Shown: piece after piece, positions 1 through 64,000 of the stretch
Layout of the letters: each line of letters opens with the position of its first letter
Numbering within the stretch: the stretch's first letter is position 1
Source of the DNA: Undibacterium sp. KW1
GTDB lineage: Bacteria; Pseudomonadota; Gammaproteobacteria; Burkholderiales; Burkholderiaceae_D
Assembly (NCBI RefSeq): GCF_009937955.1
Contig: NZ_AP018439.1
Location: 4,340,001 to 4,404,000, forward strand
Length of the DNA stretch: 64,000 nucleotides
Direction: 5' to 3'
The notes under the pieces: model-generated
What the model was told of the DNA's origin: nothing
Databases searched by the model: none
Seen by the model: only the letters and a program-made list of their open reading frames with translations
Program-made: the position numbers and the translations under genes

Positions 1-1476
1 GAAGAAGCCGTCGTTCACTGGCGCAAACTGGCCGTCAAAACACCAGAGTATTATCAAAGAAGACTGGCGGGTACCCAATTGTCACTCGGTCTGATTTATT
101 TCAATGAACGTAAAAATCAAGAGGCACAGCAGGCGCTTGAAGAGGCCATCAGCATGTATGGCGCGCAGGCAGAAAAATATCCTGAGCTGACGCACAATCT
201 TGCAGTCAGCTATTTAAACCTCGGCGATGCTGCGCTCGTCAACAAGCAAACCCAAAAAGCCTATACCGCCTATGGCGAAGCCCTGGTTCTTTACCGCAAA
301 CTGCTCAAGAAAGATAGTGACAACTATTTGCCGCCACTGACCAATTTGCTGGCCACCATGGCAGAGATAGACCTGACGCAAAAACGCAATAAAGAAGCTT
401 ACCCTGCGCTGGAAGAAGCGGCAGACAATTACCGCAAGCTCTCGGCAAAGGATGCCACCTCAGCGCAGCTGTATGCGAAAAAACTTGCCAGCGTCTTGAG
501 CCAGCTTGGCTACCTGAATCTGACTAACAAGCCACAACTGGCCGAATCACTGTTCACTGAAGCCCTGGCTATCTATCGCCCGCTTGCTGTCAGAGAACCA
601 CTTTACCTGCACGATCTTGCGTCGGTACAAGTCAGGCTGGCCATGGCCTTCAACAATCAGAGAAAGACGGTCCTGGCGCGCCCTCTGATGGAAGAAGCTA
701 TCGCCAATTATCGCAAACTGATACTGCAAAAACCCGAATTGACGGATGAACTGATCTTTACGCTGTCACAACTGGGTGAGCTCAATCTGAAAGAATTCCG
801 CATCGATGATGCCCGCAAGATGTATGCCGAAATACTCGCCCTATGCCGCCAGCAAATTGACAAAAATCCGGCCACTGAAAAGCGCAAGCTGGCATGGGTA
901 CTTGCCAGACTGGGCACGTTCAACATCATCGGTAAAGACCTGATACAGGCCCGCATTTTCCTGAATGAAGCAATCAGTATCTATCGCCTGGATTACGCAC
1001 AACGCAGCGACACTGCCAATGAATTTGCGATGGCCCTGTATGGCCTGGGTTTGCTCAACGAGGCAGATAACCGAGCCTCAGCAGCAATCAAAGCTTTTAG
1101 TGAAGCAAGCACCCTGCTGCAGGAACAAAAGCAATTAAGCCTTGCCCAGCAAGCTGAACTGGGCAAAATACTCCACAGCCTGGCGACCGTAGAGTTGACC
1201 GAAAAGCGTCTCAAAGATGCACAGGAACATGTCAACGCAGCGCTGGCTATCCGCAGACAATTGGCAAAGAATGACACTGAAGCTGAGCAGCAAGACCTGA
1301 TAGACGATCTTGCCCTGCTCTCCAGCATTCATATGCTCAACAAGGATTTGCCCAGGGTCAGGCAAGTCTATGCAGAAATCGCACAGCTTGCTGAGCGCAC
1401 AGGGTCGCTGCCACCGAAAACCCAGGCCCGCGTCGATGCAATCAGGCTCTTTATTAAAAATACCAAGGGCTTATAA
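1..1476 (+). CDS. TPR-repeat protein, N-terminus outside window
   Basis: The frame is open from the first base, so this is the C-terminal 491 residues of a longer protein. An in-frame TTG at 79 is not a convincing start, because coding with the same repeat character precedes it. At least eight degenerate tetratricopeptide-type helices recur about every 45-55 residues, with cores such as EALVLYRKLL, EALAIYRPLA, EAIANYRKLI and AALAIRRQLA. Such repeats form a superhelical protein-binding scaffold. There is no catalytic motif or membrane segment in the visible part. Partner and pathway cannot be told from this sequence. The gene ends 125 bp before the next gene, which is convergent. Confidence 0.85.
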   Translation, partial: EEAVVHWRKLAVKTPEYYQRRLAGTQLSLGLIYFNERKNQEAQQALEEAISMYGAQAEKYPELTHNLAVSYLNLGDAALVNKQTQKAYTAYGEALVLYRKLLKKDSDNYLPPLTNLLATMAEIDLTQKRNKEAYPALEEAADNYRKLSAKDATSAQLYAKKLASVLSQLGYLNLTNKPQLAESLFTEALAIYRPLAVREPLYLHDLASVQVRLAMAFNNQRKTVLARPLMEEAIANYRKLILQKPELTDELIFTLSQLGELNLKEFRIDDARKMYAEILALCRQQIDKNPATEKRKLAWVLARLGTFNIIGKDLIQARIFLNEAISIYRLDYAQRSDTANEFAMALYGLGLLNEADNRASAAIKAFSEASTLLQEQKQLSLAQQAELGKILHSLATVELTEKRLKDAQEHVNAALAIRRQLAKNDTEAEQQDLIDDLALLSSIHMLNKDLPRVRQVYAEIAQLAERTGSLPPKTQARVDAIRLFIKNTKGL

Positions 1477-1506
1477 GCATTTTACTTCGCGCCAGGATCA
1501 GATTCA

Positions 1507-1530
1507 CAGCACGCCTGCCTGGGCGTGCTG
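1507..1530. terminator. Hairpin between convergent genes
   Basis: A perfect 9-bp stem (CAGCACGCC / GGCGTGCTG) with a 6-nt loop lies between the TPR gene and the convergent DUF4865 gene. No T-tract follows on either strand, so it may be a structural hairpin or a Rho-assisted terminator rather than a classical intrinsic one. Confidence 0.35.
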
Positions 1531-1601
1531 GCCTGACCAACCACGCAAGCATGCCGGGCCCTGCTGCTGAAACTCATTTTGGCGCATGAGAGCCCACATG
1601 A

Positions 1602-2180
1602 TCAGTACCCTGGGGCCGACACATGCCCTACTTCATAGGCCTGCACATGATCAGGCAAACCTGCAGCTTGCGCGGCAGAGGCATCCCCCCATAAAGTAAA
1701 GCGCACCAGTGTCCATGCATTTGGGTCAAAAGCCACCAGCGTTGCCAGCGCACCGGCTTGCTTGCTCATGTTTTTTGCGGCGACAGTTTCAAGCTCGCGC
1801 AAAGCACCGAGATCTGTGTAAGCCTCAATCTGGCTGATCTCGCGCGTAGCAAACGTCGCGCTGCGCACCTGCGCATCCACATGACCATGCCACACCGACC
1901 ACTGCCTGACCGTAGGCCAGCCAAAGGCTTGCGAGACAGCCTTGAAGCCATCGCCGCAGATGAAATTATTCAAGCCTTCATTGTCATGCCAGAGGTAAAA
2001 AGGCGCATAGACATTATGGCTGGACTTCGTAGGCTCCTGGCCTTTGCTGGCATACAGATAGGCCTTGAAAGCCAGACCAGGAAAGTTATCCAGCATATGC
2101 CCTTTGCTGGCAATGCGCTGACGCACAATGTCCATGTCGTAGTCGGCAGGGAGGGTGAAGTTGTATTGCATGGCGATCAT
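1602..2180 (-). CDS. DUF4865 family protein
   Basis: Encodes 192 residues beginning MIAMQYNFTLP. The longer frame up to 2261 has no good start; the ATG at 2180 is preceded by AAAAGGACA at a suitable distance. The N-terminal YDMDIVRQRI segment, the FKAYLY strand and the later YAPFYLWHDNEG block are typical of DUF4865, a family of unknown activity often found beside LysR regulators and tautomerases, as here. The fold resembles small monooxygenase/ferredoxin-like proteins, but no reaction can be assigned. It lies in the same orientation as the tautomerase and carboxymuconolactone decarboxylase-like genes, though separated from them by a 103-bp palindromic repeat, so co-transcription is uncertain. 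Confidence 0.75.
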   Translation of the reverse strand: MIAMQYNFTLPADYDMDIVRQRIASKGHMLDNFPGLAFKAYLYASKGQEPTKSSHNVYAPFYLWHDNEGLNNFICGDGFKAVSQAFGWPTVRQWSVWHGHVDAQVRSATFATREISQIEAYTDLGALRELETVAAKNMSKQAGALATLVAFDPNAWTLVRFTLWGDASAAQAAGLPDHVQAYEVGHVSAPGY

Positions 2181-2239
2181 GTTGGGTGTCCTTTTGAAAT
2201 TGGTTTGATGAGAAATTTTTTCTTGCAGCTTGCAATTGT

Positions 2240-2342
2240 CGTAGGTTGGGCTACGCCTCATCAGCCCAACACTCGGCGTTTCAATGACGTATACGTTTGC
2301 TTAGGCCCAGTGTTGGGCTGGTAAAGCGTAGCCCAACCTACG
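2240..2342. repeat. Dispersed inverted repeat, CGTAGGTTGGGCTACG family
   Basis: A 103-bp element whose two ends are inverted copies of CGTAGGTTGGGCTACGC, followed inwards on both sides by a CAGCCCAACACT box. Related copies occur at 26643-26730 and 27340-27423. It lies between the DUF4865 gene and the tautomerase gene and has no coding capacity. Confidence 0.8.
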
Positions 2343-2413
2343 AAACTGTGTCTCTGTGTCTCTGTGTTGAGAGGTCTTGAAGTAATCCCGTTCTAAGCGG
2401 GCCAGACATATAC

Positions 2414-2824
2414 TCACCCCACCTCATACCGCGCCACTCCGTCATACATCACACCGCCACTAAACGACCAGTCCTCTGCCGCCGTGGTATTGATAATGAC
2501 CAGCACATCCTCAGCCCTGATGCCCGGTGATATTGCCAGCAACTCCGCCAGCCTGCAGTAAAACGCCGCCTTGGTAGCAGCACTGCGCTGGCGTCCTGCG
2601 GTGATCTGTATCAACACAAAATCATCCGACCTTGGCTTGTTCTCGTGACTGAGATAATGACGGTCAAACACCAGTTCATTCACTTCATGCTGATGGATGA
2701 TCTGGAAGCGGTCCTTGAGTGGCACTTCATATGCTTCCACCAGTGCCTGATGCAAGGCATCCGACAAGGCTTGCAGGTATTCAGGTGATTTACCCTTTAA
2801 CAGGGATAAGCGGCTCATGGGCAT
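2414..2824 (-). CDS. Tautomerase family protein
   Basis: A 136-residue protein of the 4-oxalocrotonate tautomerase superfamily (Tautomerase_2 type). The start MPMSRLSLLKG places Pro at position 2, which becomes the N-terminal catalytic base after Met removal; this supports the ATG at 2824. Family features include the ALSDALHQALVEAYEVP helix and the FQIIHQHEV segment. The start codon lies inside the 3' end of the upstream decarboxylase-like gene (10-nt overlap), with AAAGGAG 6 nt before it, so translation is probably coupled. The usual role is keto-enol tautomerisation of a small carboxylic acid; the substrate here is unknown. Confidence 0.85.
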   Translation of the reverse strand: MPMSRLSLLKGKSPEYLQALSDALHQALVEAYEVPLKDRFQIIHQHEVNELVFDRHYLSHENKPRSDDFVLIQITAGRQRSAATKAAFYCRLAELLAISPGIRAEDVLVIINTTAAEDWSFSGGVMYDGVARYEVG

Positions 2825-3180
2825 GATTTACTCCTTTGATTTTGCTGTGGTTTAATTGGCAGACAATTAGCAGACAATTGGCGCAGCACGGTGACAGCCG
2901 ATGCCGCCGTAGGCCAACCAGCATAAAACGCCAGGTGGGTGATGACCTCGACCAGTTCTGCATTGGTGATGCCGTTGTCCAGCGCCCGCTGCATGTGAAA
3001 GGGCAATTGCTCACTGCTGTTCAGCGCGATCAGGGTGGCAACGGTAATCAGGCTGCGTTCACGCGCGGCCAGGCCCGGCCTTTGCCAGATGTCATCGAAT
3101 AAAACAGTGTCTGTCAGCTCGGCAAACTTGGGGGCGATGTCGCCCATGAGTTCGCGCGCGATGGTGCTGGGGATTTGCAT
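2815..3180 (-). CDS. Carboxymuconolactone decarboxylase family protein
   Basis: A 121-residue protein with the CMD fold: the helix RERSLITVATLIALN, then the segment QLPFHMQRALDNGIT and the family-typical HLAFYAGWPTAASAV. The CxxC of AhpD-type peroxidase members is absent (SSEQLPFH replaces it), so it is of the decarboxylase-like type rather than a thiol peroxidase. TTGGAG lies 8 nt before the ATG. It is the first gene of a two-gene unit with the tautomerase and is transcribed divergently from the LysR gene 130 bp away, the classic arrangement for control by that regulator. The substrate is probably an aromatic or lactone catabolite, but this is inference. Confidence 0.85.
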   Translation of the reverse strand: MQIPSTIARELMGDIAPKFAELTDTVLFDDIWQRPGLAARERSLITVATLIALNSSEQLPFHMQRALDNGITNAELVEVITHLAFYAGWPTAASAVTVLRQLSANCLPIKPQQNQRSKSCP

Positions 3181-3310
3181 GGTGCGACTCCAAAAGCGTT
3201 ATTGACAAGTACAAGATACCCGACTATCTTCATCCATAAAATCAGATAATTTCAAACCCATCATTCCAAAAATCGGGATGGACAAAAAATAAATAAAAAG
3301 GAGCAAATCA

Positions 3311-4210
3311 GTGAGCAAGATCACCTTTGACCTTGATGTCATGCGCACCTTTGTGACTGGCATAGAGCTGGGCAGCTTTGCCAAGGCGGCAGACAGGCTG
3401 GGCCGCTCCACCTCTGCCGTCAGCGCCCAGCTCAAGAAACTCGAAGACCAGGTCGGCAGCCCCATCCTGCGCAAATCTGGTCGTGGCATGCTGCCCACCC
3501 CAGCGGGCGAAACCCTGCTGGCCTATGGCCGCCGCCTGCTTGAACTCAATGACGAAGCCGCTGCCGCCGTGCGTGGGGTTGATCTCGAAGGCTGGATCAG
3601 GCTGGGCATTCCTGAAGACTTTGGCGAGCGCATACTCACCGACGTGCTGGGCCGCTTCGCCCGCGCCCACCCCAGGGTCAGGATAGAAGCCAAAATCGCC
3701 CGCAACGCCACCCTGCTTGACCTCATCACCGGCGGCCAGTTAGACCTGGCGCTGACCTGGGATGGCGGCATCAGCACCCCAAACAGCGAACACCTGCGTA
3801 ACTTTGCCATGCACTGGATAGGCGCGGCAGACCCGCAACTTCAAGCCAGCTATGCCGGTGATGAACCTCTGTCGCTGGTCGCCTTTGAAGCCCCCTGCCT
3901 CATGCGCAGTTGCGCCACCAGCGCACTTGACCATGCCAACATTCCCTGGCGCCTGTCCTTCACCAGTCCCAGCCTGTCCGGCATCTGGGCCGCCGTCGCC
4001 GCAGGCTTGGGCCTGACCGTGCGCACTGCCGCTGGTTTGCCGAAGCACTTGCGCATCATCGACAACCCGGCCCTGCCCACCTTGCCCATGCTGGGCCTGA
4101 GCCTGCACCGACTTGAGGCTGAACCGGACATGGCCGTGCAGCGTTTGCGCGAGATTATGGTGGAGACGCTAATGGAAGAAGAAATGGGGCAGCAGTTGAG
4201 AGCGGCGTGA
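3311..4210 (+). CDS. LysR family transcriptional regulator
   Basis: A 299-residue LysR-type regulator. Residues about 8-65 form the winged helix-turn-helix (SFAKAADRLGRSTSAVSAQL, then the wing SGRGMLPTPAG). The rest is a periplasmic-binding-protein-like effector domain. The GTG start is supported by AAGGAG 7 nt upstream. It is divergent from the CMD-like/tautomerase pair, and the 130-bp AT-rich gap between them should hold the shared operator. LysR proteins usually activate the divergent genes in response to a pathway intermediate; the effector is not known here. Confidence 0.92.
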   Translation: MSKITFDLDVMRTFVTGIELGSFAKAADRLGRSTSAVSAQLKKLEDQVGSPILRKSGRGMLPTPAGETLLAYGRRLLELNDEAAAAVRGVDLEGWIRLGIPEDFGERILTDVLGRFARAHPRVRIEAKIARNATLLDLITGGQLDLALTWDGGISTPNSEHLRNFAMHWIGAADPQLQASYAGDEPLSLVAFEAPCLMRSCATSALDHANIPWRLSFTSPSLSGIWAAVAAGLGLTVRTAAGLPKHLRIIDNPALPTLPMLGLSLHRLEAEPDMAVQRLREIMVETLMEEEMGQQLRAA

Positions 4211-4250
4211 TGACTGGCAAAATCAAGATTAAGTATTGAAAGGGCGTTGA

Positions 4251-4694
4251 ATGAGCATATTAAATAGCTTGCAGAGCTACATTGGATTGAAAGTTGGCAC
4301 TCGGCGGTTTACTCCCGTCGATAGTAATAAATTAGATCAGGCAGAAATGGAACTAGGGTTTCTATTGCCATCTAGCTTAAGAAAATTTTACCAAGCAGTC
4401 GGTTATGGCTGGCTTGCAGAAGATAATCGGCCTGACATCAGGAATTTGTTTATCCATCCTTTGGATATGGTTGATCTGTATAAGGGTATTTCCGATTTTG
4501 GGCCACCCGAACAATTTTTGCCTGGAGATGTTCCATTTTTTGACTGTGGCTCATTCAGGTTTTTAGTGTTTCGACCAAATTCTGCCAATCCAGAATTCAT
4601 CTATAAAGATAATGGTGACATAAATCCGGTTGCGAACAATGTAGAAGATTTAGTAGCCAAACTTTTGCGAAATCCACATTTTTATGAAGAGTGA
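4251..4694 (+). CDS. SMI1/KNR4 (SUKH) family protein, probable immunity protein
   Basis: A 147-residue protein with the SUKH signature: an N-terminal helix ending in LDQAEMELGFLLPSSLRKFY, a GYGWL turn, and later FLPGDVPFFDCGSFRF and a C-terminal helix. SUKH proteins usually neutralise polymorphic or contact-dependent toxins by direct binding in the cytoplasm. AAGGG lies 6 nt before the ATG. No toxin gene is adjacent, so this is an orphan copy or a general-purpose immunity gene. Its A+T content is higher than that of the LysR gene next to it, which suggests acquisition by transfer. Confidence 0.75.
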   Translation: MSILNSLQSYIGLKVGTRRFTPVDSNKLDQAEMELGFLLPSSLRKFYQAVGYGWLAEDNRPDIRNLFIHPLDMVDLYKGISDFGPPEQFLPGDVPFFDCGSFRFLVFRPNSANPEFIYKDNGDINPVANNVEDLVAKLLRNPHFYEE

Positions 4695-4822
4695 GTTTTC
4701 AATATCTCTTGATTATGGACGTACAGTTTGTCGATTCAGGTAAAGCCAGAAATCAAGAATTTGATAAATTCCGTTTTCAAATTCAGATATGATGTACGTT
4801 TTACATCTTTCCTCATCTGCCC

Positions 4823-6355
4823 ATGCCTGCTCTCAAACTGCGCCCAGTCTCTAATTTGATACTTGCCTCCGGCCTTTTGCTGGCTGCAGCCAGCCAGGCA
4901 CAATTGCCAGCGAGCTATACCCTCGAGGACAAAAGACTCTTGTGGGAAGAAGCAGTTTCTTATGCCGATGGCATACAATATAATTACGACCTGCTGCGTT
5001 TTGACAACCAGGACGCGGCCAATACTTGCGAAAAATATTCTGCTACCTGCGTCAATGTCAAAACCAGGGGCAGGGAAAATTTCCGGCTACCTTTACCCAG
5101 CGTTCCTTTATATCTCAAAGAGACGGTGAGTAATATGCTGCTCACCCCTGTCAGCAAGCCACTGCTTGACCCTGCCAGTAATACCTGGGTCCTGGTCGTC
5201 ATGAACAACACAAAATCAAGCGAGTTCCCCAAAAATGTTGACCCGCAAAACTGGCTTGACCAGTATGCCCTGATAACCCTGCCAGCTTTGACCGATGTCA
5301 AAAATGACCCGCGACTGGCTACGCGACGCGAGCTGGGCCGCATTCTCAATCAGGCATCGCTGACAGCAGCCTTGACTGCAGATAAAGTCAACAGCAGCAA
5401 TATCAATACCCGGCTGGCCGATGGTTCTACCCTATTGCGCAGGGCCATCATGATGAGAGACAGCGAAATGACAGACACTCTGCTCAAGAACGGTGCCCGT
5501 GCAGACGTATGCACACCCAGATGCCCCTTGAACAGCGCGATTCACACAGCAGACCTCAATCTGATCAAGAAACTGCTTGATGCCGGTGCCAACCCCAATG
5601 GTGGCACAAGTGACTACCGCCCTCTGTCCGTGGCAACACTGCTCGCTAACAAAAATGTCATCGGGCTCTTGCTGGACAAGGGTGCCAATCTGTTGTTGCC
5701 ACAACCAGAAATCGCATTTGGCAGCACCATTGAAAAAAATTTGTTGCAATACGCCCCTCCCGGCAATCCTGAATTTGCCAACTGGTTGCAAACAAAAATA
5801 GAGCAGGCGCTGGATAAGTCTGGCAAATACAAATGGGCAGCCTGGATAGAGCAAAACGGCCAGAAGACACCGCTCACAGACAATGCCGTCATCAAGCTCA
5901 AAAAAGCACCATTCAAGATTGCCATGCAGATCAACCCAGAAAACTCATTCAGGTTGATTTGCGCCGAGGACAAAAGTCTGTTTGAACATGCCAAAGACAT
6001 CCACTTCAGGACTGACACCCTTAGCCCATTCAAGGTTGGCGCGTCAGGTGACGATAGCAAATATCTCAGCTGTGGCAAGATCGTCATGGAAAAGGGCAAG
6101 TGGACATTTGACGGCGCGACTAAAGAACTGAGCTATACCGAAAATGCCGATGAAAAGACTGGCACTCAGCGCATAAAGGGGCCGAAAGGCATGGAATACA
6201 GCTACAACGTCACTGAATTTCTTGAGGACGATAACGCAGTCCCGCTGGCCCAATACAATGGCAAAGACCTCGCCATGATCATAGGCACCGTGCCCAGATC
6301 AGGCATGGGCGCAGACTACTTCCGCCCGGCCAGTTTTACGATCAAGTTTCAGTGA
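4823..6355 (+). CDS. Exported ankyrin-repeat protein
   Basis: 510 residues. Residues 1-27 form a signal peptide ending in an AAASQA-type cleavage site, so the product probably acts in the periplasm or outside. About residues 200-290 contain three ankyrin-like units (STLLRRAIMMRDSEMTDTLL, LNLIKKLLDAGANPNG, NVIGLLLDKGANL). The flanking N- and C-terminal domains are not recognised; the C-terminal half contains two Cys residues that could pair. Ankyrin units mediate protein binding; no enzymatic motif is visible. A distant relative in layout is the ankyrin-like gene at 39796. The gene stands alone. Confidence 0.75.
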   Translation: MPALKLRPVSNLILASGLLLAAASQAQLPASYTLEDKRLLWEEAVSYADGIQYNYDLLRFDNQDAANTCEKYSATCVNVKTRGRENFRLPLPSVPLYLKETVSNMLLTPVSKPLLDPASNTWVLVVMNNTKSSEFPKNVDPQNWLDQYALITLPALTDVKNDPRLATRRELGRILNQASLTAALTADKVNSSNINTRLADGSTLLRRAIMMRDSEMTDTLLKNGARADVCTPRCPLNSAIHTADLNLIKKLLDAGANPNGGTSDYRPLSVATLLANKNVIGLLLDKGANLLLPQPEIAFGSTIEKNLLQYAPPGNPEFANWLQTKIEQALDKSGKYKWAAWIEQNGQKTPLTDNAVIKLKKAPFKIAMQINPENSFRLICAEDKSLFEHAKDIHFRTDTLSPFKVGASGDDSKYLSCGKIVMEKGKWTFDGATKELSYTENADEKTGTQRIKGPKGMEYSYNVTEFLEDDNAVPLAQYNGKDLAMIIGTVPRSGMGADYFRPASFTIKFQ

Positions 6356-6532
6356 TGTGTTTACCTGCCCTTGTACGTAACTCAAGGCCAGTGAACCCAT
6401 GTGGCCCTTGTAAGGCTTTCGCGGCGCATACCACTCCCGGTTTGCGCTGCGCCAGCGGGACATGTACTATCTCTTTTGGATAAATGGGCAGGCAAACCAG
6501 ATTCATTTCAAAATCCATCCTCAGGAGGCAAT

Positions 6533-6904
6533 ATGAAACGTGTTGTTGGCATAGGCGGTGTGTTTTTCAAGGCAAAAGACCCGCAAGCATTAAGTGCCTG
6601 GTACCGGGATCATCTCGGTTTTGAACTCAGCCCCTGGGGCGGTGCCGTATTCGAGGCCAATGGCGACAGCACAGAAAAAACCGCCTGGTCATTGTTCCCG
6701 GCAGATTCCACCTCCTTCGCCCCCAGCACCCAGCCCTTCATGATCAATTACCGCGTCGATGACCTGCACGCCCTGCTAGCCGCCTTGCGCGCCGAAGGTT
6801 GCGATGTCGATGCCAAAGTAGATGAATCAGAATACGGCAAGTTCGGCTGGGTCATGGACCCTGAAGGTAACCGCGTGGAGTTGTGGGAACCACCAAAAAA
6901 TTAA
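6533..6904 (+). CDS. VOC (glyoxalase-fold) family protein
   Basis: A 123-residue vicinal-oxygen-chelate protein. The frame is open from 6401, but AGGAGG sits just before the ATG at 6533, and the domain starts there (VVGIGGVFFKAKDPQALSAW). Typical strands follow: YRDHLGFEL, the central dimer-type NYRVDDLHALLAAL, and the ending DPEGNRVELWEPP with the conserved metal-ligand Glu. Members include glyoxalase I, dioxygenases and resistance proteins, so substrate assignment is not possible. It stands alone and is followed by repeat-rich intergenic DNA. Confidence 0.88.
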   Translation: MKRVVGIGGVFFKAKDPQALSAWYRDHLGFELSPWGGAVFEANGDSTEKTAWSLFPADSTSFAPSTQPFMINYRVDDLHALLAALRAEGCDVDAKVDESEYGKFGWVMDPEGNRVELWEPPKN

Positions 6905-6962
6905 TGCTGCAGAACCCGGCCGCCATTTTGCCAACGGCAAACCCTGCACATAGCTGCATTCA

Positions 6963-7087
6963 GTAGGGTGCGCCGTGCGCACCGGCTAATCTTGCGGGCA
7001 ATGATAATGATGTCAAATCCGTGCGCCTGTATCACAGCAATGTCAGCAAGAAGATAAGCGTAGGGCGCGCATTACAATGCACCCTAC
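6963..7087. repeat. REP-like palindrome pair, GTAGGGTGCG family
   Basis: A GTAGGGTGCGCCGTGCGCACC palindrome at one end and its degenerate inverse, ending GCACCCTAC, at the other, about 80 bp apart. Other copies are at 11310, 14535, 20381, 21842, 31135, 31248, 34196 and 46388. All are intergenic or touch a stop codon. Confidence 0.8.
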
Positions 7088-7137
7088 ATTACGGAACTGA
7101 GCAAGCTGCAATCCATTTTTACCGCTCCCTTCAAATC

Positions 7138-7292
7138 GTCATGCCGGACTTGATCCGGCATCCAGCGTCGTTTTACCCAGACTTCAAAATTACTGCTGAT
7201 CGTCGCAAAACCGTGCGCAGCTTCTCGCTCCCGGATACCTGCGCCACTTTACAACGAAAGCCGCTGGATGCCAGATCAAGTCTGGCATGGCG
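7138..7292. repeat. Inverted repeat, GTCATGCCGGACTTGATCC family
   Basis: Two inverted arms of about 28 bp (GTCATGCCGGACTTGATCC... and ...CAAGTCTGGCATGGCG) are separated by about 100 bp. Similar arms recur as dispersed repeats in many proteobacterial genomes. No coding function is seen. Confidence 0.7.
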
Positions 7293-7513
7293 GTTGGGAC
7301 GTCTTAGTCAGCAATAAGCTCAAGGTCTTTTAAGCGAACAAAAAAACTCTGGAGTACGCAACTCAGTTCATTAGCACGATGACGCCGTGCCAGGCACACC
7401 TGCGCCTGGCAACAATAAATTGAACAAACGATGCTATATTGCGTTTTTGCCTGTTGCCTGCCGTGTATCAGGCCATGCATGTGCAGGCAAAGGCGATCAA
7501 CTTAATCTGACCC

Positions 7514-7918
7514 ATGACCAGCATACCCACATCACCAACAGGCACCAGCCGCAAACACCTGCTCCCGTGGATCAGAATATCCCTGCTCTGCTGTCTCATG
7601 CTGTATTCACTGGCACGCGCCATTGATTATCTGCATCAGGCAGGCTGCGCGCAAAACCCCGGTGTGGGCGCGACGATAGCGTCTGCTGACCTGGGTATGA
7701 TCTCTGCCGGTTTTCAATGGCTGTTCATGTTGTCGGGTGCGGTCATACTCGGTACCTGGCCGGGCGTGAGCAAATGGCGCAGGCTGGGGCAGGCATCTGT
7801 GTTTTTGGTGCTCAGCTTTTGCCTGTCTGTCGTGCTGTCAGTCTGGTATGAGGATGAGGTGGCAGAAACTTGCGCCCAGCCAGGTGTAACCCAGCCTGCC
7901 AATGCAAGAACTCCTTGA
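7514..7918 (+). CDS. Small membrane protein, unknown function
   Basis: 134 residues with three likely transmembrane segments: LLPWIRISLLCCLMLYSLA, then SAGFQWLFMLSGAVILGTW, then a third hydrophobic stretch near residues 95-113. It ends with a short polar tail containing Cys. No family is recognised and no good ribosome-binding site precedes the ATG. The stop lies 62 bp before the ATP-grasp start, so the two could be co-transcribed. Confidence 0.55.
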   Translation: MTSIPTSPTGTSRKHLLPWIRISLLCCLMLYSLARAIDYLHQAGCAQNPGVGATIASADLGMISAGFQWLFMLSGAVILGTWPGVSKWRRLGQASVFLVLSFCLSVVLSVWYEDEVAETCAQPGVTQPANARTP

Positions 7919-7980
7919 GCCGCTTGTCTGTCTTTGCCATTCAAGTGTATAGTTTTTCACTCACAAAAAAATTCCACACC

Positions 7981-8712
7981 ATGCCCACGCTGATTTTCAC
8001 CCCGCGCTATACCGACGACTCACAAGCCTTGTGGAAGGCAGCAGGTGCATTGGGCTGGCAGGTTCAGCGCCTGACGAACTGGCGTGTGCCAGATCACATG
8101 CAAAATCTGGATGAACCAGTATTATATGGAGAAGCCCTGTTTGGCCCAACGCTGGCAGAGCAACTGGGCATACGTCTGCTGAGCCCGCCAGAAGACTGGC
8201 TGGTGCGCCTGCCCATGGAATACAAACACCGTCAGATCAGCATGCAAACCCTGGGGCAGGCTCGCCAACTGACAAAGCCTGCTTTTATCAAACCGCCCAA
8301 TGACAAGAGTTTTCCGGCGGAGGTATATACCGGTGCCAGCCTGCCGACTGAGTATGATGACGACATGCCGGTGCTGGTGTCAGAGGTCGTCCAGTGGGAA
8401 AAAGAATTTCGCTGTTTTATATTGCAGCGCCAATTGGTCACCTACTCTCTCTATTCCCGCTTTGGTGATGTTCAGCGCGAGACAGAGTTCGCCAGCACGA
8501 TGGATGAAGACAACGCGCTAAAGACATTCATGCACATCCTGCTGGCAGACCAGCGCGTCGATTTACCCGATGCCTGTGTCATCGATGCCGGCATGCTGGC
8601 TGGCGGCGCATGGGCCTGCGTGGAACAAAATGCGGCATGGGGTGCGGGTATTTATGGTTGTGATCCTGCCAGCGTGCTGGAAGTAGTGCGGCATGCTTCT
8701 GTCAGGGTTTAA
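7981..8712 (+). CDS. ATP-grasp protein, R2K-clade type
   Basis: 243 residues from the ATG at 7981 (MPTLIFTPRYTDD); the frame is open further upstream but overlaps the preceding gene without a domain. The arrangement fits the ATP-grasp R2K clade: an N-terminal Rossmann-like part with LTNWRVP, the central AFIKPPNDKSFPAEVY holding the nucleotide-binding Lys, the strand LVSEVVQWEKEFRCFI, and the C-terminal CVIDAGML...WACVEQNAAWGAG with the acidic/Asn metal ligands. R2K proteins are predicted to ligate amino acids or peptides and are often found in conflict or phage-modification contexts. No partner gene is seen here and the substrate is unknown. Confidence 0.75.
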   Translation: MPTLIFTPRYTDDSQALWKAAGALGWQVQRLTNWRVPDHMQNLDEPVLYGEALFGPTLAEQLGIRLLSPPEDWLVRLPMEYKHRQISMQTLGQARQLTKPAFIKPPNDKSFPAEVYTGASLPTEYDDDMPVLVSEVVQWEKEFRCFILQRQLVTYSLYSRFGDVQRETEFASTMDEDNALKTFMHILLADQRVDLPDACVIDAGMLAGGAWACVEQNAAWGAGIYGCDPASVLEVVRHASVRV

Positions 8713-8776
8713 GCTCTCAAGTCAAATCCCCGACATGCCTCACGGCCAAAGCTGCTCCTGCGTGACATGCCTGACA

Positions 8777-9421
8777 TCACTTGCACTGCCCTGTCACTGC
8801 ATTATAGGCCAGCGCAGCGGCGGCGAAATAGCCTTTGTAAGTAACCTGACCTATGGTAATGCCTTCGGGATTGGGCTTGATGCAATCAGTGATTTGGGCC
8901 TTGCTGACTTCGCGCCCGAATTTACGTATGGGGCTGCGCTCTGTGGCTTCCAGCGGCTGGCCGGAGCGGCTTGCCAGTTTTTGCAGGTCGCTACGGCTAT
9001 CGGCATAAGCGCGGGCAATGGCGTCTTTATCTGTACGCAAGCCCGATGAGACCGTCGATTTTTCTTCTGTGAATACATCTTTGCCCGGGTCTTGCCATGA
9101 CGGCTCTGCTGTTGGTAGCGTGATGGCTTGCGCTGCTTGTTGCGCACTCGGGCTGGCCCGCTGGCGGGTTTCGCGTTCCGGCATTTTGGCGATATCGGTT
9201 TTTTTACTGACAGCTCCGGCATCTGCACTTGGGGTCTTGGTCATCGCCTTGGGCATGAATGACAAATCGAGAGTGATGTAGCGAGTTTCTGGCGTTGGTT
9301 TTTTGTGCCAGGGCCGCACAAGCTGGAACAATAACAAGGCGGTGATCAGGCAGGCAATGACGAAAGAGAGCACGGATTGCCAGACAGCCTGATTCGGCAG
9401 GATAAGCTTGCGTTCTTGCAT
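8777..9421 (-). CDS. Membrane-anchored hypothetical protein
   Basis: 214 residues starting at the ATG at 9421, preceded by GAGGCGAG. Residues about 15-35 (VLSFVIACLITALLLFQLV) form one transmembrane anchor. Then comes a long polar, Lys/Ala/Glu-rich segment and a compact C-terminal part with two Cys (ITDCIKPNP and TGQCK). The layout recalls TonB/TolA-like or periplasmic anchored proteins, but no family is recognised. It is convergent with the ATP-grasp gene and divergent from the YbaK gene. Confidence 0.6.
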   Translation of the reverse strand: MQERKLILPNQAVWQSVLSFVIACLITALLLFQLVRPWHKKPTPETRYITLDLSFMPKAMTKTPSADAGAVSKKTDIAKMPERETRQRASPSAQQAAQAITLPTAEPSWQDPGKDVFTEEKSTVSSGLRTDKDAIARAYADSRSDLQKLASRSGQPLEATERSPIRKFGREVSKAQITDCIKPNPEGITIGQVTYKGYFAAAALAYNAVTGQCK

Positions 9422-9582
9422 CAACTCGCCTCAACATGGAAACAGGGTATTGGACATTAGCTTTGACAAAACAGTTCCATTGAGCTTATTTTTCTTGCAT
9501 GCAGAAATCATATGACAATAGTAGCGCGTGCTATATTAGCCTTCCCCATATGTCCTGAGTCAAGTGCAACAAAGGTGCCACC

Positions 9583-10053
9583 ATGTTCGACCAATTAAAA
9601 ACCCTGCTGCAAAACCACAATGCCCGCTTCCGTGTTGTTGAGCACCCTGCCGAGGGCCAGTCTGAAAAAGTCGCTGCCATACGCGGTACAGAAGTTGGCC
9701 AGGGTGCCAAGGCCATGCTGTGTCAGAGCAAGGATGAGTCGGCGAAACTGATACTTGCCATCCTGCCGGGTGACCAGAAGATCGATTTCAAAAAACTGGC
9801 CGCCGTCATGCAGGTCAGGAAAACCAGCTTTGCTGCACCTGAGGCAGCGATGGAGAAAACCGGCTGCGTCATTGGTGCGATACCGCCTTTTGTGTTTTCT
9901 GATGACATCGCACTGGTGCTGGACCCTACTCTGGTCGCACGTTATGCCGAGATCGCTTTCAATGCGGGGCGGCTGGATACGTCCATCATCCTGAATACGG
10001 AAGATTACCTGCGCATAGCCAAACCGATGCTGCATGATATTTGTGCGGCTTGA
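9583..10053 (+). CDS. YbaK/EbsC family aminoacyl-tRNA deacylase
   Basis: 156 residues of the YbaK/ProX fold. These proteins hydrolyse mischarged aminoacyl-tRNAs such as Cys-tRNA(Pro) in the cytoplasm. Family marks are FRVVEHPAEGQSEKVAAIRG at the N-terminus, the conserved Lys in GQGAKAML, the KLAAVMQVRKTSFA segment and the TGCVIGAIPPF loop, close to the family's GxxPP substrate loop. The full-length size suits a free-standing deacylase rather than a fused editing domain. Which amino acid is edited cannot be told. A small membrane protein gene follows at once. Confidence 0.85.
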   Translation: MFDQLKTLLQNHNARFRVVEHPAEGQSEKVAAIRGTEVGQGAKAMLCQSKDESAKLILAILPGDQKIDFKKLAAVMQVRKTSFAAPEAAMEKTGCVIGAIPPFVFSDDIALVLDPTLVARYAEIAFNAGRLDTSIILNTEDYLRIAKPMLHDICAA

Positions 10054-10057
10054 TGCA

Positions 10058-10570
10058 ATGCAGCTCACCCGGCTTGCGCCTTTGTGGTCACTGATCAAGC
10101 GTCATCCTTACCTGATCTTGTTTTGGGTTGGCATTACCTGGCTTTGCAGTATTGAACACATGGGCATGTTGTCATGGGTGATCTTGCCCGTCGTCTCGGT
10201 ATATGCCTGCATCCGCTATGCCAGCCATTTGAAGAATGATGTTGCAAGAAAAAGGGCCGTACTACTGATGAGACTTTCCTTGGTGTCATTCACCATCGCA
10301 ATGCTGATTCAACATCATCATGATGCATCTGCGAAAGAATATCGCGATATGGTGGTATCAGCTCTCAAGGAATATGAAAAAACTCACGGGCAATTGCCAG
10401 CCAGCCTTGACGACATACCCACACTGGCGAGCGATGGGCCTCGCCCTCATTATTTAAAATACTATCGAGACAAATATGGCGCATTGCTTTACTACTCTTC
10501 CACCTTCTCACATTTGAATAGAATGAAGTACGATTTCAGCAATCAGACATGGAAAAGCGTTTCTGATTAA
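10058..10570 (+). CDS. Membrane protein, unknown function
   Basis: About 170 residues from the ATG at 10058; an alternative ATG at 10034 would overlap the YbaK gene by 20 nt, and neither has a clear ribosome-binding site. There are three hydrophobic segments (YLILFWVGITWLCSI, WVILPVVSVYACI and LMRLSLVSFTIAMLI). A soluble C-terminal domain follows with YRDMVVSALKEYEKTHGQLP, a pattern seen in the helical start of type II pseudopilin-like domains. The family is not recognised. It may be co-transcribed with the YbaK gene. Confidence 0.55.
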   Translation: MQLTRLAPLWSLIKRHPYLILFWVGITWLCSIEHMGMLSWVILPVVSVYACIRYASHLKNDVARKRAVLLMRLSLVSFTIAMLIQHHHDASAKEYRDMVVSALKEYEKTHGQLPASLDDIPTLASDGPRPHYLKYYRDKYGALLYYSSTFSHLNRMKYDFSNQTWKSVSD

Positions 10571-10633
10571 ATCTGGCTTATGGCCTTCAAGGCATTTACC
10601 CCGAATTCTCTCCACTATCTCCAAAGACCTCCC

Positions 10634-11302
10634 ATGCAACAAACCACCTGGACTGCTGTTGATGATTATTTTTGTGAACGCCTGATCCCTGGCGACCCTG
10701 TGCTGAATGCAGCGCTGCAAGATAGTGATGCGGGCGATTTGCCGCAGCATCATGTGGCGCCTAACCAGGGCAAGTTCTTGCACTTGCTGGCCAAACTGCA
10801 GGGTGCAAAAACGGTGCTGGAATTTGGTACCCTCGGTGGCTACAGCACGATATGGCTGGCACGTGCCCTGCCAGAAGATGGGCGGGTCGTGTCGCTGGAA
10901 TTCAACCCGCACAATGCGGCGATTGCGCAAAAGAATATTGAACGTGCCGGCCTCTCGCACAAGGTGGATATACGCGTGGGCAAGGCGCTCGACACGCTGC
11001 CCCAACTGGAGACAGAAGGCATACATCCGTTTGACCTGATCTTTATCGATGCCGACAAACCGAACAACCCGCATTATCTCGACTGGTCGATCAAGCTCTC
11101 GCGCCCCGGCACCCTCATCATCGGTGATAATGTGGTGCGCAATGGCGCGGTGGCTGATCCAGCCAGCACAGACGCCAATGTACAGGGCGTGCGCAGTTTT
11201 TTTGACTTGATGGCAAACAACCCGCGCCTGTCTGCGACGGCCTTGCAGACGGTAGGCAGCAAAGGCTATGATGGCTTCTCGATGGCGCTGGTGATTGCTT
11301 AG
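10634..11302 (+). CDS. Class I SAM-dependent O-methyltransferase
   Basis: 222 residues from the ATG at 10634, matching the usual length of the catechol/caffeoyl-CoA O-methyltransferase family. Motif I is VLEFGTLGGYSTIWLA (SAM binding). It is followed by VVSLEFNPHNAAIAQKNI with the acidic residue that binds the ribose, and by FDLIFIDADKPNNPHYLDW with the metal-binding Asp residues. The product is probably a cytoplasmic, divalent-metal-dependent methyltransferase of a diol substrate. The acceptor is unknown. A GTAGGGTGCG repeat follows 7 bp after the stop. Confidence 0.9.
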   Translation: MQQTTWTAVDDYFCERLIPGDPVLNAALQDSDAGDLPQHHVAPNQGKFLHLLAKLQGAKTVLEFGTLGGYSTIWLARALPEDGRVVSLEFNPHNAAIAQKNIERAGLSHKVDIRVGKALDTLPQLETEGIHPFDLIFIDADKPNNPHYLDWSIKLSRPGTLIIGDNVVRNGAVADPASTDANVQGVRSFFDLMANNPRLSATALQTVGSKGYDGFSMALVIA

Positions 11303-11309
11303 ATGTTCG

Positions 11310-11380
11310 GTAGGGTGCGTCTTGACGCACCGTTTTGGCAATCTAAGTAAAGATAAAAGCGGTGCGCACGGCACCCCTAC
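11310..11380. repeat. GTAGGGTGCG-family repeat, terminator-like
   Basis: GGTGCGT-CTTG-ACGCACC forms a 7-bp stem followed by GTTTT, just after the methyltransferase stop. A second, degenerate inverse copy (GGTGCGCACGGCACCCCTAC) closes the element. The first hairpin could act as an intrinsic terminator. Confidence 0.7.
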
Positions 11381-11404
11381 AGTACGCTATCAACATCATC
11401 CTCC

Positions 11405-12499
11405 ATGAAACGCATCGTCACAATGTCACTCCCGCTCATCCTCATCTTTGCCGCTTATATGGGCTTGAAGCCCGTGCCCATCACACCTGTCGCCTGGCAG
11501 GCTCCTGTCAGCCAGGGTTACACTGGCTTGCATGCAGCCAATACCAGACTACAAGATTTGCACACAATAGGCCTGCAAGGCGAAGTGGGGCCGGAACATG
11601 TCGTCATCGGCCCCGATGGCAAACTCTATACCGGTGTTGAAAGCGGCAAGATTTTGCGCATGCAGCCAGATGGCAGTGCGCAGGAAGTATTGTGCACTAC
11701 CGGCGGCAGGCCGCTGGGCATGGCCTTTGATGCAGACGGCCAGCTCATCGTGGCGGATGCCTTCAAGGGCCTATTGTCCATCACTGCCAACGGCAATATC
11801 AGCGTCTTGCTGGGGATTGCCGAAGGCGGGCCATTACATTTCCCGGATGCTGTGGTCGTTGCCAGGACAGGCAAGATTTATCTGACAGATTCATCGACCC
11901 GCTTCACACCCAGGCAATGGGGCAGCACCAACGAAGCCGCCATGCTGGATATTTTTGAACAGTCATCGACCGGCCGGGTGCTGGAATATGATCCGGTCAA
12001 AAAGTCTGCGCGCGTCATCGCCCAGGGCCTGAGCTTTGCCAATGGCATAGCCCTCGGCGGTGATGAAAGCAGCCTGCTCGTTGCCGAGAGCGGCAGGTTC
12101 AGGGTATGGAAGATCGCGACAGCAGCCCAACAACTGGACTTGGCCAAACCCTCGCCACAAGCAACTATCCTGTTCGATAACCTGCCCGGCTACCCGGACA
12201 ATCTCACGCGCGGCAAAGACGACAAGTTATGGCTGGGCTTAGCCGGGCAACGCAACTTCCTCGACCAGACCGCACAACGCCCCTACCTGCGCAGCATGGC
12301 CTTGCGCATCCCGCGCCTGTTCTGGAAAATGCCACCAGCTTATGGCCATGTCATCGCTTTTACCGAAGACGGCAAAGTCATCAACGACCTGCAAGACCCT
12401 AGTGGCAATTCACCGACCGTCACAGGTGTGACAGAAACCGCGAACCGGCTGTATATTCATAATGTCAGTGGGAAGGGTTTGGGGTGGATGGGGAAGTAA
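11405..12499 (+). CDS. SMP-30/strictosidine synthase-like beta-propeller protein
   Basis: 364 residues. An N-terminal hydrophobic stretch (MSLPLILIFAAYMGL) acts as a signal or anchor. A six-bladed propeller of the SMP-30/gluconolactonase/strictosidine synthase superfamily follows. Diagnostic pieces are GPEHVVIGPDGKLYTGVESG, RPLGMAFDADGQLIVADA, HFPDAVVVARTGKIYLTDSS and FDNLPGYPDNLTRGKDDKLW. Bacterial members hydrolyse lactones or esters with a bound metal in the periplasm. The propeller blades with DG/ADG turns are clear; the substrate cannot be read. It stands alone between a repeat and a convergent hypothetical gene. Confidence 0.82.
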   Translation: MKRIVTMSLPLILIFAAYMGLKPVPITPVAWQAPVSQGYTGLHAANTRLQDLHTIGLQGEVGPEHVVIGPDGKLYTGVESGKILRMQPDGSAQEVLCTTGGRPLGMAFDADGQLIVADAFKGLLSITANGNISVLLGIAEGGPLHFPDAVVVARTGKIYLTDSSTRFTPRQWGSTNEAAMLDIFEQSSTGRVLEYDPVKKSARVIAQGLSFANGIALGGDESSLLVAESGRFRVWKIATAAQQLDLAKPSPQATILFDNLPGYPDNLTRGKDDKLWLGLAGQRNFLDQTAQRPYLRSMALRIPRLFWKMPPAYGHVIAFTEDGKVINDLQDPSGNSPTVTGVTETANRLYIHNVSGKGLGWMGK

Positions 12500-12513
12500 A
12501 GCAAAATGGCAAC

Positions 12514-13062
12514 TTACAATACGCCTCTTCTCCCCCGTGCCATCCAGCCATCATCAACTGACGGTACAGGATAAAGGTATTGCTCAAATAATTCACGAAA
12601 GCCGCCAGCAAACAGTGCCGCGCTAGCGACCAAACTTGCATCATAGCCTGCCGCAAGATCCTGCCAAAATGCCTGTTGTTTGTGTTTGCTGCCTATAAAA
12701 TTCTCTATGTCATTATCTACACTCGCCCTGCCGGTCGTCAGGTGAACGACATGGCCACCGACATCAAGGGGGGCTATGGTGCTGCTGAACTGTATTCCAC
12801 TATTGCGATGGCGCCAGTTTTGCCGCATGCGAATTCGCCTGCCTTCATCCAGAATCAAAAAATCCGCCTGGGTACGGATAAGCGCATTGTCATTTTTCGT
12901 TTCATATTCAAATTTCTGGCTGTCCACAGTCAATGGAAGGCTATAACATCCACCGCTTTCGACAAATTCGAGACCGTATCGATCAGCAACATCCCACAAT
13001 AAACCGACATTGACAGGTATGTTCACAGGTATGAAAAAGTAAGTATCAAGCTTGTTTATCAT
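12514..13062 (-). CDS. Hypothetical protein
   Basis: 182 residues with no recognised family. It begins with a hydrophobic but not membrane-spanning stretch (YFFIPVNIPVNVGLLWDVAD), has a beta-rich middle (FLILDEGRRIRMRQNWRHRN) and ends basic. The stop lies 15 bp from the stop of the convergent SMP-30-like gene. There is no strong ribosome-binding site. Coding is supported by length and by codon use resembling the neighbours only. Confidence 0.5.
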   Translation of the reverse strand: MINKLDTYFFIPVNIPVNVGLLWDVADRYGLEFVESGGCYSLPLTVDSQKFEYETKNDNALIRTQADFLILDEGRRIRMRQNWRHRNSGIQFSSTIAPLDVGGHVVHLTTGRASVDNDIENFIGSKHKQQAFWQDLAAGYDASLVASAALFAGGFRELFEQYLYPVPSVDDGWMARGRRGVL

Positions 13063-13154
13063 GGCTCAGCATTTGCAGATACGATTAGCAGAGCATAATC
13101 GTAAAAATTGGACAGACTTCGTATTCTCGGTTTTATAATAATACGCCTCCGGCC

Positions 13155-13316
13155 ATGACCGATATTGATATATTTCTTTCTGGCTGGCCGCAAGCATTGC
13201 GTGGTTCTCATGCGTACGATTACGCATTTCTAATGGGAGCCGCCAGCTTTATGACCCCGGCTTTATGCGAAACTACTCCGTTTTACCAGCCCTTTTTATT
13301 TCTTCATGAAGAATAG
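13155..13316 (+). CDS. Possible short gene or gene fragment, 53 aa
   Basis: An ATG frame of 53 residues starting MTDIDIFLSGWPQALRG. It overlaps the 3' end of the opposite-strand gene at 13273 and lacks a clear ribosome-binding site. The composition looks protein-like, so it may be the 5' remnant of a gene whose remainder was lost. Support is weak. Confidence 0.25.
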   Translation: MTDIDIFLSGWPQALRGSHAYDYAFLMGAASFMTPALCETTPFYQPFLFLHEE

Positions 13317-13633
13317 AAAAAAATAACCTTGGCGGCACATCTTCAATATATGGATATTCATTCATCTGTATTTCTTCCCACGCAACATTATCGTCTGCTA
13401 AAAGCGTCTCAAGGTAATTTAAATATCCTTCTTTGAATGATTCTGAACAAGCCAAATAATATGGAAGTACATAATTCGTAACCAAGGTACGAATTCCATC
13501 TGTTTTAGTGATATCTAAACTGGCTACATCTTCCCAAGCTTCTTGTCCTAAACTTGCCTCGGGACCAAGAACTTCTAAGAACCTGTTCGAGATCTTATTG
13601 TAAACAAAAGGAATATTGCGTAAACTCGGTTAG

Positions 13634-13966
13634 ATGAGAAAAATCTACCCAAGCGACATAAGTCGAGAACAGTTTGCAAAGATAGAAGATATTCTGCTGA
13701 GCGCACGCAAGAAAACCAAGCCGCGCCAAGTGGATTTATATGATGTTTTTTGCGCGGTATTGTACGTGTTAAAAAGTGGCTGCCAGTGGGACATGATACC
13801 GAGCGACTTTCCTCCTAAAAGTACGGTGTACACGTACTTTAAGCAATGGAAAGAGAAGCCGTTGGGAAGTGAGTTAAGCCTGCTGGAGCAGGCTTTAAAA
13901 AAATCAGGTTGGCGCGGCCCGTACCAAACATGGTCGGAACGTACACAGCACCTTTTTGATCGTTGA
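13634..13966 (+). CDS. IS5-family transposase, N-terminal frame (DUF4096)
   Basis: 110 residues starting MRKIYPSDISREQFAKI, the DUF4096 DNA-binding/dimerisation part of IS5-type transposases, with YDVFCAVLYVLKSGCQWDM and PKSTVYTYFKQWKE. The family-like sequence stops near residue 88 at a run of seven A residues (13897-13903). After the run, the homologous sequence continues in the +1 frame, and the last roughly 20 residues of this frame are out-of-frame read-through. One extra A in the run would fuse this frame to the catalytic frame. See the catalytic half at 13956. Confidence 0.88.
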   Translation: MRKIYPSDISREQFAKIEDILLSARKKTKPRQVDLYDVFCAVLYVLKSGCQWDMIPSDFPPKSTVYTYFKQWKEKPLGSELSLLEQALKKSGWRGPYQTWSERTQHLFDR

Positions 13967-14426
13967 CGCCCAGAGTGTCAAAAACACGGATACGGCAAAA
14001 CACAAAGGCTACGATGCAGGGAAGAAAATATCAGGAATCAAGCGCCATATTGCCGTTGACACAGAGGGGCTACCTCATGCCATTGCCGTGACAACAGCCG
14101 ACATCACGGATAGAAAGGGAGCACTGGAAGCGTTTGAGCAGCACAAGCATTCCTTGGGCAAGGTTGCCAGCGTGCTCGTCGATGGTGGTTATACGGGACG
14201 CCCTTTTGCTGAGGGTGTCCATCAAATTCTGGGGGCGTCCGTACAAGTTGCCAAGCGCAATGAACTCCACACCTTTAGTGTCATGCCTCAGCGGTGGGTG
14301 GTGGAACGCTCTTTTGCCTGGCTTGAGAAATGCTATCGCCTTTGGAAAAACTGTGAGCGACAATTGAATACCAGCTTGCAATTCGTTAATTTGGCATTTC
14401 TCACTTTGCTCTTGCGGCGGGGGTGA
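13956..14426 (+). CDS. IS5-family transposase, C-terminal catalytic frame
   Basis: 156 residues with the DDE catalytic core. The first Asp is in LIVDAQSVKNTD, the second in SVLVDGGYTGRPF, and the Glu in RWVVERSFAWLEKCYRLW (the Y-2-R-3-E-6-K type region of IS5). The same frame is open upstream to the A7 run at 13897, where it reads QVGAARTKHGRN as in intact relatives. Expression of a full transposase therefore needs ribosomal or transcriptional slippage at the A-run. Alternatively this copy is dead by a one-base deletion. Confidence 0.9.
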   Translation: MIVDAQSVKNTDTAKHKGYDAGKKISGIKRHIAVDTEGLPHAIAVTTADITDRKGALEAFEQHKHSLGKVASVLVDGGYTGRPFAEGVHQILGASVQVAKRNELHTFSVMPQRWVVERSFAWLEKCYRLWKNCERQLNTSLQFVNLAFLTLLLRRG

Positions 14427-14534
14427 TCAAAAAAGGTCTCGAACAGGTTCTAACAAAACCGCAATTGTTTCAAGCATTTGATTTTTTGGATTTTGATTTT
14501 TTGGTTTCTTATTTTTCATAATTGAATTCAGCCA

Positions 14535-14634
14535 GTAGGGTGCGTCTTGACGCACCACATGCCCAGGGCCATCTCCCATGGCGCAAGAGATCGAAGAAAT
14601 GGCAATAAGAGCGGTGCGTTACAACGCACCCTAC
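14535..14634. repeat. GTAGGGTGCG-family inverted repeat pair
   Basis: GTAGGGTGCGTCTTGACGCACC at the left and its inverse partner GGTGCGTTACAACGCACCCTAC at the right, about 55 bp apart. It lies between the IS-split gene and the prolyl oligopeptidase gene. Confidence 0.85.
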
Positions 14635-14679
14635 TGATTGAAATTTTGGTGAATACTACAATCACAAATTTCACCCAAA

Positions 14680-16806
14680 TTAATCCACCAGCCCCCACTG
14701 TCCCAGCATCCACGCCTGTTGAAAGGCGTGTTCGCGCAGGCTGTCGTAGCGGCCTGATGCGCCTGAGTGGCCTGCGTGCATATTGGTTTTGAATAGCAAC
14801 TGGCGCTGGTCAGTTTTGAGGGTACGCAGTCTGGCGACGTATTTGGCAGGTTCCCAATAGTGTACCTGGCTGTCGTTGAGACCAGCGAGCACCAGCATGG
14901 CGGGATAGGCTTGTTGCCGTAGATTGTCATATGGCGCGTAGCTGCGCAGGTAGTCGTACACGGCCTTATTATTGGGATTACCCCATTCCAGGTATTCACC
15001 CGTGGTCAGTGGCAGTTTGGGGTTCATCATGGTGTTGAGGCTGTCGACGAAAGGTACCTCAAGCACGGCGGCATGAAATAAATCCGGGCGTTCATTGAGG
15101 ACTGCGCCTATCAGCAAACCACCGGCGCTGGCGCCATGGATGATGAGCTTGCCAGGGCAGGTCCAGCCTTGTGCGATCAGATATTCAGAGGCCGCGATAA
15201 AGTCGCTGAAGCTGTTTTTCTTTTTCATGAGCATGCCGTCGGCCCGCCATTGCTCGCCAAGGTCATTGCCACCCCTGATGCCGGCTTCTACATAGATCAC
15301 GCCGCGATCCAGCAGATTGATACGGTCTACATCAAACTGGGCGTCTGAAGCTTCACCATAGGCACCATAGCCATACAGCAGCAATGGCGCACTGCCAACA
15401 AAGGCTATCCCTTTTTTATACACGGCCCATAAAGGGATTTGTGCCCCGTCCTGGGCAGTTGCCCACAGGCGCTTGCTTTCATAGTGTTGTGGATCATACT
15501 TGCCAAGTATTTCATAGCGCTTTAACACCTTGCGCTGGCCGCTGGTAACATCAACTTCATAGATCACGGGTGGTGTCAGTGGTGATTGATATGAAATGCG
15601 ATAAGAAGACGACTCGTAACCATCTCCATCCATGCCAGCGACAAAATAGACTGCCTCATCAAAGTCCAGCGTTTGCCAGCGCTGTTGGGCAAAGTGATAA
15701 ATCCGCATGCGTGTGGCCGCCTGCTTTTTTTCGGTAACGACCATAAAGTCACGATAGACATCCAGTCTCTCGGTCAAAACTTCAGGGTCATAATCAGCAA
15801 AATTTTTCCAGTACCGCGCTGATGGCTGGGTCACGCTGGCGGTGACGATGCGAAAATTGATTGCATCCAGATTGGTGGTGATATACAGCCTGCCTTCACG
15901 ATGGGCAACGCTGTAGCGCAGGCCTTTTTGCCTCGCCTGTATCATCTGCCATGGTGCTTGCGGCGTGGCAGCGGGCAGCATCCGTGTTTCATTGCTATCA
16001 TAAGATGAAGCGTCGAGGAAAATCAGTTTTTCATCACTGGCGGGATAAACGGCAAGATTGAACTCCTGCGCAGCTTCGCGATATTGCAAAACAGGCTTGC
16101 CGCCAAGGCGCTGGCGGTAGAGGCGATCCGGGCGCAGGGTCACGGCATCGCCACTGACATAGAACAGGGTTTGATTATCTGCCGCCCAGGCGAGTGAAGA
16201 CACCCGTTGCGCCCTGTCAGGCAGGAGCTGGCCGCTACTCAGGTCTTTGACAAACAGCTCAAACCTGAGATCACCAGAAAAATCCAGTGTATAGGCCAGC
16301 TTGCGGCCATCAGGGCTGATCTGGAATTCGCCGAGCGCCACATAGCGGTGCTGGCGCGCGAGCTGGTTAAGGTCAAGCAGGATTTCTTCTGTTGCCGCTT
16401 CATCCCATTTCGTGACGCCATCTACCACTTGCGCTGCGCGGCGGCAGAGCAAGGGATGCTGCTGTCCGGCCTCAATGCGTGAATAATAATAAAACTGCCC
16501 ATGGCGCTTTGGCAAATTCATATCGACTTCTTTGACCCTGGCCTTGCTGGCTTCAAACAGGCGCGTTGCCAGCGGCTGCAAAGGCTGCATCTGTTTTTTT
16601 GCATAGGCATTTTCTTGCTGCAGGTAAGCCATGACCCGCGAGTCTTGCTTGTTGCTAAGCCAGTGGTATTGATCGATATAGGCCTGACCGTGGTAGGTTT
16701 TTTTGTAGGCTTGTCTTTTGGCGATGGGCACACTGTCAGTGTCTTGTGCTGACAATGGCAAAGGATGGATAAGGAAAATCGCCAACAATAACAACAGACG
16801 CAGCAT
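14680..16806 (-). CDS. Secreted S9A prolyl oligopeptidase / oligopeptidase B-like protease
   Basis: 708 residues. A signal peptide (LLLLLAIFLIHPLPLSAQ) is followed by the S9A beta-propeller and an alpha/beta-hydrolase domain. The nucleophile Ser is in IIHGASAGGLLIGAVLNERP (about residue 559), the Asp in LAGLNDSQVHYWEPAKY (about 644) and the His in NMHAGHSGASGRY (about 680). The run VPFVDSLNTMMNPKLPLTTG is typical of oligopeptidase B (PtrB). The family cleaves short peptides after basic or Pro residues. The signal peptide points to action in the periplasm, whereas E. coli PtrB lacks one. Length matches the family. It stands alone. Confidence 0.9.
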   Translation of the reverse strand: MLRLLLLLAIFLIHPLPLSAQDTDSVPIAKRQAYKKTYHGQAYIDQYHWLSNKQDSRVMAYLQQENAYAKKQMQPLQPLATRLFEASKARVKEVDMNLPKRHGQFYYYSRIEAGQQHPLLCRRAAQVVDGVTKWDEAATEEILLDLNQLARQHRYVALGEFQISPDGRKLAYTLDFSGDLRFELFVKDLSSGQLLPDRAQRVSSLAWAADNQTLFYVSGDAVTLRPDRLYRQRLGGKPVLQYREAAQEFNLAVYPASDEKLIFLDASSYDSNETRMLPAATPQAPWQMIQARQKGLRYSVAHREGRLYITTNLDAINFRIVTASVTQPSARYWKNFADYDPEVLTERLDVYRDFMVVTEKKQAATRMRIYHFAQQRWQTLDFDEAVYFVAGMDGDGYESSSYRISYQSPLTPPVIYEVDVTSGQRKVLKRYEILGKYDPQHYESKRLWATAQDGAQIPLWAVYKKGIAFVGSAPLLLYGYGAYGEASDAQFDVDRINLLDRGVIYVEAGIRGGNDLGEQWRADGMLMKKKNSFSDFIAASEYLIAQGWTCPGKLIIHGASAGGLLIGAVLNERPDLFHAAVLEVPFVDSLNTMMNPKLPLTTGEYLEWGNPNNKAVYDYLRSYAPYDNLRQQAYPAMLVLAGLNDSQVHYWEPAKYVARLRTLKTDQRQLLFKTNMHAGHSGASGRYDSLREHAFQQAWMLGQWGLVD

Positions 16807-16897
16807 ATCAAAACCTGTTCAGATCAGTTTGTGTGAAGAGCATAAAAATACGCATTGGTTCAGCGAGAACGCAATGAAAGTATTTTCATTATGACAT

Positions 16898-17187
16898 TAG
16901 AACTCATTTCATCAATAGGGATGGGTGCGAACAAGGCGATTTGGCATGCATTGCAAGGCCTCATTAGCCAAGACTCTGCAGCTAAGGCTCGTGCCTTAGC
17001 AAAGGCGGGTGCATACTACGCGCAACAATGCGCCCAAATCGTCAGTTCACCAAGAGTTTGCCTCATAACACATACCAGACAGCATTGGAATTATTGAAAA
17101 TAGTGTCACTGTTGAGAACCATATACGCATTACCGATCCGTGTTTTGAGGCAATCGTATCTTATTCATATTGATGAAATGAGTTCTA
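16898..17187. mobile_element. MITE-like element, copy 1
   Basis: A 290-bp non-coding element with terminal inverted repeats TAGAACTCATTTCATC at the left and GATGAAATGAGTTCTA at the right, so both ends carry TA, as after Tc1/mariner-IS630-type insertion. Inside are a second inverted pair (GGCGATTTGG and CCCAAATCGTCAGTTC) and a CTAAGGCTCGTGCCTTAG hairpin. Copy 2 at 41641-41908 shares all these parts. There is no transposase, so it would need to be moved in trans. Confidence 0.82.
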
Positions 17188-17360
17188 TTAAAAGATGATG
17201 TCGCCTTCAGCCCAGCCTGCATTGTCTTCTTTATTGGTATCGTAGTAAAAACGGTCGGAGTCGGCGGAAAAATGGCTGTAGATGGGGACGGTGCCTGGTG
17301 CCTGGCGCCTGTTCTTTATATGTTTGGAAGAAAATCTCGCCTTCTGACCAGCCCGCTATG
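17188..17360 (-). pseudogene. Remnant of a DUF5648-like C-terminal repeat gene
   Basis: Read on the minus strand, two frames give matching pieces: AGWSEGEIFFQTYKEQ, then after a shift VPIYSHFSADSDRFYYDTN and AGWAEGDIIF followed by a stop. The repeated GW-EG-F and the IYSHFSADSDRFY block resemble the DUF5648 lectin-like repeat (YRFYN...DHFYTT...GW.EGIAFY). The stop codon overlaps the MITE end. There is no start and there is a frame break, so it is debris, possibly truncated by the MITE. Confidence 0.5.
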
Positions 17361-17488
17361 GTTGACCAGGTCAACCAGGTAGCATGGGGCCTGGGCCATA
17401 CAGCCACAGCAGACCGCGCGTCCCTGCTCTGGCAATGGGGTAACAACTATGGTTACCGCGCCTTTGTGATTGCCGCCCCGGCGAAGGG

Positions 17489-17662
17489 CGACGCATAGAA
17501 CACTTCCTCAACAAGCAGGGCGAACGCATGCTCGTCACCGCCGATGAGATTGCCATGCAGGTGCTGACAGACAAATTTGCCGTACTCAATGCGACAGAGC
17601 AAAAGCAGTTGCTAAAACTGCTGAGCAAGCTGGTTGAGGCAGAGGATACGGGGCTGGAGTAA
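17489..17662 (+). pseudogene. MarR-type regulator C-terminal remnant
   Basis: The frame reads RRIEHFLNKQGERMLVTADE and then an LTDKFAVLNATEQKQLLKLL helix to the stop. This matches the last helices of MarR-family regulators (wing end plus dimerisation helix). No N-terminal DNA-binding part precedes it; upstream sequence at 17340-17488 is open in another frame and reads unlike MarR. It is therefore a fused remnant without a start. Confidence 0.55.
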
Positions 17663-18062
17663 TTTGCAGCGAGTTCATTGCAAGATAGCTGTGCGATACA
17701 ACCGACCGTAAAACATCCGCAAGTCTGTATCAGATCAGACTAAAAACGCATAAAAACCAGCAAATAGTTGATGACATTGACTGTAAATCTGCAACACTGA
17801 CCTGCCATCACGCCCTCATCTGCTATTCTCTACAGGAACATGCCCTGACTAGGATAGTACTGGTTTTTACCTATGACAAAACCCCCTGTCGCAGCCAGAC
17901 AAGGCCATGCAAATTAATAGAACGGGCGAACAAAATAGTACGATCACCAGCGATTTCAATTAACTCTTTGACAAATTGTTGATATATTTACTTAAAGGCA
18001 ACATAATGCAGTAAAGTTGCTTTTTTGGATATATCATTATCTTGATACCAGCGGAGACTACT
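17663..18062. other. Intergenic region, 400 bp
   Basis: No gene is supported. A 14-codon frame at 17875 (MTKPPVAARQGHAN) is too short to call. A TTGACA box near 17970, followed by an AT-rich stretch, may belong to the promoter of the acetyltransferase at 18063. Confidence 0.4.
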
Positions 18063-18737
18063 ATGCAAAACCTTATCCCTACCGTTGGCACTGCAGGAGA
18101 CATCACCAATACTGACCAGTTGCTCGGCGCCTGGGCACATGGCTGGACGATTTCGCGTGGCACCGATGCCCCCATCCCGCTGGCCGATTTTGGCTACCGC
18201 ATACAGGTAGGTCTGCCCGGCCATCTGGAGCGCTATGTCTTGCAGGGCCATGTTCTGAGTGCAATACAAAAACTCGCGCAAGAGCTCGATACGCCAGATA
18301 CCTGGCTCAAGGTGTGCGCCCCGCACAGCAGCGTCGCGGGCATCCTGCCGCCACGCTGGAAGGTCAAACCGCTGGAATATTTGATGAGCAAATCCATCGC
18401 CCCCACGGCAGTCACCATGCCTGAGGCTTACCACATCAACCTCATCGAAGATGGCGATGCCGTCACCGCCCGCGCCTGCAGCAGCGAAGGCCACCATGCC
18501 GCGACGGGCCGCATGGCGATCTACAAACAATACGCCGTGTTTGACCAGATCGTCACCGAACCCGCACACCGCCGCCGTGGCCTGGCCTTTGCCATCATGC
18601 AAAGCCTGGCCAACCATGCGTGCAGCAAAGCAGCATCCACCGGTATTCTGGTAGCGACCGATGAAGGCCGTGCGCTCTACACCGCCATGGGCTGGACGCT
18701 GGCTTCTGAAATGACGGCGGCTGTGCTGGTCGAGTGA
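18063..18737 (+). CDS. GNAT family N-acetyltransferase
   Basis: 224 residues from the ATG at 18063 (GGAG 6 nt upstream). The C-terminal half holds the acetyl-CoA site: FDQIVTEPAHRRRGLAFAIM contains the R-x-x-G/A pyrophosphate-binding loop, and the last part TDEGRALYTAMGWTLASEM is the usual GNAT end. The N-terminal 100 residues form a separate domain, also seen in other two-part GNAT proteins. The acceptor substrate is unknown. The gene is monocistronic and convergent with the GFA gene. Confidence 0.85.
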   Translation: MQNLIPTVGTAGDITNTDQLLGAWAHGWTISRGTDAPIPLADFGYRIQVGLPGHLERYVLQGHVLSAIQKLAQELDTPDTWLKVCAPHSSVAGILPPRWKVKPLEYLMSKSIAPTAVTMPEAYHINLIEDGDAVTARACSSEGHHAATGRMAIYKQYAVFDQIVTEPAHRRRGLAFAIMQSLANHACSKAASTGILVATDEGRALYTAMGWTLASEMTAAVLVE

Positions 18738-18803
18738 GATTGGACGTGAAATCAGACTTGAGGCTTTGCCTGCACATGACATGCCAGTGCGCAATGCAAA
18801 GCC

Positions 18804-19202
18804 TTAAAGGTAGCTGACCACTGCTGGCGGCGTATCCCAGTTATCGTTGATACCATCGACATAGGTCACCGGTGCTGCCGCCAGTTCTGCGATGCTGGCG
18901 TCATCAAGACAGCTCACGCTGACGCCATAGAATTTGCCGCGCCGGGGTGAATGGGCAATGCCAAACGGGCGCACGCCGCAATGCTTGCAAAAGAAATGTT
19001 GCTCATTCTTTGCGCCAAATTGATATTCACTGAGCTCAGATTCACCTGCCAGCAGGCGAAAAGATTCTGGTTTTACGACTGTTGCCCAGCAACGTATCTT
19101 CAGGCAAAAACTGCAATTGCAACGCATGCTGCCATCGGCCAGATCGATGTCCGCTTCAAAACGTATGGCCTTGCAATGGCAACTGCCGTGATAGGTTTTC
19201 AT
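18804..19202 (-). CDS. GFA (CENP-V/Gfa fold) family protein
   Basis: 132 residues with the zinc ligands of the GFA family: SCHCKA near the start, MRCNCSFC in the middle and FFCKHCGVRPF later. These proteins bind two Zn ions; one member has been described as glutathione-dependent formaldehyde-activating enzyme, but most members have no proven activity. The family layout is complete, so it is probably functional. The neighbours (two GNAT genes) do not indicate a pathway. Confidence 0.88.
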   Translation of the reverse strand: MKTYHGSCHCKAIRFEADIDLADGSMRCNCSFCLKIRCWATVVKPESFRLLAGESELSEYQFGAKNEQHFFCKHCGVRPFGIAHSPRRGKFYGVSVSCLDDASIAELAAAPVTYVDGINDNWDTPPAVVSYL

Positions 19203-19309
19203 GATGTTTTATTTGTGTAGTTGGCCTGTTATTGTACACAGACTTTATTGAAGTGCAGTTCATTGGTGCACGGTTATAATCTGACTGCTATCCACTTAGG
19301 AGATTTCTC

Positions 19310-19876
19310 ATGCCCGCCTTTAACCAGGTCACGTTAGACAGCCCCCGCCTGCACCTGCGCCCTTTGTGCATGGACGATGCCGCCGCCATCCTGCGCATGC
19401 GTTCCAAAGCCAAGGTCATGCGCTACATGACCACTGCACCGTGGACAGACATTGCCCAGGCCACTGGCATGGTCGAGCGCGATCAGGCCGCCATGGTCAG
19501 GGGCGACCTGCTGCGCCTGGCCTTGATACGCAAGACCGACAAGGTCTTTCTGGGCAGTTGTATCCTGTTCCACTTTGACGAAGGCTGCCGCCGCGCCGAG
19601 ATTGGCTACGACATGGACGAAACTTACTGGGGCCAGGGCTACATGAACGAAGCCCTGGTGACCCTGCTCAATTACGGCTTCAGTGAATTAAACCTCAACC
19701 GCATCGACGCCGACATCCACCCGGACAACATCAACTCCGCCCGCTCACTCGAAAGGCTGGGCTTCATCCGCGAAGGCTATCTGCGCGAACGCTGGATCAT
19801 TGACGACGTCGTGTCGGACTCGGCGATTTATGGCTTGCTGCGTAGTGATTGGGTGAAGCGGGGCGAGGCATCCTAA
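19310..19876 (+). CDS. GNAT acetyltransferase, RimJ/RimL type
   Basis: 188 residues. It starts with the RimJ/RimL-type strand SPRLHLRPLCMDDAAAILRM. The acetyl-CoA region is EIGYDMDETYWGQGYMNEAL and the ending is NINSARSLERLGFIREGYLR. The family acetylates N-termini of ribosomal proteins or small molecules such as antibiotics; which applies here is not determinable. AGGAG lies 7 nt before the ATG. It stands alone. Confidence 0.9.
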   Translation: MPAFNQVTLDSPRLHLRPLCMDDAAAILRMRSKAKVMRYMTTAPWTDIAQATGMVERDQAAMVRGDLLRLALIRKTDKVFLGSCILFHFDEGCRRAEIGYDMDETYWGQGYMNEALVTLLNYGFSELNLNRIDADIHPDNINSARSLERLGFIREGYLRERWIIDDVVSDSAIYGLLRSDWVKRGEAS

Positions 19877-19942
19877 AACAAGCGGCGCATTACAATGCGC
19901 CAGACGCTTATCCTTTTACAGCCATCGCGGTGCAACTCCAGG

Positions 19943-20299
19943 CTATTCACTCGCCGCCTTCAAGGCCAGCAACAGATAGTCATGCACATGCTTGTCGCTG
20001 ATGTCCTGCTCAGAAGTCAGTTTGATATGGCGACGGTACTTGCCCTCGCCTTCGAGTTTCTTGTATTTGTCAGGCAAGGATGCACCCAGGCCAAACTCCA
20101 GGGTCACATGGTTTTTGTAAGAGAAAACACCGCAGAATGGCCGCGCTGCTGAAAACAGCAGGCCACCGTATTTGACTTCTTCGCTCACACCCTCATCAAG
20201 CTTCAGGATCATTTCACGCAGGCTTTGTACCAGGGCATAATTGTCTTCATTAAGCATGCGTATGTCTTGCAACAGCTTGTTGATTCTCTCTGTACTCAT
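19943..20299 (-). CDS. DUF1801 (YdhG-like) family protein
   Basis: 118 residues. The family pattern shows in LVQSLREMILKLDEGVSEEV, YGGLLFSAARPFCGVFSYKN, VTLEFGLGASLPDKY and the C-terminal KYRRHIKL. The fold is that of DUF1801/YdhG, a small alpha/beta protein of unknown function related to the iron-chaperone frataxin-like YdhG group in some annotations. No operon partners are seen. It is convergent with the acetyltransferase gene. Confidence 0.82.
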   Translation of the reverse strand: MSTERINKLLQDIRMLNEDNYALVQSLREMILKLDEGVSEEVKYGGLLFSAARPFCGVFSYKNHVTLEFGLGASLPDKYKKLEGEGKYRRHIKLTSEQDISDKHVHDYLLLALKAASE

Positions 20300-20380
20300 G
20301 AGACCTGCTCCCTTTTCATGTGCGGTGTCAGGATTGCCGCAATTGATGTACGTGGTGCATATGGTTTATATGGTGCACAC

Positions 20381-20401
20381 GGTGCGCACGGCGCCCCCTA
20401 C
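20381..20401. repeat. Single GTAGGGTGCG-family half element
   Basis: GGTGCGCACGGCGCCCCCTAC, half of the dispersed palindrome family, in the gap between the DUF1801 gene and the next minus-strand gene. Confidence 0.6.
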
Positions 20402-20441
20402 AAAATGGCTGCATGTGTGGCTACGTTGATGATGACTTCCA

Positions 20442-20846
20442 TCATTTCCTGGTCTGGCCCTGCTGATCCCGCAGCAACATCATCAGCTTCTCAGAAATAA
20501 GTCCGGGTTTGTCATTACTGTCATTGTAGCTTGCACAAGCCTCAGGCAATAGCTGCTCCTTGCCTTTGCCTTGCCTTGAAAAATACAGCCGGTCGCCATC
20601 ACAACGCAAACGCGCCCTGACCTGGCGGGTGGATTTTTTGCGCACCTCGGCAACCCAGCAGGCATCTGCGCAGCCGCTGGAATGATAGGCGAGCAGCTCG
20701 CCGCGTACTGGCCAATTGAGGGTGTATTCGCCGGTGCCGCCAGATGCCAAAAGCTGGCTGCTGGCTATCAGCAGGAATACGGCCAGTGGTATGGCCCTGT
20801 ACAGCCACTGACGCACGGCAAACATGGTGTTCGTATATGTTCTCAT
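20442..20846 (-). CDS. Small exported hypothetical protein
   Basis: 134 residues with a signal peptide (LYRAIPLAVFLLIASSQLLA, then SGG). An ATG at 20825 is an alternative start. The mature part contains four Cys (SSGCADACWVAEV, LRCDG and EACASY), suggesting disulfides in the periplasm. The family is not recognised and the ribosome-binding site is weak. Confidence 0.6.
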   Translation of the reverse strand: MRTYTNTMFAVRQWLYRAIPLAVFLLIASSQLLASGGTGEYTLNWPVRGELLAYHSSGCADACWVAEVRKKSTRQVRARLRCDGDRLYFSRQGKGKEQLLPEACASYNDSNDKPGLISEKLMMLLRDQQGQTRK

Positions 20847-21069
20847 AGTCTGGTCTGCGCTTGCGCATCAGTTTTGGTTTCCTCCGTCTCGCCCGCATAC
20901 TTTGGATATTTCTTATTTTTTGCAACAAAGTGCAAAGTGTATAGGGAAAATAAAAGCTTTATTGCAGTATAGGTTCAGGCCATAACGAATTTTGACAGTC
21001 GACACAAACTTTGTATTTGCGTGGCAACATTGCCCAGCCATAATGCATCACCATCCTCAGGAGATTTGA

Positions 21070-21822
21070 ATGAACAAAGACTTATCCCGTGCCCTGGTCA
21101 TACTCGGCGTCTTGCTGGCCTTGGGCATGTCGGCTGCAGCCTTTATCTTTGGTATGCAGGCCAGGCATATCGGTGCGGGCAAGCAGAGTATATCGGTCAA
21201 GGGACTGGCCGAAAAGCCTGTGCAAGCTGATTATGCAGAATGGCGCATAGGCGTGACGGTAGTGGCGCCCAGCTTTGCCGAGGCACTGGCCAAGTTGCGC
21301 AAATCACGCCCAGTGCTTGATGAATTCCTGGGCAAGCAAGGCTTTGAAAAAACTGCGCTGAAAGAATCAGAAGAAGCCGTCGATGCCAATATGGTCGTTG
21401 AAGATTTGCCCGATGGCCGCAACCGCCAGGTGCAGCGCGGCTACAAGGCCACGCAAAGCATACTGGTCACATCGAAGGATTTGACCAAGGTAACGAACGT
21501 CAGCCGCGCCGCCTTGCAACTCGAAGCGGATGGCCAGCCAGTATTTCACAGCGCACCGCAATACCTGGTATCAAAACTCGAAGACATCAAGATGTCATTG
21601 ATAGGTGCCGCCACCGAAAACGCCAACAAGCGCGCCTCTGAATTTGCCAAGTACGGCTCAGTCAAGGTAGGCAGCATGCGTTCTGCCTCGCAGGGGGCGT
21701 TCTATATCCTGCCAGTCGGCACAGAAACCAGTTCAGACGAATACGGCGGCACCTATGACAAGACCACGATAGACAAGGTCGCGCGGGTGGTGGTGACGAT
21801 AGAATATGGGATAGAGCGTTGA
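21070..21822 (+). CDS. SIMPL domain (DUF541) exported protein
   Basis: 250 residues. One N-terminal transmembrane or signal segment (ALVILGVLLALGMSAAAFIF) is followed by the SIMPL domain, which begins SISVKGLAEKPVQADYAEW and ends VARVVVTIEYGIE. SIMPL proteins are periplasmic or surface proteins forming ring-like oligomers; some respond to oxidative stress. AGGAG lies 6 nt before the ATG. It is followed by a strong terminator-like repeat, so it is probably monocistronic. Confidence 0.87.
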   Translation: MNKDLSRALVILGVLLALGMSAAAFIFGMQARHIGAGKQSISVKGLAEKPVQADYAEWRIGVTVVAPSFAEALAKLRKSRPVLDEFLGKQGFEKTALKESEEAVDANMVVEDLPDGRNRQVQRGYKATQSILVTSKDLTKVTNVSRAALQLEADGQPVFHSAPQYLVSKLEDIKMSLIGAATENANKRASEFAKYGSVKVGSMRSASQGAFYILPVGTETSSDEYGGTYDKTTIDKVARVVVTIEYGIER

Positions 21823-21841
21823 TATAAAATTGGTTCTGGTG

Positions 21842-21868
21842 CGGTGCGCATGGCGCACCGTTTTTTTT
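21842..21868 (+). terminator. Intrinsic terminator formed by a GTAGGGTGCG-family repeat
   Basis: An 8-bp GC-rich stem (CGGTGCGC / GCGCACCG) with a 3-nt loop is followed by eight T residues, 20 bp after the SIMPL stop. It is clearly a half copy of the dispersed REP-like palindrome used as a terminator. Confidence 0.8.
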
Positions 21869-21931
21869 GGTCAGATGCTATGCAGGGAATTTTCGCAAAA
21901 TTATTGACATCTGCTCACGCTCTGCACACCA

Positions 21932-22774
21932 CTAAAACAACTCATCAAGTTGCATAAAAAACTCCCGCTTCGCCGGCGCATCTGCATAACCTAACGAGGC
22001 CAGTGAAGCCAGAAATTCATTCGCCACTTTGTCAGACACTTCTTCCCGTAGATTGCGGTGGGCAAAGGCGATATCCATCCAGCGGTCGGCAAGGCCTGCG
22101 CGGCCCAGGTCGATGAAATAGAGCTGGTCGCGCTCATCGACAAACACATTGCTGTCACCGAGATCACCATGGGCAAAAACCAGGTCTTGCGGGTTTTCTG
22201 CTGGCAGGGTCGCGTGCAGCAAGTTGATCAGGTCTTGCATGCTGTGCAGGCCGGGCCATTGATCGAGCTCATACTCTTGCGCATGCAGGTTCTGGCTGAC
22301 CAGGTATTCCAGTTCGCGCAAGCGCATGGCTGCGCCTGCATGCAGCGGGCAATCATGCGTGGGCAGGGCTTGCAACTGGCGCAGGGCTTCAAGGAATAAA
22401 TGGCTGACTGGCTGCCCGGCTGCTATCCGCGCTGACAGGGGCACGCCAGGCACGGCGCGGGTGATCATGGCTTCGCCATATTCATTGTCTGCCACCGCCA
22501 CCAGTTCAGGCACACCTATGCGCCCGCTCAGCCATTGCAGCGCCTGTGCTTCGCGTTTGACGCTATAGGTGGTCGATGCCAGCACAGGTGACGAAGTCTT
22601 GAGGAAGAAGTGTTCACCACCTTTGCTGAAGCGATACACATTGCTGGGGGATTCGCCAATGTCGTCAGCAATCAGGGTGGCGTCGGCGATGAAACGGGTG
22701 ATGGCGAGTGGTAGCTGGTGCATACGGTGCATGGGCGGTTGCTCTGGTTTGCTGTCTGGTTTGTGCTTATCCAT
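21932..22774 (-). CDS. Aminoglycoside 3'-phosphotransferase-like kinase
   Basis: 280 residues of the APH(3') family. The N-terminal lobe has SPSNVYRF and FLKTSS with the ATP-binding Lys. The catalytic loop is VFAHGDLGDSNVFVDE (about residue 203 on) with the Asp base and Asn. The metal site is YFIDLGRAGLADRWMDIAF (canonical IDxGR; Leu stands at the x position). The sequence ends QLDELF, as in true APH(3') enzymes. Such enzymes phosphorylate kanamycin/neomycin-type drugs. The gene appears chromosomal with no linked mobile element, so natural substrate and resistance are unproven. Confidence 0.85.
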   Translation of the reverse strand: MDKHKPDSKPEQPPMHRMHQLPLAITRFIADATLIADDIGESPSNVYRFSKGGEHFFLKTSSPVLASTTYSVKREAQALQWLSGRIGVPELVAVADNEYGEAMITRAVPGVPLSARIAAGQPVSHLFLEALRQLQALPTHDCPLHAGAAMRLRELEYLVSQNLHAQEYELDQWPGLHSMQDLINLLHATLPAENPQDLVFAHGDLGDSNVFVDERDQLYFIDLGRAGLADRWMDIAFAHRNLREEVSDKVANEFLASLASLGYADAPAKREFFMQLDELF

Positions 22775-23028
22775 GATCTTTGGGCGGCCCCACTTATTTC
22801 AAGTTTCTTATTCAAATTTGCTTTGACTTGCCATGCAGGCTCTGACCATCGGTCTGCGATTTTTGCATCTCATTCCCCTGTTTTTGCAATCCATCTTTTC
22901 TCCGTAGCCGCCCGTTTTACCTGGCAATAAAGTAAGCCTGCACTTGTCGGCAGACAAGAAAAAAACAGCGCAAGGGCGATATGGCAAACCTTGCCCCGCC
23001 AGCGTGACAAACAAACCAGGAGAAATCA

Positions 23029-24198
23029 ATGCAATCAGCACTATCAATACTATCAATACTGCGTTCTACACCATCCCTGTTCCCCACATATCGTGTTCTT
23101 GCAGCCAGCCTGGTTTTGCTGGGTGGTTTGGCTGCCAGCCCCATGCAGGCGCATGCCGACACTGTCGATGATTATGTACGCGCTGAAATGCAGAAGCGCC
23201 ATATCCCCGGCATGACAGTGGCCGTGCTGCGTAATAACAAGCTCATCAAAGAAAGCGCTTATGGCCTGGCCAGCCTGGAACACAATGTGGCAACAAAAAC
23301 AGACACGGTCTATACACTGGCCTCAATGACCAAGACCTTTACCGCCAGCGCCATCATGTTGCTGGTGCAGGATGGCGGCCTTGCGCTTGATGACTCCATC
23401 ACAAAAATCCTGCCGCAACTGCCTGCGGCCTGGGCTGGCATTACGCTGCGCCATTGCCTCTCGCATACCTCGGGCTTGCCAGATGCGATTACCGATGACG
23501 TCAACATCACCACCATCAGCGGTGATCGCGACATCCTGATTCAGGAGCTGGCAAAATTGCCGCTGCAGCCCGCAGGTGAAAAATCTGTGTATAACCAGAC
23601 TGGCTATATGCTGCTGGGCATGGTCATAGAAAAAATCAGTGGCATGCCGTATGAGCAGTTTGTGCAAACCCGTTTGTTCCAGCCCATGGGTATCACTGGT
23701 GCAAAGTTTGGTGACGCCTGGTCCATCATCCCTGGCCGCAGTGACCTACATACTTCACTTGACATCAGCAAGGACCATAGCAAGCTGGAGATGAAAAATG
23801 GCCGCCCCGTCGTCATGAAAGACAAGATTTACCACTATGGCGCAAAGTTCATGCCTGACTACCTGGCCCCGGCTGGCCTCTTGAATGGCAATATCCACGA
23901 CCTCGTCAGTTTTGAGCAGGCACTGGCCAGCGGCAAGCTCATCAAGCCTGCCCAACTCAAAGAGATGAATACGCCCTACAAGCTGCGCAATGGCCAGGAT
24001 GGTGATTATGGTCTGGGCTTTATCTTCATGCCCTTTGGCAAACAGCCTGCGATTTCTTATGGTGGCGGTGCTGCCACCTGGCGTGTGCACCTGCCAGAAA
24101 AGCATTTGACTGTGGTCGTGCTGACCAATCTGCAGGGCGCGCAACCGCATGCGCTCGCGGGTGACGTCGCGGCACTCTACGATGACGGGGCGAAGTAA
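23029..24198 (+). CDS. Secreted serine hydrolase, class C beta-lactamase fold
   Basis: 389 residues with a signal peptide ending near MQAHA. The S-x-x-K nucleophile motif is S99-M-T-K102 (YTLASMTKTFTASA). The Y-x-N motif is in SVYNQTGYMLLGMV (about residue 188). The third motif, usually HTGG/KTG, appears as ISYGGGAATW. The set fits esterase/D-aminopeptidase/class C beta-lactamase-like hydrolases acting in the periplasm; beta-lactam hydrolysis is not implied. AGGAG precedes the ATG. A TA-rich iteration (CAATACTATCAATACT) encodes the very start. Confidence 0.88.
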   Translation: MQSALSILSILRSTPSLFPTYRVLAASLVLLGGLAASPMQAHADTVDDYVRAEMQKRHIPGMTVAVLRNNKLIKESAYGLASLEHNVATKTDTVYTLASMTKTFTASAIMLLVQDGGLALDDSITKILPQLPAAWAGITLRHCLSHTSGLPDAITDDVNITTISGDRDILIQELAKLPLQPAGEKSVYNQTGYMLLGMVIEKISGMPYEQFVQTRLFQPMGITGAKFGDAWSIIPGRSDLHTSLDISKDHSKLEMKNGRPVVMKDKIYHYGAKFMPDYLAPAGLLNGNIHDLVSFEQALASGKLIKPAQLKEMNTPYKLRNGQDGDYGLGFIFMPFGKQPAISYGGGAATWRVHLPEKHLTVVVLTNLQGAQPHALAGDVAALYDDGAK

Positions 24199-24263
24199 TC
24201 TGGCGGGGCAGGCGCAGGAACAGGGATAATGAGCCGGCGCTGCAAGCCGGTGCATTTGTTACC

Positions 24264-25106
24264 TTGGGTAAAAACACTGGCAATGCCGGGGCTGCTCGTA
24301 TAATTTGGCGGGTCTTGTCATTGCATGTGTTTGCCGGGCTGAATCAATCCCAATTGCGTTTTATCTTCATCGCTGTCGCGCTCATGGTGGCGGTATTTGC
24401 CTGGCTGTTCTGGCACCAGGATGGGCCTGTTGCCGGTGCTAATGCTAGTGCCAGCGCCAGTGCAGATGTAATCGCCAGTGCCAGTACCAACGCCAGTGCA
24501 CCGGCTGTGACAAAACTGCCAGGCGTCAGGGATGAACCCGGCCTGCTACCCGCCCCCGAAGCCGAAAAGTTTGATATTGCCGTGCTCGAAGACCGTGCCC
24601 TGCTCTCGCAATACCTGAACCCGGCCCAACGCCAGCAAGCCCTGGCACTGTTGAAAAACCGGCATTGCGAGAGCCAGAAAATAAGCGTGTATTTCAAGAA
24701 GAATGTTGCCGAAAAGCTGCTGGTCAGCGATTGCTATTACCTGGTATCGCCCGGCAAAGATGGCAACCCAGGCTGGTACGACACCGACTACGGTATCATG
24801 CTGGCCGTCGATAAGACCGGCGTTGTGGAATTGAAAGACATCGCACAGTTCAAGTTCATGTATGAAAGCAGCAAGCTCAGCGCCGTCACCAGCCTCAACA
24901 AAAATGGCCGCCTGCAACTATGGCTGGATGGGCTCATCTGTGAGAACGATGGCGCAGATGATAATGATGATGAGGATGCTGCTGCCAGCAATGCCGCAAG
25001 TACTCCAGCCAGCGCAGCAAGCCAGCATAGGAGCTCACTGGCAGGCTGCTGGTCCAATACCGTCGTAGAAGTTAATGGTGACAAGCTGGAGATGTTCAGC
25101 AAGTAG
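24264..25106 (+). CDS. Membrane-anchored hypothetical protein with Ala/Ser linker
   Basis: Up to 280 residues. No ATG precedes the anchor; TTG codons at 24264 and 24321 or GTG at 24327 are the options, and none has a clear ribosome-binding site. One transmembrane segment (FIFIAVALMVAVFAWLFW) is followed by a low-complexity linker rich in Ala, Ser and Asn, coded by an imperfect GCCAGTG iteration. The periplasmic domain has four Cys in the first part and an acidic DDNDDEDAAA stretch. The family is unknown. It follows the serine hydrolase on the same strand. Confidence 0.6.
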   Translation: MGKNTGNAGAARIIWRVLSLHVFAGLNQSQLRFIFIAVALMVAVFAWLFWHQDGPVAGANASASASADVIASASTNASAPAVTKLPGVRDEPGLLPAPEAEKFDIAVLEDRALLSQYLNPAQRQQALALLKNRHCESQKISVYFKKNVAEKLLVSDCYYLVSPGKDGNPGWYDTDYGIMLAVDKTGVVELKDIAQFKFMYESSKLSAVTSLNKNGRLQLWLDGLICENDGADDNDDEDAAASNAASTPASAASQHRSSLAGCWSNTVVEVNGDKLEMFSK

Positions 25107-25161
25107 GCAGTAAATAGGGGTTAAATAAGCAGCGAATGGTGACAAGCAGGCAGTTTCTGGC

Positions 25162-25536
25162 ATGATGACGGTTTTGCCAGCCCAACCCTACAAGATGCCT
25201 GACACCCCCATCAACGCCCTCTTCGTGTGCAGCCGCAACCAGTGGCGCAGCCCGACTGCCGAGCAGGTCTGGCGCAAGCACCCCATGGTGCGCGCCCACT
25301 CTGGTGGCACCAGCCCCAATGCCCGCCACCCGGTCTCTGCCGCTGACATAGAGTGGGCAGAAGTCATTTTTGTCATGGAAGAAAAACACAAGTCCCGCCT
25401 CATGGCAAGCTACCGCAACCTCATAGGCCACAAGCCGGTGCATGTGCTCGATATTCCCGATGAATACAAGTACATGGATGCAGAACTGGTGGAACAATTA
25501 CAACAAGCTGTCGGCGACATCCTGGGTTTGAACTGA
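25162..25536 (+). CDS. Low-molecular-weight protein tyrosine phosphatase-like protein
   Basis: 124 residues; an internal ATG at 25195 may be the true start. The phosphate loop C23-S-R-N-Q-W-R29-S has the C-x5-R pattern of LMW phosphatases and arsenate reductases. HVLDIPDEYKYM replaces the usual DPY/DPW acid motif, which suggests a divergent subclass often found as stand-alone small proteins. Action is expected in the cytoplasm on a phosphoprotein or small phosphate ester. It lies just upstream of the DUF2892/sigma cluster but 86 bp apart. Confidence 0.78.
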   Translation: MMTVLPAQPYKMPDTPINALFVCSRNQWRSPTAEQVWRKHPMVRAHSGGTSPNARHPVSAADIEWAEVIFVMEEKHKSRLMASYRNLIGHKPVHVLDIPDEYKYMDAELVEQLQQAVGDILGLN

Positions 25537-25622
25537 TTTTTAAATTATTTAAAAAAACCTGAATCCTTTTAAGCGCCTGAACACTCTTGGTCCATGTCAT
25601 TCATTACAAAGAGGAGTTCACC

Positions 25623-25832
25623 ATGTTTCATTTCAAACGTAATCTGCCCCATTGGGAACGCGCCCTGCGCATCATCAGCGGTATCGCGCTGAGCTGGCTG
25701 GCCTTCAGCGGGCAGTTCCAGGGGATGCTGAACTGGATTATCATTGCCAGTGCAGTCACCATGGTCATGACAGCCTTCGTCGGCTTTTGCCCTGCCTGTG
25801 CCATGGTGGGGCGCAAATATCTGGATAACTGA
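25623..25832 (+). CDS. DUF2892 small membrane protein, first copy
   Basis: 69 residues from the ATG at 25623 with GAGGAG upstream. The typical layout is a charged N-terminus (RNLPHWERALRIISG), two transmembrane helices, and FVGFCPACAMVG with a Cys-Pro-x-Cys at the second helix end. DUF2892 proteins are inner-membrane proteins, sometimes fused to rhodanese (YgaP) or linked to sulfur/redox handling. The sigma factor ATG comes one base after the stop, so the genes form one operon. Confidence 0.85.
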   Translation: MFHFKRNLPHWERALRIISGIALSWLAFSGQFQGMLNWIIIASAVTMVMTAFVGFCPACAMVGRKYLDN

Positions 25833-25833
25833 A

Positions 25834-26445
25834 ATGAGCCATCCCCGCCATCAATTACTGGAAGCAGCCCGGCTAGGTGATGGCAATGCCATTGCCGAGC
25901 TGCTCACCGTCTGCCAGCCCGACCTCAAGCGCTTTGCCCGCCGCACCTGCTCAAATGCCGAGGATGCCGAAGACGCGGTGCAAATGGCCTTGTGGTCGCT
26001 GTACCGCAAGGTAGGCGCACTGCGCTGTGCGGCGACTTTTGCGACCTGGATGTTCCGCATCGTTGAACGTGAATGTTACCACCTGTTCCGCATCAAGAAA
26101 TACCACGAAGCCATCGATGAGCTCAACGAGCACGACATGCCCATGGCCAATATGGTACCGACTGACTTGCGCATGGACCTGGTGCGCGCGATGGAAAGGC
26201 TGTCGCCTCCTTACCGCGAAGTGTTGATACTGCGTGACGTGCATGAACTGACCGCCCCCGAAGTCGCCGCCCATCTGGGCCTGAGCCTGGAAGCCGTCAA
26301 AAGCCGTTTGCACCGTGCCCGTGCACAGGTGCGCGAGCAATTGCTCAGCAGTGGATACTGGCTCAAGGATGGTGCACCAGAGGTTGCCAACGCTGCCGGA
26401 GTTACCGGAGTTGCTGAACCTGATGGAGACAATCATGTTTTGTAG
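25834..26445 (+). CDS. ECF-type RNA polymerase sigma factor
   Basis: 203 residues from the ATG at 25834. Region 2 is FARRTCSNAEDAEDAVQMAL with FATWMFRIVERECYHLFR. Region 4 is LSPPYREVLILRDVHELTAP followed by HLGLSLEAVKSRLHRARAQV. Size and parts fit an extracytoplasmic-function sigma factor without C-terminal extension. No classic anti-sigma gene is near; instead it sits between two DUF2892 membrane protein genes with one-base and 11-nt junctions. One of these may sense the signal and hold the sigma factor, though this is inference. Confidence 0.9.
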   Translation: MSHPRHQLLEAARLGDGNAIAELLTVCQPDLKRFARRTCSNAEDAEDAVQMALWSLYRKVGALRCAATFATWMFRIVERECYHLFRIKKYHEAIDELNEHDMPMANMVPTDLRMDLVRAMERLSPPYREVLILRDVHELTAPEVAAHLGLSLEAVKSRLHRARAQVREQLLSSGYWLKDGAPEVANAAGVTGVAEPDGDNHVL

Positions 26446-26641
26446 CACATCTGTGACGGTGCATTTGCTGCGCGGTCTTGGTGCACTGGCCCTGGTGATC
26501 GCCGCTTTCTTGCTTGAACCTTTTGGCATGCTCTGGTCAGGCTTGGCACTCATAGCTGCATTTTTGTTGATGCGCGGGTGTCCCATGTGCTGGACTATGG
26601 GTTTGATTGAGACGATTTATGAGGGGCGGAAGAAGAGCTAA
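26435..26641 (+). CDS. DUF2892 small membrane protein, second copy
   Basis: 68 residues from the ATG at 26435 (GGAG upstream), overlapping the end of the sigma gene by 11 nt, so translation is coupled. Two hydrophobic helices surround LLEPFG, and the Cys-Pro pair appears as RGCPMCWTMGLIETIYEG, like the CPAC motif of the first copy. It differs clearly in sequence from the first copy, so they are old paralogues and not a recent duplication. Confidence 0.82.
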   Translation: MFCSTSVTVHLLRGLGALALVIAAFLLEPFGMLWSGLALIAAFLLMRGCPMCWTMGLIETIYEGRKKS

Positions 26642-26642
26642 C

Positions 26643-26730
26643 CGTAGGTTGGAAAATTCTCGTAGGTTGGGCTTCTCGTAGGTTGGGCTACGGGGTATCA
26701 GCCCAACACTGGGCCTCAACAGACATGTAC
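26643..26730. repeat. CGTAGGTTGG repeat cluster
   Basis: Three starts of CGTAGGTTGG (26643, 26661, 26678) are followed by the CAGCCCAACACT box and a CAACAGACATGTAC stretch. It is an inverted counterpart of the copy at 27340-27423, so the pair brackets the gene at 26750. Confidence 0.7.
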
Positions 26731-26749
26731 ATTATTTAAACCCCCTACT

Positions 26750-27250
26750 CTATTTCTGTGCTTCTATAGATGCGATAAAGGTCGCAGAACCATCGTCCTC
26801 CCAGTCTGAACTGGTTTGCACATAATTGGTGAGCTCCTGAAGATATTCGAATCTGAAGAACGCAGAAATATCTTCAAGGACTCTCCTATCTATTCCACGC
26901 GATATTTTGTGCGCAAGAAGTCTGGCAATCAACTGCTGATAAGATCGTCCTAAAATTTCAAATTCAGATTCCAACGGCCCGTCTTCCATATGCCAGCGCA
27001 CATAAATTTTCTGAGCTCTCAGGTAAGAAGTAATGGAATCGCCATTTGTCTGCCAAAGTATCAGGAATTCATCTGCACAAGGGAATGCATCGGGATACTT
27101 AACGAAAGCACTGAACAGAGTATCAGGTGATTGACATATATGTTTAATTTCATCGGGCAAAGTCTTCTCCCAAATAGCAACAATATCTAAAGGAATATTT
27201 TCCTTCCTGATTGCGTCAAATAGTTCTTGTTGACTTTGAACGACTTGCAT
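26750..27250 (-). CDS. Hypothetical protein bracketed by inverted repeats
   Basis: 166 residues from the ATG at 27250 with AGGAT upstream; the frame is open to 27304, but the extra part has no signal. The protein is rich in acidic and aromatic residues (PDAFPCADEFLILWQTNGD, then VRWHMEDGPLESEFEILG) and has a helical middle (SYQQLIARLLAHKISRGIDR). The sequence is clearly more A+T-rich than the flanking operons and sits between inverted copies of a dispersed repeat. It has some flavour of SUKH-type immunity proteins but no motif I would rely on. Confidence 0.6.
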   Translation of the reverse strand: MQVVQSQQELFDAIRKENIPLDIVAIWEKTLPDEIKHICQSPDTLFSAFVKYPDAFPCADEFLILWQTNGDSITSYLRAQKIYVRWHMEDGPLESEFEILGRSYQQLIARLLAHKISRGIDRRVLEDISAFFRFEYLQELTNYVQTSSDWEDDGSATFIASIEAQK

Positions 27251-27339
27251 TGTGATCCTATATGAACTCAAAATCATCGAATTGAAATTGCCCGTGAAGC
27301 GCATGGCATGTTAACCGATGAGCTAACCATGTGCAATTG

Positions 27340-27423
27340 CCTCAGTCCAACGGTCAGCATTTCAATAGCGTATGCGTCTGTTGAGGTCGAGTGTTGGGCT
27401 GATAAACCGTAGCCCAACCTACG
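27340..27423. repeat. CGTAGGTTGG-family repeat, inverted copy
   Basis: Ends CGTAGCCCAACCTACG with the AGTGTTGGGCT box and an internal ATTTCAATAGCGTATGCG that matches the centre of the 2240-2342 element. It lies upstream of the ethanolamine permease gene. Confidence 0.7.
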
Positions 27424-27510
27424 ATGCCGGCTCCAACCCAATTCTGGCTCTTGTGATAACGCCCCGAATCATGGATACTTGACTCACCCTACCCCACAGT
27501 GAGGCTATCC

Positions 27511-28926
27511 ATGACACCCGATCAGGCAAGCTCAGGCACGACTGCGCAGTTAAAATCTACGCTGGGTAGTTTGCAATTGTGGGGCATTGCGGTGGGGCTG
27601 GTCATCTCGGGTGAGTATTTTGGCTGGAGTTATGGCTGGGCTTCTGCCGGGACTTTGGGGTTCACGGTGACGGCGCTATTCATTGCGGCGATGTACACCA
27701 GCTTTATCTTCAGCTTCACTGAGCTGACCACGGCGATACCGCATGCGGGTGGGCCGTTTGCGTATAGCAGGCGGGCGTTTGGGCCTCTCGGTGGTTTCTT
27801 TGCCGGTGCGGCTACCCTCATAGAATTTGTGTTTGCACCACCGGCCATCGCGCTGGCGATAGGTGCTTACCTGAATGTGCAATTTCCTGAAATCAATCCC
27901 AAGACGGCCGCGGTGGCTGCCTATCTGGTGTTCATGACACTGAATATTCTGGGCATACAGATCGCCGCCAATTTTGAGCTGGCCGTCACCCTGCTGGCGA
28001 TATTTGAATTGCTGGTGTTCATGGGTGTGGTGTCGCCAGGGTTTAGCATGAGCAATTTCACCAAGGGTGGCTGGGCCGGGCAGGATCATTTCAGCATGGC
28101 CTCGTTGCCGGGCATGTTTGCGGCTATCCCGTTTGCGATATGGTTCTTTCTGGCGATAGAAGGTGTGGCGATGGCGGCAGAAGAATCGCGCAACCCGCTA
28201 CGCTCTATACCCATCGCTTACATAGGTGGCATCATCACACTGGTGGCATTGGCGATAGGCGTCATGGTGTTTGCCGGTGGTGTGGGTGACTGGACCAAGC
28301 TGTCAAATATCAATGACCCGCTACCGCAGGCGATGAAGCTGGTGGTCGGTAATAACAGCAACTGGCTGCACATGCTGGTGTGGCTGGGCCTGTTTGGTTT
28401 GATCGCGTCTTTCCACGGCATCATACTCGGCTATTCACGGCAGATTTTTGCACTGGCGCGTGAGAATTATCTGCCACATTTCTTTGCCAAAATCCATCCG
28501 CGTTTCAAGACACCGCACCGTGCCATTTTGGCGGGTGGCGCCATCGGTATCGCTGCAATTTATAGCGATGAACTGATCAAGATAGGTGGCCAGAGCCTGA
28601 CAGCGAATATACTCACGATGAGTGTGTTTGGTGCGCTCCTGATGTATATCGTCAGCATGCTCGCCCTGTTCAAACTGCGCCGCACAGAGCCAGATACCGT
28701 GCGGCCATTCCGCGCACCGTTTTACCCTTACTCACCAGCCTTTGCGCTGATCAGTGCCTGCATCTGCATGGTCACCATGATTTATTATAATCTGCTGATA
28801 TTCGGTATTTTTTGTCTGTTCCTGGTGCTGGCGTATGTCTATCATGCGATGACGGCTGGCAAGCGTTCGCCTGTGCAGAGTGAAGGCAACAGCAATCCCA
28901 TGAACACGGAAACCGCAGCAAGATGA
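27511..28926 (+). CDS. eat: Ethanolamine permease
   Basis: 471 residues from the ATG at 27511 (frame open from 27499, with GTGAGG upstream). An amino acid-polyamine-organocation (APC) family transporter with about 12 transmembrane helices. The first helix contains GLVISGEYFGWSYGW and the third HAGGPFAYSRRAFGPLGGFF, both typical of the Eat ethanolamine permeases. IEGVAMAAEESRNPLRSIP is the family loop. It imports ethanolamine across the inner membrane. The stop overlaps the EutB start (ATGA), so uptake and breakdown are coupled. Confidence 0.93.
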   Translation: MTPDQASSGTTAQLKSTLGSLQLWGIAVGLVISGEYFGWSYGWASAGTLGFTVTALFIAAMYTSFIFSFTELTTAIPHAGGPFAYSRRAFGPLGGFFAGAATLIEFVFAPPAIALAIGAYLNVQFPEINPKTAAVAAYLVFMTLNILGIQIAANFELAVTLLAIFELLVFMGVVSPGFSMSNFTKGGWAGQDHFSMASLPGMFAAIPFAIWFFLAIEGVAMAAEESRNPLRSIPIAYIGGIITLVALAIGVMVFAGGVGDWTKLSNINDPLPQAMKLVVGNNSNWLHMLVWLGLFGLIASFHGIILGYSRQIFALARENYLPHFFAKIHPRFKTPHRAILAGGAIGIAAIYSDELIKIGGQSLTANILTMSVFGALLMYIVSMLALFKLRRTEPDTVRPFRAPFYPYSPAFALISACICMVTMIYYNLLIFGIFCLFLVLAYVYHAMTAGKRSPVQSEGNSNPMNTETAAR

Positions 28927-30344
28927 GCATAAGGCCCGCACAATTCAGCCACATCGTCGGCACGCGCACTTACCAGTTCCGCGACCTTAAGGACTTGCTG
29001 GCCAAGGCCACGCCGCTGCGTTCTGGTGACTCGCTGGCGGGAGTGGCCGCAAGCACGGCAGAAGAGCGTGTGGTGGCGCAAATGTGCCTGGCAGAACTAC
29101 CGCTGAAAACCTTTCTCAATGAAGCGCTGGTGCCTTACGAGAGCGATGAAGTGACCCGCCTCATCATTGATGAACATGATGCCACTGCCTTTGCCACGAT
29201 CAGTCATCTAAGCGTAGGAGATTTTCGTAACTGGTTGTTGTCAGATGCGGCAGATACTGCAACGCTGACGGCGCTGGCACCCGGCATCACACCAGAAATG
29301 GCAGCCGCCGTCAGCAAGCTCATGCGCGTGCAGGATTTGATTTTGGTGGCAAAGAAATGCCGCGTGGTCACGGCATTCCGCAATACCCTGGGTCTGGAAA
29401 ACCGCATCGCCACGCGCCTGCAACCTAACCACCCAACTGACGATACCACCGGTATCGCTGCCAGCATACTCGACGGCTTATTGTATGGCAGTGGCGACGC
29501 CGTGATAGGCATCAACCCCGCCAGCGACAATGTGCCGCAAGTCATCAAGCTGCTGCACATGCTCGACGCCATCATCGAGCAATATGCAATACCCACCCAG
29601 TCTTGCGTGCTCACGCATGTGACCAATACCATGGCGGCAATCGAGCGTGGTGCACCAGTCGATCTGGTGTTCCAGTCCATCGCGGGCACCGAGGCGGCCA
29701 ACAGCAGCTTTGGTATCAACCTCGCGCTACTGGCAGAAGCACGCAGCGCCGCCCTGTCACTGGGGCGCGGCACGGTGGGCCAGAATGTCATGTACTTTGA
29801 AACTGGCCAGGGCAGTGCCTTGTCAGCCAATGCCCATCATGGCATGGACCAGCAAACATGCGAAGCGCGTGCCTATGCTGTGGCGCGTAAATTCCAGCCC
29901 CTGCTGGTGAATTCTGTCGTCGGCTTCATCGGGCCTGAATATCTTTATGATGGCAAGCAAATCATACGCGCAGGTCTCGAAGACCATTTCTGCGCCAAGC
30001 TGCTGGGCTTACCCATGGGTTGCGATGTCTGCTACACCAACCATGCCGAGGCTGACCAGGACGACATGGATATCCTGCTGACTTCCCTCGCCACCGCAGG
30101 CTGCAATTTCATCATGGGCGTGCCAGGGTCAGACGATATCATGCTCAATTACCAGAGCACGTCTTTTCACGATGCGCTGTATTTGCGGCGTGTGTTGGGC
30201 TTGCGGGCTGCGCCTGAATTTGAAGCCTGGTTGAAGCAAATGGAGATATACAAACACGATAATAGGCAAGATGAGCAATTGCAATTACAATTACATGATG
30301 CCCTGCCGCAGGGTTTTGCACCTGCGCTGAGAAGACTGACATGA
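28923..30344 (+). CDS. eutB: Ethanolamine ammonia-lyase, large subunit
   Basis: 473 residues, full length for EutB. With EutC and adenosylcobalamin it converts ethanolamine to acetaldehyde and ammonia in the cytoplasm. Family blocks seen are the start QFSHIVGTRTYQFRDLKDLL, RLQPNHPTDDTTGIAASILD, GDAVIGINPASDN, FQSIAGTEAANSSFGINLAL and MYFETGQGSALSANAHHG, and near the end VCYTNHAEADQDDMDILL and FIMGVPGSDDIMLNYQSTSF. The start overlaps the permease stop by 4 nt. No B12 riboswitch or microcompartment gene is near, so this is the short non-compartment type. Confidence 0.97.
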   Translation: MSIRPAQFSHIVGTRTYQFRDLKDLLAKATPLRSGDSLAGVAASTAEERVVAQMCLAELPLKTFLNEALVPYESDEVTRLIIDEHDATAFATISHLSVGDFRNWLLSDAADTATLTALAPGITPEMAAAVSKLMRVQDLILVAKKCRVVTAFRNTLGLENRIATRLQPNHPTDDTTGIAASILDGLLYGSGDAVIGINPASDNVPQVIKLLHMLDAIIEQYAIPTQSCVLTHVTNTMAAIERGAPVDLVFQSIAGTEAANSSFGINLALLAEARSAALSLGRGTVGQNVMYFETGQGSALSANAHHGMDQQTCEARAYAVARKFQPLLVNSVVGFIGPEYLYDGKQIIRAGLEDHFCAKLLGLPMGCDVCYTNHAEADQDDMDILLTSLATAGCNFIMGVPGSDDIMLNYQSTSFHDALYLRRVLGLRAAPEFEAWLKQMEIYKHDNRQDEQLQLQLHDALPQGFAPALRRLT

Positions 30345-31138
30345 GCACCAAGCCCCCTGTCCATGCCAACCCATGGGAAGCCCTGCGCCAGTTCACCCAG
30401 GCGCGCATCGCCCTGGGCCGTGCTGGCGTCAGCGTACCTACCGGTGCGCAACTGGCCTTCCAGCTCGCCCATGCGCGCGCTCGTGATGCCGTGCATCAGG
30501 CGCTGGATGTCGATGTACTAGCACAGGCTTTGCAAGCTGCTGGATATGCCAGCCTGCATGTCAATAGTGCAGCGCATGATCGCCATACTTATTTGCAGCG
30601 CCCAGACCTGGGCCGCCGATTGAATGAAGCAGGACGCGAGCATCTGGGGCAATTGTCATCCCCGGTTAGCGATCTCGCCATCGTCATTGCCGATGGTTTA
30701 TCAGCCCCTGCCGTGGCGCAAAATGCCCTGCCCTTGCTGGCAAGTTTGCAGGCCAGACTCACGCCTGACAACTGGAGCCTGACACCCATCGTCATCGCCA
30801 CCCAGGCCAGGGTTGCCATAGGAGATGAAACAGGCGCGCTGCTGAATGCGCGTGCCGTACTGGTCTTGATTGGAGAAAGACCGGGCCTGAGTTCCCCCGA
30901 CAGCATGGGAGCCTACCTGAGCTGGGCACCCCAACCCGGCCTGACTGATGCTGCACGCAATTGTATCTCCAACATACGGCCAGATGGCCTTAGTTACGAT
31001 ACCGCCGCTTACAAGCTGCATTACCTGCTGAGTGAAGCGCGCAAACGTGGATTAACGGGAGTAGGCTTGAAGGACGAGACCGAAGCACCTGTTCAGCTTG
31101 GCAGCCAAAGCGTGTCGAATTTCTTGCTGGAAAAGTAG
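30341..31138 (+). CDS. eutC: Ethanolamine ammonia-lyase, small subunit
   Basis: 265 residues. Family blocks are PWEALRQFTQARIALGRAG, the stretch RPDLGRRLNEAGREHL, DLAIVIADGLSAPAVAQNAL, ALVLIGERPGLSSPDSMGAY-type sequence and the C-terminal NCISNIRPDGLSYDTAAYKL, which helps hold the corrin ring. It pairs with EutB to form the active lyase. The ATG overlaps the EutB stop by 4 nt. The TAG stop lies inside a GTAGGGTGC repeat, so the dispersed palindrome now supplies the end of the gene. No acetaldehyde dehydrogenase gene follows. Confidence 0.96.
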   Translation: MSTKPPVHANPWEALRQFTQARIALGRAGVSVPTGAQLAFQLAHARARDAVHQALDVDVLAQALQAAGYASLHVNSAAHDRHTYLQRPDLGRRLNEAGREHLGQLSSPVSDLAIVIADGLSAPAVAQNALPLLASLQARLTPDNWSLTPIVIATQARVAIGDETGALLNARAVLVLIGERPGLSSPDSMGAYLSWAPQPGLTDAARNCISNIRPDGLSYDTAAYKLHYLLSEARKRGLTGVGLKDETEAPVQLGSQSVSNFLLEK

Positions 31139-31214
31139 GGTGCTCCATGCGCGCCGCTTCATGCTTATGAAGTGCTTGCGTAAAAAATAAAGCGGTGCGC
31201 ACGGCGCACCCTAC
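31135..31214. repeat. GTAGGGTGCG-family repeat pair overlapping the eutC stop
   Basis: The left arm begins at the eutC stop codon and the right arm ends GGTGCGCACGGCGCACCCTAC. It may also serve as the operon's terminator structure, though no T-tract follows the first arm. Confidence 0.75.
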
Positions 31215-31247
31215 TCCTTTTTCAACATCCATTGCAATTGCCGTGAC

Positions 31248-31348
31248 GTAGGGCGCATTGTAATGCGCCGCATCTCATTTCCGCATCCACAAGCAATTGA
31301 CATGACCGTGAACCACGCTTGCATGCGGTGCATCGCAATGCACCCTAC
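31248..31348. repeat. GTAGGGCGCATTG-family repeat pair
   Basis: Left arm GTAGGGCGCATTGTAATGCG and right arm GCGGTGCATCGCAATGCACC with CTAC at its end, in inverted orientation about 60 bp apart. It is a subtype of the same dispersed family, with CATTG/CAATG at the arm tips. Confidence 0.75.
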
Positions 31349-31608
31349 ACAACGGCTATGCTTGAGCGGTGGAGTCCTACATGCCGGATACTTTCAGGTA
31401 GAGAAATCGATTGTTGACATGCGCTACTGCCACACTGCGCTGACACGACTATCAGTGACGATTTCCCAGTCGTATCTACGCGCGCTCAATCCGGGATATT
31501 TTCAGGAACGTTTACCAGAACTCATTTCATCGACAGGATGACATACATTCCATTTAAATTTCACCAGGCCCGCGCAACTATCCGCACAGGCCCGGCAAAA
31601 AAATTTAC
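31349..31608. other. Intergenic DNA with a solo MITE end
   Basis: No gene is supported. At 31517-31540, AGAACTCATTTCATCGACAGGATGA repeats the left end of the MITE family (16898, 41641) but without the TA border and without a right end, so it is probably a relic. Confidence 0.5.
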
Positions 31609-32964
31609 TCAAGCAAAAACCGCATTCAAACTAGCAATAATCGCTGTCTGACTACCATCCGCCAGCGGAACCGTAACGGTGGAACCTTTGAAGGCGACCA
31701 CGCTTTGCCCGGATGGCGCAGCTTGTGAGAAAGCTTTGCTGGAGCTGGCGTGGGCCATGCTACCGTAGGGGCCATAAGTGGTGCCGCTTTTTCCGGTCAG
31801 GGTCAGTTGCAACACGCATTGCCAGCCAAACCATGTGCCGGTGTAGCCAGAGACAGACACTATCGGATCGTTATAGGGGATGTTGGCAACCTGGCTGGTT
31901 CCGCTATTGCCACCATGCTGCAGAGTGGTGAAGATGCCGGTTTCCTTGTTCTGCGTACCGATGTTGTATGGGCCGGTGCCGGTATTGACGGACTGTATGG
32001 CATTGAGTACATCACCGGAACGCACCGTCACTTGTGTGATATTCGGGTTACCCGCTGCTGCGATGATCGCGGTGTCATCAAAGGCGTTGCCAGCGGGCGG
32101 GTTCGCCAGTTGATCAAGGATCATGAACTGTGCCTGCTCGAACTGGAAGTTGCCTGAGTTCAGGCGCCACATGAAAATATCCTGATAATTGTACTGCTTG
32201 TCACCGCTGTTAAAGCCTGCGGAAACGACATTCCACACCTGTTGTGCGCTGGCGTTAGGTGCTGAATTACCTGGTTCAAACTGCGCGCCATAACCGATGA
32301 CGGAGGGGGATATTCCAGCATCGAGAAACTTAAACAAGCGTGTGCCATCGTAGAATTGCGGCGAGACAAAATCGAAGGCGCTGTTGACGGTGGGATAGTC
32401 GATGGAATCAGTCAGCCAGGCAGGTGTGAATGACAGGAAATATTTAACGGGCTGCTCATCAAACACCTGGCGTATCGTGGAGAACAGTATCTTGAACTGG
32501 TCCTGGGTCATGTCGTCGGAGACATCGCCTTCCCAGTCTATATCAAGGCCATTCATGCCATTACCTTGCAGATAGCTGACAAGATTATTGGCAAATTGTG
32601 TTGCCTGAGTCTGCGGGTCGCCTGGGTTGGAAAAAATCGCGGCCAGGGTATTGGCGCCTGAATACACCATGGTCGCCAGAAACTTGATGCCAGGGTTGAC
32701 CTGGCGCGCATCATGCAGCACAGAATTCAGGTAATCCTGATTGCTGAGTCCGCCTTCATGCGTTGAACTGCCAATTTCTATGGTGTCACCATTGACGGCT
32801 GGGGTGACGGCAAAAAAAGCGATGCCGAGAAAGTTGGCGCTGTTATAGGTTTTATTGTTGATGAGTGTTTGAAAGCAACTGTTTGCGCTGTTGTAGTTGG
32901 TGCCGGGTGGTTCATCTTCGTTCAGATAAATCCACGCATTGACTCCATTTGCCAGGTCTGCCAT
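31609..32964 (-). CDS. GH18-like glycosidase with C-terminal lectin-like domain
   Basis: 451 residues. Residues about 1-300 form a GH18 barrel: the catalytic signature is MNGLDIDWEG (about 139-145; the last Glu of DxxDxDxE is present), preceded by IKFLATMVYSG and followed by FLSFTPAWLTDS and FDFVSPQFYDG. The C-terminal 150 residues (VTVRSGDVLNAIQSV, then TGKSGTTYGPYGSMAHASSS) resemble a jacalin-like lectin domain. GH18 enzymes cleave chitin or related glycans. No signal peptide is seen, so export by another route or an intracellular role is possible. It stands alone on the minus strand. Confidence 0.82.
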   Translation of the reverse strand: MADLANGVNAWIYLNEDEPPGTNYNSANSCFQTLINNKTYNSANFLGIAFFAVTPAVNGDTIEIGSSTHEGGLSNQDYLNSVLHDARQVNPGIKFLATMVYSGANTLAAIFSNPGDPQTQATQFANNLVSYLQGNGMNGLDIDWEGDVSDDMTQDQFKILFSTIRQVFDEQPVKYFLSFTPAWLTDSIDYPTVNSAFDFVSPQFYDGTRLFKFLDAGISPSVIGYGAQFEPGNSAPNASAQQVWNVVSAGFNSGDKQYNYQDIFMWRLNSGNFQFEQAQFMILDQLANPPAGNAFDDTAIIAAAGNPNITQVTVRSGDVLNAIQSVNTGTGPYNIGTQNKETGIFTTLQHGGNSGTSQVANIPYNDPIVSVSGYTGTWFGWQCVLQLTLTGKSGTTYGPYGSMAHASSSKAFSQAAPSGQSVVAFKGSTVTVPLADGSQTAIIASLNAVFA

Positions 32965-33366
32965 GTTGATACTCCTTTGGATTGATGTGATAGTTTGCCT
33001 ATCCTCAATATGCAGCCATCAGCACGATGGCCATAAAGGCCATAAACTCGGCGTGACACCTCATGCCATCTGCATATCTTCATAAAGAAATCGGACTGGG
33101 TGGGCTTTGCAATCGCGCTAAAAAGCGGATTGATGTTAACAATTCCGGTGCCCGGATCAACATCTGGGCTTGCAGAAAAGTTAACATTTTTATTATATCA
33201 AAAAAACAATTTATTTCCAGTTTTTTTACTTGCTGTGCCTTGTGCCTCACATCCGCATTCTGGTTATGCAAAATCCCCAGTCCGTTTCTGGCGAGACTGT
33301 GCGGGCCTGAACATCAATACTGCCTGCTCTTGTCCAACACGTATAGACACCATAAAGAGGAAGAGC
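32965..33366. other. Intergenic region, 400 bp
   Basis: Divergent spacer between the GH18-like gene and the SDR gene. No further gene is supported; frames open here lack starts and family sequence. An AT-rich stretch near 33185-33230 could hold promoters. Confidence 0.5.
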
Positions 33367-34131
33367 ATGATAGAACTGCACAATAAAATCGCCATCATCA
33401 CCGGAGCCAGCTCAGGCATAGGGCGGGCAGCCGCACTGCTGTTTGCCAGCGCAGGCGCAAGCGTGATTGTTACTGCGCGGCGGCAGCCTGAACTGGACAG
33501 TCTGGTGGCACAGATACGGCAGGCGGGTGGCCGTGCCGCAGGCATTGCGGGCGATGTCAGGCAAGAAGCCTATGCGCAAACCCTGGTTGATTTTGCCGTG
33601 CAGGAATTTGGCGGGCTGGACATTGCCTTCAATAATGCGGGCACCATGGGTGAAATGGGGGCAACGCTGCAAGTGTCTGCCGCAGGCTGGCAAGATACGC
33701 TGGATACCAATTTGAACAGTGCATTTTTTGGCGCGAAATATCAGATACCTGCGATGCTCAAACGCGGTGGAGGCAGCCTGATTTTTACATCTAGCTTTGT
33801 CGGCCATACGGTGGGTTTTCCTGGTGTGGCCGCCTATGCCGCCAGCAAGGCGGGGTTGAATGGCTTGACGCAGGCATTGGCAACAGAATTTGGCGCACAA
33901 GGCATACGCGTGAATGCGATCTTGCCTGGCGGCACAGAGACACCGATGGCACATCAAATGAACCACACGCCAGAGGCCATGGCCCAGGTCGCCAGTCTGC
34001 ATGCCTTAAAGCGTCTGGCGCAACCGGAAGAAATTGCGCAGGCAGCACTGTTCCTGGCATCGGATGCGTCTTCATTCATGACGGGTACAGCGATGCTCGT
34101 CGATGGCGGGGTGTCGGTGAACAGGACTTGA
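33367..34131 (+). CDS. Short-chain dehydrogenase/reductase (SDR)
   Basis: 254 residues from the ATG at 33367, with GAGGAAGAGC upstream; the longer frame to 33100 has no family sequence. The cofactor motif TGASSGIG lies at residues 12-19, NNAG follows in FNNAGTMGE, and the catalytic Ser and Y-x-x-x-K are in FTSSFVG and AAYAASKAGLNG. The end FMTGTAMLVDGGVSVN is typical of classical SDRs. ASVIVTARRQPE with Arg after the second strand suggests NADP(H) use. The substrate is unknown. Confidence 0.93.
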   Translation: MIELHNKIAIITGASSGIGRAAALLFASAGASVIVTARRQPELDSLVAQIRQAGGRAAGIAGDVRQEAYAQTLVDFAVQEFGGLDIAFNNAGTMGEMGATLQVSAAGWQDTLDTNLNSAFFGAKYQIPAMLKRGGGSLIFTSSFVGHTVGFPGVAAYAASKAGLNGLTQALATEFGAQGIRVNAILPGGTETPMAHQMNHTPEAMAQVASLHALKRLAQPEEIAQAALFLASDASSFMTGTAMLVDGGVSVNRT

Positions 34132-34195
34132 GTCTGGGTGTTTTAAGCACGCTGAAATTCGTGTACTAAAACTCATCTGCTGACATTCCACAGAC

Positions 34196-34218
34196 AGGGT
34201 GCGTCGCGCGCACCCTAC
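34196..34218. repeat. GTAGGGTGCG-family single palindrome
   Basis: A compact palindrome AGGGTGCG-TCGCG-CGCACCCT in the 200-bp gap upstream of the DUF4214 gene. Confidence 0.65.
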
Positions 34219-34333
34219 GCACCCCACTCACCTTGCTTGCATTTGCATATATACAAGTTCCTGTTTTTTTGCGATGATGCTGACTCTTTTGGCAAGGCAT
34301 TGCCCAACTCCCGCTCAGCAACAAGGTTTTTAC

Positions 34334-36517
34334 ATGGCTACCGAAGTCGAGATCCAGAATTTGTACATCGCTTATTTCAACCGCCCTGCCGACAAGGCTG
34401 GTCTCGCTTACTGGAAGGATGTCAGCCTGAGCCTCTTGCAGATCGCGCAAAGCTTTTCTGAACAGAAGGAATATGCGAGTGCCTTTGCCGGGTTCACGGC
34501 AGAACAAACCATCAATGCCCTGTACAACAACCTGTTCAACCATAAGGCTGACGCGGATGGTCTGGCCTACTGGAGTAGTCAGATCAAATCCGGCAAGGTC
34601 AGCATCGGTGCAGCAGCGATTGCGATTTTGAACGGTGCCACAGGTGCAGACCAGATGGCGGTGCAATCCAAGAATGCAGCGGCGATTGCGTTCACCAAAA
34701 AACTGGTCGCTGATCCCCTGGCAGACTATGCCTATAACCTCGGTGGCACGGCATTCAACACAGCCAAGAGCTGGCTGGCTCCTGTGGTTGATATCCCCAG
34801 CGGTATTGATGCCATCAACAGCCTCGCCAGCATCACTGGCAAATTAACGTCGAGTGCAGCCTATGGTAACGACAAACTGGCAAATGCAGTACTCGTGCCT
34901 GTGCTGGCGGGCCAGAACAATACAGGTAGCAGGACCGGGGACTTTTATTTCACTGCGGACGATAGCCAGTTGCTGGCATCGAATACCAGGCTGACAGGCA
35001 ACGGTGCGGCAGTGGCGCTCAATGTCAACAGTTTTTTTACGCCAGTCTCGCACAGCAGCGCAATGGTTAGCGCCGTGCAGACACTGAACCTGCAAGCGGG
35101 CGCTGACACCAGCAATGCGGGCAACGATTTCCTCAACAGTTTCACGACGATCAATGCCAACCGCATCAGTGGTGGTGACAATATCGTGCTTGGTAATCTG
35201 TCTGGTCAGACTGTGAACCTGAATAACCAGAGCGGTACATCGACAGTCACGCTGGGCGGCATCAACCAGAGTGTAACCCAGGCTGCGGCGCAGGCCAACT
35301 CTGTCGTCAAGAGCACAAGCGCCAACCTCAAAGGGGCGAGCTTCAATTTCAGCAATACCGGCACGGGCGACCATACACTGGATGTAGCAGCAGGTGGCAA
35401 TGGTTTCACACTGGACCGTGTCAATATGATAGGCCTCAACAAGATCATTGCGCGCGGAACCGATGACACTTACCTGGACATTACACCCTCGCGCGATCTG
35501 GCCATCAGTCTGTCCAGCAGCAAAAATGTCACTATCGCTGCCAAGGGCGGACAAAATGTGAGTATCAGCGGCGTCAAGGCATACGGGCTGACGCTGTACG
35601 GCAACAGCAAATTTACGATAGAAAACAGTCAGTTTTCCAGCATCGACCTTTCCGACAAAGGTGGCACGCTGACGGTCAAGGATATCAACACCGAAGACCA
35701 CACTATCTACAGCTCCGTGCCTACCAAACTTGACATGAGCAATGGCGGCGGTGGCACGATCAAATTCTCTGGTGCCGGTAGTTTTGACATCACGGGCGCG
35801 GGCAGCAAGCCCAAGGCGTATTTTTATGAATTTGGCGCAACTGGTGACATCAACCTGACCACGGCCGGTACCAATTCTGTGGGCTTTTACGAGTTCCTGG
35901 GAACCGGGGCAGTCACCGTCAATCTTGGTGGCACTGGCATGCTGTTCCTGGGTGCTTACTCAACGCACAGCTCAACAACAGTGAATGTCTATCAACCGGG
36001 TTCCAGCATATTTATAACGGGCAACGGCGCACTGGTGAATGTGCTGGAGACAGAAGGCAAGACTGGTAACTTTAACTTGACGACCAGCAGTTCCACGCCA
36101 ACCAATATCAAACTTGCCAGGACGGGCGGCGGAAATGACAAGATGGAGATTAAATATTCGACAGTAGAAACCATCAAGACTGCGCTGTGCACCATCAGCA
36201 ATTTCAATGTCACTGGCAACGATAAATTCGCTACAGGTACAGCAGCGACATCACTGAGTAAAATCAGTATCAACAGTTCTGACTTTGCCAGCCTCGCCAG
36301 CAATATTGCCAGCAGCGCGGCCGCAGCCGGACAGGCACTATCGGCAACTGCGGGGCAGGCATACCTGATCACCATCGGCAGTGGTGAGGCCGCAGGTACT
36401 TATCTGTATGAACACACTTCTACAATCGCCAATACTGTTGCGGGCACAGATGTCATCGTCAAACTGGTTGGTGCCAGCCAGTTTGGTACGGCAGATATTG
36501 TCGATTACGCGTATTGA
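34334..36517 (+). CDS. DUF4214 domain, S-layer-like beta-repeat protein
   Basis: 727 residues from the ATG at 34334 (AAGG upstream). The first 100 residues hold two DUF4214 units (LYIAYFNRPADKAGLAYWKD and ALYNNLFNHKADADGLAYWS). The remainder is rich in Gly, Ser, Thr, Asn and Ala with an almost Cys-free composition and repeated short beta-turn sequence, as in S-layer or beta-helix proteins. There is no signal peptide. DUF4214 proteins of this type are usually exported by type I secretion and act at the surface; no transporter genes are in the window. The end TADIVDYAY may be a C-terminal secretion signal. Confidence 0.78.
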   Translation: MATEVEIQNLYIAYFNRPADKAGLAYWKDVSLSLLQIAQSFSEQKEYASAFAGFTAEQTINALYNNLFNHKADADGLAYWSSQIKSGKVSIGAAAIAILNGATGADQMAVQSKNAAAIAFTKKLVADPLADYAYNLGGTAFNTAKSWLAPVVDIPSGIDAINSLASITGKLTSSAAYGNDKLANAVLVPVLAGQNNTGSRTGDFYFTADDSQLLASNTRLTGNGAAVALNVNSFFTPVSHSSAMVSAVQTLNLQAGADTSNAGNDFLNSFTTINANRISGGDNIVLGNLSGQTVNLNNQSGTSTVTLGGINQSVTQAAAQANSVVKSTSANLKGASFNFSNTGTGDHTLDVAAGGNGFTLDRVNMIGLNKIIARGTDDTYLDITPSRDLAISLSSSKNVTIAAKGGQNVSISGVKAYGLTLYGNSKFTIENSQFSSIDLSDKGGTLTVKDINTEDHTIYSSVPTKLDMSNGGGGTIKFSGAGSFDITGAGSKPKAYFYEFGATGDINLTTAGTNSVGFYEFLGTGAVTVNLGGTGMLFLGAYSTHSSTTVNVYQPGSSIFITGNGALVNVLETEGKTGNFNLTTSSSTPTNIKLARTGGGNDKMEIKYSTVETIKTALCTISNFNVTGNDKFATGTAATSLSKISINSSDFASLASNIASSAAAAGQALSATAGQAYLITIGSGEAAGTYLYEHTSTIANTVAGTDVIVKLVGASQFGTADIVDYAY

Positions 36518-36904
36518 CAGACAGTAGAGATGCAGGGATATGCGTGTCCCTGTATCTCTACTGCCAGGTGCGTGCACATACACTTGACGCACCCGCCCAC
36601 TACTGGCACACTACAGCTTCCATCAACCACCACAGGAGACAACATCATGAGAACCACGGATATTGCCCTCTTGTCGGCTGCCTGATCTGCCCACATCGCT
36701 GCCTACATCTTCTCCTGGCGTCTTATAAAGCTTATCGCTAGTGTGCTGATGCGCGTCCGCTTTCGGGTCTGATCGCGCGCCGACTTCCATTTTCTTTTTT
36801 CGTTCCTGCTCGCCCTGGCATTTTTCTTATTTGCCGTGGCTGCAGGATGGTTCAGTGCATCCAAAAACGATGCACGCCCATGAATATGGACAGACACACT
36901 TATC
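36518..36904. other. Intergenic region with a decayed small frame
   Basis: A 12-codon frame starts at 36646 (MRTTDIALLSAA) with CAGGAGACAACATC before it. In the same frame, after two TGA codons, comes a hydrophobic stretch (FLFSFLLALAFFLFAVAAGW) ending at a stop near 36880. It looks like a small membrane-protein gene with two nonsense codons, or chance. The gap also holds an inverted GATACACGCATATCC-like pair near 36535. Confidence 0.3.
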
Positions 36905-37984
36905 ATGATCAATTTTGATTTCGCATCCCTGCGCCTGATCGGCCTGACACCGGCTATCGCCAACCAGTTACACGCACTGACGGCAGATAATGACGACGAT
37001 GCCAGCCTGCAAATGGCACGTATTACCGAAGTACACCGCGACAGCCTGGTCGTTCACAATGGCAGCCAGACCATGCAGGTGCGCGCCCTGCCGCGTCTCT
37101 TGCATGAACTGGCAGCAGATGACAGCAACCTGGCCGTGGGTGACTGGGGCCTGTTGAGCAATAGCGGCGATATCGGCGCTGACTATAGATTCATCGCCCG
37201 CATGCCGCCATTCACGCATCTGGCTCGCCGCAATAATGAAGGACGTTTGCAAGCCCTGGCCAGCAATGTCGATACCGCCCTGCTCGTCATGGGCCTGGAC
37301 AGCGACTTCAAGCTGCGCAGGCTGGAACGTTACCTGGCACTGGTACAGGCTGCCGGAGTTGCCCCTGTCATCGTGCTGACCAAGGCTGATGTGCACGAAG
37401 ATGCGCCGGCACGCCTGGCTGAGGTAGAACAACGCCTGTCTGCCAGCGTGCCAGTGCTTGCGGTCAACGGCCAGAGCAGTAAGACAGCAGACTTGCTGGC
37501 ACCCTGGATGGCGGCTGGCCAGACTTTGATCTTGCTGGGTTCATCCGGCGCAGGCAAATCGACGCTGACCAATACCCTGGCAAGCAGCGCGCAAGATACC
37601 GGCGCAGTGCGCACCAGCGATGGCCGTGGTCAGCACACCACCACCGCGCGCTCGTTACACCAATGCCCCGGCGGAGCCTGCATCATCGACACCCCCGGCC
37701 TGCGTACCCTGCAACTCAATCTCGATGAGCAGGAACTCAGCGCCAGCTTTGCCGACATTGATGCGCTGGCAGCCGAGTGTCAGTTCCGCGACTGCAGCCA
37801 CCAGAGCGAACCCGGCTGCGCCGTGCGCGATGCCATTGATGCAGACAGGCTCAGCAACTTCCAGAAACTGCAACGCGAAACCCGCCGCCACCAGCAAACC
37901 CCGCTGGAACGAATAGCAGCAAGGTCGAAGTGGAAGGTCTTGATGCGCTCAGTGAAGGAGAAAGACAGGATGAAGCGGAGCTAG
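36905..37984 (+). CDS. rsgA: Ribosome small subunit-dependent GTPase A
   Basis: 359 residues. Order: an N-terminal OB-like part (ITEVHRDSLVVHNG), the permuted GTPase core with G4 TKAD in PVIVLTKADVHED, G1 ILLGSSGAGKSTLTNTLASS, G2/G3 in TTTARSLHQCPGGACIIDTP, and a C-terminal zinc site (CQFRDCSHQSEPGC). RsgA checks the decoding site during late 30S assembly. The length and the GSSGAGKST form match the longer RsgA type often present as a paralogue, so a second, housekeeping copy may exist elsewhere. It is monocistronic. Confidence 0.93.
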   Translation: MINFDFASLRLIGLTPAIANQLHALTADNDDDASLQMARITEVHRDSLVVHNGSQTMQVRALPRLLHELAADDSNLAVGDWGLLSNSGDIGADYRFIARMPPFTHLARRNNEGRLQALASNVDTALLVMGLDSDFKLRRLERYLALVQAAGVAPVIVLTKADVHEDAPARLAEVEQRLSASVPVLAVNGQSSKTADLLAPWMAAGQTLILLGSSGAGKSTLTNTLASSAQDTGAVRTSDGRGQHTTTARSLHQCPGGACIIDTPGLRTLQLNLDEQELSASFADIDALAAECQFRDCSHQSEPGCAVRDAIDADRLSNFQKLQRETRRHQQTPLERIAARSKWKVLMRSVKEKDRMKRS

Positions 37985-38292
37985 GTTTGCAATAGGCCTG
38001 AGATGCGGTTTGGATACGGTTTGGATGTGTTTTGGATACGTTTTGGATAAGTTCGGTCCATGATGCAAGAGTGACGCAAAGTGTTGTGACGCAAGCTGGA
38101 GACCACTGACTGGTACTCCAGCAGCGTTATCGCAGCCCGCAAATCCGGTAAATTGTGAGATGCGGTTTGCAACGCTTGAATGGCTTTGCCATCCCGGCAT
38201 AGTATCTTAAATAAAATTTGCAACCAAGTTAGTTGCAATTTATATATAAGTAATTTATAGTGTGAGCATTACAAGCTCAAACCAAGCGCATC
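37985..38292. other. Intergenic region with 11-bp phased repeats
   Basis: Four TTTGGAT copies start at 38009, 38020, 38031 and 38042, exactly 11 bp apart. A 14-bp sequence TGAGATGCGGTTTG occurs at about 37999 and again near 38156. An AT-rich TTGCAATTTATATATAAG segment at about 38233-38250 looks like the promoter of the gene at 38293. Confidence 0.5.
38009..38048. repeat. Four-copy 11-bp tandem repeat (TTTGGAT core)
   Basis: Units of the form (G/T)TTTGGATACG, with small changes, lie on one DNA face because the period is 11 bp. It begins 25 bp after the rsgA stop. Role unknown: a regulator array or a simple repeat. Confidence 0.7.
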
Positions 38293-38652
38293 ATGACTAC
38301 ACACAACATCACCACCGTCACACTCTACCGCCCTACCGGCCCTGAGGAGCTGGCACTGGTGCGCGACAGTGGCAACAAGAAATGGCCGCCCCGCCTGCCT
38401 GAACAACCTATCTTTTACCCTGTGACCAATGTGGAATACGCGATACAGATTGCCAGGGACTGGAATGTGCCAGCAAGCGGCTCTGGCTATGTCACCCGCT
38501 TTGAGGTTAGCAAGAGCTTTATGGACAACTACCCAGTCCAGACCGTGGGTGGTGCCATACATACCGAGTGGTGGATACCGGCAGAAGATGTCGAGCTCAT
38601 GAATGCCAATATCGTTGGCGAGATTGAGCTTATCCATAGCTTTACTGCCTGA
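38293..38652 (+). CDS. Crystallin J1/ADP-ribosylation-annotated family protein
   Basis: 119 residues. The family sequence VTLYRPTGPEELALVRDSG, PPRLPEQPIFYPVTNVEYA, GYVTRFEVSKSFM and YPVQTVGGAIHTEWWIPAED is strongly conserved in proteobacterial proteins often labelled ADP-ribosylation/crystallin J1. That label rests on weak similarity; the fold (a possible ART-like small domain with Tyr, Arg and Glu in conserved blocks) has no tested activity I know of. It stands alone. Confidence 0.75.
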   Translation: MTTHNITTVTLYRPTGPEELALVRDSGNKKWPPRLPEQPIFYPVTNVEYAIQIARDWNVPASGSGYVTRFEVSKSFMDNYPVQTVGGAIHTEWWIPAEDVELMNANIVGEIELIHSFTA

Positions 38653-38716
38653 GGCAAGTCTCAAGCTTGATAAAATGCAGGGCGAACATGGCATGCCCTG
38701 CATTTTATTTTTTAGC

Positions 38717-39550
38717 TTATTCGCTTTCCCTGAGAAATTCCTCATACCGCAATTGTTCACGCACCATCCGGCGTACGCTACGCACGACGCTCATACTGCC
38801 TATCACGCAGATAGTCATCACAAGCAATATCAACCTGTAATCAAGCCCCATGTGGTAGCGACCGATGGAGAACAGATACGCCGTCACTGCATAATAAAAT
38901 GTTGGCAAAGACCAGTAAATGATGCCAGAACCCACCCACAGCAATTTACTCTTTTTGGCGACTTCTACCAGATGCTTGAGGATGTGCAAATGCCAGATAA
39001 AAGCTGGGAAAGCAATAAAATATAAAGGCGCATGGGCTTTATCGAAGATGGTGTAAAAACTGATGAGCCATGGTTTTATCGGGAGCCAGTGCAAACACAT
39101 TACGATCAAATACAGTGCCCCTGGCAATAACATCAGCAGGCAACTTAGTGCCAGGTTTCGCATAAGCTCAGGCACATCTCTCGATGGCTGATATTCACGC
39201 GCCCGGCCCAAAACCAGCCGGGTAAACAAGAATCCAGCAAGCGCTGAAGATAACAAGACATGGAGAGTCAGGAAACCGCCATAGCGTAAATATGGAGATA
39301 ACAAGGGCTTGTCTGGAAAAAACATGTAAAAAACGAGGCGCAGAAATAAGGCAGTTACCACCGTCAGGATAATTGAAGGCGCAATCCAATTGCGCCTGGA
39401 GTCAGAAAACGCACCGGCTTGCGCAAAGATAATGATTTGCAGCAAAACAACCACAAGCAAAGACGGTAAAGACAGGAAAGCAAAAATGGGGAACAGGCCC
39501 GTCATGAACCTTGACAAAGGCATAGAAACGCCTAGGGCGACAATATTCAT
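38717..39550 (-). CDS. Multi-pass membrane protein, unknown
   Basis: 277 residues with about seven transmembrane helices, for example FLSLPSLLVVVLLQIIIFA, SIILTVVTALFLRLVFYMFF, ALSCLLMLLPGALYLIVMCL and LILLVMTICVIGSMSVV. It ends in a basic and then acidic tail (MVREQLRYEEFLRESE). No family is recognised. It is convergent with the crystallin-J1-like gene and stands alone. Confidence 0.65.
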   Translation of the reverse strand: MNIVALGVSMPLSRFMTGLFPIFAFLSLPSLLVVVLLQIIIFAQAGAFSDSRRNWIAPSIILTVVTALFLRLVFYMFFPDKPLLSPYLRYGGFLTLHVLLSSALAGFLFTRLVLGRAREYQPSRDVPELMRNLALSCLLMLLPGALYLIVMCLHWLPIKPWLISFYTIFDKAHAPLYFIAFPAFIWHLHILKHLVEVAKKSKLLWVGSGIIYWSLPTFYYAVTAYLFSIGRYHMGLDYRLILLVMTICVIGSMSVVRSVRRMVREQLRYEEFLRESE

Positions 39551-39795
39551 TGATTTATTTGTATATTGGAATTAAGCGCATCTTACACTGACTCATGCTG
39601 CATTTGCTTGAGAACATGAGGCTAAAGAGCCTTGAATAAAGTGCCATCATCCCTCATGGCAGGCGGTATGCATACAGAGGTATATGTCAAGACGTAAAAC
39701 ATCGTCATGAGCAAGTCGCATGCTATAGTCGCAACGCCATCAAGCTTCCTTACTTCTGTCACACGCGAATACGTACATAAACTGCGGACAATATC

Positions 39796-41238
39796 TTGAG
39801 CAATACAAAAACCTGCAATACGACCAGTTTAATTTCTTCATGCAGCAAGCAGTGCACAGGCCAGCTGAGCCGCCGGCTTTTCACACTATTCTGTTTCTCG
39901 TTCACCAGCCCGGCCTTAGCTTTTTCACCCATATCCAACCTCGAAGAGCTGATCTATGCAGCCATTGGCAGTGCGATAGTCAGCCTGATTGCCATGGTCG
40001 TGGTGCTGGTCAAATTAAAGATCAGTTTATTGCCGCGTTTGCTCGCCATGCTGGCGACGCCTGTGCTGGTATTTCCGCTGTGCATGGCGGGCAGCATGGG
40101 CATGGGTTACATTGCGCATGAAATCAAGCAGTACCAGCAAGAGCAGGATGCGGCACACATCGCCCGCGTAGAAGAAGACGCCTGGCAGCATAATTTCTTG
40201 CGCATCAATGCCTGTGAGGGCAATCATGCATTGCTGCAATCAGAACTGGCCTCGGGCAGGCACCAGATAGAAAACAAGTTACGCGCCTTGAATGAATGTG
40301 TGCTGCCGCAAGCCGATGCGCAGGCATTGCGCATCCTGTTGCAGGATGCGGTGAGTAATGACAAGGAGGAGCGTACCTACTGCACTTACCTGCCGCCAGT
40401 CTTGCAGAGCATGAATACCGTTTTGCTGGATGTATTTGGCGAGCAAAAGCTGTCGCTCGCCTGCCCTTCGCCTAAATATGCTTATGTTCCCGACACAAGC
40501 AAAGTCTCGCCAGCATGGTGGGATATTCTGAACGATGAGCAAATCACATCAGACACCAAAGACAAAGATCGCCTGTTGACTGTCTTGCGCTATTTGCAGG
40601 CGCATGGCGTGGATATGAAAGTCGTCGCGGATGACCGCTCGCTGCTGACTATCGCCATGGAAAGCGGCAAGGTTGATCTCATCCTGTTTGCCCTCGATGC
40701 AGGTGTCGATCCGTACGCGCTGCCTGAGAATGATAGCATGCTGTCGCCACAGCAAATCTGGACGCTGCAAAGATTTGGCTATGCCGATGCGGGGCCAGTG
40801 GCGTACAGCGAAGCAGACCAGAAACGCATACAATCACGCCTGCGTGAAATGAATAGCAAGGAGGCGGCATCACTGGCACAGAAGTTACCGCTTAAAGGCG
40901 GCCTGGCCGCAGCCAGGGATGGCGGTGCCGGATTACTGGCCTACCTGATCAAAAGCAGCAACAATATGCGCGAGCTTAACCGCGCTGGCCGCGATCTCAT
41001 CGACGTATATGCCCAGACATCGCCGGCGGTATTGGACGTGCTTGATCGTCTTAACGATCAACAGTTGCGCGATTTTATCTGCCCGGATGCCAGCAGCAAG
41101 GGCGACGACAGTGACAATAGCAATGGTCATGCACTGTATGCACGTGCCGTCAGCGCCGAGAATCAGGCGCTGGTCAATTTCTTAAAACGACGCAAAATGC
41201 CTGAGACTTGCCCGGGCATGCCCAGGCAAGAGCAGTAA
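39796..41238 (+). CDS. Membrane protein with ankyrin-like C-terminal part
   Basis: 480 residues from a TTG at 39796. Two hydrophobic helices near residues 45-105 (IYAAIGSAIVSLIAMVVVLV and LLAMLATPVLVFPLCMAGSM) are followed by a long periplasmic or cytoplasmic domain. This includes ankyrin-like units (VLRYLQAHGVDMKVVADDRS, then LILFALDAGVDPYALPEN, and later ALVNFLKRRKMPETC). Paired helices and the DAGVDPYALP type turn support ankyrin folding. No enzyme motif is visible. The start is uncertain because of weak upstream signals. Confidence 0.65.
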   Translation: MSNTKTCNTTSLISSCSKQCTGQLSRRLFTLFCFSFTSPALAFSPISNLEELIYAAIGSAIVSLIAMVVVLVKLKISLLPRLLAMLATPVLVFPLCMAGSMGMGYIAHEIKQYQQEQDAAHIARVEEDAWQHNFLRINACEGNHALLQSELASGRHQIENKLRALNECVLPQADAQALRILLQDAVSNDKEERTYCTYLPPVLQSMNTVLLDVFGEQKLSLACPSPKYAYVPDTSKVSPAWWDILNDEQITSDTKDKDRLLTVLRYLQAHGVDMKVVADDRSLLTIAMESGKVDLILFALDAGVDPYALPENDSMLSPQQIWTLQRFGYADAGPVAYSEADQKRIQSRLREMNSKEAASLAQKLPLKGGLAAARDGGAGLLAYLIKSSNNMRELNRAGRDLIDVYAQTSPAVLDVLDRLNDQQLRDFICPDASSKGDDSDNSNGHALYARAVSAENQALVNFLKRRKMPETCPGMPRQEQ

Positions 41239-41283
41239 CACAGACCCCGCACTTGCATGCTGCAAGTCTGTGCTGACCTGCTA

Positions 41284-41628
41284 TCAGGTCAATGCAGGTG
41301 CCGGTTTAATATTTGGCAGCGGCACGTTCTTGCCATCGACAGTCAGGCTGAATGTCGCGTCCTTGTGCACCAGTCGCACTTTCAGCACGCCCTTCTTTTT
41401 ATAGACAACGGTACCATTGAGGCTGAGTTCGCCATCCTTGAGTTCAAGGATATTACCGCTTTCATTGGCAATGCCTGCCACGCCATCGATAGCCGAAACT
41501 TTGGTATCGCCGTCTATCTTGACGCTGCTGCTATTGGTATCGGGTGCTGCAAAGGCGGGGATATTTGCCGACAAGGCTGCCAGCATACTGAGCAAGACAA
41601 ATGTGGATTTCATTTTTGATCGTGTCAT
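41284..41628 (-). CDS. Small exported protein, unknown
   Basis: 114 residues from the ATG at 41628, or 109 from the ATG at 41613, which gives a cleaner signal peptide (FVLLSMLAALSANIPAFA). The mature part is rich in Lys, Val and Asp (VSAIDGVAGIANESGNILEL and VYKKKGVLKVRLVHKDATFS), suggesting a small beta protein in the periplasm. MITE copy 2 begins 12 bp upstream, so its original promoter has been separated and expression may start within the MITE. Confidence 0.62.
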   Translation of the reverse strand: MTRSKMKSTFVLLSMLAALSANIPAFAAPDTNSSSVKIDGDTKVSAIDGVAGIANESGNILELKDGELSLNGTVVYKKKGVLKVRLVHKDATFSLTVDGKNVPLPNIKPAPALT

Positions 41629-41640
41629 CACAAAAAAATA

Positions 41641-41908
41641 TAGAACTCATTTCATAAATAGGATGAGTGCGAACAAGACGATTTGGGATGCAGTGCAAGG
41701 CGTGGTCCGCTGCTAAGGCTCCTGCCTTAGCGAGGGCCACAACGCCGCAATGCGCCCAAATCGTCAGTTCCCGGAGGGTTTACCTCATAGCGCGTGCTGG
41801 ACAGCGTTGGACTCGTTATCAATAGCACCGCTATTGACTGCCTCGTCCGCCTTGCCAGCCCACGCTATGAGGCAAACGCATCTCACCCTATTTATGAAAT
41901 GAGTTCTA
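41641..41908. mobile_element. MITE-like element, copy 2
   Basis: 268 bp. Ends are TAGAACTCATTTCATAAATA at the left and, at the right, TATTTATGAAATGAGTTCTA, an exact inverse over 20 bp. TA stands at both borders. Internal parts shared with copy 1 are GCGAACAAG-CGATTTGG, a CTAAGGCTCCTGCCTTAG-like hairpin, CAATGCGCCCAAATCGTCAG and TATGAGGCAAACG. No protein is encoded. Confidence 0.88.
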
Positions 41909-42287
41909 GAAACACTACCCTAAGACATATCAATTGTTTTGTCAAACAGGCAATGCAAGCAACAACGCAAGACGAAAAAAAACCTGCCAGTGGCAGGTTC
42001 TTTTAAAGTCACCCAAGCCGGATTAAACGCCCTTACTATCTGTAAAGTGAATCTATATCCCAGGATGACATGTTATGTATGCCGTGTTTATCCCTGCTCC
42101 CTGGCTTATCTGCCAGGTGATGCAGTTCTTTGCAACGTAAAGCTATTCTAGACAGCGCAGGCGTTCAAGTCTGTGCGCTGGCATACACACTTTCATTTCC
42201 ACCGGGTTTTACCAAATGTAATTAAAGCTGCATCCAAACTGTAACTCCTTATACTCGCGGCTTATAGAATAATTAAGCTTATTTGAC
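41909..42287. other. Intergenic region with an isolated terminator
   Basis: No gene is supported in these 380 bp apart from the hairpin at 41983. The stretch from 42230 to 42287 is AT-rich and probably promotes the polysaccharide deacetylase gene. Confidence 0.5.
41979..42006. terminator. Bidirectional intrinsic terminator
   Basis: The stem AACCTGCC-AGT-GGCAGGTT has an A-tract before it and TTCTTTTA after it, so it can work on both strands. No gene end is immediately upstream on the plus strand, so its original gene may have been replaced by the MITE. Confidence 0.7.
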
Positions 42288-43103
42288 ATGAAGTTTTGCC
42301 GCGCTAACTTATCTTGCTGTTTAACCTGCTATTTACACAAAGCCTCGTTGCTGACAACGCTGCTCAGTATCGCCCTGGTGACGCCAGCATTGCAAGCCAT
42401 GCCTGTTGAAGTGCATACCCGCATCGCTGCGCCCATCATCACAGGCAAAAAAATAGCGCTGACGCTGGACGCCTGCTCGGGCAAGTTTGATGCTGAGTTG
42501 CTCGATTTTCTGATTCGCAAGCGCATCCCCGCGACTATCTTTGTAACCAAGAAATGGCTGGACAAAAACCCGCAAGGCGTTGCCATCATCAAGGCTAATC
42601 TTGATTTGTTTGATGTTGAAGACCACGGCGAAAAGCATATCCCCGCCATCATAGGTACGGGTAAAAAAGTCTATGGCATGGCCGGTGAACCCGACATCGC
42701 CAGCCTGCAGCGTGAAGTCACCGAAGGTGCCAAAGCCATCACCAGCGCCATGGGCACCACCCCGCAATGGTACCGCGGTGCAAGCGCCAAATATGACCCG
42801 CAAGCCATGGATGAAATCAAACGCATGGGCTACAAGATCGCTGGCTTCTCACTTAATGCCGACCAAGGCGCAACGCTGCGCAAACAAGCCATCATCAAAC
42901 AATTCAAACGCCTGCAGGCGGGCGACGTCATCATCGCCCACATGAACAAGCCAGCCTCTGACTCTGCTGAAGGTTTGGCCGTGGCACTGGAAGAGACATT
43001 GAAACAGGGCTTTGTTTTTGTACGGCTGGATCAGGTGGAGTTGCAAAGAGTGGATTTGCAAAAATTACAGACTCCCAGACGCAGCGTTGCACTATCCAAT
43101 TGA
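42288..43103 (+). CDS. Exported polysaccharide deacetylase-family (NodB) protein
   Basis: 271 residues. A hydrophobic signal (LLTTLLSIALVTPALQAMP) is followed by the NodB homology domain. The usual TFDDG is replaced by LTLDACSGKFDAELL, a known TLDAC variant that keeps the catalytic Asp but not the metal-binding Asp. The His motif appears as VEDHGEKHIP and the Arg motif as WYRGASAKYDP; IIAHMNKP supplies the last His. Members remove acetyl groups from sugar polymers in the periplasm. With one metal Asp replaced by Ala, catalysis or specificity may differ. Confidence 0.85.
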   Translation: MKFCRANLSCCLTCYLHKASLLTTLLSIALVTPALQAMPVEVHTRIAAPIITGKKIALTLDACSGKFDAELLDFLIRKRIPATIFVTKKWLDKNPQGVAIIKANLDLFDVEDHGEKHIPAIIGTGKKVYGMAGEPDIASLQREVTEGAKAITSAMGTTPQWYRGASAKYDPQAMDEIKRMGYKIAGFSLNADQGATLRKQAIIKQFKRLQAGDVIIAHMNKPASDSAEGLAVALEETLKQGFVFVRLDQVELQRVDLQKLQTPRRSVALSN

Positions 43104-43192
43104 TGCGGCAAAAAACTGTCTGTCATCCTCCTCTGCTGCAGGCATCTTAAACGCTTGCAAGCCTCACGCTTCACTCAGCGCGCCCATCCACA

Positions 43193-43741
43193 TCAAGATT
43201 TGACTGGCAACATACGCCGCAACACGCCGTCTTTTTTGACCAGGCCATGCCACAAGGCAGCCGCTGCATGAAAAGCGGCCAGTGCGAGCAGGATATTGGC
43301 CAGCAAGCCGTGCAGCTCAACGACATTATGTCTGAGCTCTTTGTTGGCAGGGTCAAATGCTGGTACGGTAATGAGATTGAATATATTGTCCCCGCGTATC
43401 CATACTGCGGCTACCCCAATGATCACTATAGCCACCATGAGCAGGTACAGCAGATGATGTATGCCTACCGCCAGTTTGCCCAGCATGCCGGGATCAGCCG
43501 CTGGTAACCGGGCGCCTGAGGTTCTGCGCCAGATGAGTCGCAATATCAATACCGCGCCCAGCAAGACACCAAAACTGATATGCAGGCTGCGTACCGTAAC
43601 GCGTGGCGTGCCTTTTGGGAAAAAGTCTATCGTCTGCCCGATTACCCAAAGCCCCACCACCAGAATGGCGCTGAGCCAATGGAACAGTATGGTACGGCGA
43701 TCATAGACCAAGGCTGAAGTCAAAGCTGAACTTGTATGCAT
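43193..43741 (-). CDS. Cytochrome b561 family protein
   Basis: 182 residues from the ATG at 43741 (TAGGG upstream); the frame to 43804 lacks a signal. Four transmembrane helices carry the haem ligands: ILFHWLSAILVVGLWVIG, SLHISFGVLLGAVLILRLIW, IHHLLYLLMVAIVIIGVA and VELHGLLANILLALAAFHA with the final ALWHGLV. It is a prokaryotic cytochrome b561 (CybB-like) in the inner membrane, expected to pass electrons from quinol. The neighbours do not show a dedicated partner. Confidence 0.9.
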   Translation of the reverse strand: MHTSSALTSALVYDRRTILFHWLSAILVVGLWVIGQTIDFFPKGTPRVTVRSLHISFGVLLGAVLILRLIWRRTSGARLPAADPGMLGKLAVGIHHLLYLLMVAIVIIGVAAVWIRGDNIFNLITVPAFDPANKELRHNVVELHGLLANILLALAAFHAAAALWHGLVKKDGVLRRMLPVKS

Positions 43742-43932
43742 GAATACCCTACCCCAAAAATTTGTGAACTCAAAAATTTGCACGTCAATAGCAAGAGCAG
43801 GCACCCATCATCCCGATCAAGGCCAAGACAGCATGGAAAATCATTTCTGTGCTTGCCATCCGTAATCCATCGTGTCTTGATTACATTTGCCGTTACGGTG
43901 AAAACCGGGTTAATTTCACAAAAGCCAAGTCC

Positions 43933-44739
43933 TTAAATCAAGTTCATTCTCAAAAGCCAGGACTTCAAGGCAAGATACTGCCCTTTAACAATATTGACCA
44001 TTCCGCTTTGGCTATGGTGAAAAAGGTAAAGCTCGGTCTCTGCATGGAAATCAGCCAATTGATCAATGATATCTCTCCGAACCCATTCGGGTAAAGAATG
44101 CCATAACTCAATATCAATCTCTGATTTGCCCAGTAACTGCACTGCGGCATGAATTACCTCACCTTCAGTATAGAAGCCTTTAGAGTGCATCGTTAATATT
44201 CCTATCAATTTCCTCTTGATTTCTGCCATCTCCTTGGTTTTCTGCAAATTTTGCTGACATAGCTGTGTTTCTTCAAACACGGCAAAAGCCTGCAACGCTT
44301 TTTTCCGGTCCATCGCAGATTTGATTCTCTCAAAAATCCAAGTTGCGCCTTTGTTTGCATAAATTAAATCGATTGGCTCATCACATGGTTCGAATACCCA
44401 TACGCAATTTGGCGTAGAGTCGCAAATGTGCTTAATGACTATATCAAGGCCTGTAGGTTTCGCCTCGTCTGGTTCAATCCAGCCATTAGCTTCTGTCTCC
44501 AGCATATTGATGTAATCCCCGCGCAAAACAAAGGAATGCCAATTAACTTCTCCTTCCGGGATAAATTTGGCCAGCCACTGGTATATCGGCCTTGGTTCTA
44601 TCTTAATATGCTCGCCAAAGCGGAATGACACCGGGTTGACGATACCTTGCACTTCTAATTCTCCTTTCCAAAGGGTTTCCGTTTTATCGAATTCCCAATT
44701 CAAAAAACAGGGAACCATAACAGTAAGAATTGCATCCAT
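43933..44739 (-). CDS. Hypothetical protein
   Basis: 268 residues from the ATG at 44739, with GAGGGA 8 nt upstream. No membrane segment or recognised motif is seen. The N-terminal half has aromatic-rich pieces (NWEFDKTETLWKGELEV and EPRPIYQWLAKFIPEGEVNW); the C-terminal half is helical with a charged stretch (QNLQKTKEMAEIKRKLIGIL). The sequence is A+T-rich compared with the flanks. It stands alone between two divergent or convergent gaps. Confidence 0.6.
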   Translation of the reverse strand: MDAILTVMVPCFLNWEFDKTETLWKGELEVQGIVNPVSFRFGEHIKIEPRPIYQWLAKFIPEGEVNWHSFVLRGDYINMLETEANGWIEPDEAKPTGLDIVIKHICDSTPNCVWVFEPCDEPIDLIYANKGATWIFERIKSAMDRKKALQAFAVFEETQLCQQNLQKTKEMAEIKRKLIGILTMHSKGFYTEGEVIHAAVQLLGKSEIDIELWHSLPEWVRRDIIDQLADFHAETELYLFHHSQSGMVNIVKGQYLALKSWLLRMNLI

Positions 44740-45022
44740 GCAGAAGTCCCTCGGAGGTCGATTTTCTAAATATAGTTTAGTTCGTATGATTAAGAATAAG
44801 CTCTGACATTCGCACAGGTGAATGTGAAATAATTACAGTTACTTTTCAGGTCTGACAGGCAAGTCTTGACTTTTAATCGCGCCGAAACTGTTAAACAGGC
44901 AGCGGGATAAGTCGGCACTTGGTGCCTGGGTACCAAACAAATAATAGCTGACACCTCATCTATCAAAATACGATCTACACCATCTGAATCAGAACTGCCT
45001 TCAGTATCACTCCACCCAAGCT

Positions 45023-45649
45023 CTATTCCAGCGGCCTCGCTACCAAAGAATTCCAGGCCGCCTGCGTCAGGTGCTCACGGTATTTTTTGGGTGAAGTATT
45101 TACCCGGCCTGACAACCAGGCGCGGCAATAGTTTTCTGCCTGGCCTATCAGCAGCGATGGCAGTAAATCATCTGGTATGTGTTTGATGTGATCACGCCTG
45201 CCGGGTGCTGCCCACCATGCGTGCATGTTTTTATTGCGAGTGCGGTTACGGCTTGTCAGTTCACCGGCCTGAGGTCCTTTGGCAATTGCTGCGCGTGCCT
45301 GGTACTGGAAGCGTGCCAGCTCTGGCTGCTCAGTCACCCAATCGACGTAGGCGCAAACGATCGCGGCTACGCCTTCTTGCGCGGTCTGGGCTTTGCCCAG
45401 GTAGTCTGCCAGCAGGCGCGCCTGGTCTTCGAGCGCGCTGAAGAACAGTGCTGCCACCAGGCCTTCTTTGCTGCCAAAGTGGTGATAAATATTGCCGACA
45501 CTGGTGTCGCAATGCTGCTTGATGATTTCTATGGTGGCCAGGTCCAGGCCATGTTCATTAAAACAGGCGAGTGCGCCCAACAGGATATCGCGCTTTAACT
45601 GCGCACGCCTGCCGGGGTAATTGCGTTCAAGTACGTCTGCTGTTGCCAA
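45023..45649 (-). CDS. TetR family transcriptional regulator
   Basis: 208 residues. The N-terminal HTH is LKRDILLGALACFNEHGLDL followed by DTSVGNIYHHFGSKEGLVAA, the classic TetR recognition helix with the YHHF(G/P)SKE end. The C-terminal ligand domain is unassigned. It is divergent from the hotdog-fold gene at 45845, with three palindromes in the 195-bp gap; by the usual TetR pattern it represses itself and that gene until a ligand (perhaps an acyl-CoA or fatty acid) binds. Confidence 0.92.
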   Translation of the reverse strand: MATADVLERNYPGRRAQLKRDILLGALACFNEHGLDLATIEIIKQHCDTSVGNIYHHFGSKEGLVAALFFSALEDQARLLADYLGKAQTAQEGVAAIVCAYVDWVTEQPELARFQYQARAAIAKGPQAGELTSRNRTRNKNMHAWWAAPGRRDHIKHIPDDLLPSLLIGQAENYCRAWLSGRVNTSPKKYREHLTQAAWNSLVARPLE

Positions 45650-45757
45650 GTCTATGCTGCCTGAAAATGAGTAAGAAGGTAAATAAGCGTGACCGTTTGA
45701 TGTCGATGATACCGCAGCTCGCCCGGGAGTAAACCGCTTGACACCGAAAAATGTTCT

Positions 45758-45806
45758 AGAATAATATTCTTAAACAGAATTTAATTCTATTTTAGAATAT
45801 TATTCT
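45758..45806. promoter_or_regulatory. Triple palindromic operator between tetR-type and hotdog genes
   Basis: Three 13-bp palindromes, AGAATAATATTCT (45758), AGAATTTAATTCT (45776) and AGAATATTATTCT (45794), each have perfect 6-bp arms and stand exactly 18 bp apart. They lie 39-87 bp before the start of the hotdog gene. They are the obvious binding sites for the divergent TetR-type regulator. Confidence 0.85.
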
Positions 45807-45844
45807 AATTTAAGGTTTTTCTTATACACTTCAGGAGACAATCA

Positions 45845-46288
45845 ATGAGCCAGGCATTAGAGATGTTCAAACTCGGCGGCCCCGAGCAATTCAGTAAAAT
45901 GGTTTGTCAGATGGCCCCTTACTTCAGCACCATCAACCCCACACTGACTGAACTGCGCCCCGGTTATGCATCTGCCAGCGTACCTTTCCGCCGCGAGATT
46001 ACCAATCATCTGGGCACCATCCATGCGATTGCCCTGTGCAACGCAGCTGAGCTGGTGGCTGGCACGATGACGGATGTCACCATCCCCAAAGGTGCGCGCT
46101 GGATACCCAAAGGCATGACGGTCGAATACCTCGCCAAGGCCAAGACCGATGTCACCGCAGTGGCAGATGGCAGCGGCCTGGACTGGAGCACGGCGGGCGA
46201 CAAGATCGTGACCGTGGATGTCGTCGATGGTGGTGGCGTCAAGGTGTTTACGGCGCGTATCACCATGAATGTGAAACTTGCGGAGTAA
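45845..46288 (+). CDS. Hotdog-fold DUF4442/PaaI-like protein
   Basis: 147 residues with the hotdog pattern: the helix-strand LTELRPGYASASVPFRREI, the hot-dog helix HLGTIHAIALCNAAELVAGT, and strands GMTVEYLAKAKTDVTAVAD and VFTARITMNVKL. DUF4442 proteins resemble acyl-CoA thioesterases. The divergent TetR gene and the operator array suggest control by a fatty-acyl or aromatic ligand. The enzyme's substrate is not determinable. The start has CAGGAGAC before it. Confidence 0.87.
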   Translation: MSQALEMFKLGGPEQFSKMVCQMAPYFSTINPTLTELRPGYASASVPFRREITNHLGTIHAIALCNAAELVAGTMTDVTIPKGARWIPKGMTVEYLAKAKTDVTAVADGSGLDWSTAGDKIVTVDVVDGGGVKVFTARITMNVKLAE

Positions 46289-46387
46289 GCAGGCGTGGGG
46301 GAATTAGTGTCCCCTAATGTCTCCATTTGCCGTATTTAAAGAGTTACGATCCTGCACAACATCGACTACGCAAATCACCACCGTGAT

Positions 46388-46413
46388 GTAGGGCGCATTG
46401 CAATGCGCCCTAC
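46388..46413. repeat. Perfect 26-bp palindrome, GTAGGGCGCATTG family
   Basis: The arm GTAGGGCGCATTG is joined directly to its exact inverse CAATGCGCCCTAC with no spacer. It lies between the hotdog gene and the convergent gene at 46541. Confidence 0.85.
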
Positions 46414-46540
46414 GGTCATCCTTTTGCGAAGCTTGCCGTGGTTGGCTTGGTGGCAGGTTGCGTAGCAGGCATTTTCTTAAGCACTCTTGCTCTGCCTGGC
46501 AACAGCATCTTGAGGTTGACTTTGAACCACAGCCTTGGTT

Positions 46541-46960
46541 TCATCCTTCAAAAGCACGTACTCCATGATTACGCTCTTGCAGCTTTTCATCGTTTTCAAA
46601 CCATTCTATTTCCGAGATTGCCGCTTCCTCCGCGACGACCGCATCAATGGCGGCGATGATTTCTCTTAATTCAGCAAACGGCACAGGGCGCTTGAGGATT
46701 TTGTCGAAGAACGAGCGTTCATGCATGATGGCGATGCTCCACTGTTGTTCTTCAACATGGGAGCAGCCGACGATGATCTTGCTGGTATGTAAACGCGGGC
46801 TGGCAAATTCGATGAGATAGCCCCAGTCTTCTTCCATGCAGGCAGCCTCAAAACTGGCGGGCAGTTTGGCGCATAGCCAGTTGGCGAGTGCGGCGCCGTT
46901 CTCGCTTTGCTCCAGCGGTGGCTGGAATAATGAAGTGGTAAACCTGACTTGATCGCGCAT
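46541..46960 (-). CDS. Hypothetical protein
   Basis: 139 residues from the ATG at 46960; a TTG at 46999 is possible. The acidic protein has ALANWLCAKLPASFEAACME, then a WGYLIEF strand and a long C-terminal helix (AELREIIAAIDAVVAEEAAI) ending EIEWFENDEK. It has the feel of small single-domain proteins of unknown function near immunity genes, but no family is certain. Confidence 0.6.
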   Translation of the reverse strand: MRDQVRFTTSLFQPPLEQSENGAALANWLCAKLPASFEAACMEEDWGYLIEFASPRLHTSKIIVGCSHVEEQQWSIAIMHERSFFDKILKRPVPFAELREIIAAIDAVVAEEAAISEIEWFENDEKLQERNHGVRAFEG

Positions 46961-47147
46961 GATGGGAAGGATTGCCTGAGCCTGAAAAAGAAACGACAAT
47001 GGCAGGAGCTAATTTGCATTAAAATAAAGTCTAAATAATAACGCAAATTGAGGTATGTCAGCTTCGGGGCAGAAAGGGAGTAAAAATTTATCGCACTGCC
47101 CTGATATCGCAGCAGTTTTTGCATCCATGTTTACATAAATCTCAACA

Positions 47148-47417
47148 ATGGAATCCATACTCGAAGCCATATTCCGCTTTCTTTTCGAAGCCGTGTTTCA
47201 ATTCATACTGTATGGCACAGGCTGGGTGCTGATCCCTGCCCTGACTTTGGGTTTAGTGCATAGCGAAGATTTTAATAGCAAGGCAGCGCCAGGAAGATCA
47301 TATTACTGGCGCGACCGTAAGGGCATCGTCCTGAGTACAGATATGACCATGCTGGTTGGCCTCTTGTTCTGGGTGAGTGTGGTTGTGGCAGCGGTAATTT
47401 ATTTCAAGCGCTCATAG
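47148..47417 (+). CDS. Small inner-membrane protein
   Basis: 89 residues with two hydrophobic helices: IFRFLFEAVFQFILYGTGWV at the start and MLVGLLFWVSVVVAAVIYF at the end, separated by a polar loop with RSYYWRDRKG. No family is recognised. It is monocistronic, between convergent or divergent hypothetical genes. Confidence 0.55.
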   Translation: MESILEAIFRFLFEAVFQFILYGTGWVLIPALTLGLVHSEDFNSKAAPGRSYYWRDRKGIVLSTDMTMLVGLLFWVSVVVAAVIYFKRS

Positions 47418-47453
47418 AGATCATAGAGAGCCCGCCATTATGCTGTCAGCGCA

Positions 47454-47745
47454 TCAAATCTTCCACACACTTTCCAGCATCGCCAAGCCCTGCGCATCGT
47501 ATTGCCTGAGCTCGGCACGGTGATACGGGAAAAAATCATTCTCTCCAAAATACGCTTCACTGAGCTCTGCAAAATACTCACGGTGATTGCTGATGGCATA
47601 GGCTTCTTGCAGCTCAGATCTGTGGTCGCGGGTGACCTTGCGGTACAGCCCGGCGGCTTTGGCATTGTCGTAGGCGCGCAGGATAGCGGCATCAAGCTCG
47701 GGGTGCTGAAAATGGTAGGCATGCGAGAGTTTACTCAAAAGTAAG
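47454..47745 (-). pseudogene. C-terminal remnant of a zinc metalloprotease (ATLF-like)
   Basis: The frame reads KLSHAYHFQHPELDAAILRA, then SNHREYFAELSEAYFGENDF and YHRAELRQYDAQGLAMLE to the stop. This matches the end of anthrax-lethal-factor-like/secreted zinc-peptidase domains, where an HExxH precedes HAYH and the EYFAE Glu is a metal ligand. Here the HE of the motif is replaced by unrelated sequence, and the N-terminal part is absent, so the break falls near 47735. It lies beside IS66 debris. Confidence 0.6.
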
Positions 47746-47780
47746 TCGTAAATGGACAGTAAAAATCTTCTAAAAATCAT

Positions 47781-48039
47781 AAACTTAGATTATTTTCTGT
47801 TTGTCCATTTTTATTTTACCAAAATGAACAAATTCCGAAACAAGTGCATATTCGCAAAAAAAACCATTCAATCACACACAAAAAGAGCACTCAATTGCAT
47901 TTCACCTGTACCACCTAGTCGCATTAAAAAACCACCTACGCTTTTATTCACAGATAGCTTACTTTATTTATAAGCGCCAATTTACCCCCATGGGGCTTTC
48001 CAAATTGTGCAATCAATTTAGCGATGGGTGCAGCAATCT
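47781..48039. other. AT-rich junk and IS66-type end
   Basis: No gene. At 47971, TAAGCGCCAATTTACCCCCA begins a 43-bp stretch that recurs in direct orientation at 53491 with about seven differences. GTAAGCG is typical of IS66-family terminal repeats. Confidence 0.5.
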
Positions 48040-48330
48040 CTTAAACGCTGGCCGGCGCTTATGCACTATATCGATTCAGCATGCTGCCGATCGATAATAA
48101 TGCTATTGAAAACGCGATACATCCGATTGCCATTGGCAAGAAGAACTGTCTGTTTGCGGGTTCGGAATGTGCGGGCCGCCGTGCTGCCGCCATCCAGACC
48201 TTAATGGGCACGGCAAAATCAATGGCCTTGATCCGATGCAATGGCTCACCAGTGTCCTGGAACGTCTCCCGACGCGCCTTAACAATCAGATCGATCGCTG
48301 CTGCCATTCCCGAACTCTACACTTTTGTAA
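48040..48330 (+). pseudogene. IS66-family transposase (TnpC) C-terminal remnant
   Basis: Pieces in three frames: RWPALMHYIDS; then LPIDNNAIENAIHPIAIGKK followed by NCLFAGSECAGRRAAAIQTL; then INGLDPMQWLTSVLERLPTR. Together they match the end of IS66 transposase (D/E-rich PIDNN-ENAIRP, GRKNWLF and the -YLxxVLERLP tail). Two frame changes and no N-terminal part show that it is a dead fragment. Confidence 0.8.
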
Positions 48331-48701
48331 CTTCTTTTTATACGTGCGATGGCAGGACGCCCACAATAAAAACGTATAGAAGTTTTAGAAAATGTTGGAA
48401 TGTTAGAACTGACCCTATTTCTTGCATCCCTAATTGTGACGGTTCGGTGAAAATTGGGATTTTTACATGAACCAATCGCGCCAGCGAAGATTTGCAAATG
48501 CAACCTGCTCTGACGCCGGTACGGACTGATCCGTGAGCGCTCCAGTTTGTCCAAACGCGTTGTGCATAAGCTTAACGCCGATAGGCCAAAAATCGTAAGA
48601 AAATGGCTTGTTGCGGAATATCTAGTCCTGCGCATCTACTCGTATTTGTTGCGCTGGCAACCTGGGTTGTGCCAGTAATCCCAAATACTGTCAAACTTTT
48701 T
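48331..48701. other. Intergenic debris
   Basis: About 370 bp without a supported gene or recognised repeat. Several short frames exist on both strands, but none has family-like sequence. Confidence 0.4.
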
Positions 48702-48875
48702 TCAGTGCGCACTGGTAAAGATCGCACATTCCACGGGCGTACCTGCAATTCTTTTCGTGGCATCAACTCGTTTAGCCCATGCAGGGCGCTGGTGATCTAC
48801 ACATCTGCCACTAGCATCACTCACCAACTTGGAGCAACCAACAAAGGTACATTTCTTAGGGGCTGCTTTAGGCAT
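48702..48875 (-). pseudogene. N-terminal remnant of a phage-type HNH endonuclease
   Basis: 57 residues from the ATG at 48875: MPKAAPKKCTFVGC, then LVSDASGRCVDHQRPAWAKR and VDATKRIAG. This is the CxxxxC...C..H zinc-knuckle start of the small HNH endonucleases beside phage terminase genes. After RIAG the sequence departs from the family and stops, so the catalytic HNH part is missing. It indicates a prophage remnant in this island. Confidence 0.65.
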
Positions 48876-48890
48876 TTTGATTCACCAATA

Positions 48891-48930
48891 AAAAAGCCCT
48901 GCTGTAATTAAGCAGACAGGGCGAAAGGTT
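48891..48930. terminator. Intrinsic terminator, both strands
   Basis: The stem GCCCTGCTG...CAGACAGGGC has a TAATTA-type loop, preceded by a run of A (so T on the minus strand) and followed by GGTTTTT. It works best on the minus strand (GGGCTTTTTT). Confidence 0.65.
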
Positions 48931-49850
48931 TTTCAACCGAGGAGTCTAAAAACTACAAACAACACCAGCAAAGTGCAGACGTCTGCACAACCAAAAAAAT
49001 TATAAGAACGGCTTTCAATCACAAATTCAATATACACTTACCCAAAGTAGATGCAAAAAACACAAGGCCATTTGCCAACGAAAGGAAAAAAAATGGACAA
49101 GCCCGAAAAAATCGATAACTATAATCACCTGCTGTATTCTGCGATCACTATATCTATTGGCGTATTCATGGCTGCATTAGCGACAGTGAAAGTCTATGTT
49201 AATGTCTTTCATGATGGTCCGTATTCAACGGATCCTGCAGTATGGGGGCAACTTGGTGACTATATAGGCGGAGTTCTTAATCCCGTCATAGGTTTAGCAA
49301 CCTTATTTATGCTACTCATCAACATAAGATTGCAACAAAAAGAATTGCAAAATTCGAAGATCGAATTACACGACACCAAATTGGCGATGGATATTCAAGC
49401 TAAAGAAATGAAAGTGCAAAATATTGAACAATCTTTTTTTTCCATGCTTTCCAATTACCGCAGTCAACTTGATCTAGTATTTACAGAGGAAATAATTGGA
49501 AGTGCTTTTAACCACAACCAACAAAGAATAACAGTCACAGGACGTAGAGCATTAAATGCATTATGGAAGTCAAGAATGGCTTGGTCTATGATCATCGATA
49601 CTATTAAAAATAAATATCAAAGCGAAGAAGACCCCAAGTTACCCCTCCACGACATACTTAACGCAGTAGATCAACCCGTTGGATTTGGTGATTGTAATTT
49701 CCCCAGCTCCCACCGTACAAATCAGCCTATCTGTACCGATTTCCCATCATCAAAGAACCTGTCAGCTATAACGCCAATTCGCCCAAGCGAATTTTCCTGT
49801 ACCAAATTGAATACTGCAAAATAGGCATCTTTTCCGATTCAGGTGCCGTC

Positions 49851-50408
49851 ATGCAACGCTACTATCCCAACCTTCAAGCCATTCACCAACAGACCATGCA
49901 GCTGGAGTACGCGCAATGCAAGCATTGTCAGCAAACACAGCACTTGGTTTCGCACGGCTTCATCCGCAAGAAACGCTTGGGTGCCGAACCGCAAGCAGTT
50001 GGCAAACGCGTCTACTGCTCCAACCGCCATCATCGCACCGGTTGCGGGCGTACCATGCAGCTTTATCTGGACTCGACCATCCGCTATTTACATCATGCTG
50101 GCTGCTGTGTGGTGGCGTTGGTGCTCTTGCTGATGGCGGGCATGACCGTCCAGCACGCTTATCACCAGGCGACCGGTGTCAGCATGCCGCGCAATGCGTA
50201 TCGATGGTTGCATCGCTTACACATGCAGGCGAGTGTCTACCGTAGCTTACCGCACCGACCACCACTACAGGATGCCAATCCGTTCATGACAACACATCGT
50301 TCTGCGCGTCTGGGGTCATTGATGTCAACATTCCAAACCTTATTGCAGCGCTTTGGACAGCACCTTTGCACGGCCTATCAGTCGCAATTGCAACGATCAT
50401 TTCTGTGA
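49851..50408 (+). CDS. Transposon zinc-ribbon protein
   Basis: 185 residues. Near the start is a zinc ribbon (AQCKHCQQTQHL, then YCSNRHHRTGCGRTMQLYLD), as in the DNA-binding starts of IS1/IS1595-type transposases. A hydrophobic stretch follows (CCVVALVLLLMAGM), then a helix-turn-helix-like basic part (ATGVSMPRNAYRWLHRLHMQ). It is the first gene of the transposon, and the next gene starts 164 bp later. It might bind ends or targets, the place taken by TniQ/TnsD in larger relatives, but that is a guess. Confidence 0.65.
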   Translation: MQRYYPNLQAIHQQTMQLEYAQCKHCQQTQHLVSHGFIRKKRLGAEPQAVGKRVYCSNRHHRTGCGRTMQLYLDSTIRYLHHAGCCVVALVLLLMAGMTVQHAYHQATGVSMPRNAYRWLHRLHMQASVYRSLPHRPPLQDANPFMTTHRSARLGSLMSTFQTLLQRFGQHLCTAYQSQLQRSFL

Positions 50409-50572
50409 TGCGTGTTCGCCGGTCGTCAGACTTTTTTCCACATTCCCATCGTTTCTGTAGATTCAGCTCCATTGATTTCTCTTTCCTTGCCCGTGCAACA
50501 GGTTTTGACTCTCGATCATTTTGGATGACGCAGATAGGCTTTGCCTTCTTTTTTGACTCAACAGGAGAACGC

Positions 50573-51817
50573 ATGGCTGCTAAACCTTCATTTGAATTAC
50601 GACTACGGGTGTTGAATGCCGTGCATGATGCCCCCGGCAATAGCATGCGCGAGCGCATCAAGTTCGTCGCCGATAAAACCTTTATCGATGGCTTGTCAGG
50701 TCACCTGCACCAGTTCACCTGGCGCACCATCAGTACATGGCTGTATCGTCATAAAAGCCATGGCATGACCACCCTGCAAAACAAGACCCGTTCCGATAAA
50801 GATGCTTATCGCAAGGTGCAGGTGAATCAGTTGGCCGAGGCAATCCATGAAGTGCTGCCGACGCTGACACACAATAAGGTCGGCGTGATCCCCAAAAGCG
50901 TTCTATACCGGGTACTTTTGCAGCGCGGTTTGTTCACCCGCTCGCAATTAGCACCGACCACGTTTTATAGGATGATACGCACCCACCAGTTACTGGATGA
51001 CAAGGCTGTGCAAAAGCAACGCTTGTCGTTTGCCATGCAGTTCGCCAATCAATTGTGGCAAGCTGACACCTTGTATGGCCCGACCATCAAACAGGCGGAT
51101 GGTCATTGGAGAAAGACTTTCCTGATCGCCTTCATCGATGATGCGTCCAGGGTGGTGACACATGCCGAGTTTTTCTACCGCGACAATACCGAGAACATGG
51201 TGTTGGCCTTCCGATCGGCTTTATACAAGCGCGGTAAGCCGGAGCGGCTCTATTTCGACAATGGCGCGAATTATTCCGCCAAGGAAATTCTGCAGGCTTG
51301 TGTGCGGCTGGATATTCATCTCTCTCATGCGCCGATTCGTGACGGTGCGGCCAAGGGCAAGATCGAGCGTTTCTTCAGGGGGTTCCGGGATCGCTTTCTG
51401 ACCTTGCATCCCAGCTTCACGTCTCTGGAAGAATTGAATCGCCTGACGCATGAATGGGTGGAGGGGGAATACAATTCGAAGTCTCATAGTGCCATAGGGA
51501 TGACGCCGGTTGATCGTTTCAATCTGGACCGTAACCGGGTGAAGTTTTTGACTGACGATGCGTTTTCTGCAGAAGTGTTTTTTATGGAGGAGACGCGTAA
51601 GGTGAGTAAGACCAACGTATTCTCGATCCATTCGCAGCGCTATGAATGCCCGGTCGATTTACGCGACAAATCCATTCAGGTGCGCTATGACCGCATGCGC
51701 CGTGACCGTTTTGTGGTGTATTTCAACGGCCACCGCATGGGGGAAGCAACGGTGCTGGATTTATACGCCAATGCGCGCTTGCGTCTGCCGGCAACGGTTG
51801 GGGGGCATGATGATTAA
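50573..51817 (+). CDS. DDE (rve-type) transposase of the compact transposon
   Basis: 414 residues from the ATG at 50573, with AGGAG 5 nt upstream; the longer frame to 50366 has no family sequence. N-terminal helical DNA-binding parts are followed by the integrase-like core. The first Asp is in NQLWQADTLYGPTIK, the second in LYFDNGANYSAKEIL, and the Glu in GAAKGKIERFFRGFRDRF. Then comes EYNSKSHSAIGMTPVDRF and a C-terminal beta domain. It corresponds to TniA/TnsB in role (strand transfer), but is shorter than Tn5053 TniA. The next gene's start overlaps its stop by 11 nt. Confidence 0.9.
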   Translation: MAAKPSFELRLRVLNAVHDAPGNSMRERIKFVADKTFIDGLSGHLHQFTWRTISTWLYRHKSHGMTTLQNKTRSDKDAYRKVQVNQLAEAIHEVLPTLTHNKVGVIPKSVLYRVLLQRGLFTRSQLAPTTFYRMIRTHQLLDDKAVQKQRLSFAMQFANQLWQADTLYGPTIKQADGHWRKTFLIAFIDDASRVVTHAEFFYRDNTENMVLAFRSALYKRGKPERLYFDNGANYSAKEILQACVRLDIHLSHAPIRDGAAKGKIERFFRGFRDRFLTLHPSFTSLEELNRLTHEWVEGEYNSKSHSAIGMTPVDRFNLDRNRVKFLTDDAFSAEVFFMEETRKVSKTNVFSIHSQRYECPVDLRDKSIQVRYDRMRRDRFVVYFNGHRMGEATVLDLYANARLRLPATVGGHDD

Positions 51818-52634
51818 GGCCACCTTCGGTTTAACTAAAGAGCCGTTTTACCGCAGTGAGGTGGCGTTGTTGCCGCAGCAGGCCGAAGCCGTGGAGATGA
51901 TCAGGGTTCATGCGCAGCACGGGGGCTTCTCGGTGATTGTGGGTCATCCTGGCGTCGGCAAATCTGTCATTCGCGAACATCTGGAACACTTGGGTAAGGA
52001 GCGCGATACGGTGGTGGTGTCTTTTAGCCAGACGATGCATACTTATCAGCCTATCTTGAAGCAATTGGCGGAGTCGTTGCAGGTGAATGCGCCAATGAAA
52101 GACATTGAAAAAGAGCTGATACAAGCGGCTTACCGTCATGTACAATCGCAAAAAACGCTGTATATCGTGATCGATGAGGCGCACTTGCTGGATGTGGGCA
52201 TTTTACGTAAATTGCGCTTGTTGTTTGAGCGTTTCCCTAAAAAGCACAATCTGGTGTTGCTGGGGCATCCTGAGTTGATGTTTCGTTTGTCAATGACGTG
52301 TAATGAAGACATCAAGAGCCGGATCAGTTATTCCAGGCAGGTGTTGCCGTTGCATGACGATGACTTGACCAAATTTGTCGTCACCGAGCTGGCTGCTGTT
52401 GGTTTGGGTGCCAACACTTTCGATGAGGCAGCCTTGCAGGTCGTATTGCGGGCGGTGCAGGGTAATTTGCGGCTATGTCGTAACCTTTGTTACGCTAGTC
52501 TGATTGCTGCTTGCCTCGATCATCAACGCATTTGCACGGTGTCGCATGTCAATGCCGCGCTTCTGCAGCCGCACTGGCGTTCACACGATGCTTTGCTTAA
52601 GCAACAGGTCAAACCGCAGCGGGTGCCATCATGA
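51807..52634 (+). CDS. AAA ATPase of the compact transposon (TniB/ExeA-like)
   Basis: 275 residues from ATG 51807 (or 51810), with GGGGGG just before. The start FGLTKEPFYRSEVALLPQ is typical of ExeA/GspA-type ATPases. Walker A is VIVGHPGVGKSVIREHL, Walker B LYIVIDEAHLLDVGIL, then LVLLGHPELMFRL and the sensor R of SRISYSRQV. In transposition such ATPases (TniB/TnsC/MuB) mark target DNA and activate the transposase. It is translationally coupled to the transposase and to the next small gene (ATGA). Confidence 0.88.
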   Translation: MMIKATFGLTKEPFYRSEVALLPQQAEAVEMIRVHAQHGGFSVIVGHPGVGKSVIREHLEHLGKERDTVVVSFSQTMHTYQPILKQLAESLQVNAPMKDIEKELIQAAYRHVQSQKTLYIVIDEAHLLDVGILRKLRLLFERFPKKHNLVLLGHPELMFRLSMTCNEDIKSRISYSRQVLPLHDDDLTKFVVTELAAVGLGANTFDEAALQVVLRAVQGNLRLCRNLCYASLIAACLDHQRICTVSHVNAALLQPHWRSHDALLKQQVKPQRVPS

Positions 52635-52819
52635 GCATGCGTATCCACAAGCTCAACACTTACCTTCGGCCAGAGGACGCGTACACCATCGTTGAGTTTC
52701 TTGATCAGGTGCGTGACATGTTGATGCAGGCTTACGGCGATGATATAAAAATCATGCTGCAAGAAGCGTCACAGCACAATCCAATACAGAGGGAGTCGGA
52801 TGATGATGAGTCGTTTTAG
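52631..52819 (+). CDS. Small transposon protein, 62 aa
   Basis: 62 residues overlapping the ATPase stop by 4 nt, so translated in the same unit. Helical and acidic at the end (DQVRDMLMQAYGDDIKIMLQ, then ESDDDESF). No family is recognised; its conserved coupling suggests a helper of transposition rather than cargo. Confidence 0.65.
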   Translation: MSMRIHKLNTYLRPEDAYTIVEFLDQVRDMLMQAYGDDIKIMLQEASQHNPIQRESDDDESF

Positions 52820-52846
52820 CGGGTAGCCGATATCATCATATCTTTC

Positions 52847-52868
52847 GGGGGGCGACATGCCCCCTTTT
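52847..52868 (+). terminator. Intrinsic terminator at transposon operon end
   Basis: GGGGGGC-GACAT-GCCCCC hairpin followed by TTTT, 28 bp after the stop of the last transposon gene. Confidence 0.85.
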
Positions 52869-53413
52869 ACACGACATTCGATATGACGGCAATTTGGTTG
52901 TCGTTATGATTTAAGTGAAGCTGGACATGCAAAATCGTATGACCGGAATGGGGTAATCCCGGCTCAATCTTGCCAAAATCGTGCGATGACAATTTGGGAG
53001 GAAGTACGATGGAAGCGGCGTGCGCAACAGTGATGCTGCCATTAATTACTTACATAGCTCGATTGAACTTCAATGGCATTGTTTTGTTACAGACAACCAT
53101 TTTCAAACCGAAACTCTTTTTCAAATTATCAGCAGTTTAGTTGAGTGGATAGATGGTCATGCAGTCTTAACTGAAGATGAAAAAAAACAGTATGTATCAA
53201 TTGTGATAGCACAACTTAGCTCTGTAGAAATACAAATTTTCTTTTTATACAGCCTAAAGAACTATGAAAAAAGAATGAATTTATTCACAAAATATAGATT
53301 CTTTAAAAATCTAGATTCTAAACAACGCGCTCTCGCATTTGTTAAACAATATGGTATGAACGCTAATTCGTATAGTTCAGAAGCATTTGATGTTTTTTAA
53401 GTGATGAAAAACA

Positions 53414-53445
53414 AAAGCCCTGATACCTTTGAGTATCAGGGCTTT
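53414..53445. terminator. Terminator of the abi gene
   Basis: A 13-bp stem AAAGCCCTGATAC / GTATCAGGGCTTT with a 6-nt loop, starting 13 bp after the abi stop, then ATTCTTT. It can act on both strands. Confidence 0.88.
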
Positions 53446-53489
53446 ATTCTTTCCACCCACGCCTATTCACCCAATCACGGGAGTTCAGA

Positions 53490-53721
53490 GTAAGCGCCAA
53501 TTCTTCCCCCATGGAGCTTCCCAGATTGTGCAATGTGGCTGTCACCGCAAACAGTGGCTGGGGCCGTCATTATGATGTAAGTGAGGTTGCCCATCCAAAA
53601 TATAACTGGCTACACCATTTATGAAATTTTGCATTCAGGTCAATCCAGTTTAAATAGGAGCATTCTTTACAGAGTTATAAAGTCGGTTCTGTCGAAGTTA
53701 GATGTCTATTATCGATGTAAA
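53490..53721. other. IS66-type end and transposon-end-like debris
   Basis: GTAAGCGCCAATTCTTCCCC at 53490 matches the stretch at 47971. At 53562-53601 a 40-bp segment matches, without gaps, the transposon's own right region at 52896-52935 (shared core TTATGAT-TAAGTGA). So two older insertions left ends here. No gene is supported. Confidence 0.6.
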
Positions 53722-54744
53722 CTAAATTGGCTCTATGTTTTCCCTAAATCCATTTTCCAGCAAACGGATATGTCCTCGGGTAGCAAGGCGCATCCAGTAA
53801 TAAAATTGCGTGCTGGTGATTTGTTGCCAATGAATTTTGAATTTCCAGAGAGACAAATATTTGGAGACTATCAGCATCGCCATTCTTTGATTGGCATTGA
53901 CGAAAGGATGGATCGCCAGAAAATCCGAAAACAGTCTTGCAGAAAATTTGACCGCTTCCTGAATCCCAGCGGGCTGATGCTCACTTGCTATAGCCAACAG
54001 AGTATCAACTGCGGGAGATAGTTCGGTATGTTGTACGAACACAGTGTCACCGCGCTTCAAATTAAAGCTGCGGTACTGGCCATAGTACTGAGGTCGATTA
54101 GGACAGATTGAGACGTGAGACGCAAATAAGGCGGATGCACTGAGCGCAGTCAATGGCAATGGGGCATGAAAAATTGCTTTCGGCAATAATGCAGTTTGAG
54201 CATCGTAGGCCAAGAACGCATTTCTGTCATAGCGGCCTTGATAGCAAGTCAGACAGGGTAACAAGTACAGTTTAGGATGACGCTCTCCTTTGGGAATAGC
54301 AGGACCCAGATGATGCATACGTATTGCATAAGCAGTGCATGCACTCTGCATAAGTTCATCCTCAAAAGAAAGATTACAAACCTGCTCCGAGTAGCCAGGT
54401 AGGGCAGCTACAAAATAATCCTGCTCCAACTTCAGTAACAAAAAACAATAGCCAGATGCATTCATGACCAGCACCGGCCAGGATGCGACTGTTGCCGCAA
54501 TCTCTTCTTGAGCAATGCCCATAGTTTGCATACCCAGGCGACGGCTAAGTACCTGAAAAAAACGCCCTGTAGTCTGACCATGCGGCATCGGAGCCAGACC
54601 CAGCAAATGCGTGAGCCTGACCTTGATGCCTGACAAATTCAAGAGGACAGAGAAACAAGCCAGAAGACTGGTTTCGCTTTCGCGGCATTCTATTTTACCG
54701 ACGAGCTTACTGTATTCTAGTTTTGCAATTACTTCATATGACAT
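53722..54744 (-). CDS. C39-like domain fused to a degenerate Fic domain
   Basis: 340 residues. Residues about 20-135 resemble the C39 peptidase-like domain at the start of HlyB/RtxB type I exporters (SLLACFSVLLNLSGIKVRLT, VLSRRLGMQTMGIAQEEIAA, PVLVMNASGYCFLLLKL, EQDYFVAALPG); whether the Cys is catalytic is unclear. The C-terminal 100 residues carry a Fic/Doc motif, IHPFVNANQRMAMLIVSKYL (about 278-297), keeping H, P, F, N and R but with Asn for the acidic residue and ANQ for GNG. Fic enzymes transfer AMP or phosphate to proteins. It follows the Rhs toxin and immunity genes 109 bp downstream, so a link to Rhs release or defence is likely but unproven. Confidence 0.72.
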   Translation of the reverse strand: MSYEVIAKLEYSKLVGKIECRESETSLLACFSVLLNLSGIKVRLTHLLGLAPMPHGQTTGRFFQVLSRRLGMQTMGIAQEEIAATVASWPVLVMNASGYCFLLLKLEQDYFVAALPGYSEQVCNLSFEDELMQSACTAYAIRMHHLGPAIPKGERHPKLYLLPCLTCYQGRYDRNAFLAYDAQTALLPKAIFHAPLPLTALSASALFASHVSICPNRPQYYGQYRSFNLKRGDTVFVQHTELSPAVDTLLAIASEHQPAGIQEAVKFSARLFSDFLAIHPFVNANQRMAMLIVSKYLSLWKFKIHWQQITSTQFYYWMRLATRGHIRLLENGFRENIEPI

Positions 54745-54853
54745 CGCTTTTTAACTATCTGATTGTCGAGGTCAAATCTAGTGCTCATTTCATTTTTGAG
54801 TCTCGTAGGAGTGGTAGACTTGAGCCCGTCTTGGGTATTAGTCGCAACAAACT

Positions 54854-55174
54854 TTAGGTGGAAAGAATAGCCCTCAACTCAGCAACTATCTCTAGTGCCT
54901 GGTTTTTATATTTTCTATCCCATTCTGGCAACCAATTCTGAGGTTTACCTTTGGACTCCCAATCATCCAAAGCCAAAGCATTGACTATTTCCAGTTCCAT
55001 CCAAATTCGCCTATATTGAGTCTGGAGATCTTCAACCTCCCCGCTAACATTATTCGCGCAATGTTTTTCTGATTCCCAAACAAACTTTGCAAAGGCAGTG
55101 TGATTTGCAGTAGCCAATTCTGCATCTCTCAAAAAAGCAGCTACATCAACATCTCCAAACGATATGTGTTCCAT
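54854..55174 (-). CDS. Probable immunity protein of the Rhs toxin
   Basis: 106 residues, helical and acidic (SFGDVDVAAFLRDAELATAN, then EDLQTQYRRIWMELEIVNAL and ending YKNQALEIVAELRAILS). The family is not recognised. It starts one base after the Rhs stop, and its ribosome-binding site GGAGGAAAG is formed by the last Rhs codons. That position, directly after the variable toxin end, is where cognate immunity genes lie. It should bind and block the DUF4258-like toxin in the cytoplasm. Confidence 0.75.
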   Translation of the reverse strand: MEHISFGDVDVAAFLRDAELATANHTAFAKFVWESEKHCANNVSGEVEDLQTQYRRIWMELEIVNALALDDWESKGKPQNWLPEWDRKYKNQALEIVAELRAILST

Positions 55175-55175
55175 T

Positions 55176-58100
55176 CTACTTTCCTCCGTACATTGTTGTT
55201 ACAACTTTACCGTCACTATTCGTAACCACAGTGACATTATTAGTTTTGCTAAAATAGATTGTAGTTCCACCTCTTCCAGGAGTTGCTACTCCATTCGCAA
55301 TAGTATCAGCGATCACCGAAGGCATAATTCCGCGGTCTTGCATTCGATCAAGAGCATGTCCAGAATAATCCGTGTTGTCTACAGTTCCAGCTTCGTTTCG
55401 AACAGGCTGGTAACCTGGATTTTTGGGCTGATTCATTTGGTTGTATCTGCTGCCCAACGGCAATGATGACCCAGATTCCGATGTATTTGTTGCACCTGAT
55501 TTCGAATCCGACGTATTGCTATCTCCACCATTCATCTCAGTATATATGGCACCAAGCCCAGCCGCATCTCCTATCCCCAATGTCTGGAATCCTCCGCCAG
55601 CGGTGACAGACGTCTTATCCGGGTCCAGCTTTGGAGTTGAGGTAATGCCATCCGATTTATTGTTGGTACTTGTTTGTCCAAATCCACCACCGACTGCACC
55701 ACCTTTGGCACCAGTAAGCGCCTTATCTCCTTCGCTTAATCCAGTAGATCCACCACCAACTGCACCACCATTGGCACCAGTAAGCGCCTTATCTCCTTCG
55801 CTTAGTCCTTTAGATCCACCACCAACAATCACATCATTTTGACCATCTGGATTTATACCGAATACGTTAATCTTAAAGTTAGTCAACGCCTGCCCTGGAT
55901 CTGTAAAGAGCGTGTAGGCACCATTCAATGCAGACGTAAAACCTGGATTGTTAGCCTTAAAGTTATTCCATGCCTGCCCTGGATCTGTAAAAAGTGTGTA
56001 AGCGCCATTCAATGCAGACCCTAATTCAATCTGGAACTTGCCATAGTTGGAATTACCGAAGTTAAGTCCGCTACTCCCTTGCGTACCTCCGGGAACAACT
56101 ATTGGCATAAATGTCAGTGTGCCAAATGGTGTTAGTATTGGCATCTGTGTTAACACCGATTGTGGAATAACATACCCAGTAGGGGAAAAGGGATCCTTTT
56201 TAAGGTTAATTCCAGCATCGTCAAATCCAGCCACAAAAGCATTATCGCCACTTGCCCAAAGTTTTGCGCTATTTGGCAGATTAGGATATCCCTGCTCGCC
56301 GGGGGTAACACTCCAATTTATTGAATTAGTACTGGACGCAACCGGTATGTTAATCCCAAGGAGCAAATCAACAATATTCGGGACATCAACTTTATCGATT
56401 TCGGAATTACTTATTAGCGTCGTTGCAGAATCTATAACGCCAGTCAATGATTTAAAACCTACTGCTGGCTCAATTGATTGGTGCCCCCCGAAATTCCATC
56501 CATCCTGAGCCATCAGTTGGTTGACAATAGCAAAATCGGCAGTCATCCAGTCAGCATTACTGGAATCATCGCCATCAGTCGCCCCTAACGTCATATACGT
56601 CCCGTCAGCCAGCCTGTATTCAAACGAATTCCTGGTGTCCGACCATCCTTGCGCACGCGCATCATTGAGCATATCCGTGTATGCCATATGGCTAAGATGA
56701 TAGGGATTATCGTAGCCAACAAATTGGTAATGTCCGTCAGCCATTTTCATGAATGGACGGTCGCCATTAAATATGGAAATAGGCCCATAGTATCCGCCAT
56801 CCAGCATTTCAGGATTCACCTCCGGATTGCTCAGGGCCAAACTCTTATACACAGAAGTTGTTGCAGTTTCATTTCCCAAGTCCTGAGCATTATTGTTTGT
56901 CCCAGTCCCAGCCAATGTCGGATTAACATAATTATGGTTCTTCTCAGCTGACATCGCATTAGTCCTGTCTTGCGCCGCATCCGCTGTCCCCAGATTCACC
57001 GCATTCTGATACCCATTCACCGCATACACCGCATTGCCCGTCACATTCGCATTGGCATTATTAGTCGCATCCACATTGGCTTTAAGCGACACGCTAGCCA
57101 CTGTTGCCGCAGCAAGCGTCCCTGCTGGCCCCGTCGGCGTCGTCGGCGTCACTGGCTGTAACGCAGCGATTTGTGTATTAATACTACTAATTTGCGACTT
57201 CAAGCCATCGATATACGACGTCCATGCAACCAGGGTTGATGAAGCTGATGGGTTGGATGCCGTCAGTCGCTGAAGTTGAGTGGTTGCCAAGGCCAACATA
57301 TAAGCACGCATATTCAACTCTGTCTGCAACGTGTTCAAATCATTCGATGTGACAGGTGCAGGTAAAACTGGTGGCTGCGGCAAATTCGGATTCGTCGGCG
57401 TGCCTGGGTCAGTTGGATTTGTTGGATTCGTCGGATTGGTTGGCGTAGTTGTACCACCACCTCCTGGCGTGGTACCTGTATATGTACTGATTTGCGTGTT
57501 CAGCGTAGCAATTTGTCCCTGCAGGGTTGCTATACGCGCCTTCAGGTAATCTACCATTGTGTCTGTCGTATGCGGATCGACGTCATATAGTCTTTGCAAT
57601 TGGACCAGCGCTACACTCAACTCACCAGTACGTTGCGCCAGTTCAGCCCGCAATGACGCCAGGTCAGTTGGAGGTGGAGTGGTTGGCGCAGTACCCCCTG
57701 TATCCAGTTGCGCTTGCAACGCCTGAATTTGAGAATAATAGTCTGCAATTTGCGCACGATAATCAGCAATGCGTCCTTCTTCGATAGAGGCCAGCAATGC
57801 TTCATCGGCAGGATGCGTATCGTGAATCCTCGACAAATTATTAAGGCTATAAGACAGATTTCCCGTAGCAGCATCCATCTTTACTTGAAGAGCAATGATC
57901 TGCGCTTCAATATCTGACGTGCTACTAGTACTACTAACGCTACTCAGGCTGGCCCGCATCATCATCGGCGCAGGACTGAAGTCTTCACCACCTTCTTCGC
58001 TACTATCTTCCACCGCTACGCTCATGTCACTGTCATCAGCAACATCGGTCACATCTTCCACCGCCATCATGCTAAACATGCCGCGTGCCGCAAACAAGGC

Positions 58101-61100
58101 CGACTGTGTCGGTGCTGCCTGCGCTGACGATTGTGCCGTTGGAGCCGGAGTCGGCTCCACCCATACATCCGTCTTACCCGTCCCATTGCCACTGTTCGCC
58201 GCAAAGTTATTATGGTTCGCCCCCGTCCAGCTATTAAACACCTGGCCATTCACGATCAGGTTACTCGTCGCCGTATTGGCCTGCTCACTGATCAGAACCT
58301 GTCCATGCACATCCGTGACCTGATGTTTGTAAGACGTCACGGTCGTGTTGTTCGTGAACCGCTCTTCATGCTTGACCTGGGTTTTCTGGCCATTGACGTC
58401 GTAGCTGATTTGCTGCGTGTTCCAGCTCGTGAGTGTTGACCAATCACCATTGCTGTAGTTAGACTGAATCTGGCTTTGCAAATAGCCTTCACCGAGTATC
58501 AGGTCGAGCGATACGTTGACATTATTACCTGCCATGTCACCGCTGCTGTAACCACGCAAGTGTCCTACCGCATCATAGGTACTATAGTTACTTACATTCG
58601 TGCTCTGCCCTTGGACGTTGTACGTCACCTCTTTCCTGAGCAAGCCATTAGCATCGTAGTAATGCGCCTTCCTGGTCGCCGTTTCCGCAAACGCCGCCTT
58701 CTGTACATCCTGCAAGGCCTGCAGATACCCTGCTGCCAGATTGTCGTTAATCCCTTCCTGCAACAACCTGCCCGCACCGTCATACATGCGTTCATCCACC
58801 ACAGTCGCAAAGTATTGCGGCAGTGCATTGCCCTGCTGGTCATAACTAGCCACCGCCACTTTGCTGACACGATTCGCCGCATCATAGCTAAAGTAACGGG
58901 TAATCATGCCTTCGCGCACGATATAGGTGGTGCGGCTGGTATCGGGCTGACCGTTTGCCCCCAGCGGAATCTGTGCAACCAGCTCCTTGCCCCAGGCCGT
59001 GTCGCTGGCGACATTGCCATTCTTGTCGTAGGTGAGCAGATGCCCCTGGGTGCTGTTCAGACTGCCCTGGTCTGCTGTACTGCTGGTGCCTTCCACCAGC
59101 GTTTGCCTTTGCATGCTGTCATAGGCATAGCTGTTGTTATGCACAGCCGCATTGATTTGCACTGTTTCATGGCTGACTGTGTGTGTACTGCCACTGATGC
59201 TGACCTGGCGTGTCGTTGTCCCTGCAGTCTGGGCAACCTGGATATTGAGTTCGTGCTTGAGGTTGCCAGCTTTGTCATATTCCAGGGCGCTGGTATAGCC
59301 ATCATCCAATGCCTCGATGAGAGAAACCTGACCCTGGGCGTTATAGCTCAGGCGCGTGTTTTGCAGGCTGATGTCAGCCTGGATGGTTTGCTCACGGGTA
59401 TGCTTGCCTGCCAGGTTATAGCTATACAGGGTAGTCTTGTCGGTCGCCAAGTCGCGGATCTGGGTGACTTGCCCAGCTTCGTTGTAGTGGTAGTTAAGGT
59501 TTTGGCCACGGGTATTGGTCTGTTGCAGCAGTTGACCCGCGCTGTCATAGCGGTAGGTGTAGGTGGCTCCTCCAATGTCTTTGTGACTTTGCAACTGGCC
59601 TTGGACATTGTATTGCCAGGTACTGACGTTACCATTGGCATCGCGATGAGCGATCTGGTTGCCCTGGGCATCATAGGCAAACTGGTCATACTGCCCCAGG
59701 GGCTTTGTCGTGAGGATGAGGTTGCCACGCAAGTCGTAGCCATATTTGGTGGTTTCACCATTGGCATTGCTCTTGGCAATGACACGTCCTGCTTCGTCGT
59801 AGCTGGTGCGGCTGACCAGGCTTTGGATTTTACCGGTCACATTGCCAGTATCAGTACCATAAACGCCAACAGGGTCGCTGGTGGTCTGGAGCAGACGGCC
59901 CAGTTTGTCATATTCGTAGCGGGTGTGATTGCCATTGGCATCCGTCAACTGGACCTGCTTACCAAAGTTGTCATAGGCGTGGCTGACGATGCCGCCATCA
60001 GCATGGGTTTCTTTGATCAGCTGGCCGCTGGCATCGTAGGCCATGCGGTTGACGTTGCCGTTGGCATCTCGGTTGGCGATCTGGCGGCCCAGGCGGTCGT
60101 AATAGATTTCAGTAATGGCACTGTTGGCGCTTTGCTGGCCCGCGGCATCCGGGCTGATCTGGCGGATTAGCTGGTTGTTGGCATCGTACTGGAAGGTTGT
60201 GACACCATTGTAGCCATTGAGGTCACTGCGGCTGGTGAGGTTGCCCCAGCGGTCGTAGCTTTGGCGGATCACAGGCGTTTGACCATCGCGGGTCGGCAAC
60301 GTCAGGGTGACGGCACGGCCAAGAGCATCGTACTGGCTGGTGCTGCGGCGCAGACCGGCGACGCTATCGGCTTCATGGGCAGTACTGATGTTGGACAGCG
60401 GGTCACCATTGCCGAGGTTGAGGCTGGCGGTGCTGATGCCTGCACTGGTCAGGGTGACAGTCTGGCGGCCTTGTACGTCGTATTGCATGACGCGGGTGAC
60501 GCCACCGCTATTGGTGCGCCAGAGGTGGCCGGCATTGTCATAATCGAAAGTAGCTACGTCCTGGCCATTGCTGCGTTCGCGGATGGCTTCATCAAAGGCG
60601 TTGTAGACAACTTCATTACGGACTACTGCTGTCTGGTTCTGGTTGATGGCCGTGAACGGACTACCGTTCGTCGTGACCTGTACATTACTGCCCGGTGTGA
60701 TGCTGGCGGTGCGGCGGCCCAGGGCATCGTATTCATAGGCAGTGAACAGAGTATGCAAGCTGCCATCGGCATTGGTGACGCCTTGCCATTGCTTGCGCAG
60801 GTGGTTTTGTGCATCGTAAGACGCAAAGTGATTGATGCCATTGGCGTCGGCATTCTGCACGACATTGCCGCGCACGTCATAACGGGCCAGGCTGATGTGG
60901 TCATCGTTGCTGATGCTGATCGAGGAATAACTATACTGACCCACGGAACTTGCAGCATTGGCATAGTCACGCTTGGTGACGACATTGCCATAGGCATCTC
61001 GGCTGTATTCTGTCAGCGTGATCAGAGTGGCACCAGCTTCTGTCGTAGTCCCTGGCTCTGCCACTGCTTTGAGGCGGTTGAGGACATCGTAATAACGGTA

Positions 61101-64000
61101 GCTGCGGTTACCTTGGGCATCAGTGCTGCTGATGACATTACCCAGGGCATCGTATTCAACACTGGTCGTGACATTGCCACGGCTGCGCTGGCCAGTGCTG
61201 ATATCGTTGGTACCATCACTGAAACCCACATTGATGCGGGTCTGGCTGATCTGGCGGTTGGCCTTGTCATAGGTAAACAGTGTCGTACGGTCATCACTGC
61301 TATTGACTGGGAAGACCAGCTTGCCATTCGCATCAACACTACCTGCATTGGCATACTCTGTACTGCTGATGACATTACCCTGTGCATCGTAAGTCCTGAA
61401 GCTGACATAGCCGAGTGCATTGATACTGGCGGTTCTTTGACCTTGTTTGTCATAGAAGTAACGGCTGACTGTCCAACTGTCGTTTGCAGGGTTGCTGAGT
61501 ACGGCTGTCTGCGACAGGTTGCCGAACACGTCGTAGCTGTAGCGTGTGATTTTGGAGGCCAGTACGCTGGCTTCACCTGCGCCGCCGCTGTTGACCCAGG
61601 TGGCAGGTTCAGTAGTTTCTACCGCACGGCCGAGTTGGTCATAACGGCTGGTGGCAATCCTGTCCTGGCTATGGTCCAGACCAGCCAGTGCCGTAGTAAC
61701 CTGACTGTTGACTGGTGCCTTGCCTGCCTGGCCACTGAGCGTAGTGGCATTGATCGATGTGGCATAGCGGGTGACTGAGGTTGTGTTACCAAAGCTGTTG
61801 CGGCTAAAGCCAGTGACATTGCCAAGCGCATCAATGTCATAGCTGACACGGCCGAGTTTGTCGTAAGTTCGGTAACTGTAATTGCCAGCTACATCGCGGC
61901 TGGCGGTGACATTACCAAAGCTGTCATAGGTGACTGAGGCTTCCAGGGTGACGGACTTTTCTGATCGGGTGGCGAGGCTGTTGGCGCCATTGGCACCGAG
62001 ATTGTCAGTTGTCGCATCGTAGACTGTCGTCGCCGGATAGATGGTCTTGGTCTGACGTCCCAGTGCATCATATTCAAAGCGGGTGACGCGTTGCTCTGGA
62101 CGGCCAGCAGCTTCGGTGCGGCTGGTAAGGTTGCCGAGTGCATCGTAGCTCATGCGGCTGACGAGGGCTGCGCTGACCGTTGTGCCTATCTGCAAATTGC
62201 CATTGGCATCAACTGTGACGCTGGCCATGCTGACGACAGGCGAGGTTTCGCTCAATAAGCGACCAGCAGCATCGTAGTCATAGGTCCAGGTGGCACCTAT
62301 TTTATTGCTATAGCTGATGCGGTTACCCAGGCCATCATAACTGAAACGCTCTGTATTGTTCAAGGCATCGGTATGGGCGATCAAACGGCCATCGGCATTG
62401 TACTGGTAGCTCTGTATCTGATCTGCCGCGTCCGTTGCTGGCATGGCGCCATTTTCAGTCAAAGGATTTGGGCTGGCAAATGTAGCTGCCGGTAAGGTTT
62501 TGGCATACTCGGTCGATTTGACCAGGCGACCGAGGGCATCATAACTATAGCCCTTGACATAACCGAGGGCATCAATGCTGAACAGCACGCGGCCACTAGC
62601 ATCATAAACCTGGCGCTGGACATGGTCATTGAGCGGATCGGACTGCAGCAGGCTGCGCACGGTTGCTGACGACACCACTGCTGGCAGATTGGCCGCATTG
62701 ATGGTGTGTGCGTAGCTGATGGTGCCGACCAGGTTGCCGTTGGCGTCGTAGCGGTTTTCTGCAACGGCACCCTGGCTGTCGATCGTGAACAAGAGCCTGC
62801 CTGCAGTGTCACGGGTATAGCGCACATTGCGGTCTTGTGTACTGTCAACTTGCAACTGGCTGGCGATCTCGCTGCTGCTCAGTTGGGTATTGGCATTAGG
62901 TGCGGCTATGGTATTGGCATAGGCAATACGCTGCGCCAGTTGACCATTGGCATCATAGATGTAGTGACTGACGCTGCCATCGGCGTTGACCTGGTAAGAC
63001 AGGCGGTTGGCATCGTCATAGCTCATCAGGGTGACGCGGTCGGCATCACTGGCCTGCACTGTTTCTGCTGCGGCGTTGGCGGCGATGGCATTGGCGTACT
63101 GGACCTGCTTGGTCAGGTTGCCGTTTTTGTCGTAGACCAGATGGGTAACGGCACCACTGGCATCAACACTCCAGGTGAGGCGGTTGGCGGCATCATAAGT
63201 ACGGTGGACATGGGCATCATGTGCTGCATCAGCCAAAGCTGCTGTGGCGGTTGCCAGCGCGCTGGCCGTCATCGGGGTAGTGGCAGGCAATGAGGCGGCG
63301 TAACTGACGACATCGACGACGTTGCCATTGGCGTCATAGCTGGTTTTAGTAACGGTACCGGTGCCGCTGACAACGTAAATGGGACGATTCAGTGCATCGT
63401 AGACAGTTTGCACACGCTGGTCATGGGCGGCATCTGCCACGACAGTTGGCGTGGTGCCGGGAACCCAGTTTGCCAGGTTGATTTCTTTGGCATAGCTGAT
63501 GCGTTCTGTGACGTTGCCATTGGCATCATAGGTATAGCGGGTGACGCTGCCAGTGCCATCGATGCTGAAACGGACATGGCCATCTTTGTCATACACACGG
63601 CTTTGCTGGACATCGTGCAGGCTGTCTGCCTGCGCTCTGGCAGCGACGTCGGCGATTGTTGCTGTCTCGCTTAAACCTGTCAGAGATATCGGCGTGACAT
63701 AGTTGATGACGCTGACGACATGGCCTTCATTGTCGTAAGTGTTCTTTTGAACAGCGCCACTGGCATTGATGGTGTAGACCAGACGGTTATTGCTGTCATA
63801 TACGTAGCGGGTCAGGTTGCCGTTGGCGTCGCGGGCTGCGACGACATTATTATTGTCGTCGTACTGATAGCTACGGGTAACGTTTTGACCTGCCGGGTCA
63901 GTGTGCTCGGCGATGCGGCGGCCCAGAGCATCATAGTCATATTGGACGACATTGCCTGCGGGACTGGTGACGGTCAGCACCTGGCCTCGCTGATCATAGC
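55176..64000 (-). CDS. Giant Rhs/YD-repeat polymorphic toxin, N-terminus outside window
   Basis: Over 2930 residues in the window and open to the right edge, so the start is missing. About 1-1940 (counted from 63980) is a run of RHS/YD repeats (YDANGNVTERISYA, YDALGRLVKS, YDYDAAGRLLSETSP) that form the cocoon-like shell of Rhs toxins. Next, about 1940-2016, is a low-complexity acidic linker. About 2016-2277 holds three helical-hairpin units of about 65 residues (EAQIIALQVKMDA, ASLRAELAQRTGELSVAL, NTLQTELNMRAYMLALA) joined by Pro/Thr linkers. A unique region and two duplicated segments follow. The last 65 residues, SGHALDRMQDRGIMPSVIAD to TTMYGG, match DUF4258, a likely nuclease-type toxin. 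The usual core-closing DPxGL motif was not found. Confidence 0.93.
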   Translation of the reverse strand, partial: YDQRGQVLTVTSPAGNVVQYDYDALGRRIAEHTDPAGQNVTRSYQYDDNNNVVAARDANGNLTRYVYDSNNRLVYTINASGAVQKNTYDNEGHVVSVINYVTPISLTGLSETATIADVAARAQADSLHDVQQSRVYDKDGHVRFSIDGTGSVTRYTYDANGNVTERISYAKEINLANWVPGTTPTVVADAAHDQRVQTVYDALNRPIYVVSGTGTVTKTSYDANGNVVDVVSYAASLPATTPMTASALATATAALADAAHDAHVHRTYDAANRLTWSVDASGAVTHLVYDKNGNLTKQVQYANAIAANAAAETVQASDADRVTLMSYDDANRLSYQVNADGSVSHYIYDANGQLAQRIAYANTIAAPNANTQLSSSEIASQLQVDSTQDRNVRYTRDTAGRLLFTIDSQGAVAENRYDANGNLVGTISYAHTINAANLPAVVSSATVRSLLQSDPLNDHVQRQVYDASGRVLFSIDALGYVKGYSYDALGRLVKSTEYAKTLPAATFASPNPLTENGAMPATDAADQIQSYQYNADGRLIAHTDALNNTERFSYDGLGNRISYSNKIGATWTYDYDAAGRLLSETSPVVSMASVTVDANGNLQIGTTVSAALVSRMSYDALGNLTSRTEAAGRPEQRVTRFEYDALGRQTKTIYPATTVYDATTDNLGANGANSLATRSEKSVTLEASVTYDSFGNVTASRDVAGNYSYRTYDKLGRVSYDIDALGNVTGFSRNSFGNTTSVTRYATSINATTLSGQAGKAPVNSQVTTALAGLDHSQDRIATSRYDQLGRAVETTEPATWVNSGGAGEASVLASKITRYSYDVFGNLSQTAVLSNPANDSWTVSRYFYDKQGQRTASINALGYVSFRTYDAQGNVISSTEYANAGSVDANGKLVFPVNSSDDRTTLFTYDKANRQISQTRINVGFSDGTNDISTGQRSRGNVTTSVEYDALGNVISSTDAQGNRSYRYYDVLNRLKAVAEPGTTTEAGATLITLTEYSRDAYGNVVTKRDYANAASSVGQYSYSSISISNDDHISLARYDVRGNVVQNADANGINHFASYDAQNHLRKQWQGVTNADGSLHTLFTAYEYDALGRRTASITPGSNVQVTTNGSPFTAINQNQTAVVRNEVVYNAFDEAIRERSNGQDVATFDYDNAGHLWRTNSGGVTRVMQYDVQGRQTVTLTSAGISTASLNLGNGDPLSNISTAHEADSVAGLRRSTSQYDALGRAVTLTLPTRDGQTPVIRQSYDRWGNLTSRSDLNGYNGVTTFQYDANNQLIRQISPDAAGQQSANSAITEIYYDRLGRQIANRDANGNVNRMAYDASGQLIKETHADGGIVSHAYDNFGKQVQLTDANGNHTRYEYDKLGRLLQTTSDPVGVYGTDTGNVTGKIQSLVSRTSYDEAGRVIAKSNANGETTKYGYDLRGNLILTTKPLGQYDQFAYDAQGNQIAHRDANGNVSTWQYNVQGQLQSHKDIGGATYTYRYDSAGQLLQQTNTRGQNLNYHYNEAGQVTQIRDLATDKTTLYSYNLAGKHTREQTIQADISLQNTRLSYNAQGQVSLIEALDDGYTSALEYDKAGNLKHELNIQVAQTAGTTTRQVSISGSTHTVSHETVQINAAVHNNSYAYDSMQRQTLVEGTSSTADQGSLNSTQGHLLTYDKNGNVASDTAWGKELVAQIPLGANGQPDTSRTTYIVREGMITRYFSYDAANRVSKVAVASYDQQGNALPQYFATVVDERMYDGAGRLLQEGINDNLAAGYLQALQDVQKAAFAETATRKAHYYDANGLLRKEVTYNVQGQSTNVSNYSTYDAVGHLRGYSSGDMAGNNVNVSLDLILGEGYLQSQIQSNYSNGDWSTLTSWNTQQISYDVNGQKTQVKHEERFTNNTTVTSYKHQVTDVHGQVLISEQANTATSNLIVNGQVFNSWTGANHNNFAANSGNGTGKTDVWVEPTPAPTAQSSAQAAPTQSALFAARGMFSMMAVEDVTDVADDSDMSVAVEDSSEEGGEDFSPAPMMMRASLSSVSSTSSTSDIEAQIIALQVKMDAATGNLSYSLNNLSRIHDTHPADEALLASIEEGRIADYRAQIADYYSQIQALQAQLDTGGTAPTTPPPTDLASLRAELAQRTGELSVALVQLQRLYDVDPHTTDTMVDYLKARIATLQGQIATLNTQISTYTGTTPGGGGTTTPTNPTNPTNPTDPGTPTNPNLPQPPVLPAPVTSNDLNTLQTELNMRAYMLALATTQLQRLTASNPSASSTLVAWTSYIDGLKSQISSINTQIAALQPVTPTTPTGPAGTLAAATVASVSLKANVDATNNANANVTGNAVYAVNGYQNAVNLGTADAAQDRTNAMSAEKNHNYVNPTLAGTGTNNNAQDLGNETATTSVYKSLALSNPEVNPEMLDGGYYGPISIFNGDRPFMKMADGHYQFVGYDNPYHLSHMAYTDMLNDARAQGWSDTRNSFEYRLADGTYMTLGATDGDDSSNADWMTADFAIVNQLMAQDGWNFGGHQSIEPAVGFKSLTGVIDSATTLISNSEIDKVDVPNIVDLLLGINIPVASSTNSINWSVTPGEQGYPNLPNSAKLWASGDNAFVAGFDDAGINLKKDPFSPTGYVIPQSVLTQMPILTPFGTLTFMPIVVPGGTQGSSGLNFGNSNYGKFQIELGSALNGAYTLFTDPGQAWNNFKANNPGFTSALNGAYTLFTDPGQALTNFKINVFGINPDGQNDVIVGGGSKGLSEGDKALTGANGGAVGGGSTGLSEGDKALTGAKGGAVGGGFGQTSTNNKSDGITSTPKLDPDKTSVTAGGGFQTLGIGDAAGLGAIYTEMNGGDSNTSDSKSGATNTSESGSSLPLGSRYNQMNQPKNPGYQPVRNEAGTVDNTDYSGHALDRMQDRGIMPSVIADTIANGVATPGRGGTTIYFSKTNNVTVVTNSDGKVVTTMYGGK
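55690..56016 (-). repeat. Two tandem duplications inside the Rhs gene
   Basis: In protein terms, GLSEGDKALTGA-GGAVGGG occurs twice (DNA about 55690-55830) and SALNGAYTLFTDPGQA-NFK occurs twice (about 55865-56016). The DNA copies are nearly identical, so the duplications are recent. They sit just before the toxin domain, where Rhs genes recombine. Confidence 0.8.

Follow-up and report, generated by a model that had tools for sequence, protein, structure and literature searches.

In Rhs polymorphic toxins, the core of the protein ends in a DPxGL motif that precedes the toxin tip. Two further groups of described proteins bear on the locus analysed here. C39-like domains (CLDs) are N-terminal parts of ABC exporters with the C39 fold, no catalytic Cys and a capacity to bind unfolded or leader-bearing cargo, and two papers describe the CLD of HlyB as tethering unfolded cargo without cutting it (PMC8277102, PMC6363468). 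For Fic proteins, PMC8401265 assigns the acidic residue of the Fic motif a part in magnesium binding and states that a side chain at the second glycine disturbs canonical ATP binding; Doc, which has Lys at this second glycine, binds ATP in an inverted orientation and works as a kinase; for BepC, where Lys replaces the acidic residue, no enzymatic activity is known.

In 5.39 million open-access full texts, no paper came up for C39 domains together with Fic domains, and none in open-access full texts combined Fic, polynucleotide adenylyltransferase and bacteriocin. The one paper on polymorphic toxin systems found with both Fic and C39, PMC3482391, describes a C39-related toxin domain listed with Cys, His and Asp, a different domain from the one here. 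Here we describe a C39-like/Fic fusion, the 340-residue protein P0001, encoded behind an rhs gene in the window, by which we mean the whole 64,000-nt stretch of DNA analysed (G000:C1:4340001-4404000, from a genome of 6.69 Mb).

The rhs locus and the gene behind it

As the original prediction had described, an rhs gene, an immunity ORF and the C39-like/Fic gene follow one another on one strand, the minus strand of the window. The 3' part of the RHS-repeat protein occupies positions 55176-64000, and its frame runs on past the window's end, for 3953 open codons in all. Its RHS/YD repeats are clear (PF05593, 441.4 bits; TIGR01643, 302.9 bits), the RHS_core model NF041261 gives 174.6 bits for a cut-off of 2000, and there is no match to DPxG[LMWIF] in the 2934 Rhs residues inside the window. 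The variable C-terminal tip (55176-55499) includes a weak match to DUF4258 at 55260-55367 (PF14076, 19.5 bits versus a cut-off of 25, covering positions 1-27 of 71); of 43 genomes in the genus, 1 has this tip, namely that of the window. Sequence matches of the tip in the PDB, to repeat proteins in many weak pieces and, weakly, to a metabolic enzyme, were attributed to chance, as was a 15-bit PADLOC match of the immunity ORF.

Past the window's end, an upstream 726-residue ORF with RHS repeats sits in a different frame from the long Rhs frame (L009 6819-8999 and 1-7038, respectively; G000:C1 about 4406.8-4409.0 kb). The two are both open over about 220 nt, and thus either the frame of the whole rhs gene is broken or two genes overlap. 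Very long RHS-repeat open frames were also observed at G000:C2 about 59.8-80.1 kb (8277 codons) and G000:C1 about 4496.4-4511.2 kb (9143 codons).

The spacing of 1 nt that had been proposed between rhs and its immunity gene proved exact: the Rhs frame ends at 55176, the junction reads TAG-A-ATG, and a 106-residue immunity-type ORF follows (P0002, 54854-55174, minus strand), for which there is no curated family match. The ORF of P0001 (53722-54744, minus strand) starts 109 nt past the end of P0002. Within this gap (54745-54853), a simple scan found no minus-strand promoter-like site; overall, that scan did no better than shuffles (6 sites found versus 4.9 expected). Downstream of the fusion gene, an inverted repeat with T-rich flanks at 53414-53445 is terminator-like on both strands; the terminator scan, too, did no better than shuffles, with 2 found in the scanned region versus 2.1 expected.

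The toxin tip (G+C 0.44), the immunity ORF (0.41) and the fusion gene (0.46) are all low in G+C relative to the Rhs body (0.53). At 50366-52634 lies a mobile element near the fusion gene, made up of a transposase with an rve domain and, after it, an AAA ATPase gene; this pair together with the low G+C values fits a locus that acquires foreign genes. At 53020-53400, a 126-residue ORF with a G+C of 0.315 matches putAbiC (PF16872, 41.8 bits) and is perhaps a fragment of an abortive-infection gene.

A C39-like domain without its triad, joined to an altered Fic domain

Family, profile and fold comparisons of both halves of P0001 upheld its description as a C39-like domain plus a Fic domain. The C39-like domain covers residues 9-148 (54301-54720, minus strand) as judged by fold range and alignment, with a PF03412 match below the cut-off. 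A single two-profile comparison relates this N-terminal part to the C39 domains of exporters (E 7e-9), and in another genome, G118, the fusion-family profile itself picks up an ABC exporter by its C39-like domain. The catalytic Cys (ECGLACL in active exporters) and His (HFVVL) face other residues in all eight aligned fusion proteins, and the catalytic Asp (DP) is replaced in seven of the eight, P0014 from G040 retaining it. With all three residues replaced, P0001 falls outside the C39 peptidases, and like a CLD it has the C39 fold without the catalytic Cys. No ABC domain was matched in its 340 residues, and it is not the N-terminal part of an ABC exporter. Residues 151-241 are poorly modelled in the structure model.

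Both a curated profile and the fold place P0001 in the Fic/Doc family, the Fic domain extending over residues 202-340 (53725-54141, minus strand; Pfam range 202-297). Its motif, HPFVNANQRMAM, at residues 279-290 (53875-53910, minus strand), departs from HPFx(D/E)GNGRxxR, the motif of canonical Fic AMP transferases. Among 12 non-redundant members of the family (P0001, P0004-P0010, P0012, P0013, P0020 and P0021), the motif His is invariant and Phe is kept in 11, the first Gly is kept in 4, the second Gly is replaced by Gln in 6 and by Arg in 6, and the second Arg is missing throughout. Asn stands at the acidic position in 12/12, and likewise in remnants from G210 and Roseateles puraquae, which supports the expectation that the Fic chemistry is likely altered. 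Set beside what PMC8401265 says of these positions, the changes imply that P0001 is not a canonical AMP transferase; judged from its sequence, the Fic half could be either a Doc-like kinase or a pseudoenzyme, and we retain both.

Distribution and surroundings of the family

The family is rare. A search of 5.8 billion entries yielded 6 proteins, P0001 included, and two further searches of 5.8 billion at least 8 proteins each, again with P0001, among the best 7997 and 7996 candidates by shared words; in the first search, three homologues bear a genus name, in each case Undibacterium. Near-full-length matches were found in 4 of 392 genomes of the bacterial family, the window's own among them. For single genera, the counts were 1 of 43 in the window's genus (again its own genome), 2 of 74 in that of G328 and 1 of 40 in that of G320. 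At E 1e-10, the order sample gave 2 of 399 genomes (its own and G465, the latter with the Fic part only) and the class sample 1 of 369 (its own); these genome sets share members, and for family, order and class each set is a subsample of a larger group. Neither plasmids nor phages gave a match to P0001, nor plasmids to the G320 and G328 proteins. The family was seen in 0 of 18 candidate stretches of viral contigs and, for genome contigs, in 0 of 133 stretches in a first scan and 2 of 35 in a second.

Matches to the Fic part only or to the C39-like part only were set aside (G118, G122, G319, G227, G063, G132, G465, G144, G315); among the rows read, Asp occupies the acidic position in L020, L025, L026 and L027, and L018 has one stop inside. 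Shortened remnants of the fusion gene occur at L037 10001-10411 (Roseateles puraquae) and L024 8659-9240 (G210) without the usual neighbours. P0008 and P0009 are two different family members, probably neighbours on one contig, because the longest contig is 10,716 bp for each. P0005, P0006 and P0007 belong to Undibacterium sp. Ji49W, Ji83W and Di26W, with longest contigs of 141-177 kb, and the contig of P0021 measures 9,501 bp.

The surroundings of three full-length relatives from other genera (G328, G320 and G040) and of the two remnants were read over 17-21 kb each; eight of the 12 members (P0004-P0010 and P0021), including all those from Undibacterium except the window's, lie outside this neighbourhood count. 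In G328, an HlyD-type gene, a C39 exporter, a 102-residue ORF with the double-glycine leader MRLISDVETKMVSGG, a 111-residue ORF and a PolyA_pol-type gene precede the fusion gene, which overlaps the PolyA_pol-type gene by 4 nt. The label HlyD-type reflects position, size and mutual similarity, and the PolyA_pol domain of G328 is named by the NCBIfam pcnB and CCA models at scores below their cut-offs. The order in G320 is an ABC exporter with a C39 domain, an HlyD-type gene, a 163-residue ORF, a transglutaminase-like gene and a single 703-residue protein (L022 8667-10778) in which the C39-like/Fic protein is fused to a poly(A)-polymerase-type domain. In G040 (Duganella sp. Leaf126), a 189-residue ORF and a transglutaminase-like gene come before the fusion gene and a PolyA_pol gene after it, and the 19 kb covered there show no homology to an exporter or to HlyD. 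A poly(A)-polymerase-type nucleotidyltransferase thus accompanies the fusion gene in all three readable full-length relatives (adjoining twice, fused once), a transglutaminase-like gene in two and a type I exporter in two.

The 163- and 189-residue ORFs (L022 6181-6672 and L023 12008-12577) are related to one another and have neither a family match nor a GG leader; each lies upstream of the transglutaminase-like gene, which the fusion gene follows, and their products are possible cargo.

None of the loci read (L021, L022, L023, L036, L024, L037, of which L036 overlaps L023 and L024 and L037 are the remnant loci) showed RHS homology. The original prediction had proposed that the C39-like part recognises the Rhs protein while the Fic part modifies that protein or a target, a proposal opposed by this absence around three full-length relatives and two remnants, by the nucleotidyltransferase and exporter as recurrent neighbours, and by the window's genome, where at least five separate RHS-repeat places (150 of 527 candidates being scored) stand against one copy of the fusion gene. 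Because the readable relatives lie elsewhere, we have set back an Rhs partnership as the leading view. The proposal was also to fall if homologues occurred mainly away from rhs genes; this holds for the readable relatives and so only for part of the family, 8 of whose 12 members lie outside the survey of surroundings.

The window's fusion gene also stands apart from its relatives' usual neighbours. Two PolyA_pol matches occur in the genome, presumably the housekeeping genes pcnB and cca; as neither is close to the window, a nucleotidyltransferase partner nearby was rejected, and the locus lacks the partner that recurs among the relatives. A nearby C39 exporter was likewise rejected, the single genomic match lying at about 603 kb. 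This ABC exporter and its HlyD-type protein are 64% and 51% identical, respectively, to their G328 counterparts, and between the HlyD-type gene and the exporter is a 128-residue GG-leader ORF beginning MRLITNEELLVVAGG. The whole group (L040 5416-11543; G000:C1 about 599.4-605.5 kb) runs from the HlyD-type gene through the 128-residue ORF, a 410-residue ORF and the C39 exporter to a 120-residue ORF, and is likely a peptide-export cluster. A simple pattern for leader-like small ORFs found none among 491 ORFs of 40-250 residues in the window, 156 in G320 and 149 in G040. A first double-glycine leader pattern found nothing, and a looser one picked out a single ORF in L040 and another in L021; the looser pattern is no independent test, because it was made after both leaders had been seen by eye.

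Candidate roles and known systems

We tentatively favour the view that P0001 serves cassettes for the export of peptides or proteins as a cytosolic accessory which modifies their substrate, and that its gene has come to lie, orphaned, behind rhs and the immunity ORF. The dead C39-like domain is kin to those of type I and PCAT exporters and would bind the leader, or else an unfolded segment, of an export-bound protein, and the Fic domain, with its Doc-like motif, would move phosphate or another phosphoryl-linked group onto the held cargo. In relatives, the PcnB-like nucleotidyltransferase would work with the Fic part or be fused to it. The window copy would act in trans, and the double-glycine peptide cluster that the genome has at a distance of 3.8 Mb is one conceivable target. 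Cargo binding, catalysis, the type of modification, the substrate and action in trans are all putative properties of P0001. In favour of this role are the fold and profile identity of both halves, the kinship of the N-terminal part with exporter C39 domains, the neighbours in the three clusters of relatives, and the likeness of the genome's own exporter and HlyD-type protein to those of G328. Counting against this role are the small number of informative clusters, only three and all in the window's bacterial family; the loss of the acidic metal ligand of Fic; and the lack of a partner nucleotidyltransferase and of a leader-like ORF at the window. The cluster of G040 shows no exporter or HlyD homology within the 19 kb covered, Pfam sees no C39 domain in the fusion proteins of G320 and G040, and most of the C39-like domain is absent from P0007 and P0008.

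Somewhat unlikely, in our estimation, is that P0001 is a bystander: a stand-alone Fic gene of defence or toxin type that was brought into variable DNA downstream of rhs, functionally unconnected with Rhs and export, its C39-like part being regulatory or sensing. The low G+C of the fusion gene and immunity ORF relative to the Rhs body, the downstream transposase, AAA gene and putAbiC-like fragment, and the rare and scattered occurrence of the family would suit such a gene, as would a match to the PADLOC phage-defence candidate PDC-S04 (E 5.1e-12), confined to the Fic part at residues 222-338, and a score of 22.2 bits with the Doc-family profile TIGR01550, below its cut-off of 38.65. However, three relatives have the same nucleotidyltransferase partner, one of them as a fusion, which points to a pathway, and there is no antitoxin family match in the ORF next to P0001, nor was an antitoxin-type neighbour recognised.

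A more ambitious form of the export-linked role, which we consider unlikely, is that C39-like/Fic proteins make up, with PcnB-like nucleotidyltransferases, a new machine for modification ahead of export, in which the dead C39 domain would recognise the leader or cargo, and Fic and nucleotidyltransferase would decorate a ribosomal product with phosphate or nucleotides before its release by a type I exporter; the window's Fic part would act in trans or have been recruited elsewhere. It is decidedly unlikely that the Fic half is non-catalytic and that P0001 serves an exported protein as a chaperone or binding adaptor. The Asn in place of the acidic residue, the Gln or Arg at the second Gly and the missing second Arg, each in 12/12, are consistent with such a pseudoenzyme, in which both domains of P0001 would be dead, and BepC offers a parallel (PMC8401265), but the invariant His argues otherwise. 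That P0001 is the third member of an Rhs system is very improbable given the 109-nt gap, the surroundings described above and the single copy of the gene in a genome with at least five RHS-repeat places, and this reading, which draws on the immediate succession of the immunity-type ORF and the P0001 gene on one strand, keeps a low weight chiefly because P0004-P0010 and P0021 are outside the survey, the closest relatives (P0004-P0008) among them, so that a genus-level tie is possible. An export-linked modifying role is likelier for P0001 than membership of that system.

If the export-linked role is true, stand-alone modifying enzymes have taken over C39-like domains of exporter type to recognise their cargo, and Fic chemistry and a poly(A)-polymerase-type enzyme join the peptide-tailoring activities. 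The family offers a testable case of a Fic domain that lacks the metal-binding acidic residue in all 12 known members and keeps the catalytic His. For Rhs biology, the locus is a caution that a same-strand gene behind an rhs-immunity pair need not belong to the pair.

Compared with known systems, the window's rhs gene resembles Rhs polymorphic toxins in its repeats, its low-G+C tip and the immunity-type ORF 1 nt downstream, and differs in lacking DPxG[LMWIF] in the window part and in having a third gene outside the known layout. Unlike the CLDs of HlyB-type and PCAT exporters, that of P0001 is not followed by transporter membrane and ATPase domains, and its His is replaced too. With Doc and the non-canonical Bep Fic proteins (PF02661), P0001 shares the Fic fold and the His, Asn and first Arg of the motif, and its family shares with Doc a bulky residue at the second-Gly position (PMC8401265); it differs in the Asn that replaces the acidic residue in 12/12, the missing second Arg, the attached C39-like domain and the lack of a recognised antitoxin. 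The window copy is without a cluster of the double-glycine peptide/type I secretion kind, whereas its relatives in G328 and G320 lie beside a C39-type ABC exporter and an HlyD-type gene, with a GG-leader ORF in G328, as in such clusters, to which they add a Fic protein and a PcnB-like nucleotidyltransferase.
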